Positions 1-64,000 of a stretch of 64,000 bases of DNA are shown piece by piece (within the stretch, counting starts at the first letter, position 1; every line of letters begins with the position of its first letter). The translations under genes and the position numbers were made by a program. A model generated the notes under the pieces. That model saw only the letters and a program-made list of their open reading frames with translations, made no database searches and had not been told where the DNA came from. This DNA is from Bacillota bacterium (GTDB lineage: Bacteria; Bacillota_I; Bacilli_A; RF39; UBA660). The stretch is taken from the NCBI GenBank assembly GCA_015059405.1, contig SVAL01000001.1, positions 1 through 64,000 on the forward strand, written 5' to 3'.

Positions 1-96
1 TATTATTTAGATAATATTTCTTTCGAAATAAATAGTATGCCAAGAAAAATATTTGACTATAAATGCTCTTATGACATAGAATTAAATTATATATAA
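1..96 (+). CDS. 3' end of an unidentified gene
   Basis: Frame 1 is open from the first base to a TAA at 94-96, giving 31 residues ending in IELNYI. A hairpin terminator follows about 30 bases downstream, which supports a genuine gene end. An internal ATG at 37 is possible but has no obvious ribosome binding site. Too little is present to name a family. In many Firmicutes rnc precedes smc, but these residues do not look like the double-stranded RNA binding domain of RNase III. Confidence 0.45.
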   Translation, partial: YYLDNISFEINSMPRKIFDYKCSYDIELNYI

Positions 97-123
97 AATG
101 GTGCGGTTGAAATTACAATAAAG

Positions 124-148
124 AAAATAACAGAAATGTTATTTTTTT
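124..148 (+). terminator. Intrinsic terminator before smc
   Basis: A nine-base stem, AAAATAACA with TGTTATTTT, closes on a GAAA tetraloop and runs into a T tract. It separates the upstream gene end from the smc promoter. Confidence 0.75.
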
Positions 149-155
149 CTTGAGG

Positions 156-185
156 TTTACATTTATTGTTAAGTTAGTGTATAAT
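156..185 (+). promoter_or_regulatory. Sigma-A type promoter of smc
   Basis: TTTACA at 156-161 and TATAAT at 180-185 are separated by 18 bases, directly after the terminator. Transcription would start near 192, leaving a short leader before the ATG at 212. Confidence 0.65.
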
Positions 186-211
186 TTTATTTAGTGAATA
201 GGGTGATAGGT

Positions 212-3163
212 ATGTATTTAAAGGAAATACAAGCAAGTGGATTTAAATCTTTTGCAGATAAGTTAACTATTAATCTTGATAATAAGACTACTTGTATAGT
301 TGGACCTAATGGTTCTGGTAAGAGTAATATTGTAGATGCGGTTAGATGGGTACTTGGAGAACAATCTGTTAAATCACTTAGAGGTGATAATGGAATGACA
401 GATGTTATATTTACAGGGAGTAATTCTAGAAATCCTTTAAATGTAGCTAGTGTATCTTTAATTTTTGATAATAGTGATAATTATTTAAATATTCCTTATA
501 ATGAAGTTGTTGTAAAAAGAAGAGTTTATCGTAGTGGTGAGAATGAATATTTTTTAAATGGAGAAAAATGTCGTTTAAAAGATATTACTGATTTATTTAT
601 GGATAGTGGTATTGGAAGAGATTCTTTTAATATTATTTCTCAAGGTGAAGTAGATAAGATTTTATCTAATTCAGTAAGTGATAGACGTGCTATTTTTGAA
701 GAAGCAGCAGGAGTTTTAAAATATAAAAAAAGAAAAGAAGAAGCAATTAGAAAGTTAGATAGAACTCGTGATAATATGAATAGAGTTGATGATATTATTA
801 GTGAGTTAGAAGTTCAAGTTGAACCTTTAAAAGAACAAAGTCGTCAAGCTTTAGAATATTTAGAAAATAAAGAAAAGTTAGAAGATGTAGAAGTTGCTTT
901 AATTGCTAGTGAAATAGAAAGAATTAATTATATACGTGAAAATGATAAAAAGAGAGTAGAAGAAGTAAATACTGAAATTCTTAATTTAAATGTTAAGAAT
1001 ACTAGTGGTGATACTGAACTTATTGATAAAAAGAATGAATTGTCTAAATTAAATTTAGAGATAAATGAACTTAATAATAATTTAGTTAATTTAATTCGTA
1101 AAGAAGAACAATTAAATGGTGAAAAGAACTTATTAAAAGAAAGAAGTAAGTATCAAGCAAATGATCAAAAGATTCATGAAAATATTACTTCTTTAAAAGA
1201 AAATTCAATGCGTATTTCTAATGATATTTATCTAAAAGAAAAAGATTATGAAATACTTAAGAATAATTATACTGAACAAAGTAGTGTTATAGATAAATTA
1301 GATATGGAGTTATCTAGTCTAAAGAATAAATATGCGAGTTGTTTAAGTGAGAGTGGATATAAAAGACGTGATTTAATTGATTTAAATCATAAAATAGAAG
1401 TACTTACTAATAATATAGAAAATGGTGGTAGTTTAAATAGTAGTGTTAAAGCTGTTTTAAATAATCCAAGATTATCTGGAATACATCAAGTACTTGGTAA
1501 TTTAGTTAATTGTGATAGTAAGTATACTAAAGCTTTAGAAGTAGCGCTTTTATCTAGTAAACAATATATTGTTGTAGATAACGAAAATAGTGCTAAATAC
1601 GCTATTAATTATTTAAAGGATAATAGTTTAGGAAGAGCAACTTTCTTTCCTTTGAATGTTGTTAAACCAAGAGGAATAGATCCTGATACTATTAATAGTA
1701 TTAAATCTGATGAGGGATTTATTGATACATTTATTAATTTGGTAGAATATGAAAATATTTATCATAGTGTAGTTTCTAATCAATTAGGAAATGTAATTGT
1801 TGTTAGTAATTTAGATAGTGCTAATAGAATTAGTCGTAAGATTAATAATAAATATAAAATAGTAACACTAGAAGGAGAAGTTATTAATGTAGGTGGTTCT
1901 ATTACTGGTGGTAGCTTGAAAATTACTAGAAGCATTATTAGTGATAAAAGAGATTTGGATTTAGCTATTTTACAAAAAAGTGAAATCAATAATTTAATAT
2001 CTGAACTTGATAAACAAGTAGAAGAATATAATGATATGATTCATTTAAAAGAAGAAGAAATATATAAAGAAAAGACTAAATTAGTATCAATCGAGGAACA
2101 AATTCGTACTAATAAGAATGAAATAACTTTATTAAATAGTGAGTTATCAACTATAGAAAGTGAATTATCATCTTTATCTCATGTAGTAGATTCATCTTTA
2201 TCTAAAGAAGAAGATAGAATAATGAGTTTATTCTATGAAGTAAGTCGTGATAAAGAAGAATTACAAAAGAATATTAATGTTAAGTTAAAAGAAAAAGATA
2301 AGTTATCTAGTTTAATAGAAGAGATGGAAGCTGTTAATAAGATTAATAATTCTGAATTATATAAGTATGAGAAAGAATTAAAGGAATTAGAAATATCTAT
2401 ATCTAAAAATGAAGTAAAACTTGATAATTATTTAAATACTTTAAATGAAGATTATGAATTAACTTATGAAAAAGCAAGAGATAATTATTCTTTAGAAGTT
2501 AGTGTAGAAGAAGCCAGAAATATGGTATCTACATATAAAAATAATATTAAAAGACTTGGAATGGTTAATTTAGCTGCAATAGATGAATATAAAAGAGTTA
2601 GTGAAAGATATGAGTTCTTAACTAGTCAAAGAAATGATTTAGTAAATGCTAAAGAAACTCTTCTTGAAATTATAGATGAGATGGATAGCGTAATGAAGAG
2701 TGAATTTACTAAGACATTTAAATTAGTAGATGAAGAATTTAGAAAAGTATTTAAAGAGTTATTTAAGGGTGGAAATGCTCATTTAAAATTAACTGATCCA
2801 AATAATGTACTTGAAACTGATATTGAGATTAATGCTTGTCCTCCTGGTAAAAAGTTAAAGACTTTATCATTATTATCAGGTGGAGAAAAGACTCTTACAG
2901 CTATTAGTTTAATCTTTGCAATTCTAAATGTAAGAACTGTACCATTCTGTTTGTTTGATGAAGTAGAAGCTGCACTTGATGAAGCTAATGTTGATAATTT
3001 TGGTACTTATTTAAATCATTATAAGGATAAGACTCAATTCTTAATAATTACACATAAGAAAAAGACTATGGAATATGCTGATACTTTATATGGTATTACA
3101 ATGCAAGAGTCAGGTGTATCAAAACTTGTTAGTGTCAAGTTAGATCAAATAGATAAAAAATAA
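212..3163 (+). CDS. smc: Chromosome segregation protein SMC, short form
   Basis: SMC ATPase that compacts and segregates the chromosome with ScpA and ScpB. The N-terminal motif GFKSFAD is followed by Walker A GPNGSGKS at residues 31-38. Long coiled coils flank a hinge at about residues 415-570, which contains GRATFFPLNV and the glycine-rich GGSITGGS. The C-terminal lobe carries the LSGGEKT signature and Walker B CLFDEVEAALDEAN. ATG 212 was chosen because SMC proteins start MYLK and a GGGTGAT ribosome site sits just upstream; a GTG at 194 would add six residues. At 983 residues it is roughly 200 shorter than B. subtilis SMC, and the loss falls in the coiled-coil arms, since both heads and the hinge are present. 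Confidence 0.96.
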   Translation: MYLKEIQASGFKSFADKLTINLDNKTTCIVGPNGSGKSNIVDAVRWVLGEQSVKSLRGDNGMTDVIFTGSNSRNPLNVASVSLIFDNSDNYLNIPYNEVVVKRRVYRSGENEYFLNGEKCRLKDITDLFMDSGIGRDSFNIISQGEVDKILSNSVSDRRAIFEEAAGVLKYKKRKEEAIRKLDRTRDNMNRVDDIISELEVQVEPLKEQSRQALEYLENKEKLEDVEVALIASEIERINYIRENDKKRVEEVNTEILNLNVKNTSGDTELIDKKNELSKLNLEINELNNNLVNLIRKEEQLNGEKNLLKERSKYQANDQKIHENITSLKENSMRISNDIYLKEKDYEILKNNYTEQSSVIDKLDMELSSLKNKYASCLSESGYKRRDLIDLNHKIEVLTNNIENGGSLNSSVKAVLNNPRLSGIHQVLGNLVNCDSKYTKALEVALLSSKQYIVVDNENSAKYAINYLKDNSLGRATFFPLNVVKPRGIDPDTINSIKSDEGFIDTFINLVEYENIYHSVVSNQLGNVIVVSNLDSANRISRKINNKYKIVTLEGEVINVGGSITGGSLKITRSIISDKRDLDLAILQKSEINNLISELDKQVEEYNDMIHLKEEEIYKEKTKLVSIEEQIRTNKNEITLLNSELSTIESELSSLSHVVDSSLSKEEDRIMSLFYEVSRDKEELQKNINVKLKEKDKLSSLIEEMEAVNKINNSELYKYEKELKELEISISKNEVKLDNYLNTLNEDYELTYEKARDNYSLEVSVEEARNMVSTYKNNIKRLGMVNLAAIDEYKRVSERYEFLTSQRNDLVNAKETLLEIIDEMDSVMKSEFTKTFKLVDEEFRKVFKELFKGGNAHLKLTDPNNVLETDIEINACPPGKKLKTLSLLSGGEKTLTAISLIFAILNVRTVPFCLFDEVEAALDEANVDNFGTYLNHYKDKTQFLIITHKKKTMEYADTLYGITMQESGVSKLVSVKLDQIDKK

Positions 3164-3189
3164 AGTAGTAAAGGTTTACTACTTTTTTT
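3162..3189 (+). terminator. Intrinsic terminator of smc
   Basis: AAAGTAGTAAA pairs with TTTACTACTTT across a tight loop and is followed by seven T residues. It overlaps the smc stop codon. Confidence 0.75.
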
Positions 3190-3203
3190 ATTTATTTTAT
3201 AAT
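3175..3203 (+). promoter_or_regulatory. Promoter of the 162-residue membrane protein gene
   Basis: TTTACT (3175-3180) and a consensus TATAAT (3198-3203) are 17 bases apart. The -35 box lies inside the 3' arm of the smc terminator, a very compact arrangement. Confidence 0.5.
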
Positions 3204-3223
3204 TTAAACATAGAGGTGTTTGT

Positions 3224-3712
3224 ATGAATTATTTATCGTGGGGATGGTTTTGTCCAGAAGAATATTTTGGAGCAAATATTTATAAATTTTTTAACTATTT
3301 TGATGATTTATTATTGATAATTACTTGTGTTAGTATATTTTTGTATTTTCTTTTAAAAAAATATAAAGATAAGAAATTAGTTGTTAGGATATTTAAATCA
3401 TTATTGTGGAGTGTTGGTTTATATTTTATTGTTATTTTTGGTAGAGTAATTTTAAATTTAGTATTAGATTCAGGTCGTGATTATGGTAGTGGATGGACGA
3501 TGGGGTATAGTTGTATGTTGAAAAGCACTTATTCTATAATATTCTTTTTTCAATATATTTTCTTTTTTGTACTTACATATATTAATACTAGAATTTGGTA
3601 TGGTTTTTTTGATAAAAACAAAAAATATATGAAATGGATTAATATTGGTTTTATAATATTGATGATTGTGATTTTAATTATATCATTCTTTACTAGTGGA
3701 ACATTAAATTAG
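3224..3712 (+). CDS. Unknown four-helix membrane protein
   Basis: A 162-residue protein not recognised as a member of a named family. Four hydrophobic segments are visible at about residues 27-45, 58-79, 101-122 and 137-157. A short N-terminal stretch is rich in Trp, Tyr and Phe (LSWGWFCPEEYF), and a hydrophilic loop holds RDYGSGWTMGYSC. The ATG at 3224 follows an AGAGGTG ribosome site at good spacing. It is flanked by terminators on both sides, so it is probably monocistronic. Plasma-membrane location is inferred from the helices alone; no function is proposed. Confidence 0.8.
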   Translation: MNYLSWGWFCPEEYFGANIYKFFNYFDDLLLIITCVSIFLYFLLKKYKDKKLVVRIFKSLLWSVGLYFIVIFGRVILNLVLDSGRDYGSGWTMGYSCMLKSTYSIIFFFQYIFFFVLTYINTRIWYGFFDKNKKYMKWINIGFIILMIVILIISFFTSGTLN

Positions 3713-3725
3713 TAGATAATTATAT

Positions 3726-3756
3726 AAAGTAGAAACTTTTAGTTTCTACTTTTTTA
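3726..3756 (+). terminator. Intrinsic terminator
   Basis: AAAGTAGAAAC and GTTTCTACTTT form an 11-base stem with a TTTTA loop and a T run, just after the four-helix membrane protein gene. Confidence 0.8.
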
Positions 3757-3803
3757 TTTGAAGATTTTATGTTATTATATAGATACTTTTAGGGGTGAAG
3801 TAT

Positions 3804-4676
3804 ATGTTTAATAGATGTATAGATGGTTTAGATAAGAAATTAATGAAGAAAAAAGGCTTTAAATATTGTAAAGAATTTAATAAATTTGTATATGATGGAT
3901 ATGGTGTTTATTTAAAAGATATAAATAAAAAAGATTTAGATGAATATTTAGAATTTTTTGAAGAATTTGGATATGATATAGTATTTGGACCTATGGTATC
4001 TGGAAATTATATAGATGATGTAGGACTTTTTTGTAAGAATTATGTTGATGTTTTATGTAATAGAGAGATGTTAAAAGAAGATACTGATTTATTAGTAAAG
4101 AGAATTATTTTAGTATCAAGACTTAGAGATAAAGTATCTGATGAATATTTAGAACAGGTTGTTATAGATGAAATTAAATATTTATCTGATACAGTAAGAG
4201 GATTAGATATAGATTCTTTCTATAAAGTAGTTAGTGATATAAATAATATTGTTAATACTAATAATAAGACTTATAGATCTACTTTAAAAGTAATGAGTGC
4301 AGAATTATCTTATTATTTCTATGAAAGAGTAATCATTGATTTAGATAAAGATGTAGATAAAGAAAGAGTTCATTATTTAGTTAGTGAAGCTAAGGGACTT
4401 GCATATGATCTTAGAATGACTAGAATGTATCCATTTTTAACAGTGTGGAATCCAGATAGTATTGAAGAAACAGCTAAGGAAATAGTTAGTTTTGTAGATA
4501 AAGTTAAGAGTGAATATACAACTAGTGAAATCAGAGGTTTATTAAAAGAATTAAAAACAAGAGATGATGAATATTTAGAAGGTGCTGAATACATGGTGAC
4601 AATGCTGGATGGATATGTAAAAAATAGAACTTTAGAAGAATATTCTAGTTACGCTAAAGTAAAAGAAAAGAAATAG
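3804..4676 (+). CDS. Unknown 290-residue cytoplasmic protein
   Basis: No family is recognised. The protein has no membrane segment or signal peptide and is predicted helical, with alternating charged and hydrophobic residues throughout. The N-terminus is basic (MFNRCIDGLDKKLMKKKGF), followed by an acidic, aromatic stretch. ATG 3804 is preferred over the in-frame GTG at 3795 because GGGGTG (3792-3797) is then correctly spaced as a ribosome site. A terminator follows closely and another precedes it, so it is probably a single-gene unit. Confidence 0.75.
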   Translation: MFNRCIDGLDKKLMKKKGFKYCKEFNKFVYDGYGVYLKDINKKDLDEYLEFFEEFGYDIVFGPMVSGNYIDDVGLFCKNYVDVLCNREMLKEDTDLLVKRIILVSRLRDKVSDEYLEQVVIDEIKYLSDTVRGLDIDSFYKVVSDINNIVNTNNKTYRSTLKVMSAELSYYFYERVIIDLDKDVDKERVHYLVSEAKGLAYDLRMTRMYPFLTVWNPDSIEETAKEIVSFVDKVKSEYTTSEIRGLLKELKTRDDEYLEGAEYMVTMLDGYVKNRTLEEYSSYAKVKEKK

Positions 4677-4682
4677 TTTTTG

Positions 4683-4707
4683 ACAGGAATTATGTCCTGT
4701 TTTTTTC
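4683..4707 (+). terminator. Intrinsic terminator
   Basis: ACAGGA pairs with TCCTGT across a six-base loop and is followed by seven T residues, immediately upstream of the ruvA promoter. Confidence 0.75.
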
Positions 4708-4736
4708 TTTTTATTTTAATTTATTTTTATTTAGTA

Positions 4737-4742
4737 TATAAT
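4737..4742 (+). promoter_or_regulatory. -10 box of the ruvA promoter
   Basis: Consensus TATAAT lies 17 bases before the ruvA ATG. The -35 region is only T-rich (TTTTAA), so this is a partial assignment. Confidence 0.45.
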
Positions 4743-4758
4743 TAATATGGAGGTAATT

Positions 4759-5316
4759 ATGTATAATTATATTGAGGGTAAAATAGCAGAAATAACAGGA
4801 AGTTATATAGTAATAGATAATAATGGTATTGGGTATCAAGTTTATACGCCTAATCCATATGCTTTTAATGAAGGAGATATATATAAAGTATTTGTATATC
4901 AATTAATTAGAGAAGATGAAAATAGTTTATATGGATTTAAGTCTCAAAAAGAAAAAGATTTGTTTTTAAAATTAATTAGTGTTAAAGGTCTTGGATGTAA
5001 GATGGCTCTTCCAATACTTGCGACTGGTTCTATTCCAGGAATAGTTGATGCGATTGAAAGAGAAAATATTTTATATTTAAAAAAGTTTCCTAAAATAGGA
5101 GATAAAGTAGCAAAACAAATTATTCTTGATTTAAAAGGAAAATTAAATATTCAAGTTAGTGCTGAATTTGTAGATAATTCTAAGGATGAACTTGTAGAGG
5201 TATTAGAAGGTCTTGGTTATAAGTCTAAAGAAATTAAAGGAGTTGTTTCTAAGGTGGATGGATCTTTAAGTATTGAAGATCAAGTTAAAGAAGCATTAAA
5301 ATTATTATTAAAGTAG
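4759..5316 (+). CDS. ruvA: Holliday junction branch migration protein RuvA
   Basis: RuvA binds Holliday junctions as a tetramer and loads the RuvB motor. The N-terminal OB fold begins MYNYIEGKIAEI. Helix-hairpin-helix elements follow (LISVKGLGCKMALPIL and LKKFPKIGDKVAKQIILDLKGKL). The C-terminal three-helix domain that contacts RuvB occupies the last 45 or so residues (VEVLEGLGYKSKEI). The start is ATG 4759, with GGAGGT directly upstream; an in-frame ATG at 4747 overlaps that ribosome site. At 185 residues it is slightly shorter than usual. It leads a cluster with a HAD phosphatase gene, ruvB and queA, matching the common ruvAB-queA order in Firmicutes. Confidence 0.94.
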   Translation: MYNYIEGKIAEITGSYIVIDNNGIGYQVYTPNPYAFNEGDIYKVFVYQLIREDENSLYGFKSQKEKDLFLKLISVKGLGCKMALPILATGSIPGIVDAIERENILYLKKFPKIGDKVAKQIILDLKGKLNIQVSAEFVDNSKDELVEVLEGLGYKSKEIKGVVSKVDGSLSIEDQVKEALKLLLK

Positions 5317-5323
5317 GTGTTTT

Positions 5324-5890
5324 ATGAAGATTGCGATTGATATAGATGATACTATTGCAGATACTAATGAGTTATTAATGGTTTATGCTGATAAGTATGA
5401 TAAGTTATATAAAGAAGGAAAAGGTATTATAGATAAAGATTGTTATAAGTTTAATGGAATGTATGATTGGACTGAAGAAGATAGAAATCATTTTTTAGAA
5501 ACTTATATGATTGAAGTATTTGAAAATGTTGAAGTAAAAGAGCATGTTAGAGAAGTTATAAGTAAGTTAAGAAATGATGGACATGAAGTTATTTTTATAA
5601 CAACAAGAGATGGAGCATTTATAGATGATAGTTATACTTTAACTAAGACTTGGTTAGATAAAAATAATATTGAATATGATATGATTATCGCAGGAGATAA
5701 AAGAAAATCTGATTATGTAGAATTAGTTGGATTTGAATTATTTATTGATGATAGTATTAAGAATTGTACTAAAGTAAGTGAAAAGGGTGTAGAGTCATTA
5801 TTATTTGATACTATTTATAATAAAGAATGTTTAGATTTTAAAAGATTTGATAATTGGTTAGATATTTATAATTATATAAGTAGTAAATAA
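5324..5890 (+). CDS. 5'(3')-deoxyribonucleotidase-like HAD phosphatase
   Basis: HAD-superfamily hydrolase resembling the pyrimidine-type 5'(3')-deoxyribonucleotidases (NT5C family), which dephosphorylate nucleoside monophosphates. The nucleophile motif DIDDT is at residues 6-10. Motif II is the FITTRDG stretch, the motif III lysine is probably in AGDKRKSD, and motif IV is LFIDDS. The 188-residue length fits the family. It starts seven bases after the ruvA stop and ends 24 bases before ruvB, so it is probably co-transcribed with the ruv genes; its presence between them is unusual. Substrate specificity is inferred from family resemblance only. Confidence 0.75.
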   Translation: MKIAIDIDDTIADTNELLMVYADKYDKLYKEGKGIIDKDCYKFNGMYDWTEEDRNHFLETYMIEVFENVEVKEHVREVISKLRNDGHEVIFITTRDGAFIDDSYTLTKTWLDKNNIEYDMIIAGDKRKSDYVELVGFELFIDDSIKNCTKVSEKGVESLLFDTIYNKECLDFKRFDNWLDIYNYISSK

Positions 5891-5914
5891 TAGATTGTAA
5901 TATAGGAGGTCATC

Positions 5915-6943
5915 ATGGAAGAAGAAAGAATTGTTACTAATAATGAAATAAGAGGGGATGAGTTTGAAGAAAGTATTAGACCAGAACTTCTTAAAGATTA
6001 TATAGGTCAAAAAGATGTTAAAGAAAATATTGATATATATATAAAAGCAGCAAAGATGAGAGATGAACCTCTAGATCATGTTTTATTATATGGTCCACCA
6101 GGTTTAGGTAAAACAACACTTGCATATATTATTGCTAATGAACTAGGTAGTAATATAAAAACAGCTAGTGGACCTAGTATTGAAAAAAGTGGAGATTTAG
6201 CGGCTATTTTATCTAGTTTAGAACCAGGGGATGTATTATTTATTGATGAAATACATCGTATGCCTAGTTTTGTTGAAGAAATATTATATCCAGCAATGGA
6301 AGATTTTACATTAGATATTATAGTTGGTGCTGATGGTAATAGTAGAAATATCCGTATTAATTTACCACCATTTACTTTGGTTGGGGCAACAACTAGAGCT
6401 GGTGATTTAACTTCTCCTTTAAGAGATAGATTTGGGATTATTTCTAAACTTCAATACTATACAAATGATGAATTACAAGAAATTGTAAAACGAACTTCAA
6501 GGGTTTTAGGAATGGATATAGATGATGATGCTAGTTTAGAACTGGCTAGTCGTAGTCGTGGTACTCCTAGAATTGCTAATAGATTATTTAGAAGAGTAAG
6601 AGATTTTGCTTTAGTAGAAGGTAATGGAGTAATTGATTTAGAAATTACTCAAAAAGCATTAGGAAGATTAAAAGTAGATAAAGCTGGACTTGATGATACT
6701 GATCATCAACTTCTTCGTGGTATAATTGAAAAGTTTAATGGTGGTCCAGTCGGCTTAGAATCTATTGCTTCTGTTATAGGAGAAGAAGCAACTACAATAG
6801 AAGATGTGTATGAACCATATTTATTACAATGTGGATTCTTAAAAAGAACTCCTCGTGGAAGAGTAGTTACAGAAAAGGGATATCGTCAAGTTAATATGAC
6901 ATATCAAAATACTTTGTTTGATTTAGAAAGTAGTGATGAATAG
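5915..6943 (+). CDS. ruvB: Holliday junction branch migration ATPase RuvB
   Basis: AAA+ hexameric motor that drives branch migration with RuvA. Walker A GPPGLGKT is at residues 60-67, Walker B DEIH at 111-114, and sensor 1 in VGATTRAG. The arginine-finger region reads [13 protein letters not shown]-terminal winged-helix domain contains [17 protein letters not shown]. The start has a strong GGAGGT ribosome site. The gene ends in a TAG that overlaps the GTG start of queA by one base, indicating translational coupling. Confidence 0.97.
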
Positions 6944-7974
6944 TGAATTTAAATGATTTTGATTATTATTTACCAGAGGAGTTAATTGCACAAACTCCTT
7001 TAAAGGATAGATCTTCATCTAAATTATTAGTACTTAATAAAAATACTGGGGATGTGGAACATCATCATTTTAGTGATATAATTTCTTTTTTAGAAAGTGG
7101 AGATACTTTAGTTTTAAATGATACAAAAGTAATTCCCGCAAGGTTAATTGGCGTTAAAGAAGAAACAGGTGCAGTAATTGAAGTTCTTCTTTTAAAAAAT
7201 TTAGAAGGAGATAAGTGGGAAGCATTAACTAAACCTGCAAGAAGAGTTAAAGTAGGTAGTATTGTTTCATTTGGTGATGGCTCTTTAAAATGTCGATGTG
7301 TAGAGGAAAAAGATGAAGGAATTCGTGTATTTGAACTTATTTATGATGGTATTTTATATGAAATATTAGATAGATTAGGAACAATGCCACTTCCACCATA
7401 TATTCATGAAAAGTTAGAAGATCAAGGAAGATATCAAACTGTTTATGCTAAAAATGTTGGTAGTGCAGCAGCGCCAACTGCTGGTCTTCATTTTACTAAG
7501 GAATTAATGGAAAATTTAAAAGAAAAAGGGATAAATATTTGTTATGTAACACTTCATGTTGGACTTGGTACTTTTAGACCAGTTAATGTAGAAAATATCC
7601 TAGAACATCATATGCATAGTGAATATTATGAAATAGAGGAAGATACTTGTAATATTATTAATGAAACTAAAAAACGTGGAAATAGAGTAGTTGCAGTTGG
7701 GACTACTACTGTTAGAACACTAGAAACCGTTATGAATAAATATGGGGAATTAAAACCATGTATGGGTAATACTGATATATTTATATATCCAGGATATGAA
7801 TTTAAAATAGTAGATAATTTAATTACTAATTTCCATTTACCTAAATCAACATTAATTATGTTAATTAGTGCACTAGCAGGTAGAGAAAATGTTTTAAATG
7901 CATATAAAGTTGCGGTTGATAATAAATATAGATTTTTCTCTTTTGGAGATAGTATGTTTATAATAAACAAATAA
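6943..7974 (+). CDS. queA: S-adenosylmethionine:tRNA ribosyltransferase-isomerase QueA
   Basis: QueA transfers and isomerises the ribosyl part of SAM onto preQ1-modified tRNA to form epoxyqueuosine. The family hallmarks are [15 protein letters not shown] at the N-terminus, [21 protein letters not shown], the [12 protein letters not shown] motif, [10 protein letters not shown] and [15 protein letters not shown] near the end. The length of 343 residues is normal. The start is GTG at 6943, overlapping the ruvB stop (TAGTG); no nearer ATG keeps the conserved N-terminus. No tgt gene is present here, so preQ1 insertion must be encoded elsewhere. Confidence 0.95.
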
Positions 7975-7997
7975 TGAAAAAAATTATTTGTTTTTTT
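7968..7997 (+). terminator. Intrinsic terminator of the ruvA-queA unit
   Basis: CAAATAAT pairs with ATTATTTG across a GAAAAAA loop and is followed by seven T residues. It insulates the poly-G promoter that starts about 30 bases downstream. Confidence 0.75.
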
Positions 7998-8029
7998 ATG
8001 TAAATAAATAATTTAAAAAATGTAAAATC

Positions 8030-8057
8030 TTGACAAAAGACCGGGGGGGGGTAAGAT
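8030..8057 (+). promoter_or_regulatory. Poly-G spacer promoter of prepilin-BspA gene 1, likely phase-variable
   Basis: A perfect -35 box TTGACA (8030-8035) and a -10 box TAAGAT (8052-8057) are separated by 16 bases, of which nine consecutive G residues fill 8043-8051. Such a run is extraordinary in this AT-rich sequence. Slippage by one G would change the spacer to 15 or 17, moving the promoter away from or onto the sigma-A optimum of 17. Known phase-variable promoters in other bacteria use a homopolymer in exactly this place. Phase variation itself is inferred. The same element recurs at 46065-46092. Confidence 0.8.
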
Positions 8058-8085
8058 TTAAATAGATAATAGAGGAGTGTGTCAA

Positions 8086-9540
8086 ATGAAAAATAAAAAA
8101 GGTTTTACATTAATAGAACTATTAGCTGTAATAGTAATACTAGGACTATTAATGGCAATCGCAATACCAAGTGTAACTAAGTATATAACTGAATCAAGAA
8201 AAAAGACAGTAGTTAGCACAATAGGTAATTATATGACTGCGATGGTAAATGAAGTAAATGATTTAACTTATACTTTTACGGAAGCAAATACTATTTATGC
8301 AGTACCGATAGAATGTATAGCTCTTGAACGTGGTGGAACAAATCCGTTTGGTGCATGGCATCAAGCAAGTAATGCTTATTGGGCATATGTACTTGTACAA
8401 TATGACGATGAAACATCTAGTTATAGATATGGATATACGTTTAAAGATAGTGCTGGATATGGGTTATATCCAACTGCTCAATCAAAATTAAATGAACAAG
8501 GAAAGCAAATCCAAACTAATCTTGAGATAAAAAAGCCAAGAAATGGATCAATAGAGAATGTAACATCTAAATCTAATTGGAATGGATTTATAGTGGATGA
8601 TGATACGCAATTAAAAGTATTAAAAGCAACAACAGAAGGTAATGTAGGAGATGGGACTTCTACATGCACACTTTTACAAAAAGCAAGCAACTACGACCAA
8701 GTACAACAAGAAGTTAAAGATATGACTTTAGTTAATTATGTAGCAAATACATATTTCTGGACATATAGAGAACAAATAAAAAATATAACATTTGAAGATA
8801 GTATAAATATACCTGATAATGCATATAAGTCTTGGGATGTATCAGATACTGGAAATGGTAAGGTGATGGCATATATTATCACTAATAAAGATGACTCTTC
8901 TTTTTATGATTTATACATACAAGGTGATGGAGAAATATATGCGAATAAGAATTGTTCAAGTTTATTTTATGGTTTTAAAAATGTTGATAGTATAAACAAT
9001 ATTGATTTACTGAATACAACTAATGTTACAGATATGAGTCAAATGTTTTTTGACACTGGATATAATAGCACAACTTTTACTTTAGATTTGGGTGATAACT
9101 TTGATACTAGCAATGTTACTAAGATGCGTCACATGTTTTATGCGACTGGATATAGTAGCACAGTTTTTATTTTAGATTTAGGTGATAAGTTTGATACACA
9201 TAATGTAACTGCTATGGCAGAAATGTTTGCTAAGATTGGATACTCGAGTACCAAATTTGAATTGGATTTAGGCGATAAATTTGATACAAGTAATGTTGTT
9301 AACATGGATGGTATGTTTGCTTCAGCAGGGCGTAATAGCAAAAATTTAACTTTGAATTTAGGTGATAAATTTGATACAAGTAATGTAACTAATATGACTG
9401 CTATGTTTTCAATGGTTGGTTATAAAGCTTCTTCATTTTATTTGGATTGTAGTGATTGGAATGTTAGTAAAGTTACAAGTTTTGAAAGATTTAATGAGGG
9501 TGTAACCTCTAAAGTAATTGCACCACCTTTTAAAAAATAA
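8086..9540 (+). CDS. Prepilin-like protein fused to BspA/DUF285 repeats, copy 1
   Basis: A 484-residue surface protein. The N-terminus is a class III prepilin leader and helix, MKNKKG then FTLIELLAVIVILG, with Glu at mature position 5. The pilin-like region extends to about residue 215 and has two Cys residues (IECIAL, STCTLL) that might pair. A module like that preceding BspA repeats follows (SWDVSDTGNGKVMAYI, FYDLYIQGDGEIYA). About five repeats of 30 residues follow, of the type FDTSNVTxMxxMFxxTGY-S-F-LDLGDK; this is the BspA/DUF285 surface repeat. ATG 8086 is the start because AGAGGAG is correctly spaced and leader length fits. The protein would need a prepilin peptidase and PilC-type platform, both encoded at 21.5-23.7 kb. 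Adhesin display is inferred. Confidence 0.88.
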   Translation: MKNKKGFTLIELLAVIVILGLLMAIAIPSVTKYITESRKKTVVSTIGNYMTAMVNEVNDLTYTFTEANTIYAVPIECIALERGGTNPFGAWHQASNAYWAYVLVQYDDETSSYRYGYTFKDSAGYGLYPTAQSKLNEQGKQIQTNLEIKKPRNGSIENVTSKSNWNGFIVDDDTQLKVLKATTEGNVGDGTSTCTLLQKASNYDQVQQEVKDMTLVNYVANTYFWTYREQIKNITFEDSINIPDNAYKSWDVSDTGNGKVMAYIITNKDDSSFYDLYIQGDGEIYANKNCSSLFYGFKNVDSINNIDLLNTTNVTDMSQMFFDTGYNSTTFTLDLGDNFDTSNVTKMRHMFYATGYSSTVFILDLGDKFDTHNVTAMAEMFAKIGYSSTKFELDLGDKFDTSNVVNMDGMFASAGRNSKNLTLNLGDKFDTSNVTNMTAMFSMVGYKASSFYLDCSDWNVSKVTSFERFNEGVTSKVIAPPFKK

Positions 9541-9555
9541 TTAATAAATAGTTTC

Positions 9556-9581
9556 AAAAGACATATTCTATGTCTTTTTTT
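9556..9581 (+). terminator. Intrinsic terminator of prepilin-BspA gene 1
   Basis: AAAAGACATA and TATGTCTTTT form a ten-base stem with a three-base loop and continuing T run, 15 bases after the stop. Confidence 0.8.
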
Positions 9582-9649
9582 GTTTTATTTTTTTGTACTA
9601 TTTAATATATATATTCTTTTAAAATTTTATATAATTAAGTGGTGATGAT

Positions 9650-10825
9650 ATGAAGAAACTTTTATTGATAGTTATTATGTTTGTGATTGCTACTTTTTAT
9701 ATTATTGATGATAAGAATCATTTATCTAATAATAAAAAGGAAGAAAATTCTTTTTCTGAAGTTCGTGCTTTATATTTTTCTTATATAGAGTTTGAAGAAT
9801 ATATTATGAATGAAAATGATAATGGTGCTAAGAAAAATATTGATACTATTGTTTCTAATATGAAGTCTGATAAATTTAATTTACTTATTCTTCATGTTAG
9901 ACCTTTTTCTGATAGTATTTATCCATCTAAGATATTTCCTACTAGTAAATATATAGGGAATGTTTCTTTTGATGTTTTAGAGTATTTTATTGATAAATGT
10001 CATTCTGTAGGTATTGATGTTCATGCTTGGATTAATCCTTATCGTATATCTCATGATAGTAATTTTGTGATAGAAAAGAATCATCCTGCGTATTCTTTTC
10101 TTGGTACTAGTAATATAGAAGTTTTATCTAGTGGTGTTTATTATAATCCTGCTAGTAATTTAGTTACTTCTTTAATTGTTTCTGGGGTTGAAGAAATAAT
10201 TAAAAACTATGATGTTGATGGAATTCATTTTGATGATTATTTTTATCCTAAAGGCGATATTGATAAAGAAAGTTATGCATTATATAAAAGTAGTGGTGGA
10301 GCGTTATCTTTAAAAGATTATCGTTTATTAAATGTTAGAAATATGGTTAGTAGTGTATATTCATCTATTAAGAAAATAAATAAAGATATAGTATTTGGAA
10401 TATCTCCACAAGGAAATATTGATAATAATTATTCTAGTGTTTATTTAGATGTTAAAACGATCTTATCTAGTAGTGGATATGTTGATTATATAATGCCTCA
10501 AATATATTTTGGATTTGAAAATAGTAGTAGACCATTTAAAGAAACATTAATTGAATGGAATAGTTTAATAAAAGAATCATCTATTAAGTTAATCCCAGCT
10601 CTTTCTTTATATAAGTCTGGATCTAGTGATAAATATGCTGGTAGTGGTAGTAATGAATGGATTAATAATTCTGATATTATAAAAAGACAAATTATAGATT
10701 CTAGAAATGTTTCTAATTATAGTGGATTTTCTATATTTAGATATGAACATTTTTATAATAATAGTATTCAAAATAATAATATGAAAGAAGAAATTAAAAA
10801 CATAAGAAATCTTTTAAATAATTAA
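9650..10825 (+). CDS. Secreted or anchored GHL10-type glycoside hydrolase
   Basis: Resembles the glycosyl hydrolase-like 10 family (DUF187, YngK-type), TIM-barrel enzymes thought to act on cell-wall or extracellular glycans. The N-terminus has a hydrophobic signal or anchor (KLLLIVIMFVIATFYII). The barrel contains EVRALYFSY, LLILHVRPFSDSIYPS, IDVHAWINPYRIS, DVDGIHFDDYFYP with likely acidic catalytic residues, VFGISPQGN and YVDYIMPQIYFGFE. It is 391 residues long, without extra C-terminal modules. A TATAAT at 9630-9635 and a GGTGAT ribosome site precede it. It is a single-gene unit between two terminators. Confidence 0.85.
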   Translation: MKKLLLIVIMFVIATFYIIDDKNHLSNNKKEENSFSEVRALYFSYIEFEEYIMNENDNGAKKNIDTIVSNMKSDKFNLLILHVRPFSDSIYPSKIFPTSKYIGNVSFDVLEYFIDKCHSVGIDVHAWINPYRISHDSNFVIEKNHPAYSFLGTSNIEVLSSGVYYNPASNLVTSLIVSGVEEIIKNYDVDGIHFDDYFYPKGDIDKESYALYKSSGGALSLKDYRLLNVRNMVSSVYSSIKKINKDIVFGISPQGNIDNNYSSVYLDVKTILSSSGYVDYIMPQIYFGFENSSRPFKETLIEWNSLIKESSIKLIPALSLYKSGSSDKYAGSGSNEWINNSDIIKRQIIDSRNVSNYSGFSIFRYEHFYNNSIQNNNMKEEIKNIRNLLNN

Positions 10826-10847
10826 ATACCTTTATAGGTATTTTTTT
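10824..10847 (+). terminator. Intrinsic terminator
   Basis: AAATACC pairs with GGTATTT, with a T-A extension into the loop, followed by a T run directly after the glycosidase stop. Confidence 0.7.
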
Positions 10848-10885
10848 CTTTATATGTTAAAATAATTTATGAAAGATGTGATAGT

Positions 10886-13267
10886 ATGTTAGACAAGATA
10901 AAAGATAACAGTATTTTAATTGTTCCTTCTAGTATGAAGAGTAGTCTTTTAAAAGATATATCTAGTTCTAAAGATTTATTAGATATAAAAATAATATCTC
11001 GTGAAGAGTTTATTGAAAGAAGTACTTTTTCATATGATGTAGAAGCAATTTTATTTCTTATGGATAAATATAAATATGATTTTAATGTTTGTAAGATATT
11101 TTTAGATAATATGAAATATGTAGATAATGATAATTATTCTAGTAATAAGTTAAATGATTTATATAAATTAAAAAAAGAATTATTAGATAATGGTTTATTA
11201 AAAGAAGATAAGTTTTTTAATAAATATTTGTCTAATAAAAATATATATGTATATGGATATTTATATATAGATAATTTATTTAAAAAATATTTAGATTTAT
11301 ATAAGTATGAGATTATATCTATTGTTGATAAGAAAATAAATAATAGAGTAGTTTATGAGGCTACTACTATAGAAGAAGAAGTCGATTTTGTTTTAAATAA
11401 GATTGGAGATTTATTAAGTAGTGGTATAGATATTAATAAAATAAAAATAGTTAATTATTCAGATAAATATAAAAATGTATTTAATAAGTTATCCAAATTT
11501 TACAATATACCTATTGAAGATGTTGGTTATTCTATTTATTCTACAGATGTAGTTAGAACTTATTTAGATAAGTTATTAGTTACTAAGAATTTTAATGAAA
11601 CAGTTACTTATATAAAGGATAAATATAATGATGAATATAGTATAAAGATTATAAATACACTTGTTTCTATTTCTAATAAATATAATGTTTATGATTATAG
11701 CTTTGATAGTATTTATTCTTTAGTAAAAAATGATTTAAAAAATAGTACTTTAGTTTTGAATGATTTAGTTAATAAAGTTAGTTTTGGAGATTTAAATAGT
11801 TATATATATGATGATTCTTTTTATGTATTTTTAATTGGTTTTAATCAAAATGAATTACCTAAATTATATAAAGATGAAGATTATATTAGTGATGAAGATA
11901 AAGTATTAGTATCTTTAGAAAGTACTGCATTAAAGAATAAATTAGAAAAAGATAAAGTTATGTATTTTATAAATAATACTTCAAATTTAGTTGTTTCTTA
12001 TCCTTTAAAACATTTATCTAATAATTATTATCCATCTAATTTAATTGTAGAAAATAGTTTTGAAGTTAAGAGTGTTTCTTTATCTAAAAATAATTATTCT
12101 AGTATTTATAGTAAATTAAAATTAACTAAATATTTAGATGATTTTATTAAGTATGGGACTATTTCTGATAATTTAAATAGTTATTATAGTAATTTTGATA
12201 TAGATTATTTAAGTTATGATAATAAGTTTTCAGGGATAAAGAAGAATCAATTACTAGATAAATTAAATAATAAATTATTATTATCTTATTCATCTATTAA
12301 TACTTATAATAAGTGTAAGTTTAGATATTATTTAGATAATATATTAAAAATAAATAAATATGAAGAGACATTCTCTATTAAAGTAGGTAACTTATTCCAT
12401 GATTTACTTAGTAAGTGTTTTAATGACGATTTTGATTTAGATAAAGAATGGGATTTATATTTAAGTAAATTAGATCTTAGTAATAAAGATAGAGTATTAT
12501 TAATTAAATTAAAAGAAGAATTAGTTTTAATAATTAAGTTTGTGAAAAATTTACATAATGAAACTTATTTAACAAATAAGAGAATGGAAGAAAAAATTTA
12601 TATTAATAAGAGTCGTGATATTGACATTAGTTTTATGGGGATTATTGACAAATGTATGTATCGTGAAAAAGATGGAGAAGATTTGGTTGCGATAGTAGAT
12701 TATAAGACAGGTAATCCAGATATTAATTTATATAATGTTGCTTATGGTATAGATATGCAATTGCCTATATATTGGTATTTAATAAAGAATGGGAATTGGT
12801 TTGATAATCCGAAATTTGTAGGTTTTTATCTACAAAAGATTTTGCATAGTGAATTAAAAAGAGATAAAAGTAGAGATTATGAAAGTATTAAATTAGATAA
12901 TTTAAAACTAGTTGGTTATTCTACTGATAACAAATTAAGACTTGAAAGATTTGATTCTACTTATGAAAATAGTAATTTTATTAAAAGTATGAAGGTTAAG
13001 GGTGATGGAGAATTTTATCATTATACAAAAGTACTTTCTGATGATGTTATTGATATGCTGGTTGATTATATAGATAAGATTATTGAAGAAAATATAACAG
13101 ATATGTTATCTTGTGATTTTTCTATTAATCCAAAACAAATAGGAATGGATAATGTTGGGTGTAAATATTGTAAGTATAAAGATATTTGTTATATGAAAAA
13201 TGAAGATATAGTTAAATTAAAAGAATATTCTGATTTGTCTTTTTTAGGAGGTGATATTGATGCCTAG
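10886..13267 (+). CDS. addB: AddB-like subunit of the AddAB helicase-nuclease
   Basis: AddB acts with AddA to resect double-strand breaks for RecA. A C-terminal nuclease domain of the PD-(D/E)XK type is visible (MGIIDKCMYR, then VAIVDYKTG). It is framed by four Cys residues expected for the Fe-S cluster: Cys477 in NKCKFRYYLDN and Cys759, 762 and 768 in CKYCKYKDIC. The protein has 793 residues, far shorter than the roughly 1160 of B. subtilis AddB. No Walker A is present at the N-terminus (IVPSSMKSSLL occupies that position). The 3' end overlaps addA by eight bases. Identification rests on the nuclease/Fe-S arrangement and the addA neighbour. Confidence 0.85.
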   Translation: MLDKIKDNSILIVPSSMKSSLLKDISSSKDLLDIKIISREEFIERSTFSYDVEAILFLMDKYKYDFNVCKIFLDNMKYVDNDNYSSNKLNDLYKLKKELLDNGLLKEDKFFNKYLSNKNIYVYGYLYIDNLFKKYLDLYKYEIISIVDKKINNRVVYEATTIEEEVDFVLNKIGDLLSSGIDINKIKIVNYSDKYKNVFNKLSKFYNIPIEDVGYSIYSTDVVRTYLDKLLVTKNFNETVTYIKDKYNDEYSIKIINTLVSISNKYNVYDYSFDSIYSLVKNDLKNSTLVLNDLVNKVSFGDLNSYIYDDSFYVFLIGFNQNELPKLYKDEDYISDEDKVLVSLESTALKNKLEKDKVMYFINNTSNLVVSYPLKHLSNNYYPSNLIVENSFEVKSVSLSKNNYSSIYSKLKLTKYLDDFIKYGTISDNLNSYYSNFDIDYLSYDNKFSGIKKNQLLDKLNNKLLLSYSSINTYNKCKFRYYLDNILKINKYEETFSIKVGNLFHDLLSKCFNDDFDLDKEWDLYLSKLDLSNKDRVLLIKLKEELVLIIKFVKNLHNETYLTNKRMEEKIYINKSRDIDISFMGIIDKCMYREKDGEDLVAIVDYKTGNPDINLYNVAYGIDMQLPIYWYLIKNGNWFDNPKFVGFYLQKILHSELKRDKSRDYESIKLDNLKLVGYSTDNKLRLERFDSTYENSNFIKSMKVKGDGEFYHYTKVLSDDVIDMLVDYIDKIIEENITDMLSCDFSINPKQIGMDNVGCKYCKYKDICYMKNEDIVKLKEYSDLSFLGGDIDA

Positions 13268-16200
13268 ATGGACTTTAGAACAACAAGAAGCAATAGATAA
13301 AGAGGGCTGCAATATCATTGTTTCTGCTGGTGCAGGTAGTGGTAAGACTGCAGTACTTACTGCAAGAACGATACGTAAGTTAAAAAGTGGTGTTAATATT
13401 AATGAAATACTTATTTTAACATTTACAAATGCAGCAGCTTTTGAAATGAAAGAAAGAATTCGTAAAGCAATTAAAAAAGAAGAATCTTTAAAAGAACAAC
13501 TAGATTTAATAGATGGAGCATATATAACTACTTTTGATAGTTTTAGTTTATCGATAGTGAAAAAATATCATTATTTATTAAATATAAGTAAAGATGTATC
13601 AATTATTGATAGTAGCATTATTTATAATGAAAAGACTAAAATACTTGATAAGATAATGGATAAGTATTATGAAAGTAAAAATGAATCTTTCTTAAAATTA
13701 ATTACTGATTTTTGTGTAAAAGATGATGAGGATATAAAAAAATATATTTTAAATATTAATGATAAGATGGATTTACTTCAAGAAAAAGAAGAGTTTCTTG
13801 ATAATTATATAAATACTTATTATAGTGATGAATTTATTGATAATAAGATAGATGAATATAATAAATTAATTTTAGAGAAATTAGGATATGTTATTGATTT
13901 AGGACATGAACTTTTAACAGTTGCTGAAGATAAGTTTTATGATAAGGTATCTATTTATGTTGATAAGTTAGAAAGTGCAACTTGTTATGAAGAAATAAAA
14001 GAAGCATTAAGTGAGAAAGTTCCAACTGCACCACCTAAGGGTGAAGAAGAAGTAAAACTTTGTCGTAGTAAGTTTAGTGATGCGATAAAAGATTTATTAA
14101 AATATATGGATTTTGATAATTTAGGTGAAATAAAAGAAACTATTTTAATGACTAAGACTTATAGTGAAGTAATTATTTCTATTATAAAAGAACTATCTAA
14201 AGAATTAATGAATTTTAAATATTCAAATAATAGTTTTGAATTTAATGATATAGCAAAAATGGCAATTAGTGTTGTTAGAGATAATGAAGATGTTAGAGAT
14301 TATTTAAAATATTATTTTAAAGAAATTATGATAGATGAATACCAAGATACATCATATTTGCAAGAATCTTTTATTAAATTAATTGAAAATGATGATGTGT
14401 ATATGGTTGGTGATATAAAACAATCTATTTATAGATTTAGAAATGCTAATCCATATATTTTTAAGGATAAGTATGATAGGTATTCTAATAATGATGGTGG
14501 ATATAAAATAGATTTATTAAAGAATTTTAGAAGTAGAAAAGAAGTTCTTGATAATATTAATTTAATATTTGATTCAATTATGGATAATGAGATAGGTGGA
14601 GCAGAATATCAAGAATCACATCGTATGGTGTTTGGTAATAATACTTATATTGAACAAGGGTTAACTAAACAAAATTATGATATGGAAGTATATAATTATA
14701 GTTTTGATAAGAGTTTAGGTTTTACTAAAGATGAAGTAGAGATATTTACAATTGTTAAAGATATTAAGGAAAAAGTAGAGAGTCATTATCAAATTTTTGA
14801 TAAAGATGAATGCATACTTAGAGATGTTACTTATAATGATTTTTGTATATTATTAGATCGTGCTTCTAAATTTGATTTATATAAAAAGATATTTGAATAT
14901 TTTGGAATACCTTTAACTAAATATACTTCTACTAATATTACTAAAGATGTTGATGTTAGTTTAATAAAGAATATTTTATCTTTAATTATTAGTGTTAAAA
15001 ATAATGATTATGGAATAGATTTTAAATATAATTTTATGTCTGTAGGTAGAAGTTATTTATATAGATATGATGATAGTTTATTATTTGATTATTTAAATAA
15101 TTCTACTTATAAAGATAGTGATTTATATAAGAAAATAACTGAATTAGTTAAATCTTCTATATATTTATCCTTATCTAAGTTAATAGAAGAGATAATAGAT
15201 AAGTTTGATTTCTATATTAAAGCAATTAGTGTTGGAGATATGGAAAAGGTTAATGTAAGAGTAGAATACATAATTAATTTATCTAAAGGTATGGAAGAAA
15301 TGGGATTTGGAATTATTGAATTTAGAGATTATCTTGATAAGTTAATTGATTCTGATATAAAGATGGAATGTGAAATAAGTGAAAATATAGGTGATAGTGT
15401 TAAGATAATGACTATTCATAAATCTAAGGGGTTAGAGTATCATATTTGTTATTTTGCAGGATTTAGTTATGGATTTAATATTAGTGATTTAAATGATAGA
15501 TTCATGTTTAGTGAAAAATATGGGATTATATGTCCATATTTTAAAGATGGTATTGGTGAAACTATATATAAAAGTATGCTTAGAAAAGATTATATAAAAG
15601 ATGAAATAAGTGAAAAAATAAGACTTTTTTATGTAGCTTTGACTCGTTGTAAAGAAAAGATGATAATGGTTTGTGATTTAGAGCAAGAAGAAGTAACATT
15701 TAATAATCTAGTTGTAGATAATAATGTTAGAGATAGTTATAGGTCATTTAAAGATATTATGAATAGTATTTATTTACTTCTTACTTCTTATATTAAAGAA
15801 ATAGATGTTAACTCGCTTAATTTAACGCATGATTATAATTTAATTAAAACTACTAATTATAAAGATAGTATAGAAAAGAGCGGCGAAAAGATTAATGTTA
15901 TTGATATAGATATTGATAATGAAGTTTTAGTTAATAAACATTTTTCTAAGAGTAATAATGATTTAATAGATAAAGAAACTAAAGATAAAATGGAGTTAGG
16001 TACTTATATACATTATTTACTAGAAGTATTTGATTTTAAAAATCCGGACTATTCTTTTGTTGATGATAAATATAAAAAGTATTTAGAAATGTTTATTAAT
16101 AGTGGTATTGATTTTAATGGAAAAATTTATAAAGAATATGAATTTATTTATGAAGAAGATAATACTACTAGTCATGGAATTATTGATTTAATGATAGAGT

Positions 16201-16367
16201 ATGATAATAATATTAAAATTATTGATTATAAGTTAAAGAATGTAGATGATGATGGGTATATTAAACAATTATCTGGATACAAAGATTATATTTCTAAAAA
16301 GAGTGGTAAAGATGTATCTATTTATTTATATTCAATTATTAATGGAGAATTAAAGAGATTAGATTAG
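13260..16367 (+). CDS. addA: AddA helicase-nuclease subunit
   Basis: UvrD-family helicase with a C-terminal RecB-like nuclease, partner of AddB in break repair. It starts MPRWTLEQQEAI, with Walker A AGAGSGKT at residues 23-30. It has the LTFTNAAAFEMKERI motif, Walker B IMIDEYQDTS, the VGDIKQSIYRFRNA motif, NFRS, IMTIHKSKGLEY and FYVALTRCKEKMIMV. The nuclease motif is HGIIDLMIEYDNNIKIIDYKLK near the end. ATG 13260 has a near-perfect AGGAGGTGAT ribosome site upstream, inside the addB coding end. It has 1035 residues, versus about 1230 in B. subtilis. Confidence 0.95.
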   Translation: MPRWTLEQQEAIDKEGCNIIVSAGAGSGKTAVLTARTIRKLKSGVNINEILILTFTNAAAFEMKERIRKAIKKEESLKEQLDLIDGAYITTFDSFSLSIVKKYHYLLNISKDVSIIDSSIIYNEKTKILDKIMDKYYESKNESFLKLITDFCVKDDEDIKKYILNINDKMDLLQEKEEFLDNYINTYYSDEFIDNKIDEYNKLILEKLGYVIDLGHELLTVAEDKFYDKVSIYVDKLESATCYEEIKEALSEKVPTAPPKGEEEVKLCRSKFSDAIKDLLKYMDFDNLGEIKETILMTKTYSEVIISIIKELSKELMNFKYSNNSFEFNDIAKMAISVVRDNEDVRDYLKYYFKEIMIDEYQDTSYLQESFIKLIENDDVYMVGDIKQSIYRFRNANPYIFKDKYDRYSNNDGGYKIDLLKNFRSRKEVLDNINLIFDSIMDNEIGGAEYQESHRMVFGNNTYIEQGLTKQNYDMEVYNYSFDKSLGFTKDEVEIFTIVKDIKEKVESHYQIFDKDECILRDVTYNDFCILLDRASKFDLYKKIFEYFGIPLTKYTSTNITKDVDVSLIKNILSLIISVKNNDYGIDFKYNFMSVGRSYLYRYDDSLLFDYLNNSTYKDSDLYKKITELVKSSIYLSLSKLIEEIIDKFDFYIKAISVGDMEKVNVRVEYIINLSKGMEEMGFGIIEFRDYLDKLIDSDIKMECEISENIGDSVKIMTIHKSKGLEYHICYFAGFSYGFNISDLNDRFMFSEKYGIICPYFKDGIGETIYKSMLRKDYIKDEISEKIRLFYVALTRCKEKMIMVCDLEQEEVTFNNLVVDNNVRDSYRSFKDIMNSIYLLLTSYIKEIDVNSLNLTHDYNLIKTTNYKDSIEKSGEKINVIDIDIDNEVLVNKHFSKSNNDLIDKETKDKMELGTYIHYLLEVFDFKNPDYSFVDDKYKKYLEMFINSGIDFNGKIYKEYEFIYEEDNTTSHGIIDLMIEYDNNIKIIDYKLKNVDDDGYIKQLSGYKDYISKKSGKDVSIYLYSIINGELKRLD

Positions 16368-16389
16368 AAGACTTAGGTCTTCTTTTTTT
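16366..16389 (+). terminator. Intrinsic terminator of addBA
   Basis: GAAGAC pairs with GTCTTC across TTAG, with an added A-T pair and a T run, right at the addA stop. Confidence 0.75.
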
Positions 16390-16468
16390 GTGTCAAATTA
16401 ATGTATTTTGTTTCTATTTTTTTGTTTTGTATTTTTGTTATGATATACTTGTTATAGTAGGTGATAAG

Positions 16469-19180
16469 ATGTTTGATGAATTAAAAATAAAAAGTTTATT
16501 AAAGAAAGATTTAACTGGTGAAAAGTATTCTTCTTTATCTTATAAAATAAAGAGTGATCCTAGGATTATAGAACATTTAATTAAATGTAGTCCTAGTTCA
16601 ATATCATTAGTAGATAAGGATGTTTCTAGTTATGTTAAAAGTGATCCGTCTTTAATTGTTTATTTAAGTCAAGAACAATTAAATGATTGTTTTTCTGTGA
16701 TTGATTTTTCTAGTATTAATATGTCTAAGGAAATATTTGATAAATTTAATTGGCGTAATAGAGATACAGTGTTTAGAATGATGCCTAGTGTTTGTTTAGG
16801 GTATTATTCTGTAGAAGATAGAAGAGAAATTATAGGTAAAATTGCGATGGCTAAATATAAGAATGCTACTAGTGATGATATGTATGATATTTTTACTGAT
16901 GAAGAGTTTAAAGATCTTTTATTAAATTTATCTAAGGAAGACTTTATTTCTATGTTTCATCGTGAATTGTATGTTAAGAAGTATATGTTAGAACTTGTAT
17001 CTACATTTGATGAAGAGATGGTTGCTAAACTTATTTTGCCTTTAACTGAGGTGTATGAAGATCTTCCGCCAATGATTAAAAATAGAGTAGATTTTGTTAA
17101 TGCTAATGGGGATATTGATAAGATTTTATCTTCATCTGAAGATGTTCAACTTATGTATTTTTTAAGAAATATGGATGATTTATGCTATGCTGATTGGAAG
17201 ATTGCTAAGAAGTGTTTAATGATTTGTGCAAATCCGACAGCTGATCTTTTATTGAAACATACTATGACTAGAAGTAATGATGTAATTTCCTGTTTATCTA
17301 AAGATGAACAAGATATATTGTTTTCAAGAAACTTCTTTTGTGTTTATGAAGCAACTCATTGGCATGATTCTCAATTAAAAATGGATACTATTATGCGTGA
17401 TAAGTTATTAAGAATAAATGATGTTGAAAAAAGAAAGAGATTAATTGCGTTATATAATGATTTGGGTGATGATGAAGTAGTAAGAGGAGATTCTTATATT
17501 TATCATAATGAAAAACATCAAATAAGTAGAATGCTTTATGATACTAATATAGTTAATAATAATAGTGCTGATATGTTAGAAAAATATGCAAGGAGTTTTG
17601 ATCGAAAGTTATTGATTGAGATTTTAGTTAATGCTTATGGGGAACATGTTAAGGAATTTTTTGAAGAAAGACCATATCTAGATATATTAAATATAGATAA
17701 TTTTAAAATATTTGATAAAGAAATATATGATAAATTAGGACCTGGTTTTATTCATTATACATTTAATTGTGAACAGTTTATGGGAAGTGATTTAATAGGT
17801 AAACTTTCTATGGATCATGGACTATTAAATAAATTTGCAGATTATTTTAATTGTATGACTAAAGATGTAGAAAATTTAGATAATACTTTTATTACTAATA
17901 TTATTGAAAAGTTTATAAAGCATGAAGAAATTATTAGAGAAATTGATTTTAAAAATATTTCTGAAGAACGAAAGAATAATTTATCATTATTAATTCGTGA
18001 TGATGCGATGTTAAGTAATGGTATTTCTACTATTGAAGAGTTAGATAATTATTTAGAACTTAGAAAACAAAGATTTGAAAAATTATGTCAAGGAATAGAT
18101 AATTCTTCTGATATGAAGGAAGTTATTTTTGCTTATGTTTTTGGTAGAAATGTTTCTGAAGATTCTGTACTTGAAGAATTGTCTTTTGAAAAAGCTTTAT
18201 CTGTATTTAATATTCATAATTTAGTTAATAATGAAGAAATAATTGAGAAAATGGGATTAAGTAAAGATGAAGTAGCAATGCTTTTACTTATGCATGAAAT
18301 TGAAAGAACTAGAAATATTGATGTATTAAAAGATGTATTTAAATCATTAGTAAGTAGGGATTTAAGTTCAGTACTTTTTGCATCTACTTTTGATAAGATT
18401 AAAGCTTATTATGTTGAAGATATAAAGAATGGATTACTTACTAATGCTAAGTTAGATTCTATGCCTAAAAAGATGGTTAATGGAGTTGAGGTTGTTACTT
18501 TTGAAGGAGAAGAGTTTACTACTATTTGTTCAGTAATAGGTTTAAATTTATCAGGAAGGTATATGGCAAGAGCATTACACGGAAAGAATTTACTTAATAG
18601 TTGGTTGAATCGTGAAGAAGGATATAATGCTATTTCAACAGCATTAGTATCATCTGATACTGAAATATATCCAGTTGATGAAAGGGTTTGGAGATCAACT
18701 GCAGAACATGTTACATTTATTTTTGATGATAGTGTTGATATTATTGGTATGGGAGCAACTGACATTGCTGCTGAACATCAAGAACGTGCGCGTAAACATA
18801 CATTTGGATTTATTGGATGTAGTGATAAAGATACTGGTTTTTCAACAATGGATGAATTAAAGAGTCGAATTAATGTTAATAAACGTGAAACTGGTCTTGG
18901 ACCTAAGTTCCAAAGTGAAATAGCAATTTCAAGAAAAGAAGAAGATATTAGAGAAGATAAGGGTGGTTTAAAAAGAACTATGCCTATTGCGATGTATGTA
19001 ATTGGTGAGATAAGTCCAGAACATTTAGAAACCGCAAGAATATTTAATGAATATTATGAAAAGAATGGTTTGGGTAAGTTTAGAATTGTTCAAGTTGATC
19101 CAAAAGTATATCGAGGGGAAGGCAGAATTAATGCTAGTAGTAAGAATTTAGGAGTTGAAGCAAGTGGAAAAAGTATCTAA
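16469..19180 (+). CDS. Large unknown cytoplasmic protein
   Basis: A 903-residue protein that is not recognised. No membrane helix or signal is visible from ATG 16469, chosen because AGGTGAT lies just upstream; an in-frame extension to 16388 would add a hydrophobic stretch overlapping the promoter region. The first 600 residues are helical and charged. The last 250 look more like a folded domain, with EVVTFEGEEFTTICSVIGLNLSGRYMARAL, HVTFIFDDSVDIIGMGATDIAAEHQ, KFQSEIAISRKEEDIRED and TMPIAMYVIGEISPEHLETARIF. Conserved-looking His, Asp and Glu residues cluster there, but no catalytic motif can be assigned. The 3' end overlaps a small gene at 19164. Confidence 0.8.
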   Translation: MFDELKIKSLLKKDLTGEKYSSLSYKIKSDPRIIEHLIKCSPSSISLVDKDVSSYVKSDPSLIVYLSQEQLNDCFSVIDFSSINMSKEIFDKFNWRNRDTVFRMMPSVCLGYYSVEDRREIIGKIAMAKYKNATSDDMYDIFTDEEFKDLLLNLSKEDFISMFHRELYVKKYMLELVSTFDEEMVAKLILPLTEVYEDLPPMIKNRVDFVNANGDIDKILSSSEDVQLMYFLRNMDDLCYADWKIAKKCLMICANPTADLLLKHTMTRSNDVISCLSKDEQDILFSRNFFCVYEATHWHDSQLKMDTIMRDKLLRINDVEKRKRLIALYNDLGDDEVVRGDSYIYHNEKHQISRMLYDTNIVNNNSADMLEKYARSFDRKLLIEILVNAYGEHVKEFFEERPYLDILNIDNFKIFDKEIYDKLGPGFIHYTFNCEQFMGSDLIGKLSMDHGLLNKFADYFNCMTKDVENLDNTFITNIIEKFIKHEEIIREIDFKNISEERKNNLSLLIRDDAMLSNGISTIEELDNYLELRKQRFEKLCQGIDNSSDMKEVIFAYVFGRNVSEDSVLEELSFEKALSVFNIHNLVNNEEIIEKMGLSKDEVAMLLLMHEIERTRNIDVLKDVFKSLVSRDLSSVLFASTFDKIKAYYVEDIKNGLLTNAKLDSMPKKMVNGVEVVTFEGEEFTTICSVIGLNLSGRYMARALHGKNLLNSWLNREEGYNAISTALVSSDTEIYPVDERVWRSTAEHVTFIFDDSVDIIGMGATDIAAEHQERARKHTFGFIGCSDKDTGFSTMDELKSRINVNKRETGLGPKFQSEIAISRKEEDIREDKGGLKRTMPIAMYVIGEISPEHLETARIFNEYYEKNGLGKFRIVQVDPKVYRGEGRINASSKNLGVEASGKSI

Positions 19181-19301
19181 TGAAGTACTAGAAGTTTTAG
19201 ATGTTATGAAAGAAAGTATTAAATTAAATGATCCTAGTGATGAAGAAGGATTAGAACGTATAGATAAAATTAAAGAATATATAGAACAAAAAGAAGACTA
19301 G
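19164..19301 (+). CDS. 45-residue protein overlapping the large unknown gene
   Basis: A GTG-initiated frame of 45 residues, beginning MEKVSNEVLEVLDVMKE and ending EYIEQKED. It starts 17 bases before the upstream stop with GGAG (19151-19154) at normal spacing. It is amphipathic, acidic and wholly helical in appearance. The stop codon forms the loop of a strong terminator, which supports its being the end of the transcript. It may be a small partner of the 903-residue protein. Function unknown. Confidence 0.6.
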   Translation: MEKVSNEVLEVLDVMKESIKLNDPSDEEGLERIDKIKEYIEQKED

Positions 19302-19313
19302 GTCTTCTTTTTA
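19291..19313 (+). terminator. Intrinsic terminator
   Basis: AAGAAGAC pairs with GTCTTCTT around a TAG loop, which is the stop codon of the 45-residue gene. Confidence 0.75.
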
Positions 19314-19412
19314 TATAATTCTTGTTTATGACTTTATAAAAATATGTGATATATGATATAATTGTAAAAGAATAGAAAGAGTGTTATAATGTAACGACTG
19401 GTTGGTGATATT

Positions 19413-21047
19413 ATGGAAAAGGTTTTTGTATTTGGACATAAAAAACCTGATACTGATAGTGTTAGTGCATCTATTGCAATGGCATATTTAATGAATAAAG
19501 TTAATAAAAGGTTTGAGTTCGTTCCTAAAGTATTAGGATCTATTAATAATGAAACAAAGTTTGTATTAGAAAAGTTTGGTGTTAGAACACCAAAGTATTT
19601 AAATGATGTCAAAGTTCAAATTAGAGATATTAATTATCGTCGTGGTTTATTTGTTGATAGATTTGATACTATTAAGGATGCTTATGAAAGAATGATGGTT
19701 ACTCAGTCTAGTGGTATACCTCTTATTGATTCTAAAAATAAAAATAAATTAGTTGGTTTAATTACTTTAAAAGAAATAGCTAAAGAGTTAATAGATGGTG
19801 ATAGAAGAAAATTATATACTTCTTATGATAATATTTTAAAAGTATTAGAAGGGGAAGAAGTATTAAGATTTGATGATGAAATAGAGGGTCAAATTTTAAC
19901 AGCAGCATTTAGAAGTACTACTTTTATTCAGGATGTTAAATTATCTCGTGATACGGTTTTAGTTATTGGAGATAGACATAGTATTTTAGAATATGCAGTG
20001 GAATCTGGAGTTAAATTAATTATTCTAGTAGGAAATAGTGAGATAAAAGAAAAACACTTAGAAGAAGCAAGAAAAAATAAAGTTAATATTATTAGGACTG
20101 AAAATGGTAGTTTTCAAGTTAGTAATTTAATTAATCTTTCTAATTATGCTTTAAAGATAAATGCTTATTCTAGTCCTACTTTTGTAAGGGATATGGATTT
20201 CTTAACTGATTTTGAAGATTTAACACAACAATTAACATTTACTAATTATCCGGTTGTTGGAAAAGATGATGAATGTTTAGGGATGATTCGTATTACTGAT
20301 GTTAATGAAAAGAAACGTAAAAAAGTAATATTAGTTGATCACAATGAAAAGACCCAAAGTGCTGATGGGTTAGAAGAAGCAGATATTGTTGAGATTATTG
20401 ATCACCATAGATTAGGTACTATTTCAACAAGTTCACCTATTAATTTTAGAAATATGTCTGTTGGTAGTACTTGTACTATTATCTTTGGGATGTTTAATCA
20501 ATATGGTGTAGATATTCCATATGAAATTGCTGGTTTATTGTTATCAGCTATTCTTTCAGATACTTTATTATTAAAGAGTCCTACTACTACTAAAATTGAT
20601 ATAGATTCTGTAAAAAGATTATCTAGTTTACTTGATATTAATTATGAAGAATATGGTCTTGAAATGTTTAAAGCTGGTTCTAGTTTGAAAGGTAAGACTA
20701 TAGAAGATATTATTTATCAAGATTTTAAACAATTTAATGCAGAAGATGTAAATATTGGTATTGGTCAAGTGTTTACTACTAATTATGAAGAAATAGATGA
20801 ATTAAAAGAAGATTATGTTAATGAATTAAATAAAATTTCTAGTAATAATAATTATGATATAGTTTGTTTATTTGTTACAGATATTATTAATAATGGTTCA
20901 TATATTTTATTTAATGATAAATCAAGACCAACATTATCTTTAGCGTATAATGTTGAAAATATTGAACAAGGTCATTTCTTAGAGAATATAGTTTCTCGTA
21001 AGAAACAAATGATTGTTGCTATTATAGATGTTTTAGAAGGAAAGTAA
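19413..21047 (+). CDS. CBS-containing DHH family manganese-dependent inorganic pyrophosphatase
   Basis: Family II inorganic pyrophosphatase of the long type. The DHH domain is split: FGHKKPDTDSVSASI at residues 6-20, then VILVDHNEKTQSA and IVEIIDHHRLG after the insert, and a C-terminal DHHA2-like domain including LLLSAILSDTLLLKSPTTT. The insert of about 240 residues contains CBS motifs (SSGIPLIDSKNKNKLVGLITLKEIA and TNYPVVGKDDECLGMIRITDV) around a DRTGG-like region. Such inserts bind adenine nucleotides in characterised relatives and tune activity. There is a Lys where many relatives have Asn in GHKNPDTDS. TATAAT boxes at 19357 and 19385 are both possible -10 elements. Confidence 0.9.
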   Translation: MEKVFVFGHKKPDTDSVSASIAMAYLMNKVNKRFEFVPKVLGSINNETKFVLEKFGVRTPKYLNDVKVQIRDINYRRGLFVDRFDTIKDAYERMMVTQSSGIPLIDSKNKNKLVGLITLKEIAKELIDGDRRKLYTSYDNILKVLEGEEVLRFDDEIEGQILTAAFRSTTFIQDVKLSRDTVLVIGDRHSILEYAVESGVKLIILVGNSEIKEKHLEEARKNKVNIIRTENGSFQVSNLINLSNYALKINAYSSPTFVRDMDFLTDFEDLTQQLTFTNYPVVGKDDECLGMIRITDVNEKKRKKVILVDHNEKTQSADGLEEADIVEIIDHHRLGTISTSSPINFRNMSVGSTCTIIFGMFNQYGVDIPYEIAGLLLSAILSDTLLLKSPTTTKIDIDSVKRLSSLLDINYEEYGLEMFKAGSSLKGKTIEDIIYQDFKQFNAEDVNIGIGQVFTTNYEEIDELKEDYVNELNKISSNNNYDIVCLFVTDIINNGSYILFNDKSRPTLSLAYNVENIEQGHFLENIVSRKKQMIVAIIDVLEGK

Positions 21048-21060
21048 TTTCCTTCTTTTT
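21035..21060. terminator. Bidirectional terminator between convergent genes
   Basis: AGAAGGAAA pairs with TTTCCTTCT around GTAA. T runs on the + side, and A residues giving T on the other strand, serve the convergent pyrophosphatase and YqfQ-like genes. Confidence 0.7.
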
Positions 21061-21370
21061 ATATGAAAAAAGTTGGTTCATTATATTTTATATTTTTATT
21101 AGTAGATGTTTCTGGTTTTACTTCTTCTTTTTTTTCTTTAGTAGGTACTTTGTTATCATTATTTATTGCTGTTGCTATTTTTAAAATGGTTTTAGTGTTA
21201 TCTATTAAAGGTTTTACTTGATATACGATAGGAATTGCTTGGTTTATTATATTTAGAGTTTTTTGAGTACCATTTAATATTTCTGTAAAACTTAGAGATT
21301 TTAGTTTTGAAAAAAGTGATGGTTTAGGTGTGAAATTAATGTATGGATTAAAGTATGGATTGTTATACAT
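21059..21370 (-). CDS. YqfQ/VrrA-like small protein
   Basis: A 103-residue protein on the reverse strand, one of few genes facing that way. It starts MYNNPYFNPYINFTPKPSLFSKL. A mainly hydrophobic helical middle follows (LNIINQAIPIVYQVKPLIDNTKTILKIATAI), then a charged tail rich in Lys and Glu. This layout (aromatic/Asn/Pro N-terminus, central amphipathic or coiled segment, charged tail) resembles the YqfQ/VrrA family found in spore formers, but the match is by eye and modest. The start is firm: AAAGGAGG lies just upstream on the reverse strand, with a TATAAT (complement of 21390-21395) before it. Confidence 0.65.
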   Translation of the reverse strand: MYNNPYFNPYINFTPKPSLFSKLKSLSFTEILNGTQKTLNIINQAIPIVYQVKPLIDNTKTILKIATAINNDNKVPTKEKKEEVKPETSTNKNIKYNEPTFFI

Positions 21371-21413
21371 AAATATCCTCCTTTACATTATTATATGAAT
21401 TATTAAAAAAATG

Positions 21414-21442
21414 TTTAAAATAAAAAAAAGGTATGTTATAAT
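21414..21442 (+). promoter_or_regulatory. Promoter of the pilC-prepilin peptidase operon
   Basis: TTTAAA (21414-21419), a 17-base spacer and TATAAT (21437-21442) preceded by TGT give an extended -10 promoter. It lies in the divergent gap with the YqfQ-like gene. It has no homopolymer, unlike the two pilin promoters. Confidence 0.55.
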
Positions 21443-21479
21443 TTATAATAGAATGAGAATAAGATAGGGAGGATGTCAG

Positions 21480-22910
21480 ATGACTGCAACTGTTAAGAAT
21501 GTTGTTTCGTTTCCTTTAACAGTACTTAAGTATGCTGGTAAAGGTATTGCGTATTTGAAAAGTTTAATTTTTAAATCTGATTTAAGTCTTGATCCTAATC
21601 GTTTAGAGGGTAGTGAACTTGCTAATGAACTTAATAAAGTTAAGCAACAAAGTGCTGAATTTAAACGTGAGGCAGAAGAAAAGAAAGTTGATCCTAATGA
21701 AAAGTTAGCATCATTTAGATATGTTGTTAAAAATCCAATGGGTGAAGTTATAAAAGGTATTTTTGATGCGAAAGATATTACTGCTGTTAGGGTTTTCTTA
21801 TCTAATGAAGGTTATGATATTATTGAGATTAAACCTCGTGATAAATGGGATGTAGATATTACTCTTGGTTCTAATAAAATAAGTACAGGGGATTTGTCTT
21901 TTGCGCTTATTCAGTTAGCTACTTATATTAAAGCTGGGATTCCGCTTATTGATTCGATGAGAATTCTTGCTAAACAAACTACAAAACCACAATTAAAAAG
22001 AATTTATGATAAGGTTATATATGAATTAGTAGTTGGGGAACCTTTTTCTGTTGCTTTGGAAAAACAAGGTAAAGCTTTCCCAAGTATTTTGATTAACATG
22101 GTTAAGACCAGTGAAATGACTGGGGACTTAGCCGGAACACTTGATGAAATGGCAGAATATTTTACACAAACTGAAAAAACTAAAAAAGAAATGATGTCTG
22201 CGATGATTTATCCGGCTGTTATCTTGTTGATGGTTGTTGCGGTTGTATTTTTCTTAGTTATCTTCATTGTTCCACAGTTCGTTGATATGTTCTCGAGTCA
22301 AGGTGCTGCACTTCCAGCAATTACAGTGTTTGTTATTAATATGAGTGACTTTTTAGGTAAATGGTGGTGGGCTGTAATATTAGGCGCTGCTGTTGTTGTT
22401 TTTATTTTCTTTTGGTTATTTAAAAATATTAAAGAATTTAGAAAAAGTGTACAAACTATTATGATGAAGATGCCTATTTTGGATAAGATTCTTATCTATG
22501 GGGAAGTTTCTACAATTACTCGTACTTTCTCATCATTATTAAACCATGGTGTATTTATTACTGATTGTATGGATATCTTATCTAATTTAACTACTAATGA
22601 AATTTATAAAGAAATCTTAGCAAGAACTATGATAGGATTAAGTAAAGGTGCTAAGTTAAGTGAAACATTTAAAGGGGAATGGGCATTCCCAGTTGTTGCT
22701 TATGAAATGATTGTTACTGGGGAATCTACAGGACAACTTGCACTTATGATGCAAAACGTTGCTGAACACTTTGGTAACTTACATCATAACTCGATTACAG
22801 TTATTAAGAGTATGCTTGAACCGTTAGTTTTAATTATCTTAGCGGTTGCGGTTGGGTTCTTACTATGTGCAATCATGTTACCAATGTTCGATTTATATGG
22901 ACAAATCTAA
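21480..22910 (+). CDS. pilC: Type IV pilus/type II secretion platform protein PilC/GspF
   Basis: Inner-membrane platform protein that couples the assembly ATPase to pilin insertion. Two T2SSF domains are visible, each with the LxxxIKAGIPLIDSMRIL or LLNHGVFITDCMDIL type motif followed by a membrane segment (about 240-265 and 445-470, with another near 295-318). The motif PSILINMVKTSEMTGDLAGTLDEMAEYF in the first domain and VAYEMIVTGESTGQLALMM in the second are typical. An extra segment of about 70 charged residues precedes FRYVVKNPMGEVIKG. AGGGAGGA gives a strong ribosome site. It is followed by the peptidase gene after 18 bases. No pilB/gspE ATPase gene adjoins it. Confidence 0.93.
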   Translation: MTATVKNVVSFPLTVLKYAGKGIAYLKSLIFKSDLSLDPNRLEGSELANELNKVKQQSAEFKREAEEKKVDPNEKLASFRYVVKNPMGEVIKGIFDAKDITAVRVFLSNEGYDIIEIKPRDKWDVDITLGSNKISTGDLSFALIQLATYIKAGIPLIDSMRILAKQTTKPQLKRIYDKVIYELVVGEPFSVALEKQGKAFPSILINMVKTSEMTGDLAGTLDEMAEYFTQTEKTKKEMMSAMIYPAVILLMVVAVVFFLVIFIVPQFVDMFSSQGAALPAITVFVINMSDFLGKWWWAVILGAAVVVFIFFWLFKNIKEFRKSVQTIMMKMPILDKILIYGEVSTITRTFSSLLNHGVFITDCMDILSNLTTNEIYKEILARTMIGLSKGAKLSETFKGEWAFPVVAYEMIVTGESTGQLALMMQNVAEHFGNLHHNSITVIKSMLEPLVLIILAVAVGFLLCAIMLPMFDLYGQI

Positions 22911-22928
22911 TTCTTAGGGGGAATTTTT

Positions 22929-23711
22929 GTGGAGTTAAAAATATTTTATACAATTGTTATATTTGTCTTTGGACTTATTTTTGGCTCTTTTTACAATGTA
23001 GTAGGATGGAGATTGCCAATCGGGCTTTCGCTAATTAGACCCTCTGGGTCTTTTTGTCCTAAATGTAAACATCAGCTTAGATGGTATGAAAATATTCCAG
23101 TATTTTCATGGTTAATTCAAGGTGGAAAATGTCGTAATTGTAAAAAGAAGATACCTAAATTTTATATAATTATTGAGTCATTAACTGGTATTTTATTTGC
23201 TTTATCTTATTGGATATTTGGATTTAGTTTTGAATTTGTACTTGCTATTTTGATATCATCATTCTTTGTTATTGTTGTAGTAAGTGATTCTAATTTTTTA
23301 GTGATTCCAGATGAAGTAACTTTAGTTTTTTCGATATTAGTTATTGTATCTAGAATGATTCTGAATGGTTTTAGTGATGGTTTATTATATTTAGGTTATG
23401 GATTTGGTGCATTTCTTATAATGTATTTACTAATGTTATTTGGTAACTTTATTTTTAAAAAGGAATCCTTAGGTGGTGGAGATATAAAGTTAATGTTTTT
23501 TATAGGGTGTTCTTTAGGACCTTGGATGAGTTTATTTACTATTTTCTTATCTAGTTTTATTGCTCTTCCTTTATCATTAATTTTGTACTTTAGAAGTAAA
23601 GATAGTGTTATTCCTTATGGACCTTTCTTACTTATTGCGACTTTAATAATAGTTATTTTTAAATTAGATAGTAATACAGTATTAAATTTTATATTAAATA
23701 TGGGCATATAA
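22929..23711 (+). CDS. pilD: Prepilin peptidase and N-methyltransferase, PilD/GspO type
   Basis: Membrane aspartic peptidase that removes class III leaders from prepilins; the bifunctional form also N-methylates the new N-terminus. The cytoplasmic zinc loop has CPKC (43-46) and CRNC (68-71), typical of bifunctional enzymes. Catalytic Asp120 sits in VVVSDSNFLVIPDEV and Asp185 in LGGGDIKL. About eight hydrophobic segments are present across 260 residues. The start is GTG 22929 after AGGGGGAA. Its substrates probably include the three class III leader proteins at 8.1, 46.1 and 54.9 kb. Confidence 0.93.
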   Translation: MELKIFYTIVIFVFGLIFGSFYNVVGWRLPIGLSLIRPSGSFCPKCKHQLRWYENIPVFSWLIQGGKCRNCKKKIPKFYIIIESLTGILFALSYWIFGFSFEFVLAILISSFFVIVVVSDSNFLVIPDEVTLVFSILVIVSRMILNGFSDGLLYLGYGFGAFLIMYLLMLFGNFIFKKESLGGGDIKLMFFIGCSLGPWMSLFTIFLSSFIALPLSLILYFRSKDSVIPYGPFLLIATLIIVIFKLDSNTVLNFILNMGI

Positions 23712-23731
23712 TTTATTGTTATATGCTTTTT
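23704..23731 (+). terminator. Intrinsic terminator of pilC-pilD
   Basis: GCATATAA and TTATATGC pair around a seven-base loop and precede five T residues, overlapping the peptidase stop codon. Confidence 0.7.
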
Positions 23732-23768
23732 ATTTTGTTTTTTCTTTGTGATAGTCTAGTTTAGATGT

Positions 23769-23774
23769 TATAAT
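23769..23774 (+). promoter_or_regulatory. -10 box of the dnaI promoter
   Basis: TATAAT preceded by TGT, about 19 bases before the dnaI ATG. The -35 region (TTTGTG) is weak, consistent with an extended -10 promoter. Confidence 0.4.
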
Positions 23775-23792
23775 TGGAATAGGTGATGCTAT

Positions 23793-24692
23793 ATGATTAA
23801 AGCTAATGATTTATTTAAAGTTGATAAGGATATAGATCTTTCTTTAAAGCAAGAGTTTATAAAGGCATTAAAAGATGAAGAGTTTACTAAGTTAGTTAAT
23901 AAATTAGAGAGTAATGAAGAACTTTTAATGAAATATACATCTCGTTTAAAGGATTGTAGTTATGAGTGTAGCAATTGTAAAGGGTGTAAGGGAATAAGTG
24001 AATGTAAGAATAAGGTTAAAGGTTATGTACTTACTCCTTTTGTTAATAATAAAGTAATTAATTTTTCTTATGTAGGTTGCGATTATACTAAGAAAGAAGA
24101 ATATAAAGATAATGTAGTTTTATTTGATGTTTCTAAGGAAATTAAAAATGCTAGTTTATCTAATATATATACAAATGATGTTAATCGTGTAGATATATTA
24201 AAAAAGATTAAAAGTTATTATACTAATTTTTTCACTGATAAACGTGAAAAAGGTATTTATTTACATGGTAGTTTTGGTACTGGTAAAACATATATAGTAT
24301 CAGCTTTGTTAAATGAACTAGCTAAAAAAGATGTTAAGAGTACTATTGTTCATGTTCCTGAGTTATTGCGAGGGTTGAAAGAGTCTTTTTCATCCGATTA
24401 TAGAGAACGTTTTTGGACACTTAAAACAACTCCTATATTGCTTTTAGATGATATTGGAGCTGAATATTTAACAGCATGGGGAAGAGATGAAGTTCTAGAA
24501 CCATTACTTCATTATCGTATGAATGAAAATCTTCCAACATTTTTTACTTCTAATTTAAGTTTAGAAGAATTAGAAAAACATTTTGTTATATCTAATACAA
24601 ATATAGATATGATTAATGCAAGAAGAATTATAGAAAGAATTAAAAAACTTTCTACACCAGTAGAGTTAGTAAGTAAAAATATTAGGGAGTGA
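23793..24692 (+). CDS. dnaI: Primosomal helicase loader DnaI
   Basis: AAA+ ATPase that loads the replicative helicase in Bacilli. The N-terminal region carries Cys residues of a zinc-binding module (positions 55, 59, 62, 65, 71 and 96, in CSYECSNCKGC and YVGC). Walker A GSFGTGKT is at 159-166, Walker B ILLLDDIGAE near 217, sensor region FTSNLS, and an arginine-rich ARRIIERIK motif near the end. This is the only intact gene in the window that ends in TGA. The next gene begins four bases later, with a shared GGGAGTGAT ribosome site. Confidence 0.93.
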   Translation: MIKANDLFKVDKDIDLSLKQEFIKALKDEEFTKLVNKLESNEELLMKYTSRLKDCSYECSNCKGCKGISECKNKVKGYVLTPFVNNKVINFSYVGCDYTKKEEYKDNVVLFDVSKEIKNASLSNIYTNDVNRVDILKKIKSYYTNFFTDKREKGIYLHGSFGTGKTYIVSALLNELAKKDVKSTIVHVPELLRGLKESFSSDYRERFWTLKTTPILLLDDIGAEYLTAWGRDEVLEPLLHYRMNENLPTFFTSNLSLEELEKHFVISNTNIDMINARRIIERIKKLSTPVELVSKNIRE

Positions 24693-24696
24693 TGCT

Positions 24697-26619
24697 ATGG
24701 CAAAGATGGATTACGATGTTAGAATTAAGAAAATAGTAGATGCCAACAAAGAAGAATTTAAAAAAGTAGTATCTTTGCTTAATGCTTTACGAAAAGAATT
24801 ATCTAAGTTTGATTTTGGTGGAGATTATAGAAAATTATCCCACTTTTTAATTAAGATAAATGAAATTACACCAAAACTTAGTGATAGAAAACAAAAAATT
24901 ATTAATGCAGAAATAGTACGTTTACATAAACAAGTTAAAGAAATTATTAGAACTAGACCTGATTATATAAAGAAGGATAATCCTAATTTTATGGAACTTA
25001 AAAATATAATTGGTAATCTTGAAGGTATGAATATTTCTTATATGTATTCATATGTAGAAAAGTACGATGGGGATGCTTATAATTTAATAAGATATTTGTT
25101 GTTTGAAGAAAAGAATCTAATGTTTGTAAAATATGCATTAAATAAATATCCACACTTTGTAAATGTAAGAGATAAACATGGAAATTGTATTTTACTTGAA
25201 GTAGTAGATAAGTATCTTGAAGCAATAAATAATTATACTAAGGATAGAGTTCTTAAATTTAATGATGATTTATTTTATTATGATGAAGTATTAGAAAGTT
25301 TACTTGCAAGTAGTAAGATAGATTATAGTAGTAGTTTACAAGAAGAAGCTTTAGCAAAGGTAAGTAATTTTTTAAATACAGTTGATAGTTCTAGATATAA
25401 GGGAGAAGTTAAATCTAAGTTTGTTTTTTGGGTAAATGAGCTAATTGAAAAGTTAGAAGAAGAATCTTATGAAGAGACTTTATCTCATTTATCTTATAAG
25501 ACTGATGTTTCAATTGATTTTCATGAAAGTATTTTATCTGAATCACGTAGATTTAATGTAAGAAATTTAAAACCTGAATTTGAAAAAAGAGTAGGAAATC
25601 AAGATGAATATATTGTTACTATTGATGGTGAAGGTGCTGAAGAAATAGATGATGGATTATCTATAAAGAAATTAGAAAATGGTAATTATTTATTAGGAGT
25701 TCATATTTCTGATCCACTTGGTTATATTAGTAAAAATAGTTTATTATACGAAGAAGCAAATCGTAGGACAACATCTATTTATTCACCACTAGAGAGAACT
25801 AGTTCAATGTTTCCAGAGGTTTATGCAAAAGATCATATGTCACTTATGCAAGGTAAGAATAGACTTGCAACTAGTTATTATTTAGAGATAACTCCTTGTG
25901 GTGAGATTTTACTTGATAGATGTGTGTTTAAAAAGACAATTGTCAATGTAAATAAGAAATTAACTTATGATGAGTTTAATACCTTAAGTAAAACTGGTAG
26001 TAGTAATGAAAGACTTGATAAGACAATAGAGAGTTTATTAGAAGTTACTGATTTACTTAGTAAACGAATTATAATGGATGAGAATTATCGTATAGCTAAT
26101 CGTGAGTCTAGTAATGTTAGTGGTACTAATATTACAGGTACTAGTAGTAGTGAGAAATTGGTTGAATATGCGATGTTAGCAGCAAATAGTACAGTTGCTA
26201 GTTATGCGGCTAAGAAAGGAATTCCATTTATATATAGAGGACATGAAACTAATAAGGATTATTTAGCTAAAATTGATTATTTTGATAAGAAATTTAGAGA
26301 AAATCCTACTAGTGAAAACTATGAGGTATTTGTTAAATTATTAAGAGATACTTATCCATCTGCTTTTTATACTACAGATAGTAATATAAAGCATATGGGG
26401 ATTGGGGTTGAACATTATTCTCATATTACCAGTCCTTTAAGACGTTTTGCTGATTGTTTAGCAAATGAGGCATTAAATCTTATGTATTTTAATGAAGTTC
26501 ATAGTGATAAAGATGTTTATGATTTAGAAAACCGTTTAAAAGAAGGATGTCGTTATATAAATGAAAAGAAAACATCGATAGATTATTTTACTGACAGATA
26601 TGTTAAAGTAAAAAAGTAG
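24697..26619 (+). CDS. RNB-domain exoribonuclease-like protein, atypical
   Basis: Resembles the catalytic domain of the RNase II/RNase R family of 3'-5' exoribonucleases. The RNB core is at about residues 280-620, with TIDGEGAEEIDDGLSI, GVHISDPLGYI, RRTTSIYSPLERTSSMFPE, ISSPLRR-like HITSPLRRFADC and a final helical stretch. In the acidic cluster, canonically D-x5-D-x-D-D, the second Asp appears as Glu. No cold-shock OB domains are evident at the N-terminus. Instead there is a helical region with one ankyrin-like segment (NVRDKHGNCILLEVVDKYLE). It ends VKVKK with no S1 domain. Activity could therefore be altered. It probably forms an operon with dnaI. Confidence 0.8.
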   Translation: MAKMDYDVRIKKIVDANKEEFKKVVSLLNALRKELSKFDFGGDYRKLSHFLIKINEITPKLSDRKQKIINAEIVRLHKQVKEIIRTRPDYIKKDNPNFMELKNIIGNLEGMNISYMYSYVEKYDGDAYNLIRYLLFEEKNLMFVKYALNKYPHFVNVRDKHGNCILLEVVDKYLEAINNYTKDRVLKFNDDLFYYDEVLESLLASSKIDYSSSLQEEALAKVSNFLNTVDSSRYKGEVKSKFVFWVNELIEKLEEESYEETLSHLSYKTDVSIDFHESILSESRRFNVRNLKPEFEKRVGNQDEYIVTIDGEGAEEIDDGLSIKKLENGNYLLGVHISDPLGYISKNSLLYEEANRRTTSIYSPLERTSSMFPEVYAKDHMSLMQGKNRLATSYYLEITPCGEILLDRCVFKKTIVNVNKKLTYDEFNTLSKTGSSNERLDKTIESLLEVTDLLSKRIIMDENYRIANRESSNVSGTNITGTSSSEKLVEYAMLAANSTVASYAAKKGIPFIYRGHETNKDYLAKIDYFDKKFRENPTSENYEVFVKLLRDTYPSAFYTTDSNIKHMGIGVEHYSHITSPLRRFADCLANEALNLMYFNEVHSDKDVYDLENRLKEGCRYINEKKTSIDYFTDRYVKVKK

Positions 26620-26624
26620 TAATA

Positions 26625-26654
26625 TTGACAAAAAATTAAAATATGTTATTATAT
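26625..26654 (+). promoter_or_regulatory. Promoter of the thr T-box transcript
   Basis: Perfect TTGACA at 26625-26630, immediately after the RNB stop codon, with a TATTAT/TTATAT -10 at 26647-26654 (spacer 16-18). Transcription would begin close to 26660, just before the T-box leader. Confidence 0.6.
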
Positions 26655-26659
26655 TTATG

Positions 26660-26875
26660 TCAAATGCGTTGATAGGAAATATGATTTTATAATATTTAAG
26701 CAAAGAGAATTTGTGGTTGGTGGAAACAAATGTTAAAGTTATAAAGTTACTCTTCCTGGAGTTGGACCTTAATAGGATTCCCGGGGAAACTCGTTAAATT
26801 AATTAAGTAAAAGATCGGATGGTACCGTGTTTATTCACTCCTGTTATATTTATATATAACGGGAGTTTTTATTTT
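26660..26875 (+). promoter_or_regulatory. T-box riboswitch, threonine-type
   Basis: A tRNA-sensing leader. Stem I features are present: AGAGAAT followed by GGTTGGTGG in the apical region, and a candidate specifier ACT (Thr) at 26749-26751. The antiterminator element carries the T-box sequence ATGGTACCGTG (26819-26829). It ends in a terminator: ACTCCTGTTATA (26837-26848) pairs with TATAACGGGAGT (26855-26866) and a T run. The downstream thrS gene agrees with a threonine specifier. Uncharged tRNA-Thr should favour read-through. Confidence 0.88.
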
Positions 26876-26888
26876 TAGGGGTGATAGA

Positions 26889-27338
26889 ATGAAGAAACCT
26901 GTATTAAAGAATTTTAGTGATGAGGTATTACTTCTTTTATCTAGTCAAAAAAGTGATAAAGATTTTGATAAAGAAGTAAGAAGTGTTTTATTTGATAGAT
27001 ATACTAAAAAGTCTGTACCATATTTTAAAATTTATTTTAAATATATGCATTCTACAGGAGTTGAACATTTAGTTTATGGTGATTTACTTGCGACCCGCCT
27101 TATTGAAGGTGGTTATAAAGTAGATGAAGAAGTTTTAGATGAACTTCTGCCTAATTTGTCGATAGAACATATTTGGGCACTTGGTAAAAGTGAAGATGAT
27201 TTGATTAGAGAAAAATCTAGAGAAGTTTTATTTCATATTTTAGATTTATATGATCAAGAAGTTATCACTGTTAAAGATGAAAAAACAAAAGTAATGAGAA
27301 GAGAAAATATTATATATTTTAAAAGAAAGGGAGAATAA
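26889..27338 (+). CDS. Unknown protein in the thrS T-box operon
   Basis: A 149-residue soluble protein, not recognised. It lies directly between the T-box terminator and thrS, with two bases separating it from the thrS ATG, so threonine starvation should induce it together with thrS. It is mainly helical and charged, beginning MKKPVLKNFSDEVLLLLSS, with a central LVYGDLLATRLIEGGYKVDEEVLDELLP and a basic C-terminus. A GGGGTGAT ribosome site supports the start. A role related to translation or amino-acid supply is a guess from position only. Confidence 0.75.
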   Translation: MKKPVLKNFSDEVLLLLSSQKSDKDFDKEVRSVLFDRYTKKSVPYFKIYFKYMHSTGVEHLVYGDLLATRLIEGGYKVDEEVLDELLPNLSIEHIWALGKSEDDLIREKSREVLFHILDLYDQEVITVKDEKTKVMRRENIIYFKRKGE

Positions 27339-27340
27339 AA

Positions 27341-29092
27341 ATGATAAATATAAAAGAAAATGAAAAGTTAAGTATTATGAATCACTCTTGTGCACATTTA
27401 CTTGCACAAGCAGTAAAACATTTATATCCTAATGCTTTATTTTGGGTAGGTCCAGTTATTGAAGGAGGATTCTACTATGATATCGATTTAGGAGAAGATG
27501 TTATAAAAGAAGAAGATTTAGAAAAAATTGAGAAAGAAATGAAAAAGATTTCTAAAGATGGTAAAAGAATTGTTAGAGAAGAAATTTCTAAGAGTGATGC
27601 TTTAGAAAGATTTAAAAATGATCCATATAAATTAGATTTAATATCTAGAATGGATGAAAGTGAAGTAGTTATATCTTGTTATACTCAAGGTGATTTTACT
27701 GATCTTTGTCGTGGACCACACGTAGAGAGTGTTAAAGAATTAAAGTATTTCAAACTTCTAAAAGCAAGTGGTGCTTATTGGAAGGGAGATAGTAATAACA
27801 AGATGCTTCAAAGAATTTATGGTATTTGTTTTGATACTGAAGAAGAATTATCTAGTTATTTACAAATGCTTGAAGAAGCTAAGAAAAGAGATCATCGTAA
27901 ATTAGGTAAGGAACTTGATTTATTTATGTTTGATGAAACTGCTCCAGGTATGCCTTATTGGTTACCAAAGGGATTAAAGATGTATAATGCTTTAGTTGAT
28001 TTTTGGAGAGAAGAACATGAAAAACGTGGATATCAAGAATTTGCTGCACCAATGTTAAATAATAGTGCTTTATGGAAAAGAAGTGGACATTGGGATCATT
28101 ATAAAGAAGATATGTTTGTTTTAGAAGATGCTGATGGTGAAGAACAAGCATTAAAACCAATGAGTTGTCCTAACTCAATTCTAATTTATAAAAATAAAAT
28201 AAGAAGTTATCGTGATTTACCTTTAAGATTTAATGATGTAGATGCAATTCATAGAAATGAAGGAGCTGCATCTCTACATGGACTTCTTAGAGTTAGAGTG
28301 TTCCATCAAGATGATAGTCATAACTTTATTAGACAAGATCAAATTTTTGATGAAATTACATCTATTTTAGAAATAGCTAATTATTTCTATGATATATTTG
28401 GACTTAAATTTACTCCATACTTATCAACTAGACCAGATGATTATATGGGTGATTTAGAAAAATGGAATGAAGCAGAAGCAAAATTAACTGAAGTATTAAA
28501 TAATGCTTTTGGTAAAGATGGATGGGTATTAAATCCAGGTGATGGAGCATTCTATGGACCTAAGATTGATTTAAAGATGGAAGATGCTTTAGGTAGAGAA
28601 TGGCAAACAGGTACAATTCAGTTAGATTATCAATTACCTGAAAGATTTGATTTAACATATGTAGATAATGAAGGTAATAAAGTAAGACCGGTTATGGTGC
28701 ATCGTACAATTTATGGATCACTTGAAAGATTTATTGGTGTTTTAACTGAACATTTAGGAGGAGTATTCCCAACTTGGCTTGCACCTGTTCAAGTTAATGT
28801 AATTCCAGTTAATATTGAAGTTCATGATGAATATTCTAGATATGTAGTTGAAGAATTAAGAAAGAATAAAATTAGAGTAGAACTTGATAATCGTAATGAA
28901 AAATTAGGATATCGTATGAGAGAATCTCAAACTATGAAAGTTCCTTATACTTTAGTTTTAGGAGATAAAGAAAGAGATGAAAAAACAGTTACTTATCGTA
29001 TTCATGGTCATCAAGATACTGTTACTGTTTCACTTGATGAATTTATTGAATTATTAAAGAAAGTAATTGAAGATAAAGAATTAGTTAAATAA
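27341..29092 (+). CDS. thrS: Threonyl-tRNA synthetase lacking the TGS domain
   Basis: Charges tRNA-Thr. The protein begins almost at the editing domain, with HSCAHLLAQAV at residues 15-25 and the matching CRGPHV. The class II core follows: motif 1 around MPYWLPKGLKMYNALVDFWR, the zinc and active-site Cys in PMSCPN, motif 2 IHRNEGAASLHGLLRVRVFHQDDSH, and motif 3 HRTIYGSLERFIGVL. A C-terminal anticodon-binding domain covers the last 100 residues. At 583 residues it lacks the usual N-terminal TGS domain of about 60. No upstream in-frame start could supply it, because the preceding gene occupies that sequence. Confidence 0.96.
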   Translation: MINIKENEKLSIMNHSCAHLLAQAVKHLYPNALFWVGPVIEGGFYYDIDLGEDVIKEEDLEKIEKEMKKISKDGKRIVREEISKSDALERFKNDPYKLDLISRMDESEVVISCYTQGDFTDLCRGPHVESVKELKYFKLLKASGAYWKGDSNNKMLQRIYGICFDTEEELSSYLQMLEEAKKRDHRKLGKELDLFMFDETAPGMPYWLPKGLKMYNALVDFWREEHEKRGYQEFAAPMLNNSALWKRSGHWDHYKEDMFVLEDADGEEQALKPMSCPNSILIYKNKIRSYRDLPLRFNDVDAIHRNEGAASLHGLLRVRVFHQDDSHNFIRQDQIFDEITSILEIANYFYDIFGLKFTPYLSTRPDDYMGDLEKWNEAEAKLTEVLNNAFGKDGWVLNPGDGAFYGPKIDLKMEDALGREWQTGTIQLDYQLPERFDLTYVDNEGNKVRPVMVHRTIYGSLERFIGVLTEHLGGVFPTWLAPVQVNVIPVNIEVHDEYSRYVVEELRKNKIRVELDNRNEKLGYRMRESQTMKVPYTLVLGDKERDEKTVTYRIHGHQDTVTVSLDEFIELLKKVIEDKELVK

Positions 29093-29118
29093 AAAAGAAG
29101 TTTTTACTTCTTTTTTTT
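29091..29118 (+). terminator. Intrinsic terminator of thrS
   Basis: AAGAAGT pairs with ACTTCTT, extended by A-T pairs, with eight T residues. Confidence 0.75.
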
Positions 29119-29173
29119 GATTTTATATTTATTTTTTTAGTATTTTATTTTAATATTATAATAGGTGAGTAGT

Positions 29174-30394
29174 ATGAAGAAGAGAAGGAAGAGGAAAAAG
29201 AAAACTAGTAATAAAGTTTTTAGTTTTATTATAGTTGTTTTTCTTATTGTTTTATTTTTTGTACTAGGAGTAATTATAATAAATAAAATTCTTTTGGATA
29301 CAAAAGATAATGTTATAAATAAAAAAGAAGAGAATGTTAATGATGTTGATAAAGATAATGATATAGAGTCTGGGGTAATAGATGAATATTATGAAGAAGA
29401 AGTTGTGTTGAAAGAAGGTTTTGATGGGTATTATATTGGATATTATGATACTTCATTTTATCTTGGTAGAAATGGAAAGAAAGTTTCTGAACTTTTAGAA
29501 GTTCCTGTTCAAATATATAAAGATCCTACTGATATAAATAGTAAATATATAGGTGTTGGTTATTTAGATGGAGAATATATATTTTCTAGTTCTTATATTG
29601 ATTCTAGTAATATTGTTGTAGGTAGTAGTGGTGATAATAATAATATATATGTATCTATGATATATAATGAAGATACTGGTAATTATAAAAAATATAATGG
29701 ATTTTTAAATAATATTGATATTATAAAAAATAGTGGTAAGAAATATTATTCTTTATCAGTTATTAATTCATTAGGTGTGATGGTTTCTAATACAATTATT
29801 GATGGAAGTAGTTTATTACCAATTATAGATTCTAGTAAATATATTATTTGTGGTAGTAATAGTTTAAATGTATATGAAGAAAAAATAGAAAATTATAGTA
29901 ATAATTATATAGTAGTTAAAAATAAAATTAATGGAAAGTATGGTGTTAGTGATTTTACTGGTAACTTAATTATTAATTGTTTATATGATGATTTATATAT
30001 TATTCAAGATGAATATATTTTAGCTAAAAAAGATGGTAAATTTGGAGTAATTAATTTTTATAATAAAGTAATAGTTGATTTTAAATATGATGGTATTGAT
30101 GGATATAATGGATATTTTGCGGTTTTAAAAGATGGTAAGATGGGTGTTATTGATATGAATAATAATTTAGTAGTACCTATATTTATTGATGTATACCAAC
30201 CATATGATTTTAAGTTTAGGGTAAATGATGATGCACCAAATGGATTTAAGGTTTTAAAAGGTGAACTTGGTGATAATAAAAAGATGATAATTGATTATTA
30301 TGATAGAACTATAATTGATTCTGATAGTATGATTGGTTATGAATCTAGATATTTAACTATTTTAGAAGATAATAAATATTTAATTGAAAGTTAA
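29174..30394 (+). CDS. Membrane-anchored WG-repeat protein 1
   Basis: A 406-residue protein with a highly basic start (MKKRRKRKKKTSNK) and one membrane helix at about residues 15-40. A charged linker and an extracellular part follow. The C-terminal half holds WG-type beta repeats (KINGKYGVSDFTGNLIINCLYDDL, KKDGKFGVINFYNKVIVDFKYDGI, LKDGKMGVIDMNNNLVVPIFID). ATG 29174 is preferred to a GTG nine bases earlier, as GGTGAG then lies at normal spacing. The next gene is a paralog with the same layout. Type II topology with the repeats outside is inferred. Confidence 0.8.
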   Translation: MKKRRKRKKKTSNKVFSFIIVVFLIVLFFVLGVIIINKILLDTKDNVINKKEENVNDVDKDNDIESGVIDEYYEEEVVLKEGFDGYYIGYYDTSFYLGRNGKKVSELLEVPVQIYKDPTDINSKYIGVGYLDGEYIFSSSYIDSSNIVVGSSGDNNNIYVSMIYNEDTGNYKKYNGFLNNIDIIKNSGKKYYSLSVINSLGVMVSNTIIDGSSLLPIIDSSKYIICGSNSLNVYEEKIENYSNNYIVVKNKINGKYGVSDFTGNLIINCLYDDLYIIQDEYILAKKDGKFGVINFYNKVIVDFKYDGIDGYNGYFAVLKDGKMGVIDMNNNLVVPIFIDVYQPYDFKFRVNDDAPNGFKVLKGELGDNKKMIIDYYDRTIIDSDSMIGYESRYLTILEDNKYLIES

Positions 30395-30420
30395 AAAGTT
30401 GTAAATAATACAACTTTTTT
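30394..30420 (+). terminator. Intrinsic terminator between WG-repeat genes
   Basis: AAAAGTTGTA and TACAACTTTT form a ten-base stem with a five-base loop and a T run. Confidence 0.75.
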
Positions 30421-30478
30421 TGGTTTATTATTTATTTTCTTTATATTTTTATGTATCCTATTATTAGGAGTGATTCTT

Positions 30479-32104
30479 ATGAGTGATGGAATTAAACTTA
30501 TTAAAAGAAAAAGAATAATTATTGGAATTTCAATTGGAGTAGTAGTTTTAATTTTAGGTATTATTCTTTTACTAGTTTTTGGTAAGAAAGAAGAAAAAGT
30601 TAAAAATGAAGAAGAAAAAGAAGTTGTTAAAGAAGAAATAAAAGAAGAAGAAAAAGAATTATTGCCTTTATATGTAAATTCTACTAAGACAGATAAAGTA
30701 TCTATTTATTCAACAAGGGTAAAGTTATATTCTATGGATATAGATTCTGGTAGTGATATTGTAGAAAAGTCTAGTTATGATGGATATTATGTTACTAAAG
30801 TAGATGGTGTTTACTATTTAAAAAGAAAACAAAGGGTGGTTTCTAAACTTTCTAAATCTGATAATTTTGTTTTATATAGAGATAAGAAAGATGCAAATAG
30901 TAAATATATAGGTGTTAAGTTAAATGATGAAGATTATATCGAATTTACAACACTTGATAATGATACTTATGGTAGTGGATATACTCTAGATAGTAACGGA
31001 GAAAAATATTTAAGTATTATTTATAATGTTAATACTGGTAAAAATAGTGTTTTTGAAGAAGATACTATAGTTAGTGTTATAGATGGTAATAATAATAAAC
31101 ATTATTCTCTTTATAATGATGAGATATATTTATTAAAAGAAGATTTTACTATTATAGAAAATAATGATTATCAAATAATAGGAGATGTTTCAGGTGATGA
31201 AATAGGACTTACTGTTTCTAGTAATAGTTCTAAGTATATAGTAGTTACTAAGGATGAAAAGTATGGTCTTATGGATTATGATGGTAAGATTGTTATTGAT
31301 ACTTTATATGATGAGTTAGCAATGGTTGATGATAATTTAGCTCTTGCAATTAAAGATAAAAAGTATGGGGTAATAGATGCTAATAATAATGTAGTTATTG
31401 ATTTTAAATATGATGGTATTCGTAGTATTGGAGATTATTATGTAGTAGTTCTTGATGAAAAATTAGGAGTTATTAATAAGAGTGGTCAAGAAGTAGTATC
31501 TATTAATATAGATATACTAGTTGAGTATCCTTCAACTCTTAGTGGTGCAAATAATTTTTATGCTTATTACGATGGAGAAGATATAATAGTTGAATATTAT
31601 GTTCCAAATAGTAAGGAAGAATATGATAGAAATTACTTAGTTATATATAAGGATAAAAAATATGAGATAAAAAAAGAACTTATTCATAAATATTACAACT
31701 TTAGTGAAAAATATTATTATGTAGATTCTTCTGATAATAAGGTTTTATTTTATGATCAAGATAATGTTTTATTAGGAGAAGTTGGTTGTGATAGTGCTTA
31801 TGGTTTTGAATTTCGTAATACAGAAGTGATGAGTTTTGTTTGTTTTACTAATGATACTTCAGAAAAATATTTTAATGTAGTAACTAAAGAAGAAATTACA
31901 TCTTTTGATGAAGGTGAGTTAGAGTATGAAGAAATTGGTGATTTAAAGGTTATTGATATTAATGATAGGAAACATATTGTTAATGCAAGTGGTGAATTGA
32001 TATTTAGGTTATCGATAAATGATAAAATTACTTATGTATGTGATAACTATTACAAGATAATAAGAGAAGATAAAATGGTTGAATATTACAAAGTTAATAT
32101 ATAG
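30479..32104 (+). CDS. Membrane-anchored WG-repeat protein 2
   Basis: A 541-residue paralog of the preceding gene. The N-terminal helix is RIIIGISIGVVVLILGIILLLVF, followed by a Lys/Glu linker of about 30 residues and an extracellular region. It shares the motif VDGVYYLKRKQRVVSKL..PSKYIGV-like module with gene 1 (KDPTDINSKYIGV there, RDKKDANSKYIGV here). It carries WG repeats (TKDEKYGLMDYDGKIVIDTLYDEL, IKDKKYGVIDANNNVVIDFKYDGI, LDEKLGVINKSGQEVVSI). About 170 extra residues follow. The start is ATG 30479 after AGGAGTGAT. A terminator separates the two genes, so they are independently expressed duplicates. Confidence 0.8.
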   Translation: MSDGIKLIKRKRIIIGISIGVVVLILGIILLLVFGKKEEKVKNEEEKEVVKEEIKEEEKELLPLYVNSTKTDKVSIYSTRVKLYSMDIDSGSDIVEKSSYDGYYVTKVDGVYYLKRKQRVVSKLSKSDNFVLYRDKKDANSKYIGVKLNDEDYIEFTTLDNDTYGSGYTLDSNGEKYLSIIYNVNTGKNSVFEEDTIVSVIDGNNNKHYSLYNDEIYLLKEDFTIIENNDYQIIGDVSGDEIGLTVSSNSSKYIVVTKDEKYGLMDYDGKIVIDTLYDELAMVDDNLALAIKDKKYGVIDANNNVVIDFKYDGIRSIGDYYVVVLDEKLGVINKSGQEVVSINIDILVEYPSTLSGANNFYAYYDGEDIIVEYYVPNSKEEYDRNYLVIYKDKKYEIKKELIHKYYNFSEKYYYVDSSDNKVLFYDQDNVLLGEVGCDSAYGFEFRNTEVMSFVCFTNDTSEKYFNVVTKEEITSFDEGELEYEEIGDLKVIDINDRKHIVNASGELIFRLSINDKITYVCDNYYKIIREDKMVEYYKVNI

Positions 32105-32110
32105 ATTTAA

Positions 32111-32138
32111 AAGGATTGTCAAGTTGACAATCTTTTTT
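32111..32138 (+). terminator. Intrinsic terminator upstream of mraZ
   Basis: GATTGTCA pairs with TGACAATC around AGT and is followed by six T residues. Confidence 0.75.
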
Positions 32139-32158
32139 ATTTGTTTTATTTTTTAATA

Positions 32159-32222
32159 TTTACAAAGTGGGTATTAAATAGTATTATAATAGTAGCAGTG
32201 GTTGATTGTGGTGAAAAGTGGG
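32159..32222 (+). promoter_or_regulatory. mraZ promoter and MraZ-type operator
   Basis: TATAAT (32185-32190) forms the -10, with TTTACA at 32159-32164 as a distant -35 (20-base spacer). Just downstream, GTGG occurs at 32198, 32208 and 32218, exactly ten bases apart; the last is within AAAGTGGG. A further AAAGTGGG lies upstream at 32164-32171. MraZ is known to bind direct repeats one helical turn apart near its own promoter, so this is a likely autoregulatory operator. Confidence 0.7.
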
Positions 32223-32231
32223 GGATGTAAT

Positions 32232-32675
32232 ATGCTAATGGGTGAGTTCCATCATAACATCGATGATAAGGGAAGACTTATTCTTCCGGCTAAGTTCCGC
32301 GAAGAACTAGGGGAAGAGTTTGTTATAACTCGTGGTCTAGAAGAGTGTTTATTTGTTTACTCTAAAGATGAATGGGCAAAAATTACATCACGCTTAAATA
32401 ATTTACCTTTCACTAAGAAGGATGCTCGTAGTTTTATGAGATTTTTCCTATCTGGTGCTACTGCAACGGTATTTGACAAACAAGGTCGAATCAATATTAC
32501 CTCTCCATTGATTTCTTACGCCGGTTTAGAAAAAGAATGCGTCATAATCGGCGTAGGGGATCGCCTTGAAATATGGTCTTTAGATAAGTGGAATAGTTTC
32601 TATGACACTAATAAAGATGAATTGTCAGATATTGCTGAAAATTTATTTGATTCAAATTATGGAAATGGTGATTAA
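32232..32675 (+). CDS. mraZ: Division/cell-wall cluster regulator MraZ
   Basis: AbrB-like ring-forming DNA-binding regulator of the dcw cluster. The protein has two SpoVT-AbrB folds: [24 protein letters not shown], and [23 protein letters not shown] later. ATG 32232 gives the expected [11 protein letters not shown] start; an earlier GTG would add ten residues across the operator. At 147 residues it is the standard size. The GGGGATG ribosome site merges with the last operator box, so bound MraZ could also overlap the start of the message. It is followed by rsmH after one base. Confidence 0.94.
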
Positions 32676-32676
32676 C

Positions 32677-33600
32677 ATGCATATAAGTGTACTATTAAAT
32701 GAATCTATTGATGGACTTAATTTGAAAGAAGACGGTATCTACGTAGACGCTACATTAGGTTATGCTGGTCATTCCAGTGAAATTTTAAAGCGAATAACAA
32801 GGGGTTGTCTTTTCGCCTTTGATCAAGATAGTAAAGCAATTGAATATAGTCGTGATAAACTATCTTCAATTGGTAATAATTTCGAGATCATTAATAGCAA
32901 TTTCGTTAATATTAAAGAAGAATTAGAAAAAAGAAATGTTAGTAGTGTAGATGGAATACTGTTTGACTTAGGTGTATCATCACCGCAACTAGATGAATCA
33001 GATAGAGGTTTCAGTTACCACAATGATGCTAAACTTGACATGCGTATGAATCAAAATCAAGAATTGTCAGCTTATGAAGTCGTTAATACATACCCTGAAA
33101 ATGAGTTAGCGAATATATTTTTTAAGTACGGTGAAGAAAAATATTCACGTAGTATAGCGAGAAATATCGTAAAATATCGTGAGTCTAAGAAGATTGAAAG
33201 CACTTTAGAGCTTGTCGAAATAATTAAGTCTTCTGTTCCTGAGAAGGCTAAAAGAGACAAACATCCTGCTCGTAAAGTGTTTCAAGCTATTAGAATTGAA
33301 GTTAACAACGAACTTGGAATATTAGATAAGACAATGCGTGATAGTCTTTCGCTTTTAAAGGTAGGTGGAAGAGTGGCAGTTATTACATTTCATTCGTTAG
33401 AAGATAGAATTATAAAAAATATTTTTAAGGAAGTTACAGAAATTGATCCTAAAGTAAAGGGTCTTCCTAATATCCCTGATAGTTATCTTCCTGATTTTAA
33501 ATTAGTAAATAATAAAGCGATTATTCCTAGTGATGAAGAGTTAGAGTATAATAACCGAAGTCGCAGTAGTAAACTTAGAATAATTGAGAGAATAAAATAA
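32677..33600 (+). CDS. rsmH: 16S rRNA (cytosine-1402-N4)-methyltransferase RsmH
   Basis: SAM-dependent methyltransferase that modifies C1402 of 16S rRNA in the P site. It begins MHISVLLNESIDGL, with the SAM motif YVDATLGYAGHSSEIL and DQDSKAIEYS. It also has DGILFDLGVSSPQLDESDRGFSY with LDMRM, KHPARKVFQAIRIEVNNEL, and RVAVITFHSLEDRIIKN. ATG 32677 is used because the family starts there; longer in-frame readings run back into mraZ. It has 307 residues, normal length, and is part of the mraZ-rsmH-ftsL-pbp operon. Confidence 0.96.
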   Translation: MHISVLLNESIDGLNLKEDGIYVDATLGYAGHSSEILKRITRGCLFAFDQDSKAIEYSRDKLSSIGNNFEIINSNFVNIKEELEKRNVSSVDGILFDLGVSSPQLDESDRGFSYHNDAKLDMRMNQNQELSAYEVVNTYPENELANIFFKYGEEKYSRSIARNIVKYRESKKIESTLELVEIIKSSVPEKAKRDKHPARKVFQAIRIEVNNELGILDKTMRDSLSLLKVGGRVAVITFHSLEDRIIKNIFKEVTEIDPKVKGLPNIPDSYLPDFKLVNNKAIIPSDEELEYNNRSRSSKLRIIERIK

Positions 33601-33619
33601 AAAAGAAAGAGGAGTTTAT

Positions 33620-33925
33620 ATGAAAAAGAAAAATGTAAGAAGAAGATTAGTTTTAACAAAATTTGAAAAGCTTTTATATGGTTTTGCATTGTTTTTATTA
33701 GTATTAGCTCCACTTGCAACTGTTTTTTCACAAGCAGCTTTATCTAAAGTAAACTATGATGTAGAAAAAATTAAAGGTGAAATATCAGCTCAAGAAAAAG
33801 TTAATGAAAGTTTATCTATGAAAATTAGTGAACTAGCATCTTTAGATAAGATACAAGAAGTTGCACAGTCTGAAGGATTGAGTTATAATAATAGTAATAT
33901 AAAATATGTTGATGCTTCAGAATAG
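33620..33925 (+). CDS. ftsL: Cell division protein FtsL
   Basis: A 101-residue bitopic protein with basic cytoplasmic N-terminus (MKKKNVRRRLVLTKFEK) and one membrane helix (about 18-40). A short extracellular coiled coil follows (VEKIKGEISAQEKVNESLSMKISELASLDKIQEVAQSEGL). This is the FtsL layout: it links FtsB/DivIC to the septal transglycosylase and transpeptidase. Sequence identity in the family is always low, so the call rests on architecture and on its location between rsmH and the penicillin-binding protein. Confidence 0.85.
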   Translation: MKKKNVRRRLVLTKFEKLLYGFALFLLVLAPLATVFSQAALSKVNYDVEKIKGEISAQEKVNESLSMKISELASLDKIQEVAQSEGLSYNNSNIKYVDASE

Positions 33926-33937
33926 GAAAGTGATATA

Positions 33938-36139
33938 ATGAAACAAAGAAAGAAGAATACAAGTAGTAATAATTCCATTAAGTTTCCAATATGGATTGTA
34001 CTTGTTGGGCTTCTTTCTTTTTTTGTCGTTGGATTTAGAGTTTGTGAACTTGCGCTTAATGAAGAAATAGATGGTATAAATATTCAAAGTTTCGCGGGAA
34101 AGAGAAATAGTACTACTAAAATCTTACCGGCTGAGAGAGGGACTATTTATGATGTTAATGGTAATGTTCTTGCCCAAACTGTTTCTTCATATACTTTAAT
34201 TGCATATTTAGATGATTCTAGATCTATTAATTCTAGTAAACCACAACATGTTGTTGATATAGAGTATACAGCAACAGAACTAGCTCGAGTTACAAATATT
34301 GATTATGATACTTTAGTTAAAAATTTATCTAAAAAGGGCGTATATCAAACAGAGTTTGGTCCTAACGGTAAAGGATTAACTGAACTTCAAAAAGATGCGA
34401 TAAAGGATTTAAATTTACCAGGAATAGATTTTATGGAAACTCAAAAGAGGTATTATCCATATGGAGATTTTTTATCTTATACTTTAGGGTATGCTATTGA
34501 AGAGAATGTTACTTTAGAAGATGGAAGTAAAGTAAAGACTTTAGTTGGTAAGATGGGTATAGAAGAACAATATGATGATATTTTAAGAGGGGAAAATGGC
34601 TTTACTTTTTATCAAAAAGATAGAAATGGATATAAAATAGCTGGTACTAAGGAAGTTACTGTTGAAGCAGTAGATGGTTCAGATATTTATTTAAGTATTG
34701 ATGCTAATGTTCAATTATTTTTAGAACAAGCAATAGATAATATGGAAAATAAAAATTATTCATGGGATTGGTATACTATATTAGTAGCTGATGCTGATAC
34801 TGGAGCTGTACTTGGTTCTGCATCTAATCCTTCTTTTGATCCTAATAAAAGAAATATTACTAATTGGCTTGATTATAACTTAGAACCATTTGAACCTGGT
34901 TCTACAATGAAAATATGGACTTATATGGCCGCAATGGAAAATAGTAATTATGATGGTAGTACTAAATATAAGTCTGGTACTTTTAAAACTCAAGATGGCA
35001 CAGTAATAGGGGATCATGATAGAAGAGGTTGGGGTATGATTACCTATGATAGAGGTTTTGCTTTATCTAGTAATACTGGTATTATAGATATTCTTAGAAA
35101 TAATATTACTAGATCTAATTTAAATACATATTTTAGTAAATTAGGCTTTGGATCAACTACTGGTGTTAGTTTACCAAGAGAAAAGAATGGGGATATATCT
35201 TTTAGATTTGAAACTGAATATTATAATGCAGGATTTGGTCAAGGTATATCAACAACTCCTATTCAAAATATTAAGGCTCTTACTTCTATTGCTAATGATG
35301 GAATGCTATTACAACCATTTTATGTAGATAAAATAGTTGATAGTACAGGTAGAGTTACTTATAATGGAGAAAGAAATGAATTATATCGAGTTGCTTCTAA
35401 AGAAACGACTAATAAGATGAAAGATTTAATGGAAGATGTTATATGTAATAATGGTAAACTTTGTACAGGTTCTCCTTATTATATGAAAGGATATAAGTTA
35501 ATAGCTAAAACAGGATCTGCTCAAGTATCTAATGCAACTGGTTATGATACTGGTGAAGTAATTAAAGGTATTGCAGGTATGTTTCCAAAAGATGATCCAG
35601 AAATAATTTTTTATGTAGCTAGTAAAAAACCTAATGATGGTAAAGGTGGAAGTATTAAACCGATGACTACTCTTGTTAAAGAAATAGTTACTAATATAAG
35701 TAGTTATTATGAAATATATAATGGGAGTGAAGAAACAGTAGAAAAGGTTGATTATTTAGTGATGGATAATTATTTAAATAAAAAACTTGATGATGTAATA
35801 ACTAAATTTACTGATTTTGGAATTAATCCTATTGTTATTGGGGATGGGAATAAGATTGTTGGTCAATATCCTAGTAAAAATATTAGTTTAACTAAAAAAG
35901 ATATGGTTATTTTAATTACTAATGATGATACAAATATAAAGATTCCTGATTTTACAGGATATAGTTTAAATGAGGTTAAAACAATTTTATCTTATTTAGA
36001 TATTTCTTATGAAATAGAGGGTAGTGGTTATGTATATAAACAAAGCATTGATAAAGATACTTTAGTTGGTGATGATATGACTATTAAATTATATTTAAAA
36101 GATTATTATGTAAAAGAAGAAAAGAAAAATGATAAATAA
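33938..36139 (+). CDS. pbpB: Class B penicillin-binding protein with PASTA domains, septal type
   Basis: Septal transpeptidase of the FtsI/PBP2B group. It has an N-terminal membrane helix (about 17-40), a dimerisation/pedestal region with LPAERGTIYDVNG, and a transpeptidase domain with the SxxK motif STMK (Ser322), SSN at 377-379 and KTGS at 524-527. Two C-terminal PASTA domains cover about 605-725. The motif FEPGSTMKIWTYMAAM is very characteristic. The gene follows ftsL by 12 bases. The rest of the usual dcw cluster (mraY, murD, ftsW, ftsZ) does not follow; the operon stops here at a terminator. Confidence 0.95.
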   Translation: MKQRKKNTSSNNSIKFPIWIVLVGLLSFFVVGFRVCELALNEEIDGINIQSFAGKRNSTTKILPAERGTIYDVNGNVLAQTVSSYTLIAYLDDSRSINSSKPQHVVDIEYTATELARVTNIDYDTLVKNLSKKGVYQTEFGPNGKGLTELQKDAIKDLNLPGIDFMETQKRYYPYGDFLSYTLGYAIEENVTLEDGSKVKTLVGKMGIEEQYDDILRGENGFTFYQKDRNGYKIAGTKEVTVEAVDGSDIYLSIDANVQLFLEQAIDNMENKNYSWDWYTILVADADTGAVLGSASNPSFDPNKRNITNWLDYNLEPFEPGSTMKIWTYMAAMENSNYDGSTKYKSGTFKTQDGTVIGDHDRRGWGMITYDRGFALSSNTGIIDILRNNITRSNLNTYFSKLGFGSTTGVSLPREKNGDISFRFETEYYNAGFGQGISTTPIQNIKALTSIANDGMLLQPFYVDKIVDSTGRVTYNGERNELYRVASKETTNKMKDLMEDVICNNGKLCTGSPYYMKGYKLIAKTGSAQVSNATGYDTGEVIKGIAGMFPKDDPEIIFYVASKKPNDGKGGSIKPMTTLVKEIVTNISSYYEIYNGSEETVEKVDYLVMDNYLNKKLDDVITKFTDFGINPIVIGDGNKIVGQYPSKNISLTKKDMVILITNDDTNIKIPDFTGYSLNEVKTILSYLDISYEIEGSGYVYKQSIDKDTLVGDDMTIKLYLKDYYVKEEKKNDK

Positions 36140-36140
36140 A

Positions 36141-36164
36141 AAAAGTGGATTTGATCCACTTTTT
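36141..36164. terminator. Bidirectional terminator between pbpB and def
   Basis: AAAAGTGGAT pairs with ATCCACTTTT around TTG. A and T flanks serve the two convergent transcripts. Confidence 0.8.
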
Positions 36165-36174
36165 ATTTTTATAT

Positions 36175-36711
36175 TTAGATTGCACGATATTTATCTTTAT
36201 TTCTATTATCTATTTTATCAGTAAATAAGATTCCATTTAAATGATCATATTCATGTTGGAAAGCAATAGCTAAATCTTCTCTTACACGATATCTTACTTT
36301 ATTTCCTTCGGTATCATAACCTTCCATAGTAATTCTAGCATGTCTTGGAACAATTCCTTCGGTAGGACGATTAACACTTAAACATCCTTCTCCTTCTTCA
36401 ACATAAATCATTTCATTTGATGCACTTACAATTTTAGGGTTTACTAATATATAATTTTCAAATTCACCTTCATTAACTTCATAAACTACAACGAAATATC
36501 TTTTAGGAATTCCTACTTGGATAGCAGCAAGTCCCATACCTGGTCTTAAATCATATTTTTCCGCTTCTTCTGGAATTTGACTTAAAGTTAAATGTTCTAT
36601 CATATCATCAATCATTTTTAAGTCTTTTTCGTCCATTGGAAATGTTACATCTTCACTTGGTTTATGAAGGCATTTGTTTTTTTCATCTAATATATCTTTA
36701 TCTAATAGCAT
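36175..36711 (-). CDS. def: Peptide deformylase
   Basis: Metalloenzyme that removes the formyl group from new proteins. The three signature motifs are present: GMGLAAIQVG (58-67), EGCLS (108-112) and HEYDH (153-157). The protein has 178 residues, with the insertions typical of the Gram-positive type II enzyme. ATG at 36711 (reverse strand) is preferred over a GTG at 36723, because a GAGGTGGTG ribosome site precedes it. It is one of only three reverse-strand genes. Confidence 0.94.
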   Translation of the reverse strand: MLLDKDILDEKNKCLHKPSEDVTFPMDEKDLKMIDDMIEHLTLSQIPEEAEKYDLRPGMGLAAIQVGIPKRYFVVVYEVNEGEFENYILVNPKIVSASNEMIYVEEGEGCLSVNRPTEGIVPRHARITMEGYDTEGNKVRYRVREDLAIAFQHEYDHLNGILFTDKIDNRNKDKYRAI

Positions 36712-36776
36712 ACTCCTCACCACCTCTTAATTTTACATTAATTTTGTTTAAAAGAAAAGGAAAATATCCTTATAAA

Positions 36777-36805
36777 TTGACTTTTTTCGATAAATATGGT
36801 ATAAT
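36777..36805 (+). promoter_or_regulatory. Strong sigma-A promoter for the 36.8 kb operon
   Basis: TTGACT (36777-36782), a 17-base spacer and TATAAT (36800-36805) with a TG just upstream. It is among the best promoters in the window. Confidence 0.7.
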
Positions 36806-36831
36806 TGTGCCAATTTTAAGGGGGGATAGAT

Positions 36832-37542
36832 ATGCAAAGTATAATATTAGCAATGAACATTTCTAGTGCTGATAAAATTAATTCTAGTATGAGTCAACTT
36901 TTAGTAAGTGCACTTGCAAATGGAAAAATTTCTGATATTGTTGTTTATTTACCACAACTAGAAGATAAGTCTTTTAGTACTTTGTGTTATTTAGCATCTG
37001 GTATTGAAGAGAGTGGTTATTTAGGTAATACTCATTTCTTTATTCCTGATGAAGATAAAGAAGAAATATCTTTAGATGCTTTAAATCAATTTAGAAAGTG
37101 CTTTCCTAGAGTTGTTGTAAGTTCAAAAGACTCTTATAAGCAAGTTGGAGATATTAATTTTAGATATTTTGATTCTAAAAGTTTTTATTCTGATGAATTA
37201 GATGATTATTTTAATGAACTTTATTCTGTTTTAAAAAGAGTAGATAGTGATCTTTGTATTGTTACTGATAGTGATGAAGATGCTGTTGTAATGAATAAAC
37301 TTTCTTCTAGAATTTCAGTTTTAAATTCAGATGATGTGAAAGCATTTAGAAGTAGAACTCGTAGTAACAGTATCTCTTTAAGTGATGATTATGTAGAAAA
37401 ACTTAGTTTAGAATATAAAATACCTTTAGATATTAAAAAAGAAAGTTTATATAAGAAAAAAGAAATAACTGTTCCTGATGATAATGAAAAAGTTATTAAA
37501 AGAGTACTTGAACCTGCTGCTAAGAAAAAAGGTAAAATATAA
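36832..37542 (+). CDS. Unknown 236-residue protein
   Basis: Not recognised. It begins MQSIILAMNISSADKINSSMSQLLVSALANGKISDIVVYLPQ, which suggests an alpha/beta fold with a central sheet, possibly PIN- or NYN-like, with Asp-rich stretches (CIVTDSDEDAVVMNKL). The C-terminus is basic (EPAAKKKGKI), consistent with nucleic-acid contact, but this is weak. GGGGGGAT forms its ribosome site. The stop overlaps the ATG of the metallophosphoesterase gene by one base, so the two are translationally coupled and probably act together. Confidence 0.75.
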   Translation: MQSIILAMNISSADKINSSMSQLLVSALANGKISDIVVYLPQLEDKSFSTLCYLASGIEESGYLGNTHFFIPDEDKEEISLDALNQFRKCFPRVVVSSKDSYKQVGDINFRYFDSKSFYSDELDDYFNELYSVLKRVDSDLCIVTDSDEDAVVMNKLSSRISVLNSDDVKAFRSRTRSNSISLSDDYVEKLSLEYKIPLDIKKESLYKKKEITVPDDNEKVIKRVLEPAAKKKGKI

Positions 37543-39416
37543 TGGATAAATTTGATATTTTACTTACTCTTAAAGATGCAATTATAAAAAAACATTATGC
37601 TTGTTCTTTAAGTGAGAAGGAATCAACTATTTATTCAGTTTTTGTTAAAGAAGTATATGGTAGTTTAGATGTAGATAATATAGACGAATCTTTAATATTT
37701 AATTCTTATTTTGATATTTATTTTAATAATTATTTTGATAATAATATATCTTTAGAGAAAATAGAAGAATTAAAGATCTTTAGAGGTTTATTAAAATATA
37801 GAGGTAAATCTGTATCTTTGGAAGAGTTATATACTTATATGTTTAATGATGATACTTATGATATAAAAACTGAAGATGGAAGATGTGCTTTTTTAGAAAG
37901 ATTAAATGGATGTTTAGGAGAAGCAAGAGTAGCTAAGGTTGATACTAGTGGTTTTGAACCAAGAGAATCATCTTTAGATCCATCTAGTTTATCTTTCTTA
38001 AAGTTAGTAAATAATGCACATAAGAGTGTAAGTCTTTGTGATGAAATTAAAATTACTACTTCTACTAATACTAATCCTTTAATATTTATTTCTGGATTAG
38101 TACCTAGTAAAGTTAAAGAATTTAAAGTAGAAGATAATAAAAAGTTTACTTTTGTAACTATTTCAGATTTACATTTAGGAAAAGGTTTAGTAGATAGTTT
38201 AGGTATTTTAGATGATGAAAGTTTAAAAGATCGTTTAGAATGTTTTGTTCAGTTTAAAAAGCAATTAATTAGTGATTTAGGTGCTAATGGTATTAATATA
38301 GATAGTATTATATTAGTTGGTGATACTTTTGATGCTTTCTGTGGTTCTTTTAATGATGATGATAGAGAGTCATTATTATTTAATATAGATATGAGTAAAA
38401 AGAGATTGTTTTCAGTTGTTAGAGATTTTAATGTTTTAACAGGAAATGATTTAAGAATGGGAAAAGATGATACTTTTGTTGGATTTATTGCGGGTAATCA
38501 TGATAATACTTTAGGTAGAGAATTATTTTTAGACATAATGAAAGAATTTGGTGAAGATATATCTTTTTTAGGAGATGGATCAGCACGTATTAAAATAAAT
38601 GATGAATATATTTTATTTAGTCATCCTAATTCTTTTGATTGGGGATTTCCAATAAAAGAAGATTTTTATAATATTAGACATTCTTTAAATAGGGATATGT
38701 TTCATTTTGATGAGTATTTCAGTTTATGTGAAAGAAAATATGAATTTTTATCTAATTTAGGTTTATTACATGTTTTAGGTACTTCTCCAAGAGTACAAAT
38801 TGCTACTTTAGTAGATTTTGTTAATGAAGATTTAAAAAATAATAACCCAGAATTATATGAATTTTATAAACCATTTATTACAAGAGGTAATGGAAATGGT
38901 AATGCTAATCGTAAATCTTGTTTTGAAGATGCTATTAGAATTGATGATAGTGATCCTAGTAATCCAAAATTAATTAAGTACAAAAAAACAAAACATAGTT
39001 TTGGTATTGATAGATTTATTGATTATGGAAAGAGTAATATGAATATTAAAAGTATGTTGGATAGTGGACATGTTTGTTTAATTGGAGATTATTTAAAACC
39101 AACTTTATCAATTATTGGACACTTTCATACTAGACTTAGTGGTGGTAAGAAATATGCTTATGCTAGAGAAGATACATTTTCTGGTGAAGATGGAATTTTA
39201 CCAGTTGTAGTAGAAGAAGGATCAACATTTTCATCTGGTCCTGATGAAGTTACATTTTCAGCAACTGTTTGCTCTTTAGATATAAAAGATGGAGTAATTG
39301 ATAGAATTGAATTAGAACCAGCTGTTTACGTAGTAGGAAAAAACAGTGATAAATATCAAGCAACTAGAATGTTAGGTACAACTAGTAGTGTATATGTAAG
39401 AAAAAAGACTTTATAG
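37542..39416 (+). CDS. Calcineurin-like metallophosphoesterase, large
   Basis: A 624-residue cytoplasmic protein whose central region has the full metallophosphoesterase metal-ligand set. The motifs are FVTISDLHLGKG, IILVGDTFDAF, FIAGNHDNT, ILFSHPNSFDWG and SIIGHFHTRL. An N-terminal region of about 190 residues has no recognised domain, and the C-terminus is basic. The substrate is unknown; relatives cleave phosphodiesters in nucleotides or DNA ends. It is coupled to the preceding gene and ends in a hairpin that it shares with a reverse-strand small gene. Confidence 0.85.
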   Translation: MDKFDILLTLKDAIIKKHYACSLSEKESTIYSVFVKEVYGSLDVDNIDESLIFNSYFDIYFNNYFDNNISLEKIEELKIFRGLLKYRGKSVSLEELYTYMFNDDTYDIKTEDGRCAFLERLNGCLGEARVAKVDTSGFEPRESSLDPSSLSFLKLVNNAHKSVSLCDEIKITTSTNTNPLIFISGLVPSKVKEFKVEDNKKFTFVTISDLHLGKGLVDSLGILDDESLKDRLECFVQFKKQLISDLGANGINIDSIILVGDTFDAFCGSFNDDDRESLLFNIDMSKKRLFSVVRDFNVLTGNDLRMGKDDTFVGFIAGNHDNTLGRELFLDIMKEFGEDISFLGDGSARIKINDEYILFSHPNSFDWGFPIKEDFYNIRHSLNRDMFHFDEYFSLCERKYEFLSNLGLLHVLGTSPRVQIATLVDFVNEDLKNNNPELYEFYKPFITRGNGNGNANRKSCFEDAIRIDDSDPSNPKLIKYKKTKHSFGIDRFIDYGKSNMNIKSMLDSGHVCLIGDYLKPTLSIIGHFHTRLSGGKKYAYAREDTFSGEDGILPVVVEEGSTFSSGPDEVTFSATVCSLDIKDGVIDRIELEPAVYVVGKNSDKYQATRMLGTTSSVYVRKKTL

Positions 39417-39427
39417 TCTTTTTTTTA
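39401..39427. terminator. Bidirectional terminator
   Basis: AAAAAAGACT and AGTCTTTTTT pair around TTAT. It serves the metallophosphoesterase gene and the convergent 53-residue gene. Confidence 0.75.
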
Positions 39428-39586
39428 TTTTGTATATCTAGATCCAATTACTATTACTAATAAGATAAATAATACTAAGATAATAGCATAATTAGAAGAA
39501 TTGTTGTTTGAACAATATTGTATTGGATAATATCCATAAGATGGAAAATTATTTCCACAGCAAGATTGATTGTTTGAAAAATACAT
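39425..39586 (-). CDS. YjcZ-like 53-residue membrane protein
   Basis: A reverse-strand frame with a very strong AAAGGAGGT ribosome site. It has an N-terminal stretch rich in Asn, Tyr, Cys and Ser (MYFSNNQSCCGNNFPSYGYY) and a C-terminal membrane helix (YAIILVLFILLVIVIG). This layout matches the small YjcZ-type proteins linked to sporulation in Bacilli, in which a Gly/Cys/Tyr-rich head precedes an LVLFILL helix. A spore-envelope or mother-cell membrane location is inferred. It fills the 309-base gap between flanking + strand genes. Confidence 0.75.
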   Translation of the reverse strand: MYFSNNQSCCGNNFPSYGYYPIQYCSNNNSSNYAIILVLFILLVIVIGSRYTK

Positions 39587-39725
39587 AATTATACCTCCTT
39601 TATATTTCTAATATAGTTTATTTAGAATTTAGGATTTTGACACAACTATGGTTTTATTTAATAGTATTGATTGTTTTTATAAGTAATTTTTGATATTATG
39701 TATTATATAGGGTAGGTGCATTACA

Positions 39726-41927
39726 ATGGCAATTGAAAGTTTATTTGATGAGAATTTAAAGTGGCATTCAGGACTTACAGAAGCACAAATTCTAGATGCT
39801 AAATCAAAAGGTATTTATGAACCAATTGGACCTGAATATGAACAATATTTAGCTAGTGTTGGGATTGATATTAACAATTTAGGAGATGTAGGGATTGTTA
39901 CAGAAGATAAAGTTTTTATTGAAAATGAAGATCCTTTATATAACATGGCTTGGCATCCTGATTTAACGCAAGAACAGATATTGTATGCACTTGAAAAGGA
40001 TATTTATGAACCGGTTGGTCAAGAGTATGAACAATTTTTACATGAATTGGGATTGGAACCAGTTGAAAAGACTAGTGGTCCAATACCACCACCTCCGCCA
40101 CCACCACATATTCCAGATCCACCACCATTTAGACCTATAGGTGGAGGTTTTGGCGGTAGCGTTCCTAGAAGAAGAACTCCGATTGGTGGAGTTGGAGGAA
40201 TCACTGATGATTGGGATGAAGATTTAATTATTGAGGATCCTGAGTATGATGAGCAAATAATCGAAGAACCAGAATATGAAGAGCCTACTAGAAGGGTTCC
40301 TCCTGTTGGAGAAGAACATAAACCTGGTAATGAAGAACCAAACAAAGAAAAAGAAGATCCTGAAAAGAAAATGCCGCCATCTGGTAGTAAAAAAACTGGA
40401 GATGACGATGAGAAGAAGGGTCAACCAGAAGGTGGTAAAAAACGTGTTGAACCTGATCCTAATATAGTTCCACCAGTTGGAGGAGAAGATCCAGTAATAG
40501 AAGTGGATCCAGAAACAGAAATTGAAAAAGAAGAAGAAAAAGAGGAGACTCTTCATGTTGCCAGGGTTGAAAGACGTGATAAATGTCATATTCCAGCACT
40601 TTTAGTAGCTGCTGCTGTTGCTGTTACTTTAGCATCTGGTTTTTCTATAGATGATCCGATTGTTACTCCTACAATTATTACAGAACATCATTCGGTAATA
40701 AACTATCAAGTTGATGAACAAGTACGTGAAATGGTATATCAAGATAAAATGATTGAAGAAATTGTTTATTCATTTTTAGCTGAGAAAGATATTGATATTG
40801 GAGATAGAATGAATGTAGGAACTGGTAATTTAGCATATTATTATGGTAATTTAACAGGAAAAAGTGTTCCTATTTCAGGAGAACAAACAATTACTGGATT
40901 TTGTTTATATAGTCCAAGTGATGAAAATGTTAAGTATGAATATAGTTTTTATGAAGATAGAAACTTAGATGGTAAAGCTGAAAGATTAAGTCCTGAAAGT
41001 ATTGAACAAAAACTTAATGTGTCTTTAGATGAATTTTTAGCAGAACTTGATACAGCAAATTATAATTTAGATGATATTAGATTTTCTTTACATTTTGGTA
41101 ATCGTGGTTGGATTGATGCAAGTGATTTAATTAAAGTAAATGGTGAAGTTACTCAAACTACTATTAAAGAGTTAGTTGAAGTTGTTAAACAAGGTGCAAC
41201 ATATACTGGCACTGTTAAAGATGATGTTGATTTTATAAATGTTGCTCAAGAAGGAGAAGAACCAGTTTGGGTTTGTATTACTGATGATGAAACAGATGAA
41301 CTTCTTCCTGCGGGAACAGTTGTTAAAGGATCTGATGGTAAAGAATATGTTATTTCTTCATTAGAAAGAGAAACTATTACAACAGAACATGTAGTAGAAG
41401 GAGAAGAAGTAGATGGAAAATTAAAATATAGTATTATGGACTGTAATTTAGCTCTTGGACTTGCTCCACTTGTTGCTGCTGCTGCAATTGCTATTGCTAA
41501 TAAAATGAAGAATAAGAGAAATAAAGAAAATCCTGATTTCTTTGAATTTGAAAATGATGAAGAATATTTACAATTTAAAAGGGATTTTGAACAAGCAAGA
41601 GAAGAATATAGAAGTGTTTCTAAATTTGGTAATACTTTAAAAAGAATTTTTATTGGTGAAACATATCATATATCGACTGAATTAAGTGAAGAACAAGTAG
41701 AAGAAATGTATACAACAATTAGAAACTCTAATAGTGAAGATTATACTTATAATCCAAGTGATCAAATACGTATTATGGAAGGACAAGTCTTTGCTATTCA
41801 TGAAGATGGTTCTAAAACTAATATAACAAAGACTGTTAGTCATATAGGTAAAGATAATCCTGAAGAAGTTACAGGATTACTTACAGATGAAATAAAAGAA
41901 GAATATGGTGGAGGTAAAAAGGTATAA
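39726..41927 (+). CDS. Unknown proline-rich membrane protein with N-terminal duplication
   Basis: A 733-residue protein not assigned to a family. Residues about 10-45 and 77-110 are copies of a roughly 35-residue unit (LKWHSGLTEAQILDAKSKGIYEPIGPEYEQYL and MAWHPDLTQEQILYALEKDIYEPVGQEYEQFL). A Pro/Gly and acidic low-complexity region follows (about 118-280). There are two hydrophobic segments (PALLVAAAVAVTLASGF near 290 and ALGLAPLVAAAAIAIA near 580), with a mixed beta domain between them that would be extracellular, and a charged cytoplasmic tail. It heads a three-gene unit: the stop overlaps the next ATG. Confidence 0.8.
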   Translation: MAIESLFDENLKWHSGLTEAQILDAKSKGIYEPIGPEYEQYLASVGIDINNLGDVGIVTEDKVFIENEDPLYNMAWHPDLTQEQILYALEKDIYEPVGQEYEQFLHELGLEPVEKTSGPIPPPPPPPHIPDPPPFRPIGGGFGGSVPRRRTPIGGVGGITDDWDEDLIIEDPEYDEQIIEEPEYEEPTRRVPPVGEEHKPGNEEPNKEKEDPEKKMPPSGSKKTGDDDEKKGQPEGGKKRVEPDPNIVPPVGGEDPVIEVDPETEIEKEEEKEETLHVARVERRDKCHIPALLVAAAVAVTLASGFSIDDPIVTPTIITEHHSVINYQVDEQVREMVYQDKMIEEIVYSFLAEKDIDIGDRMNVGTGNLAYYYGNLTGKSVPISGEQTITGFCLYSPSDENVKYEYSFYEDRNLDGKAERLSPESIEQKLNVSLDEFLAELDTANYNLDDIRFSLHFGNRGWIDASDLIKVNGEVTQTTIKELVEVVKQGATYTGTVKDDVDFINVAQEGEEPVWVCITDDETDELLPAGTVVKGSDGKEYVISSLERETITTEHVVEGEEVDGKLKYSIMDCNLALGLAPLVAAAAIAIANKMKNKRNKENPDFFEFENDEEYLQFKRDFEQAREEYRSVSKFGNTLKRIFIGETYHISTELSEEQVEEMYTTIRNSNSEDYTYNPSDQIRIMEGQVFAIHEDGSKTNITKTVSHIGKDNPEEVTGLLTDEIKEEYGGGKKV

Positions 41928-42208
41928 TGTTTGAAGAAAAATTAAATAATTATGTTGATAAATATAAAAAATTATCACTGGTTGATAAAAAGATAGCTAT
42001 AGATAAAGAAATTAAAGAAACTTTGGCTCTTTTAGAAAAATTACATGAGAGATTAGGAAAAGAAAATGAAATTTTATTTAATAAGGAAGTTCTTGATGTA
42101 AAAGATGGTGTTTCTAATGAAGAAGATTTTGTTGAAGCAATGTTTGTATATGTTTTAACAATTCAAGAATCTTTGGCTTCTTATGTAGATTTAATTGATA
42201 ATAAATAG
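41927..42208 (+). CDS. Small coiled-coil protein
   Basis: A 93-residue acidic, helical protein (LSLVDKKIAIDKEIKETLALLEKLHERLGKENEILF). Not recognised. ATG overlaps the stop of the large membrane protein gene (TAATG), so translation is probably coupled. No membrane segment. It may be a cytoplasmic partner of its upstream neighbour. Confidence 0.75.
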   Translation: MFEEKLNNYVDKYKKLSLVDKKIAIDKEIKETLALLEKLHERLGKENEILFNKEVLDVKDGVSNEEDFVEAMFVYVLTIQESLASYVDLIDNK

Positions 42209-42217
42209 GAGGAATGT

Positions 42218-42478
42218 ATGAAAAAATTATCTTTTGGAGAAACTGCTATTTTAACTAATAATGAAGAATATACTTGTTTTGCTAATATTAGGTTTGAAAA
42301 TGAAGATTATGCATTTATTATGAGTCATACTGAACCGGTAAGAGTTAAAATAGTTAGACAAGATTTAGTAAATGGAGAACTTAATTTAACTATTGTTAAA
42401 GATGAAGAAATGAAGAAAAAAATATTAAAATTATATAAAGAGTTTTTTGCTAGTAGTGTAGAGTCTTTAGCTGAATAG
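42218..42478 (+). CDS. Small DUF1292-like protein
   Basis: An 86-residue protein with beta-rich first half (SFGETAILTNNEEYTCFANIRFENEDYAFIMSHTEPVRVKIVRQDL) and helical end. The pattern of a short sheet with a DYAFI core and acidic VKDEEM turn resembles the DUF1292/YrzB type seen in Firmicutes, but the match is weak. It has a clear AGGAGG ribosome site and ends its operon at a long hairpin. Confidence 0.65.
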   Translation: MKKLSFGETAILTNNEEYTCFANIRFENEDYAFIMSHTEPVRVKIVRQDLVNGELNLTIVKDEEMKKKILKLYKEFFASSVESLAE

Positions 42479-42484
42479 ATATTG

Positions 42485-42520
42485 CCTTTAAAGTAAATAA
42501 TTTACTTTAGAGGTTTTTTT
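42485..42520 (+). terminator. Long intrinsic terminator
   Basis: A 13-base stem (CCTTTAAAGTAAA with TTTACTTTAGAGG, one G-T pair) with a three-base loop and seven T residues, ending the three-gene unit from 39.7 kb. Confidence 0.8.
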
Positions 42521-42578
42521 GTTCGATTGTATTTTTTTAGATTTTGATATAGAATTAAATAAGTTTGGAGGTGTATAT

Positions 42579-44771
42579 ATGGAATCATTTATTAAAGGTA
42601 ATTATAAGAAGAGTTTGTTTTTAGGTGATAATGGTTATGTAGTTGGTCTTTTTAAGATAAAAGAAACTGATGATGATAATGTTGATTTAATAGGTGAAAC
42701 AGTTGTTTTTACTGGATATTTTCATGAATTAAATGATAATGATACATATATATTCCGAGGTAGTTTTGTTATTCATGCTAAATATGGAGAACAGTTTGTT
42801 GTATCTTCTTATGAAAGATGTATGCCTGAAGAAAAAGATGCAATAGTTGAGTTTTTATCAAGTGGATTATTTAAAGGAATAGGAGAAGCTAAAGCTAAAA
42901 AGATTGTTGATATTTTGGGTAAAGATACTTTTAATATTATTATAGATAATCCAGATAGATTATTACTTGTTCCTGGTATTACTAAAAAAAATATTGAAGT
43001 AATTAGTACTACTTTAGAAGAATATCAATCTAGTTATAAAATAGTACTTGTTTTAAATGATTTAGGATTTGTTACAAAAGATAGTATGATTATTTATAAT
43101 AAATATAAGAATAGAACTTTAGATGTTATAGATACTAATATATATAAGTTATATGAAGATATAAAAGAGATTCCTTTTAAAAAGATAGATCAGATTGCTT
43201 TAAAAAGTGATTATCAAATAGATGATGAAAGAAGATTAAAGGCATCTATTTTATATGTAGTTGAAGAAGTATGTAATACATATGGGCATAGTTATTTATA
43301 TATTGATGAAATATATGGATATGTTAATAGATGTTTAATGACTAGTATAAGTAAAGAAGCTTATGTTAAAGCGTTAGAAAGTTTAATTCTAGATTTAAAG
43401 ATTATTAGAGAAAATGAAAAATATTATTTAAAAGAAATGTATGAAGATGAAGTATTAATAGTAAATAGAATTAAATATTTATTAGGACGTAGTGATGATG
43501 TTTTTAAAAAGATTGATTTAGTTATTAATGAATTAGAAGAATATCAAGATATTAAATATAATGATGAACAGTTACTTGCGATAAAGAGTAGTTTAGAAAA
43601 ACATTTTTTAGTTATTACTGGTGGACCTGGTACTGGTAAGACGACTATTGTAAAAGCAATAGTTGATTTATATAAAGAATTAAATAAAGTAGGATATGAT
43701 AAGTTAAATGAAAAGATAGCACTTCTAGCACCTACTGGAAGAGCATCTAAAAGACTTAGTGAAGCAACACATCTTCCTGCTTATACAATTCATAGATTTT
43801 TAAAATGGAATAAGGAAATGGATAAGTTCCAAGTTAATGAATATAATAAAAGTGATGTAGAATTTGTAATAATTGATGAAGGTAGTATGGTAGATGTAAA
43901 TTTATTTGCATCTTTATTAAGAGGTCTTAGAGCGGATACTAAGATAATTATAGTAGGTGATTATAATCAGTTACCAAGTGTAGGACCAGGACAAGTATTA
44001 AAAGATTTAATTGAGAGTGAAAAGATTAATTTAGTTAAACTTAATTATTTATATAGACAAAGTAGTGATTCTAATATAATTAATTTAGCTTATGATATAA
44101 ATAGTGGAATAGTAAATATAGATAATTTTAATAAAGGATCTGATTTGTTATTAAAAGAAGCAACTAGTAGTGATGTTATGGAACAAATTAAAAAGATTTG
44201 TAATAGTTATAAAAAGATGGATTATAAAGATTTTCAAATATTAGTTCCTATGTATAAATCATTAAATGGAATAGATAATATTAATAAAGTTGCTCAAGAG
44301 ATTTTTAATCCTAAGTCTAAGTTAAAAAATGAATTAAAAGTAGGGGATGTTATTTATAGAGAAGAAGATAAAGTTCTTCAACTTTCTAATATGCCAGAAG
44401 AAAATATTTTTAATGGTGATATAGGGATAATTGATAGTATAGATAAAAAAGAAATAGTTATTAATTTTGATGATAATTATGTTAGATTTACTCCTAGTAA
44501 TTTTAATAAGTTTAAACATGGATATGCGATAAGTATTCATAAAGCTCAAGGTAGTGAGTTTAAGACTGTAGTTATACCAGTTTTAAAGGAATATAATAAG
44601 ATGCTTTATAGAAAACTTTATTATACAGGTGTTACTCGAGCAAAAAGAGAGTTATATATAGTAGGAGATATTAATTATTTAAAACAAGCTTCTATGAATA
44701 ATGATTCTGATATTAGAAGAACTACTATTAAAGATAGATTAATTAATTTATTTGATAAAGATAAAAAGTAA
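42579..44771 (+). CDS. recD2: ATP-dependent 5'-3' helicase RecD2
   Basis: SF1B helicase of the RecD2 type, which works independently of RecBC in DNA repair and fork maintenance. An N-terminal OB-like region (VDLIGETVVFTGYF) precedes HhH-like elements (FLSSGLFKGIGEAKAKKIVDILG, LLVPGITKKNIEVI). Walker A GGPGTGKT is at 348-355. Further motifs are LLAPTGRASKRLSE, Walker B FVIIDEGSMVD, VGDYNQLPSVGPG, LNYLYRQ, HGYAISIHKAQGSEF and LYYTGVTRAKRELYIVG. The start is ATG 42579 with GGAGGTG upstream; a longer in-frame reading from 42519 begins inside the terminator. It has 730 residues, normal length. Confidence 0.95.
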   Translation: MESFIKGNYKKSLFLGDNGYVVGLFKIKETDDDNVDLIGETVVFTGYFHELNDNDTYIFRGSFVIHAKYGEQFVVSSYERCMPEEKDAIVEFLSSGLFKGIGEAKAKKIVDILGKDTFNIIIDNPDRLLLVPGITKKNIEVISTTLEEYQSSYKIVLVLNDLGFVTKDSMIIYNKYKNRTLDVIDTNIYKLYEDIKEIPFKKIDQIALKSDYQIDDERRLKASILYVVEEVCNTYGHSYLYIDEIYGYVNRCLMTSISKEAYVKALESLILDLKIIRENEKYYLKEMYEDEVLIVNRIKYLLGRSDDVFKKIDLVINELEEYQDIKYNDEQLLAIKSSLEKHFLVITGGPGTGKTTIVKAIVDLYKELNKVGYDKLNEKIALLAPTGRASKRLSEATHLPAYTIHRFLKWNKEMDKFQVNEYNKSDVEFVIIDEGSMVDVNLFASLLRGLRADTKIIIVGDYNQLPSVGPGQVLKDLIESEKINLVKLNYLYRQSSDSNIINLAYDINSGIVNIDNFNKGSDLLLKEATSSDVMEQIKKICNSYKKMDYKDFQILVPMYKSLNGIDNINKVAQEIFNPKSKLKNELKVGDVIYREEDKVLQLSNMPEENIFNGDIGIIDSIDKKEIVINFDDNYVRFTPSNFNKFKHGYAISIHKAQGSEFKTVVIPVLKEYNKMLYRKLYYTGVTRAKRELYIVGDINYLKQASMNNDSDIRRTTIKDRLINLFDKDKK

Positions 44772-44804
44772 GAATAATTTATATCTTTTTTTCCATAATA
44801 GTAA

Positions 44805-44816
44805 TGGTATATACCA
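44805..44816. promoter_or_regulatory. 12-base perfect palindrome, possible operator
   Basis: TGGTATATACCA is a perfect inverted repeat 28 bases before the start of the 51-residue gene. It is not followed by a T run, so a terminator is unlikely. A protein-binding site is a speculation. Confidence 0.3.
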
Positions 44817-44843
44817 ATCATATTTTTGGAAAGAAGGATTTAT

Positions 44844-44999
44844 ATGAAAAAGATGATGACTTTATTAGCAATTGGTGCTATTGGTTATACTGGATTTTCT
44901 ATGTATAAAAAATATAATCCAGATTACAAGAAAGATGTAAAAGAATATGTAGATAAAATGGCTAAAAAAGTTAATAAAATGAATGAAAATATGATGTAA
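44844..44999 (+). CDS. 51-residue membrane-anchored protein
   Basis: A small frame with AAGAAGGA as ribosome site. It has an N-terminal hydrophobic helix (MTLLAIGAIGYTGFSMY) and a basic, helical tail (YKKDVKEYVDKMAKKVNKMNENMM). The layout resembles YtxH-type small membrane proteins. A strong hairpin terminator follows the TAA by four bases. Function unknown. Confidence 0.65.
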   Translation: MKKMMTLLAIGAIGYTGFSMYKKYNPDYKKDVKEYVDKMAKKVNKMNENMM

Positions 45000-45002
45000 A
45001 AC

Positions 45003-45032
45003 AAAGACTCTAGCATACCTAGGGTCTTTTTC
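45003..45032 (+). terminator. Intrinsic terminator
   Basis: AAGACTCTAG pairs with CTAGGGTCTT (one T-G pair) around a five-base loop and is followed by T residues. Confidence 0.75.
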
Positions 45033-45087
45033 TTGCTTTTTTTTAAGGTTTATGTTATAATATGAGCATTTCAGAGGGGTGTTATAT

Positions 45088-46017
45088 ATGAGTGAGGCAG
45101 AAAAATTAAGGTTATCATTTGATGGTTGTGGAATAGATCCATATACATTAATGATAAAAATATTTCAAGGGATTCAATATGAAAAAAGTAAGAATCCAAA
45201 TAGATATTATAGTTCTAATCCTAGTGATATTATTCAAATCATTAAGTTTTATTATACGCTAGTATATGATTCAATATCTTTTGATAATTTAAAGAAAGCT
45301 TTTGTTACTAGATATGTAAAAAATGAAAGTGAATTAGAAGAAGTAAATGGTATATCAGCTCATGGTAAGGCAGAAATAGAAGGATTAAGAGAAATGTATG
45401 AATATATACATTCAGAAGATATAGAGTATATGTTTGATATTTATACACTTAAAGATTTACATAGAAAATTATTTTGTAAAGCAGAATTTCCAGAATATGC
45501 GGGAGACTTTAGAAATTGGGATGTATATTTACCAGGTGCAGCAGCAGAACTTTCTGAGTGGAGTATGATTAGACCTAGACTTAATGAACTTGATAAAAAA
45601 GTTTTAGATTTAAGAGAAAGAGCTAAATACTTAAGAGGAAGTTGTGATACAGATGCTTTAATTGCGTATTTAGGTGATTGCGTAGAATTAAATTGTCAAA
45701 TGATTAAAGTACATCCATTTGGTGATGGTAATGGTAGAACAGTTAGAGGATTTACTAATAAATTATTAGAAGATGCTGGACTTCCACCAGTTTATATTAA
45801 AGCAAGAGAAAGAACTGCTTATCATTTAGCTATGAATAAGGCTAATAATGATGGAGATTATACTGATATAAAGAATTTCTATTTATACAAAATATGTGAT
45901 TCAATTATAGAACTAGATATATCTGATAGAGCTAAGAAAACAAATGAAGCTAGAAAAGCAGAAGAACAAGCAGAAGGAATAAAAGTAAAAAAATTAGGAG
46001 AAAAAAGTAGTCAATAG
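45088..46017 (+). CDS. Fic-domain protein
   Basis: A 309-residue protein with the complete Fic active-site motif HPFGDGNGRTVR at residues 209-220. Fic enzymes transfer AMP or another nucleotide part onto hydroxyl side chains of target proteins. The motif is intact, so activity is plausible. The flap region reads EYAGDFRNWDVYLPGAA. The N-terminal third is helical, and a Ser/Glu stretch near residue 81 might serve as a self-inhibitory helix, but the standard motif is not clear. ATG 45088 follows GGGGTG. No antitoxin-like partner gene is adjacent. It lies directly upstream of the second poly-G promoter, separated by a terminator. Confidence 0.88.
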   Translation: MSEAEKLRLSFDGCGIDPYTLMIKIFQGIQYEKSKNPNRYYSSNPSDIIQIIKFYYTLVYDSISFDNLKKAFVTRYVKNESELEEVNGISAHGKAEIEGLREMYEYIHSEDIEYMFDIYTLKDLHRKLFCKAEFPEYAGDFRNWDVYLPGAAAELSEWSMIRPRLNELDKKVLDLRERAKYLRGSCDTDALIAYLGDCVELNCQMIKVHPFGDGNGRTVRGFTNKLLEDAGLPPVYIKARERTAYHLAMNKANNDGDYTDIKNFYLYKICDSIIELDISDRAKKTNEARKAEEQAEGIKVKKLGEKSSQ

Positions 46018-46030
46018 ACTACTTTTTATT
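46002..46030 (+). terminator. Intrinsic terminator of the Fic gene
   Basis: AAAAAGTAGTC and GACTACTTTTT pair around AATA. It insulates the poly-G promoter beginning 35 bases later. Confidence 0.8.
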
Positions 46031-46064
46031 TTGTGTAAATAATATTTTTAGAAGATGTAAAACC

Positions 46065-46092
46065 TTGACAAAAGACCGGGGGGGGGTATGAT
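46065..46092 (+). promoter_or_regulatory. Poly-G spacer promoter of prepilin-BspA gene 2, likely phase-variable
   Basis: TTGACA (46065-46070) and TATGAT (46087-46092) are separated by 16 bases containing nine G residues at 46078-46086. The spacer is identical, base for base, to that of copy 1 except at the edge of the -10, and the 5' leader to the ATG is also nearly identical. The two promoters keep their sequence although synonymous positions in the coding regions have drifted, suggesting selection on the element. Confidence 0.8.
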
Positions 46093-46120
46093 TTTAGTAG
46101 ATAATAGAGGAGTGTGTCAA

Positions 46121-47575
46121 ATGAAGAATAAAAAAGGTTTTACATTAATAGAGTTACTTGCAGTAATAGTAATACTAGGTTTACTTATGGCAATTGCGAT
46201 TCCAAGTGTAACAAAGTATATAACTGAATCAAGAAAGAAGACAGTGGTTAGTACAATAGGAAATTATATGACTGCGATGATAAATGAAGTAAATGATTTA
46301 ACTTATACTTTTACTGAAGCAAATACTATTTATGCAGTACCGATAGAATGTATAGCACTTGAGCGTGGAGGAACAAATCCGTTTGGTGCATGACATCAAG
46401 CAAGTAATGCATATTGGGCATATGTTTTAGTTCAATATGATGATGAAACATCTAGTTATAGATATGGATACACTTTTAAAGATAGTGCAGGATATGGATT
46501 ATATCCAACAACTCAAGCGAAATTAAATGAACAAGGAAAACAAATCCAAACTAATCTTGATATAAAAAGACCAAGAAATGGATTAATAAAAAATGTAACA
46601 GCTATATCTAATTGGAATGGATTTATAGTGGATGATGATACGCAATTAAAAACTCTAAAAGCAACTACAGAAGGTAATGTGGGTGATGGAGAATCTACTT
46701 GTACACTTTTACAAAAAGCAAGTAATTATGAACAAGTGCAACAAGAAGTTAAGGATATGACTTTAGTTAAATGTGCAGAAAATACATATTTTTGGACATA
46801 TAGAGAACAAATAAAAAATATAACATTTGAAGATAGTATAAATATACCTGATAATGCTTATAAATCTTGGGATGTATCTGAAACTGGTAATGGCAAAGTA
46901 ATGGCGTATATTGTTTCTAATAAAGATGATTTATCTTTCTATGATTTATATATTCAAGGCGATGGAGAAATATACTCAAATAAAGATAGTAGATATTTGT
47001 TTCATGAATTTTTAAATGTAGATAATATATATAATTTATCTTTATTAAATACTAGTAGAGCGACAAATATGAGTTATATGTTTTCTAAGACTGGATATAA
47101 TAGTTCTGTATTTAAATTGGATTTGGGATGTAATTTTGATACTAGTAGCGTAACTCATATGACTTTTATGTTTTTTGAAACGGGGTATTTAAGTCCAGTA
47201 TTTACATTAAACTTGGGTAATAAATTTGATACAAGCAATGTTATTTATATGCATTATATGTTTTATGATACTGGGCGATATAGTAACATTTTAAAATTAG
47301 ATTTGGGAAATAAATTTAATACAGCTAAAGTTACTGATATGAGATATATGTTTTTAAATACAGGTTATTCTAGTTCTGTTTTTACTTTAAATTTAGGAGA
47401 TAAATTTGATACTAGTAATGTGACTAAGATGGAGAAAATGTTTAATTATACTGGGTATAAAAGTTCTGCTTTTAAGGTGGATTGTAGCCAATGGAATGTA
47501 GATAAAGTAACAAATCACGATAATTTTAGTACGGGGGTTTCTTCGAAAATAATCCAACCCAATTGGAAACATTAA
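46121..47575 (+). pseudogene. Prepilin-like/BspA repeat protein, copy 2, with an in-frame TGA
   Basis: Same architecture and exactly the same length (1455 bp) as the gene at 8086. It has leader KNKKG then FTLIELLAVIVILG, a pilin-like region, the SWDVSETGNGKVMAYI module and about five BspA/DUF285 repeats. A TGA at 46391-46393 replaces the TGG (Trp) found at 8356-8358 in copy 1. The frame is otherwise open across the full length, and codons before and after differ from copy 1 mostly at silent positions. With standard decoding it yields a 90-residue fragment made of the pilin helix and part of its head, without repeats. It could be a recent pseudogene, a sequencing error, or a site of read-through. 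The real start is ATG 46121 after AGAGGAG; an earlier ATG lies inside the -10 box. Confidence 0.8.
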
Positions 47576-47582
47576 AATATAT

Positions 47583-47605
47583 AAAAGAGACTTTTGTCTC
47601 TTTTT
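47583..47605 (+). terminator. Intrinsic terminator of prepilin-BspA gene 2
   Basis: AAAAGAGAC and GTCTCTTTT pair around TTTT, followed by T residues, eight bases after the stop. Confidence 0.75.
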
Positions 47606-47699
47606 CATTGTTATAAATTAGTTAAATATATGTAAAATAATTAAATAGATGTAACATTTAAATATTTATTATGATATTATAATAATAGAATGGAGTGAT

Positions 47700-48860
47700 A
47701 TGATGGGACTATTTGGAAAGAAACGTTCTAGTGATAAAGTTGATTATGATAAATTAAATGAACTTATTATTTTTAGTAGAAATTTTATGAAGTTTATATT
47801 TAGTGTAAGTATTGTTGCTTTGGTAGTTTTACTTACTTATATAGCTAAAGAATGGAATTTATTTAGTATAGTAGGAGATATTTTATCTATTTTATCACCT
47901 TTCTTTATTGGTATTATTCTAGCTTGGTTGTTAGATCCGATAGTTGATTTTTTTCAAAAGAAGGGTGTTAAAAGAGGAATAGGTGCTACTTTTGTATATG
48001 TACTTTTAATAGTATTAATATTTGTGTTAGGTAGATTATTAATGCCTACTTTGATTGATCAAATTAATGATATGATTGCTGGTGCGCCAGATATTATTAA
48101 AAGTTTAACAGAACATTTTGAAAAGTTTACTGGATGGATTTCAAAGACATATAATGTTGATGGTGAAATTATTAAATCTACTGTAAATGATGTTGTTAAT
48201 AATTTATTATATACTGTTACTGTTGATGGACCTTCATTGGTAGTTAGTATTTTATCTAGTATAGTTAGTGGTGGTATAGATATTTTATTAGGATTCTTAA
48301 TTGGATTTTATATGTTACTTGATTTTGATGATGTTAAAGTTCAACTTGCAAAAGTTATTCCTAATAAACATAGAGATGAAGTAACTGAACTTACTACTAA
48401 GTTAAACAAAACACTTAGAAATTTTGTATATGGTACATTAGTAGTTATGTTTATCTTATTTATTTGTCAAAGTATTGGTATGAGTATTGCTGGTATTTCA
48501 TCACCTTTAGTATTTGCACTTTTCTGTGCTATTACTAATATTATTCCTTATTTAGGACCTTATATAGGTGGTGCTCCTGCAGTAGTTATTGGATTTACAA
48601 TGTCACCTAGTATAGGACTTGGGGTATTTATTTCAGTACTTGTTTGTCAATTATTAGAAAGTTATTTATTAACACCTGTTATTCAAAGTAAGACTATGAA
48701 ATTACATCCAGTTACTATAATAATTGGGTTATTGCTATTTAGTCACTTCTTTGGTATAATTGGTATGTTATTTGCAACACCAGTTATTGCGTGTGGTAAG
48801 ATAATTATTAATTTCTTCATTGAAAAATTTGATTTATTTGATGAAGTAGAAGCTGAATAA
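47700..48860 (+). CDS. AI-2E family permease-like membrane protein
   Basis: A 386-residue polytopic protein of the AI-2 exporter (AI-2E, PF01594) family. The N-terminal helix group includes LSILSPFFIGIILAWLLDPIVDFFQKKG, followed by a soluble amphipathic region (INDMIAGAPDIIKSLTEHFEKF). The conserved C-terminal part contains IDILLGFLIGFYMLLDFD, ALFCAITNIIPYLGPYIGGAPAVVIGF and the KTMKLHPVTIIIGLLLFSHFFGIIGMLFATPV block, a family signature. Members of the family transport varied substrates, so export of autoinducer-2 is not implied. TATAAT at 47678-47683 is a probable -10. Confidence 0.9.
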   Translation: MMGLFGKKRSSDKVDYDKLNELIIFSRNFMKFIFSVSIVALVVLLTYIAKEWNLFSIVGDILSILSPFFIGIILAWLLDPIVDFFQKKGVKRGIGATFVYVLLIVLIFVLGRLLMPTLIDQINDMIAGAPDIIKSLTEHFEKFTGWISKTYNVDGEIIKSTVNDVVNNLLYTVTVDGPSLVVSILSSIVSGGIDILLGFLIGFYMLLDFDDVKVQLAKVIPNKHRDEVTELTTKLNKTLRNFVYGTLVVMFILFICQSIGMSIAGISSPLVFALFCAITNIIPYLGPYIGGAPAVVIGFTMSPSIGLGVFISVLVCQLLESYLLTPVIQSKTMKLHPVTIIIGLLLFSHFFGIIGMLFATPVIACGKIIINFFIEKFDLFDEVEAE

Positions 48861-48864
48861 TAAA

Positions 48865-49049
48865 GATATGTAGAAAAAAGATGAGTATGATTTTATATCT
48901 ATGTAGAGAGCTTATGGTTGGTGAAAATAAGTAAGATATGTTTCAGAAGGCTACTTTTTAGTATCTTCGGTAAAACCGTTATGTTAATTAAGACCAAAAG
49001 TAGGATGGTACCGTGCTTTAGCACTCCTATGTTTTGGTCTTTTATTTTT
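48865..49049 (+). promoter_or_regulatory. T-box riboswitch, alanine-type
   Basis: Leader of the cmk-alaS operon. Stem I elements AGAGAG and GGTTGGTG are followed by a candidate specifier GCT (Ala) at 48950-48952. The conserved T-box sequence ATGGTACCGTGC lies at 49005-49016. A terminator-type helix can form between AGACCAAAA (48991-48999) and TTTTGGTCT (49032-49040), with a T-rich tail. The downstream alaS agrees with an alanine specifier. The 5' limit and promoter are uncertain, since no terminator separates it from the permease gene. Confidence 0.85.
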
Positions 49050-49059
49050 AGGAGGATTT

Positions 49060-49734
49060 ATGAGTTTTAAGATTGCAATTGATGGACCTAGTAGTTCAGG
49101 TAAAAGTACTTTAGCAAAGATGATAGCTAAAAATTTAGGATTTGTTTATATTGATACTGGCGCCATGTATCGAGCGATGGGATATTATTTTTTAAAGAAT
49201 AATTTAGATTTAAATGATATAGAAATAGTTAATAATAATGTTAATAATGTAGATGTAGAACTAAATTATGTTGATGGAGTTTTACAAGTTTTATTAAATG
49301 GTGAAGATATATCTGGTGTTATTAGAAAAGAAGAAGTAGGAAGTGCTGGTAGTATTATTAGTACTTATAAATTAGTTCGTGAAAGATTAGTTTCTCTACA
49401 ACAAAAAATGGCTAGTGTTTGTGATGTTGTTATGGATGGTAGAGATATAGGAACTGTTGTTTTACCAGATGCAAACGTTAAAATCTATTTAAATGCAGAT
49501 TGTCATGAAAGAGCAGTAAGACGTCATAAAGAACTTCTAGAAAAGGGAATAGATAAATCTTTAGAAGAAGTAGAAACTGATTTAAAAGAAAGAGATTATC
49601 GTGATATGAATAGAGAAAATTCACCTTTAAGAAAAGCAAATGATGCGATAGAGATTGATTCTACTAATATGGAAATAGAAGAAGTAGTAGAAATGGTTTT
49701 AAGTATAGTAAAAGAAAAACGAGGAGATAAATAA
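49060..49734 (+). CDS. cmk: Cytidylate kinase
   Basis: Phosphorylates CMP and dCMP. Walker A GPSSSGKST is at residues 9-17, the YIDTGAMYRAMG motif follows, then VVMDGRDIGTVVLPDANVKIYLNA and RDYRDMNRENSPLRKANDAIEIDST near the end; all are characteristic. It has 224 residues, normal size. It lies directly after the alanine T-box and its stop overlaps the alaS start (TAATG). A nucleotide kinase is therefore placed under tRNA-Ala control, apparently as a passenger of alaS. Confidence 0.96.
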   Translation: MSFKIAIDGPSSSGKSTLAKMIAKNLGFVYIDTGAMYRAMGYYFLKNNLDLNDIEIVNNNVNNVDVELNYVDGVLQVLLNGEDISGVIRKEEVGSAGSIISTYKLVRERLVSLQQKMASVCDVVMDGRDIGTVVLPDANVKIYLNADCHERAVRRHKELLEKGIDKSLEEVETDLKERDYRDMNRENSPLRKANDAIEIDSTNMEIEEVVEMVLSIVKEKRGDK

Positions 49735-52427
49735 TGGAAAAATTAAGTAGTACAGAGATAAGAAATTTATGGATGAAATATTTTCAAAGTAAGGGACATA
49801 ATGTAATGGAAAGTGCTTCCTTAGTTCCTTATGATGATGATAGTTTATTATTTGTTAATGCAGGTGTAACACCATTAAAAAAATATTTTGATGGTAGTGT
49901 AGTTCCTGAAAATAAAAGAATAGCAACTATTCAAAAGTGTATTAGAACTAATGATATAGATAATGTTGGGGTTACTAAAAGACATCAAACATTCTTTGAA
50001 ATGATGGGTAACTTTTCAATAGGAGATTATTTTAAGGAAGAAGCATTAGAATTTGCATATGAATTTTTAACAGGTAGTGAATGGGCTAATATTCCTAAAG
50101 AAAAGATTTATGTAACAGTATATGCTAATGACAAAGTTGCTGCTGATAAATGGGTTAGTTTAGGACTAGATCCAGAACATGTAGTACCACTAGAAGGAAA
50201 CTTCTGGGAAATTGGAGAAGGACCTTGTGGACCTGATAGTGAAATATTCTTTGATAGAGGGGAAAGTTATGACCCTAATGGAGATGCATTAGAAAAGTTT
50301 AGAAATGATGAAGATCAAGAAAGATATTTGGAAATTTGGAATAATGTATTTAGTCAATATAATTCAAAACCAGGATTAAGTAGAAGTGAATATCCAGAGC
50401 TTCCTAATAAAAATATTGATACAGGTGCAGGACTAGAAAGATGGTGTTGTATATTCCAAGAAGTTGATTCAACATTTGATACTGATTTATTTGTACCTAT
50501 TATTAATAAAATAGAAGATTTATGTGAAAAAGAATATCATGGTGAAATGCCATTTAAAGTTATTGCAGATCACATTCGTGCTATTACTATGGCTTTATCT
50601 GATGGAGCTGTTTTTGAAAATACAGGACGCGGTTATGTTTTAAGAAGATTATTAAGACGTAGTGTTAGAATGGGTAAAAAGTTAGGAGTTAATGAACCTT
50701 TTATTTATAAATTAGTTGAAACAGTTGTTAGTATAATGAAAGAAAGTTATCCTGATTTAGAAAATACTAAGAGTGAAGTTAAAGCACTTGTTTTACAAGA
50801 AGAAGAATTATTCCATAAAACACTTGCTGCTGGTGAAAGAAGACTTACTCAATTAATTGAAGAAAGTGTAGATGGTACTATTAGTGGATATGATGCATTT
50901 AAATTATATGATACTTATGGATTCCCATTTGAACTTACATTAGAATATTTAGAAGAAGCTAATATGACTTGTGATAAAGAAGAATTTAGAAAATATATGG
51001 AAGAACAAAAGAAACTTGCTAAAGCTTCTTATAAACAAGATAGTGTTATGAATAGTCAAAATGAAGAATTATTAAATTTTAATGAAAAAAGTGAATTTGT
51101 TTATGATGAAGTAGAATTAAATTCTAAAGTAATTGGTCTTTTAAAAGATGGTAAATTTACTGATGTTTTAGACAGTGATGGATATGTTATTTTAGATAAG
51201 ACATGTTTTTATGCTACTAGTGGTGGTCAAGTATTTGATAAAGGTGGTATGAAAAGTGGTAATTTTAAAGCTAAAGTAGTTGATGTTATTAAAGCTCCTA
51301 ATGGGCAACATTTACATAAAGTAGAATTAGTTGATGGTAAAATTACTATTAATGAAAATGTTGAAATAAAGATAATGGAAAATGAAAGACTTGCTACTAT
51401 GGCTAATCATAGTGCTATTCATATTTTACAAAAAACATTACAAGAAGTTTTATCTAATAATGTTCATCAATCTGGTAGTTATGTAGATGATGATAGATTA
51501 AGATTTGATTTTACTTTTACTGGTAAAATATCAGAAGATGATATTTTAAAAGTAGAAGATGCTGCTAATGAAAGAGTAAATAGTGGAGTAGATAGTGAAA
51601 TTTCAGAAATGTCTTTAGAAGAAGCTAAAAAAATGGGTGCTATGGCATTATTTACTGAAAAGTATAAGGATATAGTTCGTGTTGTAAAACTTGGTGATTC
51701 TATTGAATTATGTGGTGGTACTCATGTTAAGAATACTTCTGATATTGGACGTATTGCTATCTTAAAATTAGAATCTAAAGGAAGTAATTTATATAGAATA
51801 GAAGCTGTTACTGGTTCTAGAATTGAAGCTAGTATTAGTGAATGTGTTTCTAATTATGTAGATGAAATTAAAAATCAATTAGAAAAAGCTAAAGAAATTC
51901 TAGAAGAAGCTAAAGCACTAGGACATGACTTAGAATTTGATATTATGTTAGATCAAGTTGAAATGAATTCTTATAATGCTATTATTTATAATCGTAATCA
52001 ACTTGAATATGTTCAAGGAGAAGTTAGAAAATTAGATAAAGAATTTAATAATATAAAGATGAATAATCTTGTTAGTGATTTAAGTTCATTTACTAGTAAG
52101 AAAGAAGAAATAAATGGTGTTAATGTAGTACTTGTACAAGTAGAAGGAATGGATGTACCATCTCTTAAAACTATTTCTGATAATTTAGTTAATCAATTAG
52201 GAGAAGCTTTTGTTCTTCTTGCTAATGTTAATGGAGAAAATGTTAACTTTGTTTCTCGTAGTACATGTTTAGTTAATGCTGGTATGGTTGTAAAAAGTGC
52301 TTCTCAAAGAAGTTTAGGTAATGGTGGAGGTAGTCCTACTTTTGCTCAAGGTGGAGGTAAAACTGCTGAGTTCATTAATGAAATATTTGATAATGTTAGA
52401 GAAGAAGTTAAGAATTTAAATAAATAG
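49734..52427 (+). CDS. alaS: Alanyl-tRNA synthetase
   Basis: Complete 897-residue enzyme. The class II core starts with STEIRNLWMKYFQSKGH, motif RRHQTFFEMMGNFSIGDYF-like KRHQTFFEMMGNFSIGDYF, and NIDTGAGLERW. The editing domain has HSAIH (about 558) and the CGGTH motif. A coiled linker and the C-Ala domain end with GNGGGSPTFAQGGGK. It is expressed from the T-box leader together with cmk and ends at a near-perfect palindromic terminator. Confidence 0.97.
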   Translation: MEKLSSTEIRNLWMKYFQSKGHNVMESASLVPYDDDSLLFVNAGVTPLKKYFDGSVVPENKRIATIQKCIRTNDIDNVGVTKRHQTFFEMMGNFSIGDYFKEEALEFAYEFLTGSEWANIPKEKIYVTVYANDKVAADKWVSLGLDPEHVVPLEGNFWEIGEGPCGPDSEIFFDRGESYDPNGDALEKFRNDEDQERYLEIWNNVFSQYNSKPGLSRSEYPELPNKNIDTGAGLERWCCIFQEVDSTFDTDLFVPIINKIEDLCEKEYHGEMPFKVIADHIRAITMALSDGAVFENTGRGYVLRRLLRRSVRMGKKLGVNEPFIYKLVETVVSIMKESYPDLENTKSEVKALVLQEEELFHKTLAAGERRLTQLIEESVDGTISGYDAFKLYDTYGFPFELTLEYLEEANMTCDKEEFRKYMEEQKKLAKASYKQDSVMNSQNEELLNFNEKSEFVYDEVELNSKVIGLLKDGKFTDVLDSDGYVILDKTCFYATSGGQVFDKGGMKSGNFKAKVVDVIKAPNGQHLHKVELVDGKITINENVEIKIMENERLATMANHSAIHILQKTLQEVLSNNVHQSGSYVDDDRLRFDFTFTGKISEDDILKVEDAANERVNSGVDSEISEMSLEEAKKMGAMALFTEKYKDIVRVVKLGDSIELCGGTHVKNTSDIGRIAILKLESKGSNLYRIEAVTGSRIEASISECVSNYVDEIKNQLEKAKEILEEAKALGHDLEFDIMLDQVEMNSYNAIIYNRNQLEYVQGEVRKLDKEFNNIKMNNLVSDLSSFTSKKEEINGVNVVLVQVEGMDVPSLKTISDNLVNQLGEAFVLLANVNGENVNFVSRSTCLVNAGMVVKSASQRSLGNGGGSPTFAQGGGKTAEFINEIFDNVREEVKNLNK

Positions 52428-52455
52428 AAAATGTCAATTGACATTTTCTTTTTTT
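52426..52455 (+). terminator. Intrinsic terminator of cmk-alaS
   Basis: AGAAAATGTCA and TGACATTTTCT form an almost perfect palindrome followed by seven T residues. Confidence 0.8.
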
Positions 52456-52507
52456 GTTTTAGTATTATTTTTTATATTTTATGATATTTTTATATTAGGT
52501 GAAGTTT

Positions 52508-54784
52508 ATGAATTTAAAGACAAAGAAAAATATATTATTAGTTTTATCTATTTTAAATACTATTATATGTTGTTTTTATTGTATTAATAATAGTATAAAT
52601 AGTTTTAATATTTCTAATTTAATAGTAGATTTATTTTTTATATTTTTAGCATTTATTCCATGTTTTTTAATTGCTTTTTATAAGAGATTTAATCATTTAT
52701 ATTATTTAACTATTTTTTATGGATTATTTGCTTTTTTAGGTATTAGTATTTCTACTTATATATTAAGTATGACTTCTATTTTAGTATCTTTTATTGAGTC
52801 TAAAGAAGAGAAGGGTAAGTTAATTAAAGTAATAAAAAGACATCCTTTGGTTATGAGTATAACTATTGTTTTATCGTGTGTATCTTGTTTAGCAATTGGA
52901 TCGGTGTTTGAATTTTTTTCTACGTTAACATATGGTTTTAGTATGTTAGGAGAATTAATTGCGACTATATTTTTATTTTTCTTAATTTTAATATGTAAAA
53001 AAGGATATTTGATATATAAAAATAAAGGTTCTATTAAAGATGGAATAATAGTGTCTTTACCATTTATACTTTATTCTATATATATTGGTTGTGGTCTTTT
53101 TTCAATGTATTTAGTAGAAGGATATAGTTTAGTATCAATTGAAAATATTATTACAGTTATTCTTTTATATATATTGGTTGGAATTTTTGAAGATTTTTTA
53201 ACTAGAGGAATAACTTTAAATATTTTACTTGATAAATATGGTAAGACAAAAAGAGGTATTTGGTTTTCGATATTTTTATCTAGTTTAATATTTGGTGCGA
53301 TTCATTTTACTAATATTTTTACAGGAGCATCTTTTGAGGGGGTATTAATACAAGTAATTTCTGCAACTTGTATTGGTATGTATTTTTCAGCTATATATTT
53401 AAGAAGTGGTAGTGTTTGGGTTGTTGCGTTACTTCATGGTTTTTATGATGTTGTTGTGAGTATTCCATCTTTCTTTGATGTTAAAGAAATTGTTGATGTT
53501 TCTTCAGAATATGGAGATACTATTTCTAATTATAGTTGGAGTAATTTAATTATTGGTTTAATATTTATATTATTAACTTTATTTTTACTTAGAAAGAAAA
53601 AATTTGATGAAGTATATTATCGTGTTAATGACAAAGAATATGTTAAACCTAAAGAGAATTTAGCTTCATATGTATTAATTGGTGTTGGTAGTGGAATGAT
53701 ATTATCTTTTGCAGTTTCTTCAGCTAATGTTATGTTCCAGTTAAAAGATTACTCAAAAGATTTATATGATAAACTTCCTATATCTTGGGATTATCAATAT
53801 CAATATGGACTTATATATAATAATGGATATTTAGATTATGATAATATGAATGATACTAGTAAGATGATGATTGCGTTTTCTAATATAGATAAAATTGTAG
53901 AAGTAGAAGAAAAGGAAATTGATAAAGATATAATTACATATATATCTAAAGAAGATATTATTGATAGTTTTAAAGATATTTTTAATAAAGCTAAAAATAT
54001 TAATTATTTAGATTTTAATTATAGTAATAAAACTAGTTGTAGTTATGAAAATAATAATTTTAGGTATAAATGTATTACTAAGAGTAATTCTTCAGATAAT
54101 TATTCTGATAATGTAAGGGTATATTCTAATATTGAAAAGGTTATTTTAACAGGAGATTCTACAGTAGAATTAAGTGTTTATTATTTAGTTGAAGATTTAA
54201 ATACTAATACTTTGTATTTAGATAGTAATTTAAAAACAGTTTATAAATATGATTCTAATATTAAAGATTTAACTGGTGTTGTATATAATGAAAATGATGA
54301 ATTTAATAAAGAGTTTTGGGATAGTATTAAAGAAAAGAATAATGGATTTATTCCTACTTACAAAATTAGTTTAGAATTAAATGATTTTGGAAATAGTTTA
54401 TATTTTGTTAGTAGTGAACTTGATAAAGAAAGTATAGAAAATAATTATTCTATTGAAAAGGATAAATCTTCATTAAATAAGTATATTAGTGATAATTATT
54501 CATTTGTTTATGATAATGATTTTAAAGTAATTAGTATTAATAATTATTTGGTTTTAAAATATAAAGAAGAAACGGTTTTAAAAATTGATATTATTTCTAG
54601 TGACGATTGGTTAGATAAGTATAAAGAAAGTAATAATATAACTTTAGGTAATAATATTTATCATAATATTTTAAATGATTATTATATATATAAAGATGAG
54701 TTTTATGTAATTAGTATTTATACTGAAGATGTTGTTTTAAAAAATAAGTTATTAGAATTAGTTTCTAGTATTAGTTTTAAATAG
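52508..54784 (+). CDS. CPBP-type intramembrane protease-like protein with large extracellular domain
   Basis: A 758-residue protein whose first 370 residues contain about ten membrane helices, including a CPBP (CAAX/ABI) domain. The expected catalytic elements are GIFEDFLTRG (Glu-Asp where Glu-Glu is usual), LIFGAIHFTN and VALLHGFYDVV. A further membrane segment (YVLIGVGSGMILSFAVSSANV) leads into about 350 residues with no recognised domain, rich in Asn, Asp, Ser and Tyr and probably outside the cell. ATG 52508 follows AGGTGA. It precedes the largest BspA-repeat prepilin gene; a processing role for that surface protein is only a positional idea. Confidence 0.8.
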   Translation: MNLKTKKNILLVLSILNTIICCFYCINNSINSFNISNLIVDLFFIFLAFIPCFLIAFYKRFNHLYYLTIFYGLFAFLGISISTYILSMTSILVSFIESKEEKGKLIKVIKRHPLVMSITIVLSCVSCLAIGSVFEFFSTLTYGFSMLGELIATIFLFFLILICKKGYLIYKNKGSIKDGIIVSLPFILYSIYIGCGLFSMYLVEGYSLVSIENIITVILLYILVGIFEDFLTRGITLNILLDKYGKTKRGIWFSIFLSSLIFGAIHFTNIFTGASFEGVLIQVISATCIGMYFSAIYLRSGSVWVVALLHGFYDVVVSIPSFFDVKEIVDVSSEYGDTISNYSWSNLIIGLIFILLTLFLLRKKKFDEVYYRVNDKEYVKPKENLASYVLIGVGSGMILSFAVSSANVMFQLKDYSKDLYDKLPISWDYQYQYGLIYNNGYLDYDNMNDTSKMMIAFSNIDKIVEVEEKEIDKDIITYISKEDIIDSFKDIFNKAKNINYLDFNYSNKTSCSYENNNFRYKCITKSNSSDNYSDNVRVYSNIEKVILTGDSTVELSVYYLVEDLNTNTLYLDSNLKTVYKYDSNIKDLTGVVYNENDEFNKEFWDSIKEKNNGFIPTYKISLELNDFGNSLYFVSSELDKESIENNYSIEKDKSSLNKYISDNYSFVYDNDFKVISINNYLVLKYKEETVLKIDIISSDDWLDKYKESNNITLGNNIYHNILNDYYIYKDEFYVISIYTEDVVLKNKLLELVSSISFK

Positions 54785-54812
54785 AAAGAATATTATAAAT
54801 ATTCTTTCTTTT
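54783..54812 (+). terminator. Intrinsic terminator
   Basis: A 12-base AT-rich stem beginning AGAAAGAATA with a three-base loop, followed by a short T run. Confidence 0.65.
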
Positions 54813-54873
54813 AAATTGATTTTATCTTTAATGAGTGATAAAATTTTATTATGATAGGTGGATAGGTGATACT

Positions 54874-57714
54874 ATGAAAAAGTTAAATAGGAGAGGTTTT
54901 ACTGTTGTTGAGTTAACATTAAGTTTTCTTTTTGTATTTACAGTTGCATTTGGTATGTATGAACTTGTTTTTAATTATCGTTCTAGACAAAATGAAGAGT
55001 CTATTAAATCTCAACTTGCTGATTATACAAATCAAGTTACTTTGGCTATTCAAGGTGATATTGCAGAAAGAACTTTAAAGAGTATAGACTATTGTACTGT
55101 TAATGGTGTTTTAATTGATAGATGTCTTGTTTTATATTTTAATGATGGTACAAGTAAACAATTAGCTATTGAATCTGATTATAAAGTATATCAAGGTGAA
55201 GTATATAATATTAATTATATTGTATATGGTGGTATTATCTATGAATCAAGTGATGCTATTTTATTAGATTATAGGGCTAGTTATATGCTTTATAATACGT
55301 ATGATAGTGATGAGTTGGAAGATGAGAATGTAAAAGTATATAAAATAAGTATTCCTATTTATCATAATGATTTAGAGGGAGATCGTGGTATTAATATTGT
55401 TGCGGTTGCTTATGATTATGAAGAAGGAGTAGATTCTGGTGGACAAGCATTTATTCCTGATAATATAGAAGTTCCTGATACTACTCTTATGGCTTACAAT
55501 GGGGGAATTGGTTTTTGGAAATATTCGACAAAAATAAAAACGGTTACTTTCCAAAAATCTATTAATGTTCCTAGTAATGCAATAGAAAAATGGGATATGT
55601 CATTTAAAGGAAATGGAAAAGTAATGGCATATATTCTAGATTCTGGTACTCCTGGGTATTATGATTTATATATTCAAGGTGCAGGTGATAGTGTTTATGC
55701 TCATCCTGATAGTTCTAAAGTTTTTTATAATTTTACTTATTTAGATAAAATTAATAATATAGATAATTTTGATACATCTTATGCTTATAATATGGCTAAT
55801 ATGTTTAATAATGCTGGTGTTCAAAGTTCAACTTTTAGTTTGGATTTAGGTTCTAAATTTAATACTAAGAATGTTAATAATATGTATGCAATGTTTTATC
55901 ATACAGGTCATAATAGTAGGTCTTTTACTTTAGATTTAGGAGATAATTTTGATACAAGTAATGTTACTAATATGTATTATATGTTTGCATATACTGGATA
56001 TTCTGGTACTAATTTTGTGCTTGATTTAGGTACTAAGTTTAATACTAGTAAAGTTAAAGATATGTCAGCAATGTTTTATCAAACAGGAAGAAATTCTTCT
56101 AATTTCCAATTAAATTTAAGAGGTAATTTTGATACTTCTAATGTTAAAAAGTTTAGTTATATGTTTAATCAAACTGGTTATAATAGTAATAAATTTAATC
56201 TTAATTTAGGAACTAAATTTGATACTAAGAGTGGTACTAGTATGGAGTATATGTTCTATCAAACGGGATATACAAATCCTAATTTTACTCTTAGTTTAGG
56301 AAGTTTATTTGATACAAGTAATGTTACTGATATGAGTTATATGTTCTTTAAAACTGGTTATGGTAGTAATGTATTTAGTCTTAGTTTAGGAAGTAAATTT
56401 GATACAAGTAAAGTTACTGATATGAGTTATATGTTCCAAGATATGGGAAGAAGAAGTACTAATAGTAGTTTTGTATTAAATTTAGGAAGTTTATTTGATA
56501 CAAGTAATGTTACTAATATGAGTTATATGTTTTATGGAGTAGGTTATAGTGCACCTAATTTTACTTTAACTCTAGGAGATAAATTTATTACTAATAATGT
56601 AACTAATATGATGAACATGTTTGATTCTACTGGTTATAATAGTAGTAAGTTTACTTTAAATTTAGGTAGTAAGTTTGATACTAGTAGTGTTACTAATATG
56701 TATTCTATGTTTTATCAAACTGGTTATAAGAGTCCTGTATTTACTTTAACTTTGGGTAGTAAGTTTGATACTAGTCATGTTATTGATATGGGGTCTATGT
56801 TTAATGGGACTGGTTATAGTAGTAAAGTCTTTACCCTTGATTTAGGAGAAAGGTTTGATACTGGTAGAGTTACTAATATGAAGTATATGTTTGCATATAC
56901 TGGATATAGTAGTATTGATAGTAATTACAAAATAGATTTAGGTAGTAATTTTAATACTGGTAAAGTAGAAAATATGCTAGGTATGTTTTATAAGACTGGT
57001 TATAGTGCACCAAAGTTTGAATTATTCTTAAGAGAAAAATTTGATACTAGTACAGTTGTTGATATGACTGGAATGTTCCAAGAAGTAGGATATAAAAGTA
57101 CAGTCTTTAAGTTAACTTTAGGTGATCACTTTGATACAAGTAATGTAGTTAATTTAGCTGGTATGTTTTATAAAGCTGGATATAGTAGTAGTGCTTATAC
57201 TTTAACTTTGGGAGATTTATTTGATACTAGTAAAGCTTCTAATTTATATTTGATGTTTGCGTATAATGGATATAGTAATCCTAATTTTGAATTAAATTTA
57301 GGTTCTGCTTTTAATACTAGTAATGCACTTGATATGCACAGTATGTTTGAATATACAGGGTATAGAAATAAGAACTTTAGATTAGATTTAGGAGATAATT
57401 TTGATACTAGTAAAGTAGTTAATATGGAAAGAATGTTCTATAATACTTGTTATAGTTGTGAAGTCTTTACTTTTGATATTGGAGGTAAATTCTATTTAAA
57501 TAGTGCTACTAATATGAAAAATATGTTCCATAATAATAGAGCAACTACTTTAAATTTAAATAAATCTAGTTTTAATAAAAATGTTGATTTAACAGGAATT
57601 TTCTCATTTGATGAAGTTATTCCAAATACAACAGTAAAAGTAAAAACTCAAAATGATAAAGAATTATTAGATTCTAAAAAGGTTAATGCACAAGTAAATG
57701 TTGTAGTAGGTTAA
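54874..57714 (+). CDS. Prepilin-like protein with about 20 BspA/DUF285 repeats
   Basis: A 946-residue surface protein. The class III leader is MKKLNRRG, then FTVVELTLSFLFVFTVAFG with Glu at mature position 5. Residues about 30-205 form a pilin-like head with several Cys. The KWDMSFKGNGKVMAYI / YYDLYIQGAGDSVYA module follows. About 20 units of 30 residues then run to near residue 900 (FDTSNVTNMYYMFAYTGYSGTNFVLDLGTK type). The last 45 residues are different and could cap the ladder. Start ATG 54874 has TAGGTGAT upstream. Unlike the two smaller paralogs it has no poly-G promoter. BspA-type repeats in known proteins bind host or bacterial surfaces; function here is inferred. Confidence 0.88.
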   Translation: MKKLNRRGFTVVELTLSFLFVFTVAFGMYELVFNYRSRQNEESIKSQLADYTNQVTLAIQGDIAERTLKSIDYCTVNGVLIDRCLVLYFNDGTSKQLAIESDYKVYQGEVYNINYIVYGGIIYESSDAILLDYRASYMLYNTYDSDELEDENVKVYKISIPIYHNDLEGDRGINIVAVAYDYEEGVDSGGQAFIPDNIEVPDTTLMAYNGGIGFWKYSTKIKTVTFQKSINVPSNAIEKWDMSFKGNGKVMAYILDSGTPGYYDLYIQGAGDSVYAHPDSSKVFYNFTYLDKINNIDNFDTSYAYNMANMFNNAGVQSSTFSLDLGSKFNTKNVNNMYAMFYHTGHNSRSFTLDLGDNFDTSNVTNMYYMFAYTGYSGTNFVLDLGTKFNTSKVKDMSAMFYQTGRNSSNFQLNLRGNFDTSNVKKFSYMFNQTGYNSNKFNLNLGTKFDTKSGTSMEYMFYQTGYTNPNFTLSLGSLFDTSNVTDMSYMFFKTGYGSNVFSLSLGSKFDTSKVTDMSYMFQDMGRRSTNSSFVLNLGSLFDTSNVTNMSYMFYGVGYSAPNFTLTLGDKFITNNVTNMMNMFDSTGYNSSKFTLNLGSKFDTSSVTNMYSMFYQTGYKSPVFTLTLGSKFDTSHVIDMGSMFNGTGYSSKVFTLDLGERFDTGRVTNMKYMFAYTGYSSIDSNYKIDLGSNFNTGKVENMLGMFYKTGYSAPKFELFLREKFDTSTVVDMTGMFQEVGYKSTVFKLTLGDHFDTSNVVNLAGMFYKAGYSSSAYTLTLGDLFDTSKASNLYLMFAYNGYSNPNFELNLGSAFNTSNALDMHSMFEYTGYRNKNFRLDLGDNFDTSKVVNMERMFYNTCYSCEVFTFDIGGKFYLNSATNMKNMFHNNRATTLNLNKSSFNKNVDLTGIFSFDEVIPNTTVKVKTQNDKELLDSKKVNAQVNVVVG
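55764..57520 (+). repeat. Tandem 90-bp coding repeats
   Basis: About 20 in-frame units of 90 bp, each coding a 30-residue BspA/DUF285-type repeat with Phe-Asp-Thr at the start, Met-x-x-Met-Phe in the middle and Leu-x-Leu-Gly at the end. Units differ from each other at many bases, so this is an old array under selection rather than a fresh expansion. One unit (RRSTNSSFVLNLG) and one other (TGYSSIDSNYKIDLG) carry small insertions. Confidence 0.85.
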
Positions 57715-57737
57715 AAGTAGGTATTCCTACTTTTTTC
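57713..57737 (+). terminator. Intrinsic terminator of the large prepilin-BspA gene
   Basis: AAAAGTAGG and CCTACTTTT pair around TATT and are followed by T residues. Confidence 0.75.
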
Positions 57738-57800
57738 TTTTTATAAAAAAAGACTATTTTATTAAGTGATTTTATGTTATTATAATAATAGGGTGATAGT

Positions 57801-58382
57801 ATGAAGATACCATTGAGATTTCAAATAACAGAATTTGATTGTGGAACAGTAGCGTTACAAAATGCGATTAGTTATTTATATGATAGGGAAAATGTTCCTG
57901 CAGAACTTATAAGAGCTATTTCTATTTATACGGTTAACTGTTATGATGAAAGAGGTAATATTTCAGAATCTGGTGTGACTAGAGATGTTATGGAAAACAT
58001 GACAGTTTGGATTGATAATTTTTTAGGACAATGTCATTTTGGACTTGATTGTCGTAGATTTGTTGGTGAAAGTATCAATCTTGAAGAAATTAAGAATTGT
58101 GTTGATGATCGTGGGTGTGTTTTATTTAAAACTTATCGTAATGGAGAAGAACATTTTGTTATTATTACAATGATGGATGCAGATTTCTTATATATATGGG
58201 ACTCTTATTACTTAGGAGAAACATATTATGATACTGAAAGAAAAATCTCTATTATATTTAATAAACCATTTCATTATAATAGAAAAGTATCTATTGATAG
58301 GTTCTTAGATGAACGTGCTAAAGACTTTGCTTTAGGTCCAGTTAATGAAAGAGAAGTTTTATTATTTAAAAAGATGTTTTAA
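57801..58382 (+). CDS. C39-like cysteine peptidase family protein
   Basis: A 193-residue protein with the C39/papain-like pattern. An oxyanion Gln and nucleophile Cys are in RFQITEFDCGTVALQNAISYL (Cys14). The His is in EEHFVIITMMDADFLYIWDSY, where an Asp follows at the right distance. In known C39 peptidases this fold cleaves leader peptides after double glycine, but stand-alone members have various roles. No signal peptide or membrane segment is visible, so it is probably cytoplasmic. It follows the large repeat prepilin gene but has its own TATAAT at 57781-57786. Confidence 0.75.
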   Translation: MKIPLRFQITEFDCGTVALQNAISYLYDRENVPAELIRAISIYTVNCYDERGNISESGVTRDVMENMTVWIDNFLGQCHFGLDCRRFVGESINLEEIKNCVDDRGCVLFKTYRNGEEHFVIITMMDADFLYIWDSYYLGETYYDTERKISIIFNKPFHYNRKVSIDRFLDERAKDFALGPVNEREVLLFKKMF

Positions 58383-58404
58383 GAGTAGAAATACTCTTTT
58401 TTTT
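58381..58404 (+). terminator. Intrinsic terminator
   Basis: AAGAGTA and TACTCTT pair around a GAAA tetraloop and precede a T run. Confidence 0.75.
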
Positions 58405-58460
58405 ATTTTTTGATTATTTCTTGTTTTTTTGAACATTATATATATGAAAGGAGAAATAAT

Positions 58461-58688
58461 ATGTTAAATTTTATGGAAGTACCTAATGATATTTTGACTG
58501 GTAAAGATTTAGATTATCTTAGTGATATGTTTGAATGGAATTATATTGCATTTAAAAAGACTAATACAGCAGTAGGTATTGTAGGTGATCAAGAAATTGT
58601 TTCGTATTTAGAAAAAGGTGTTAAGTTATTTGAATCTAATTTAATTAGTGTATTAAATATTTTAGAAAGTAGGGGATGTAATGAATAA
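58461..58688 (+). CDS. Small helical protein upstream of cotF-like gene
   Basis: A 75-residue protein (MLNFMEVPNDILTGKDLDYLSDMFEWNYIAFKKTN...), helical throughout. It overlaps the CotF-like gene by eight bases. Its pattern (ILTGKDLDYLSDMF..., then an amphipathic helix ending in NILES) resembles half of a coat-F type helical hairpin. It is likely a co-folded partner or paralog of the next gene product. ATG 58461 follows a strong AAAGGAGA. Family assignment is tentative. Confidence 0.65.
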   Translation: MLNFMEVPNDILTGKDLDYLSDMFEWNYIAFKKTNTAVGIVGDQEIVSYLEKGVKLFESNLISVLNILESRGCNE

Positions 58689-58995
58689 TCAAATTTCTAA
58701 TCCAAAAGTAGAAGTTAGTAGTGGTATTAATTTAAATGATAAAGATTATATTACTTGTCTTTTATCAACTTTAAAAGAATTATCTAAAGGATATGTAACA
58801 GCAATGACTGAAGCTAGTTGTGAAGCTTTATATAATACTTATAAAGAAGCTTTTTTAAATATTAGTATACTTCAAAGAGAAGTATATGAATTAATGTTTA
58901 GAAAAGGATGGTATCAACTAGATGCGAGTGATTCTAATAAAATTAATAATAAATTTAATACTTTAAATCAAGAATACCATGATTTAAGTCTTTAA
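58681..58995 (+). CDS. CotF-like spore coat protein
   Basis: A 104-residue protein with the coat F domain pattern: NDKDYITCLLSTLKELSKGYVTAMTEASCEALYNTYKEAFLNISILQREVYELMFRKGWYQLDAS. The GY-x-x-A-x-x-EAS element and the terminal MxxKGWYQ motif are typical of CotF-family coat proteins. It fits a spore former, in agreement with the SpoIIGA-SigE pair 4 kb downstream. A terminator follows at once. Confidence 0.85.
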   Translation: MNNQISNPKVEVSSGINLNDKDYITCLLSTLKELSKGYVTAMTEASCEALYNTYKEAFLNISILQREVYELMFRKGWYQLDASDSNKINNKFNTLNQEYHDLSL

Positions 58996-59018
58996 AAGTC
59001 TATTTAGACTTTTTTTTA
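58994..59018 (+). terminator. Intrinsic terminator of the CotF-like pair
   Basis: AAAAGTCTA and TAGACTTTT pair across a short T loop and are followed by T residues. Confidence 0.7.
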
Positions 59019-59056
59019 TTTAATTATTTAGTTATAATTATTTTAGGTGGTAATCT

Positions 59057-59995
59057 ATGAAGACAATATATCTTATACAATCTAGTGATTACATTTCTAT
59101 TAAAGAAAGTATTAATTCTATTTTAAAAGAAAATAGTCTTAATGAAGATAATTTAATTAAATATGATTTGAATGAAGTTTCTTTAGATAGAGTTTTAGAA
59201 GATTTAGATACATATAGTTTTTTAGTGGATAGAAAAGTTGTAGTGTGTGATAATGTTTCTTTTTTAACTACTTCTAAGAGTAAGAGTGAAGCAAATGATG
59301 ATATAGAAAAACTTACTAAATATATAAATAATCCTAGTTTGGATAATATTTTAATTATTATTTGTAGTAACTTAGATGGTAAAAAGAATATTGTTAAATT
59401 ATTAAAAGAAAAAGCAGAAGTTATAGAAAGTGATGTTTCTATAAATAAAATAATTAAGAAAAGATTAAATGATTTTAAGATGGAAGATTATGTTATTAAT
59501 TATTTTATTGGGTATTGTGGTAATGATAATGAAAAGATCTTAAATGAACTTGATAAGTTAATGTGTTATAAAATGGAAGATAAGATTATTACTTATGATG
59601 ATATTGATAGTATTGTTTTAAAGAGTTTTAATGATAATGTTTTTTCTTTAATTGATGCGATTATGAGTAGAAATAGAAAGAAAGCTATTAATTTATATCA
59701 AGAGTTATTAAAAAATGGAGAAGATATAAATAAAATATTATCTTTATTATGTGATCAATTCCGTATGATTTATAATGGGAAGATTTTACTTAAAGAATAT
59801 AATAATAACTATAAAGAGGTTGCGGATATTTTAGGTATACATCCTTATCGTTTTCAAAAATCGATAGAAGGTAGTTATAGTTATTCAAATAGTGATATTT
59901 TAAAGTATTTAAGTTTACTTGATGATATAGAAATAGGTATTAAGACAGGGAAGAGTACTATTTCAGCTTTTGAAGTTTTTATTTATAGTTTATAG
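59057..59995 (+). CDS. holA: DNA polymerase III delta subunit
   Basis: Clamp-loader subunit that opens the sliding clamp. Sequence features fit HolA: an N-terminal MKTIYLIQSSDYISIKESIN, the SFLVDRKVVVCDNVSFL strand/turn, NPSLDNILIIICSNLDGKKNIVKLLKEKAEVIE, a middle helical domain (YFIGYCGNDNEKILNELDKLMCY) and a C-terminal collar domain (VFSLIDAIMSRNRKKAINLYQELLKNGEDINKILSLLCDQFRMIY, then LGIHPYRFQKS). It has 312 residues, close to family size. rpsT usually follows holA in Firmicutes but is not found here. Confidence 0.9.
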   Translation: MKTIYLIQSSDYISIKESINSILKENSLNEDNLIKYDLNEVSLDRVLEDLDTYSFLVDRKVVVCDNVSFLTTSKSKSEANDDIEKLTKYINNPSLDNILIIICSNLDGKKNIVKLLKEKAEVIESDVSINKIIKKRLNDFKMEDYVINYFIGYCGNDNEKILNELDKLMCYKMEDKIITYDDIDSIVLKSFNDNVFSLIDAIMSRNRKKAINLYQELLKNGEDINKILSLLCDQFRMIYNGKILLKEYNNNYKEVADILGIHPYRFQKSIEGSYSYSNSDILKYLSLLDDIEIGIKTGKSTISAFEVFIYSL

Positions 59996-60006
59996 AGGTT
60001 TTGGTT

Positions 60007-61725
60007 ATGGAATTTTTGGATTATGAAAAAATTATTAGGGATAATTATCCTATTATGATAGAGTCTTATGTTAAGCAGTATGGAGAAGAATATCGCGAAC
60101 ATATTACTAGTGTTTTAAATAGGGCTAAATATTGTATATTTGAGTCTCCTCTTACTATATCTGAGTATGTAAAAAGAAAAATAAATGAAGATTTTATGAA
60201 AGCTATATTAGATAGTTATGTTTGTTTAGGTATAGATATTTCTAATATTAAAATTGATGAAGAGGGATTTATTTTTGATGATAAGAAAATAGGAGAGTTA
60301 ACGGTTACTTTTTTTCCTGTTATTGATTCTTATGAGAAGATTAGGACTAGAGGGATATTTTCTTTTAATGATGAATTTGATGACTTAGAGATAGATCATC
60401 CTATTTTTAAAGAAAGAATTGGAGTATTAGAAAGACTTAATTTAAAAGATCCAGAAATTTCAGTAGAAGAATTTATTAAGAGTGATAAATATAAACATTA
60501 TTGTGGTGTTTTTAGAGATGCTTTAGGAATTATTTTAGAATGTATTTTATGTCGTTGTAGTGATGATTATGATGCTTATATTAAATATAGTGATGAATTA
60601 GAAGAAAAGATTAATTTAATTTCTAAAGAATATGAAAGAAAGTATTTTTTTAAGATTAGAGAGTATTTATGTGATAGTGATAAAGAATTATTAGATAGTG
60701 GTAGAGATGTAAAAGAATTAAGAGATTATTATTTGTATTTTGATGATACTTTACCTAAAGATAATTATGCTTTTTCTGAAGGAGTATTAGAGTTTTTTTG
60801 TGATTATTATACTGATGTACTTATGAATAAACATGCATCTAAGACAGAAAAAGATGAAGTTATTGAAAAAAGAAGGGAATATTTAAAAAGAAATGGTTTT
60901 GATTTATCGCTTCTTGATAATATAGATTTATATTGTGATTGGGGAGAAATTAGTTGTTTAGAAGGTTTTCTACCTGATTTAGGTTATGCGAGTGAATGTT
61001 TATTAAGAAGAGATTTGATTGTTGGTGAATATGAATGGATGATAGCTAAGGCTTGTATTATTAATGGTTATGATTTAAAAGAACTTGATAGTGAAGTGGG
61101 TACTATTATTGATTCTGATGGTCATTCTTGTTCTTTTGATATAAGGGAGTTTGATTGTGATAATCCTATTCCTATTATTTGTATTTCTCCTTTAAATGGG
61201 GATTATAGTTTATTTGATATTGCTTTAGATCATGAGCTTCGTCATGCGATTGAGATGTCTATAAAGAAAAAGAAAAATAGTTATTTAGTAAAGATGGGGA
61301 CAGATATTTCCGAAGTTGATTTTAATTTTGATTCGCTAAAGAGTGGTTTTACTAATTATAATGAAAGAGTTACGCAAAAACTATCAATTGAAGCTTGTCG
61401 TGAAAGATGGATGAAGGGACAATTTATTTTTTCTGATCCATATTCTTTAATTAATACTTGTTGTATTTCTTGTTATGATTATGATATTGATAATTTAGAT
61501 ATTATTTTTAATCCATTTAGAGATGAATTAATACATGCACAAATATCTAGTGATTTTGATGAGATTTATAGGGTTATTCCTAAGAGTCTTTTAAGAAAAG
61601 TTAATTCTAATATTTCTAATCATACTAAAAGAGGTACAAAGATATTAACTGGTATTAGAGATGAATTATTAGAAGGTAGACATATTTCTAGTAATAAGGT
61701 TAAAAAACTTGATAATAATAATTAA
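60007..61725 (+). CDS. Unknown protein with HExxH motif
   Basis: A 572-residue cytoplasmic protein, not recognised. It holds HELRH in SLFDIALDHELRHAIEMSIKKKK at about residue 410, matching the zinc-peptidase HExxH signature. A conserved-looking Glu lies about 40 residues further on (NYNERVTQKLSIEACRERW), which could be a third ligand. The N-terminal half is charged and helical with no signal. ATG 60007 follows a GAGGT site; it starts 12 bases after holA and may share its transcript. A metallopeptidase activity is a hypothesis from one motif. Confidence 0.75.
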   Translation: MEFLDYEKIIRDNYPIMIESYVKQYGEEYREHITSVLNRAKYCIFESPLTISEYVKRKINEDFMKAILDSYVCLGIDISNIKIDEEGFIFDDKKIGELTVTFFPVIDSYEKIRTRGIFSFNDEFDDLEIDHPIFKERIGVLERLNLKDPEISVEEFIKSDKYKHYCGVFRDALGIILECILCRCSDDYDAYIKYSDELEEKINLISKEYERKYFFKIREYLCDSDKELLDSGRDVKELRDYYLYFDDTLPKDNYAFSEGVLEFFCDYYTDVLMNKHASKTEKDEVIEKRREYLKRNGFDLSLLDNIDLYCDWGEISCLEGFLPDLGYASECLLRRDLIVGEYEWMIAKACIINGYDLKELDSEVGTIIDSDGHSCSFDIREFDCDNPIPIICISPLNGDYSLFDIALDHELRHAIEMSIKKKKNSYLVKMGTDISEVDFNFDSLKSGFTNYNERVTQKLSIEACRERWMKGQFIFSDPYSLINTCCISCYDYDIDNLDIIFNPFRDELIHAQISSDFDEIYRVIPKSLLRKVNSNISNHTKRGTKILTGIRDELLEGRHISSNKVKKLDNNN

Positions 61726-61774
61726 AATATAAATAGAAAAGTTTTTGTTTCATATATTTAAATAGGTGAAGTAT

Positions 61775-62605
61775 ATGTTTAAGAGAATCTTTTCTTTTTT
61801 TCTTTTGTCTATTTTATCTTTTTTTCTAACTACTTTATCTATTAAATATATTAAGTATTTTGATCCACTTATGATTTATTTAAAAGAAAATACTCATTTA
61901 TATGAGAAGGATGCTGAAGATGCTGTTTTAAATGATTTTTCTATGCTTCCTGGAAGAAAGGGTGTAGAAATAGATATTGATAAGTCTTATAACTTAATGA
62001 AGAAGTATGGTGGTTTTAATGAACAATTATTAGTATATAAAGATATTGTTCCTACTATATCTATTCTTGATATATATGATAAATATATAAATAGTGGTAA
62101 TTTAGATAATCCTAATATTTCTTTAATATTTAAGATAGATAATTATGATTATATAAATGAGATTGTATCTATTTTAAAAGATAAGGATGTTATTGGGACT
62201 TTTTTTCTAAATGATGAATTAATTTATGATAAAAATTTATTAATATATTTATATTTAAATAATCAAGAAGTTGAGTATTATTCTGATAAGTATGATTTTA
62301 ATAAATTAAGATATATTGATATATATGTATCTAGTTATATTTCTAAGAACTTATCTTTTTGTTATGACTTAGAATATAATAAAACTAATATAGAAACTTG
62401 TAGTTTTAAAAGATTACATATGGTTATACCTAGTCTTAATATTAATAATCATCCTTTTTATGAAGTTAGTAATAATCTAAAAAATGGTTTAATTATTAGT
62501 TTTGATAATAATCAAATGCTTATTAAGGAATTAAGATATATTATTAATTATACTAGACAAAAGAATTATGAAATAGTTTCTTTAAAGAAGTTGTTGGAAG
62601 AGTAG
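61775..62605 (+). CDS. Membrane-anchored polysaccharide deacetylase-like protein, degenerate
   Basis: A 276-residue protein with an N-terminal membrane helix (IFSFFLLSILSFFLTTLSI). The rest is extracellular and resembles the NodB-type deacetylase fold. NPNISLIFKIDNYDYINEIVSILKDKDVIGTFFLNDEL mirrors the start of a NodB domain, where the metal-binding Asp-Asp pair would be; here it reads KIDNY. The C-terminus NGLIISFDNNQMLIKELRYIINYTRQKNYEIVSLKKLLEE also fits. His ligands are not evident, so the protein is probably not catalytically normal. It sits next to spoIIGA; a sporulation role (as for YlxY/PdaB relatives) is possible but unproven. Confidence 0.65.
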   Translation: MFKRIFSFFLLSILSFFLTTLSIKYIKYFDPLMIYLKENTHLYEKDAEDAVLNDFSMLPGRKGVEIDIDKSYNLMKKYGGFNEQLLVYKDIVPTISILDIYDKYINSGNLDNPNISLIFKIDNYDYINEIVSILKDKDVIGTFFLNDELIYDKNLLIYLYLNNQEVEYYSDKYDFNKLRYIDIYVSSYISKNLSFCYDLEYNKTNIETCSFKRLHMVIPSLNINNHPFYEVSNNLKNGLIISFDNNQMLIKELRYIINYTRQKNYEIVSLKKLLEE

Positions 62606-62606
62606 T

Positions 62607-62640
62607 TTCGACAATTTTTTTAAGTTTTAAGATATATACT
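62607..62640 (+). promoter_or_regulatory. spoIIGA promoter with Spo0A-type box
   Basis: The 7-mer TTCGACA (62607-62613) is the reverse complement of the Spo0A box core TGTCGAA. Read on the other strand, ATTGTCGAAA differs at one position from the ten-base consensus TTTGTCGAAA. It lies 21 bases before a TATACT (62635-62640). In B. subtilis the spoIIG promoter is activated by Spo0A bound at about the same distance, with a long spacer. Confidence 0.65.
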
Positions 62641-62655
62641 TTTAGTGGTGGTGAT

Positions 62656-63393
62656 ATGAAAGTATATATAGATATTGTTTTTTTAATAAATGTTTATTTT
62701 GATTTTATTCTTTTACTTGTTACATCTTTGATACTAAAAAGAAATGTTTCTTTAAAAAGAATTTTTTTAGGTAGTATAGTTGGTGGTTTTACAATTGTTT
62801 TATTATTTTTTGAATTAAATAATTTATTATTATTTATTTATAAGATTATTTTTAGTATTTTTATGATTATTTGTACTTTTTCTTATAAAGATTTTTATTA
62901 TTTTATTAATAATTTAATATATTTATATATTACTAGTTTTGTACTTGGAGGATTTTTATATTTAATTGAGTTAGAATTTAGTATTTCTAATATGTTTTTT
63001 ATAGGTATTTTTAGTTTTATAATTTTGTATTTTTATTTAAGAAATTTAAATAAATTAAAATATAATTATAATAATTATTTAAAAGTAATTGTTAAATATA
63101 AAGATAAAGTATTAAATTTAGTAGGATATATAGATAGTGGTAATAAATTAAGTGATCAATATAAGAATAGACCAATTAGTTTAATATATTTAGTAGATTT
63201 TGAATATGATTATAAAGATATTATTTTAGTTCCGTATGAAACTGCGAGTGGGAGTAGTATTTTAAAGTGTTTGAAGGTTGATAAGTTAATTATAGATAAT
63301 AAAGAATGTAGTGGTTTGATTGGTTTTATGGATAAAAAGATAAAAATAGATGGAGTAGATATTATATTAAATAGTAAGTATATAGGAGGATAG
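62656..63393 (+). CDS. spoIIGA: Sporulation sigma-E factor processing peptidase SpoIIGA
   Basis: Membrane aspartic protease that activates pro-sigma-E in the mother cell. About five membrane helices occupy residues 1-130 (starting MKVYIDIVFLINVYFDFILLLVTSLILKR, a family signature), and the soluble protease domain has the catalytic DSGN at residues 160-163 (GYIDSGNKLSDQYKNRP). It has 245 residues, shorter than the 309 of B. subtilis. GGTGGTGAT precedes the start. Its gene is one base upstream of sigE. Confidence 0.93.
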   Translation: MKVYIDIVFLINVYFDFILLLVTSLILKRNVSLKRIFLGSIVGGFTIVLLFFELNNLLLFIYKIIFSIFMIICTFSYKDFYYFINNLIYLYITSFVLGGFLYLIELEFSISNMFFIGIFSFIILYFYLRNLNKLKYNYNNYLKVIVKYKDKVLNLVGYIDSGNKLSDQYKNRPISLIYLVDFEYDYKDIILVPYETASGSSILKCLKVDKLIIDNKECSGLIGFMDKKIKIDGVDIILNSKYIGG

Positions 63394-63394
63394 A

Positions 63395-64000
63395 ATGATA
63401 AGTCTTTTATTTTTAGTGATGGAAGTACTTAATAGATATAATGTTTTATTTTATGTAGGAGCAACTGATAAGTTACCTGAACCTCTTAGTAAAGAAGAAG
63501 AAGAGTTTTATTTAGTAATGGCAGGTGATGGGGATTTATTTGCGAGAGATAAGTTAATTGAGCATAATTTAAGATTAGTTGTCTTTCTTGCGAAGAAGTA
63601 TGAAAATACTAAGGTTGATTTAGAAGATTTAGTTAGTATTGGGACAATTGGACTAATTAAGGGTATTAAGACTTATAGTATGAATAAGAATATTAAACTA
63701 GCAACATATGCATCGCGTTGTATTGATAATGAAATTTTGATGTATTTAAGAAAAAATAAAAAAGTGAAAACAGAAATTAGTTTTGAAGATTCTTTAAGTT
63801 ATGATGGAGAAGGAAATGAGCTTCATTTAGAAGATGTTTTAGGGACTGAGTCTAATATTGTTACTAAACCTTTGGAAGATGAGTATGAAAGAAGAATAGT
63901 TTTAGAAGAAATAGAAAGACTAGCTCCCCGAGATAAAGAGATTATGATACTTAGGTATGGTTTAGGTAGTAAAGAAGAAATGACTCAAAAAGATGTTGCG
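63395..64000 (+). CDS. sigE: RNA polymerase sigma-E factor, 5' part
   Basis: Sporulation sigma factor of the early mother cell, incomplete at the window edge (202 codons present). A short hydrophobic pro-sequence (MISLLFLVMEVLNRYNVLF) precedes YVGATDKLPEPLSKEEE, which fits the processing region. Region 2 is clear: LIEHNLRLVVFLAKKYENT, DLVSIGTIGLIKGIKTY and ATYASRCIDNEILMYLRKNKK, the last a hallmark of sigma-E/K. Regions 3 and early 4 follow (LAPRDKEIMILRYGLGSKEEMTQKDVA). The start is ATG 63395 with TAGGAGGAT upstream. Confidence 0.95.
   Translation, partial: MISLLFLVMEVLNRYNVLFYVGATDKLPEPLSKEEEEFYLVMAGDGDLFARDKLIEHNLRLVVFLAKKYENTKVDLEDLVSIGTIGLIKGIKTYSMNKNIKLATYASRCIDNEILMYLRKNKKVKTEISFEDSLSYDGEGNELHLEDVLGTESNIVTKPLEDEYERRIVLEEIERLAPRDKEIMILRYGLGSKEEMTQKDVA

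Follow-up and report, generated by a model that had tools for sequence, protein, structure and literature searches.

A nine-G tract in the -35/-10 spacer of a pilin-like surface-protein promoter is a candidate phase-variation switch

Spacer-homopolymer switching has been documented for a few pathogens, whereas the arrangement described here is genome-wide and multi-locus. In Treponema pallidum, tp0126, which encodes an OmpW homologue, carries a poly-G tract in its -35/-10 spacer, with an optimum total distance of 17 (PMC7864442). The tract of Treponema tprL sits just 5' of the start site and was mostly G9, with a share of G8, when a clonal isolate was examined, and tprE, tprG and tprJ need eight Gs or fewer (PMC7864442). 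A poly-G tract also occupies the -35/-10 spacer of porA in Neisseria meningitidis, where one base alters transcription (PMC3899988; PMC7864442), and a promoter-spacer repeat controls the fimbriae encoded by hifA/hifB in Haemophilus influenzae (PMC3899988). Among mollicutes, vlhA of Mycoplasma gallisepticum has a prevalent repeat number of 8 and an active number of 12 (PMC6258824), and metagenomic reads of Candidatus Mycoplasma girerdii revealed BspA-like proteins switched by repeat slippage, the wild type often being OFF (PMC5476646). Our search of the literature found no report that promoter homopolymers cause phase variation in gut Firmicutes or RF39.

The locus lies in the window, that is, the whole 64,000-nucleotide stretch of DNA that was analysed. 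On the plus strand, a -35 box TTGACA (8030-8035), the same in every copy in the genome, is followed by the spacer prefix AAAGACC (8036-8042; identical in 17 of 18 loci), by the nine-G tract proposed as the slippage switch (8043-8051), whose length differs among copies, and by the -10 box TAAGAT (8052-8057), replaced by TATGAT or TAAAAT in other copies. Direct reading of 8030-8057 places 16 bases between TTGACA and TAAGAT, with the nine Gs at the 3' end of the spacer, and a ribosome-binding site AGAGGAG is read at 8071-8077; the promoter is therefore as the first-pass annotation had described it, from its TTGACA, 16-base spacer with nine Gs and TAAGAT to its ribosome site. Immediately 5' of the -35 box is the conserved flank AAATGTAAAAcC (8018-8029, plus strand), with ATGTAAAA invariant or nearly so across the 18 loci. 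Further upstream, a terminator-like hairpin with a T tail (7965-7997, plus strand; fold -7.4 kcal/mol) marks the end of a queA-like gene and is predicted to insulate the G9 promoter from read-through of that gene.

The controlled gene (8086-9540, plus strand) encodes 484 aa with a prepilin-type N-terminus and DUF285/PARCEL (BspA-like) repeats. Its start was moved from GTG 8077, given in a mechanical list of open reading frames, to the likelier ATG 8086, so that the protein begins MKNKKGFTLIELL. Profile searches of the protein matched PF07963 (E 4.6e-9, 35.9 bits against a cut-off of 21.2), PF03382 (E 3.2e-30), TIGR02532 (32.2 bits against a cut-off of 16.3) and TIGR02167, the N_methyl/GFxxxE prepilin motif of type IV pilins (class III signal peptide) exceeding the curated cut-off in both PF07963 and TIGR02532. 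Judged from sequence alone, the product is thus predicted to be a surface-exposed pilin-like protein.

Runs of seven or more Gs occur in the window only at 8043-8051 and 46078-46086; counted as overlapping matches there are six, versus 0.40 expected, and none of 100 shuffles reached six. The second run belongs to a sister cassette, TTGACA-AAAGACC-G9-TATGAT (46065-46092, plus strand; tract 46078-46086), which is preceded by a terminator-like hairpin (46002-46032, plus strand; fold -12.0 kcal/mol). Directly 5' of this cassette, 45079-46017 encodes a Fic-domain protein (PF02661). The sister pilin-DUF285 gene (46121-47575, plus strand) is 78% identical to the 8086-9540 gene, but its codon 91 is an in-frame TGA (46391-46393) in place of the Trp of the intact copy; no other stop interrupts the frame up to 47575, and the gene is probably a decayed copy. 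The earlier claim that G runs above six occur nowhere else than at the sister promoter held within the window, but genome-wide the sister is just one of 17 other loci.

Indeed, the 1.54-Mb assembly (G000) contains 17 places with eight or more Gs, and all 17 have the context TTGACA-AAAG(A/T)CC-G(n)-TA(A/T)(A/G)AT. A core search allowing mismatches returned 19 sites; one locus is counted twice, on the overlapping contigs C3 and C9, which leaves 18 loci. From TTGACA up to the tract, the 13-base sequence TTGACAAAAGACC is identical in 17 of the 18 loci and carries one substitution in the remaining one. The tract is G9 in 14 loci, G8 in two (both interior) and interrupted in two, by GGGGGGGAGG (spacer 17) and GGAGGGAGGGA (spacer 18); no G10 copy was found among the cassette loci of this assembly. 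Conservation starts 12 bases 5' of TTGACA, includes the 5' leader and reaches into the beginning of the coding sequence. Beyond AAATGTAAAAcC the loci share no sequence, only a preference for a terminator-like hairpin, present 5' of 14 of the 19 sites versus 4 of 60 random windows. Prepilin-type genes with differing C-termini are driven by 16 of the 18 loci, and unrelated genes, a PF12869 lipoprotein and a PF03703 (bPH_2) membrane protein, by the other two. Since the same G9 cassette drives the PF12869 and PF03703 genes, promoter and gene family are uncoupled. The G9 tracts of these non-pilin genes lie at L012 4408-4416 (minus strand) and L015 3987-3995 (plus strand). Conversely, G000 also has pilin paralogs without the cassette, whose promoters differ from it. 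Pilin-like genes on one short contig (L092, C4:10420-12576) have another promoter and codon style, one of them with three stops; this contig is possibly a contaminant. The exact 18-mer TTGACAAAAGACCGGGGG had three matches in the GTDB contig collection, all in GC-rich genomes and without promoter context, which we regard as chance, and no match in viral contigs.

The spacing of promoters in the same genome indicates where the optimum lies. In upstream regions of G000, tract-free TTGACA promoters numbered five at spacer 17 (0.0 expected) and none at 15 or 16, and a relaxed -35 box gave counts of 11 for spacer 17 and zero for spacer 16 (about 0.4-0.7 expected). The readable tract-free pilin paralogs likewise have TTGATA, TTGCTA or TTGACA, 17 bases and TAAAAT-type boxes. 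Because these promoters sit at 17, G9 (spacer 16) is one base short and G10 would be optimal, in agreement with the first-pass proposal that nine Gs give 16 and ten the optimum of 17; the window promoter could reach the optimum by a change of one or two bases.

The recurrence of the arrangement was examined in relatives with the pattern TTGACAN{4,11}G8, the reversed pattern serving as control. The pattern was present in 35 of 145 genomes of the family (reversed, 2 of 145), 37 of 296 of the class (reversed, 0) and 40 of 392 of the phylum (reversed, 0), all other genomes drawn for the phylum sample having the same class label. Each of these relatives has a cassette sequence of its own, often in multiple copies of differing length. 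The exact cassette was not found in eight species of the same genus; three of these eight genomes have their own TTGACA-x-G7-10-TATAAT promoters 5' of signal-peptide proteins, and same-genus genomes hold further tract promoters with TTGACT or TTGCAA boxes. A variant in G098 (L194-L199), TTGACA-NNN-G8-TATAT-TATACT, places the -10 box five bases past the tract at spacer 16 and has at least 15 copies. Proteins encoded 3' of the tracts are mostly of membrane or secreted type: a hydrophobic N-terminus was present in 66 of 78 non-pilin ones versus 29 of 161 in the background (Fisher p 1e-23). A poly-C tract was seen at the equivalent place in 1 of 145 family genomes, with no -10 box in that match, and poly-C was accordingly rejected as an equivalent of poly-G. 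In addition, same-genus genomes contain G8-G9 tracts within open reading frames, in frame in L218 (acyltransferase, PF01757), L222, L224 and L227 and out of frame in L229 (polysaccharide pyruvyl transferase, PF04230), L220, L221 and L225. By their frames these are likely translational phase-variable loci, and tracts in both ON and OFF frames suggest that the lineage uses poly-G slippage generally.

Outside the genus, the commonest spacer of tract promoters was 19 (47 cases), followed by 18 (20) and 20 (18), and 17 was seen six times, in a tally that required five or more Gs directly 5' of the -10 box and so favours long tracts. Tract-free TTGACA promoters in sampled pieces of other-genus genomes peak at 17 (16 versus 1 in the control), and interrupted tracts in other genera have spacers of 19, 19 and 20. 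The idea that interrupted tracts are locked ON at 17 was rejected as a general rule, being true for one of the two in G000 (17 and 18) and for none of these three. Given modal assembled spacers of 18-20, most often 19, in most other genera, the rule that ten Gs mean ON should not be generalised, and together with the interrupted tracts at 19-20 they make 17 alone insufficient for reading the ON length. Across 103 loci, longer prefixes go with shorter tracts (r = -0.50), indicating that total spacing is constrained. We take the assembled tract length to be usually off-optimum, as in vlhA; alternatively, it is possible that G-rich spacers have a shifted optimum.

Related genomes are not uniformly G9, and copies within one genome vary, as the comparison of tract lengths called for by the first-pass annotation revealed: G020 ranges from G9 to G14 (interior copies 10, 13, 14, 14 and 9), G154 from G8 to G11 and G117 from 8 to 13. 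G141 has G9 in 17 of about 21 copies among those listed, and the rather uniform length in G000, with G9 in 14 of 16 uninterrupted loci, counts against switching. Over 148 shared bases, the start of C3 matches the end of C9 except for the tract, which is G8 on one contig and G9 on the other. Both are contig ends, where an Illumina poly-G miscall or PCR stutter may occur; the two lengths reflect either a mixed population or a homopolymer artefact of the contig end. In G154, G141, G117 and G020 (L133-L172), many contigs break off no more than 100 bases from a G tract, which indicates that poly-G promoter cassettes fragment metagenome assemblies. One copy, L138, has G15 followed by a poly-A tail and is an obvious artefact. 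Loss of mismatch repair was ruled out as a source of instability, since mutS is present in G000 and in 137 of 145 family genomes; slippage is thus not boosted by such loss. Transcript slippage was also rejected, because the tract is 5' of the -10 box and hence outside the transcript.

Taken together, the 17-spacing rule, the copy-to-copy variation of the tract, the one locus assembled as both G8 and G9 (if not an artefact), the recurrence of the tract before surface proteins and the in-frame and out-of-frame tracts within genes make a phase switch, as first suggested for this promoter, the best-supported reading: the G9 tract is very probably a slippage-driven transcriptional phase-variation switch of a surface-protein promoter. 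We infer that slipped-strand mispairing, at whatever rate it operates, causes the length differences, gaining or losing Gs during replication with mismatch repair in place. Each gain or loss would shift the -35/-10 distance of this sigma-70-type promoter in one-base steps and so change transcription of the pilin-like surface protein. For the assembled (majority) state with its spacer of 16, low expression or none is probable, and G10, at spacer 17, is the probable ON length. With 18 near-identical cassettes, 16 of them on prepilin-type genes, a clonal population would become a mosaic of surface phenotypes.

Length switching might, in a reading that we consider unlikely, be combined with a second role of the tract, the Gs of the non-template strand beside the -10 box being a readable element of a dedicated class of surface-gene promoters. 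Such a class would explain the near-absence of poly-C, which should slip equally, and would, with the same small likelihood, work best at a spacing peculiar to it (the mode being 18-20 in most genera). Slightly less likely again is a fixed promoter element of a surface-protein regulon, either a regulator site or a DNA-shape feature, that does not switch and whose length is kept by selection. The strong clustering of lengths at 9 in G000 and G141, the constant placement of Gs on the non-template strand (poly-C in a single family genome, lacking a -10 box) and the conserved ATGTAAAA flank agree with this reading. However, within one genome the copies are 1-6 Gs apart in an otherwise unchanged cassette, tract promoters have spacers of 14-22 versus 17 in ordinary promoters, prefix sequences of different genera are unrelated, and the same-genus tracts within genes, in ON and OFF frames, point to poly-G slippage in the lineage.

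It is highly improbable that the promoters are ordinary and that errors of sequencing or assembly in G homopolymers produced the length differences, the one at the C3/C9 overlap included. The many tracts at contig ends and the L138 copy fit such an origin, but interior copies differ too, both in G020 and in G000 with its two interior G8 and two interrupted tracts. Dozens of independent assemblies share the tract in this place and orientation, a signal that the controls do not match. Equally remote is the proposal that a multigene family uses the cassette for homologous recombination, with gene conversion of 5' ends, and that the G tract is incidental: cassette and N-terminal coding part are near-identical among loci with differing C-termini, but two cassettes precede unrelated genes, tract-free paralogs have the same coding part behind a different promoter, and the unrelated cassettes of other genera retain only boxes and tract.

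The poly-G system recurs in dozens of genera. Their genomes are small, and the lineage, by its inferred placement, is probably largely uncultured; low-GC genomes of this size and DUF285 proteins may point to a mollicute/erysipelotrich-type group such as RF39. If the phase-switch reading is true, dozens of independent one-base switches would diversify surfaces, affecting host contact and phage attack. It also raises two questions: why the coding strand always carries G, and why the usual assembled length puts the spacing at a value other than 17.

Compared with known systems, the locus has the defining feature of porA and tp0126, a homopolymer of at least eight between recognisable -35 and -10 boxes. 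Like tp0126 and the tpr genes, it is a poly-G surface-protein promoter, with the tract between the boxes as in tp0126; Treponema, however, is a spirochaete and lacks a near-identical cassette at 18 loci, and porA is a single Gram-negative gene without a multi-copy cassette. The hifA/hifB repeat differs in being a TA dinucleotide in a bidirectional promoter. In organisation the locus resembles vlhA, a multi-copy surface gene family with a promoter repeat for each copy, here with 16 pilin-like genes. The GAA trinucleotide of vlhA lies 5' of the core promoter and changes no sigma-70 spacer, whereas no such repeat 5' of a non-sigma-70 promoter was found here, the poly-G being inside a sigma-70-like spacer. 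Comparable, too, is Candidatus M. girerdii, an uncultured mollicute with slippage-switched BspA-like surface proteins, but it uses dinucleotide repeats and frameshifts of the reading frame rather than a promoter spacer. As far as the literature found shows, the kind of switch is already known from tp0126 and porA, with an organisation like that of vlhA, and the new aspects are the lineage of the host, the multiplicity of loci and the strand rule.
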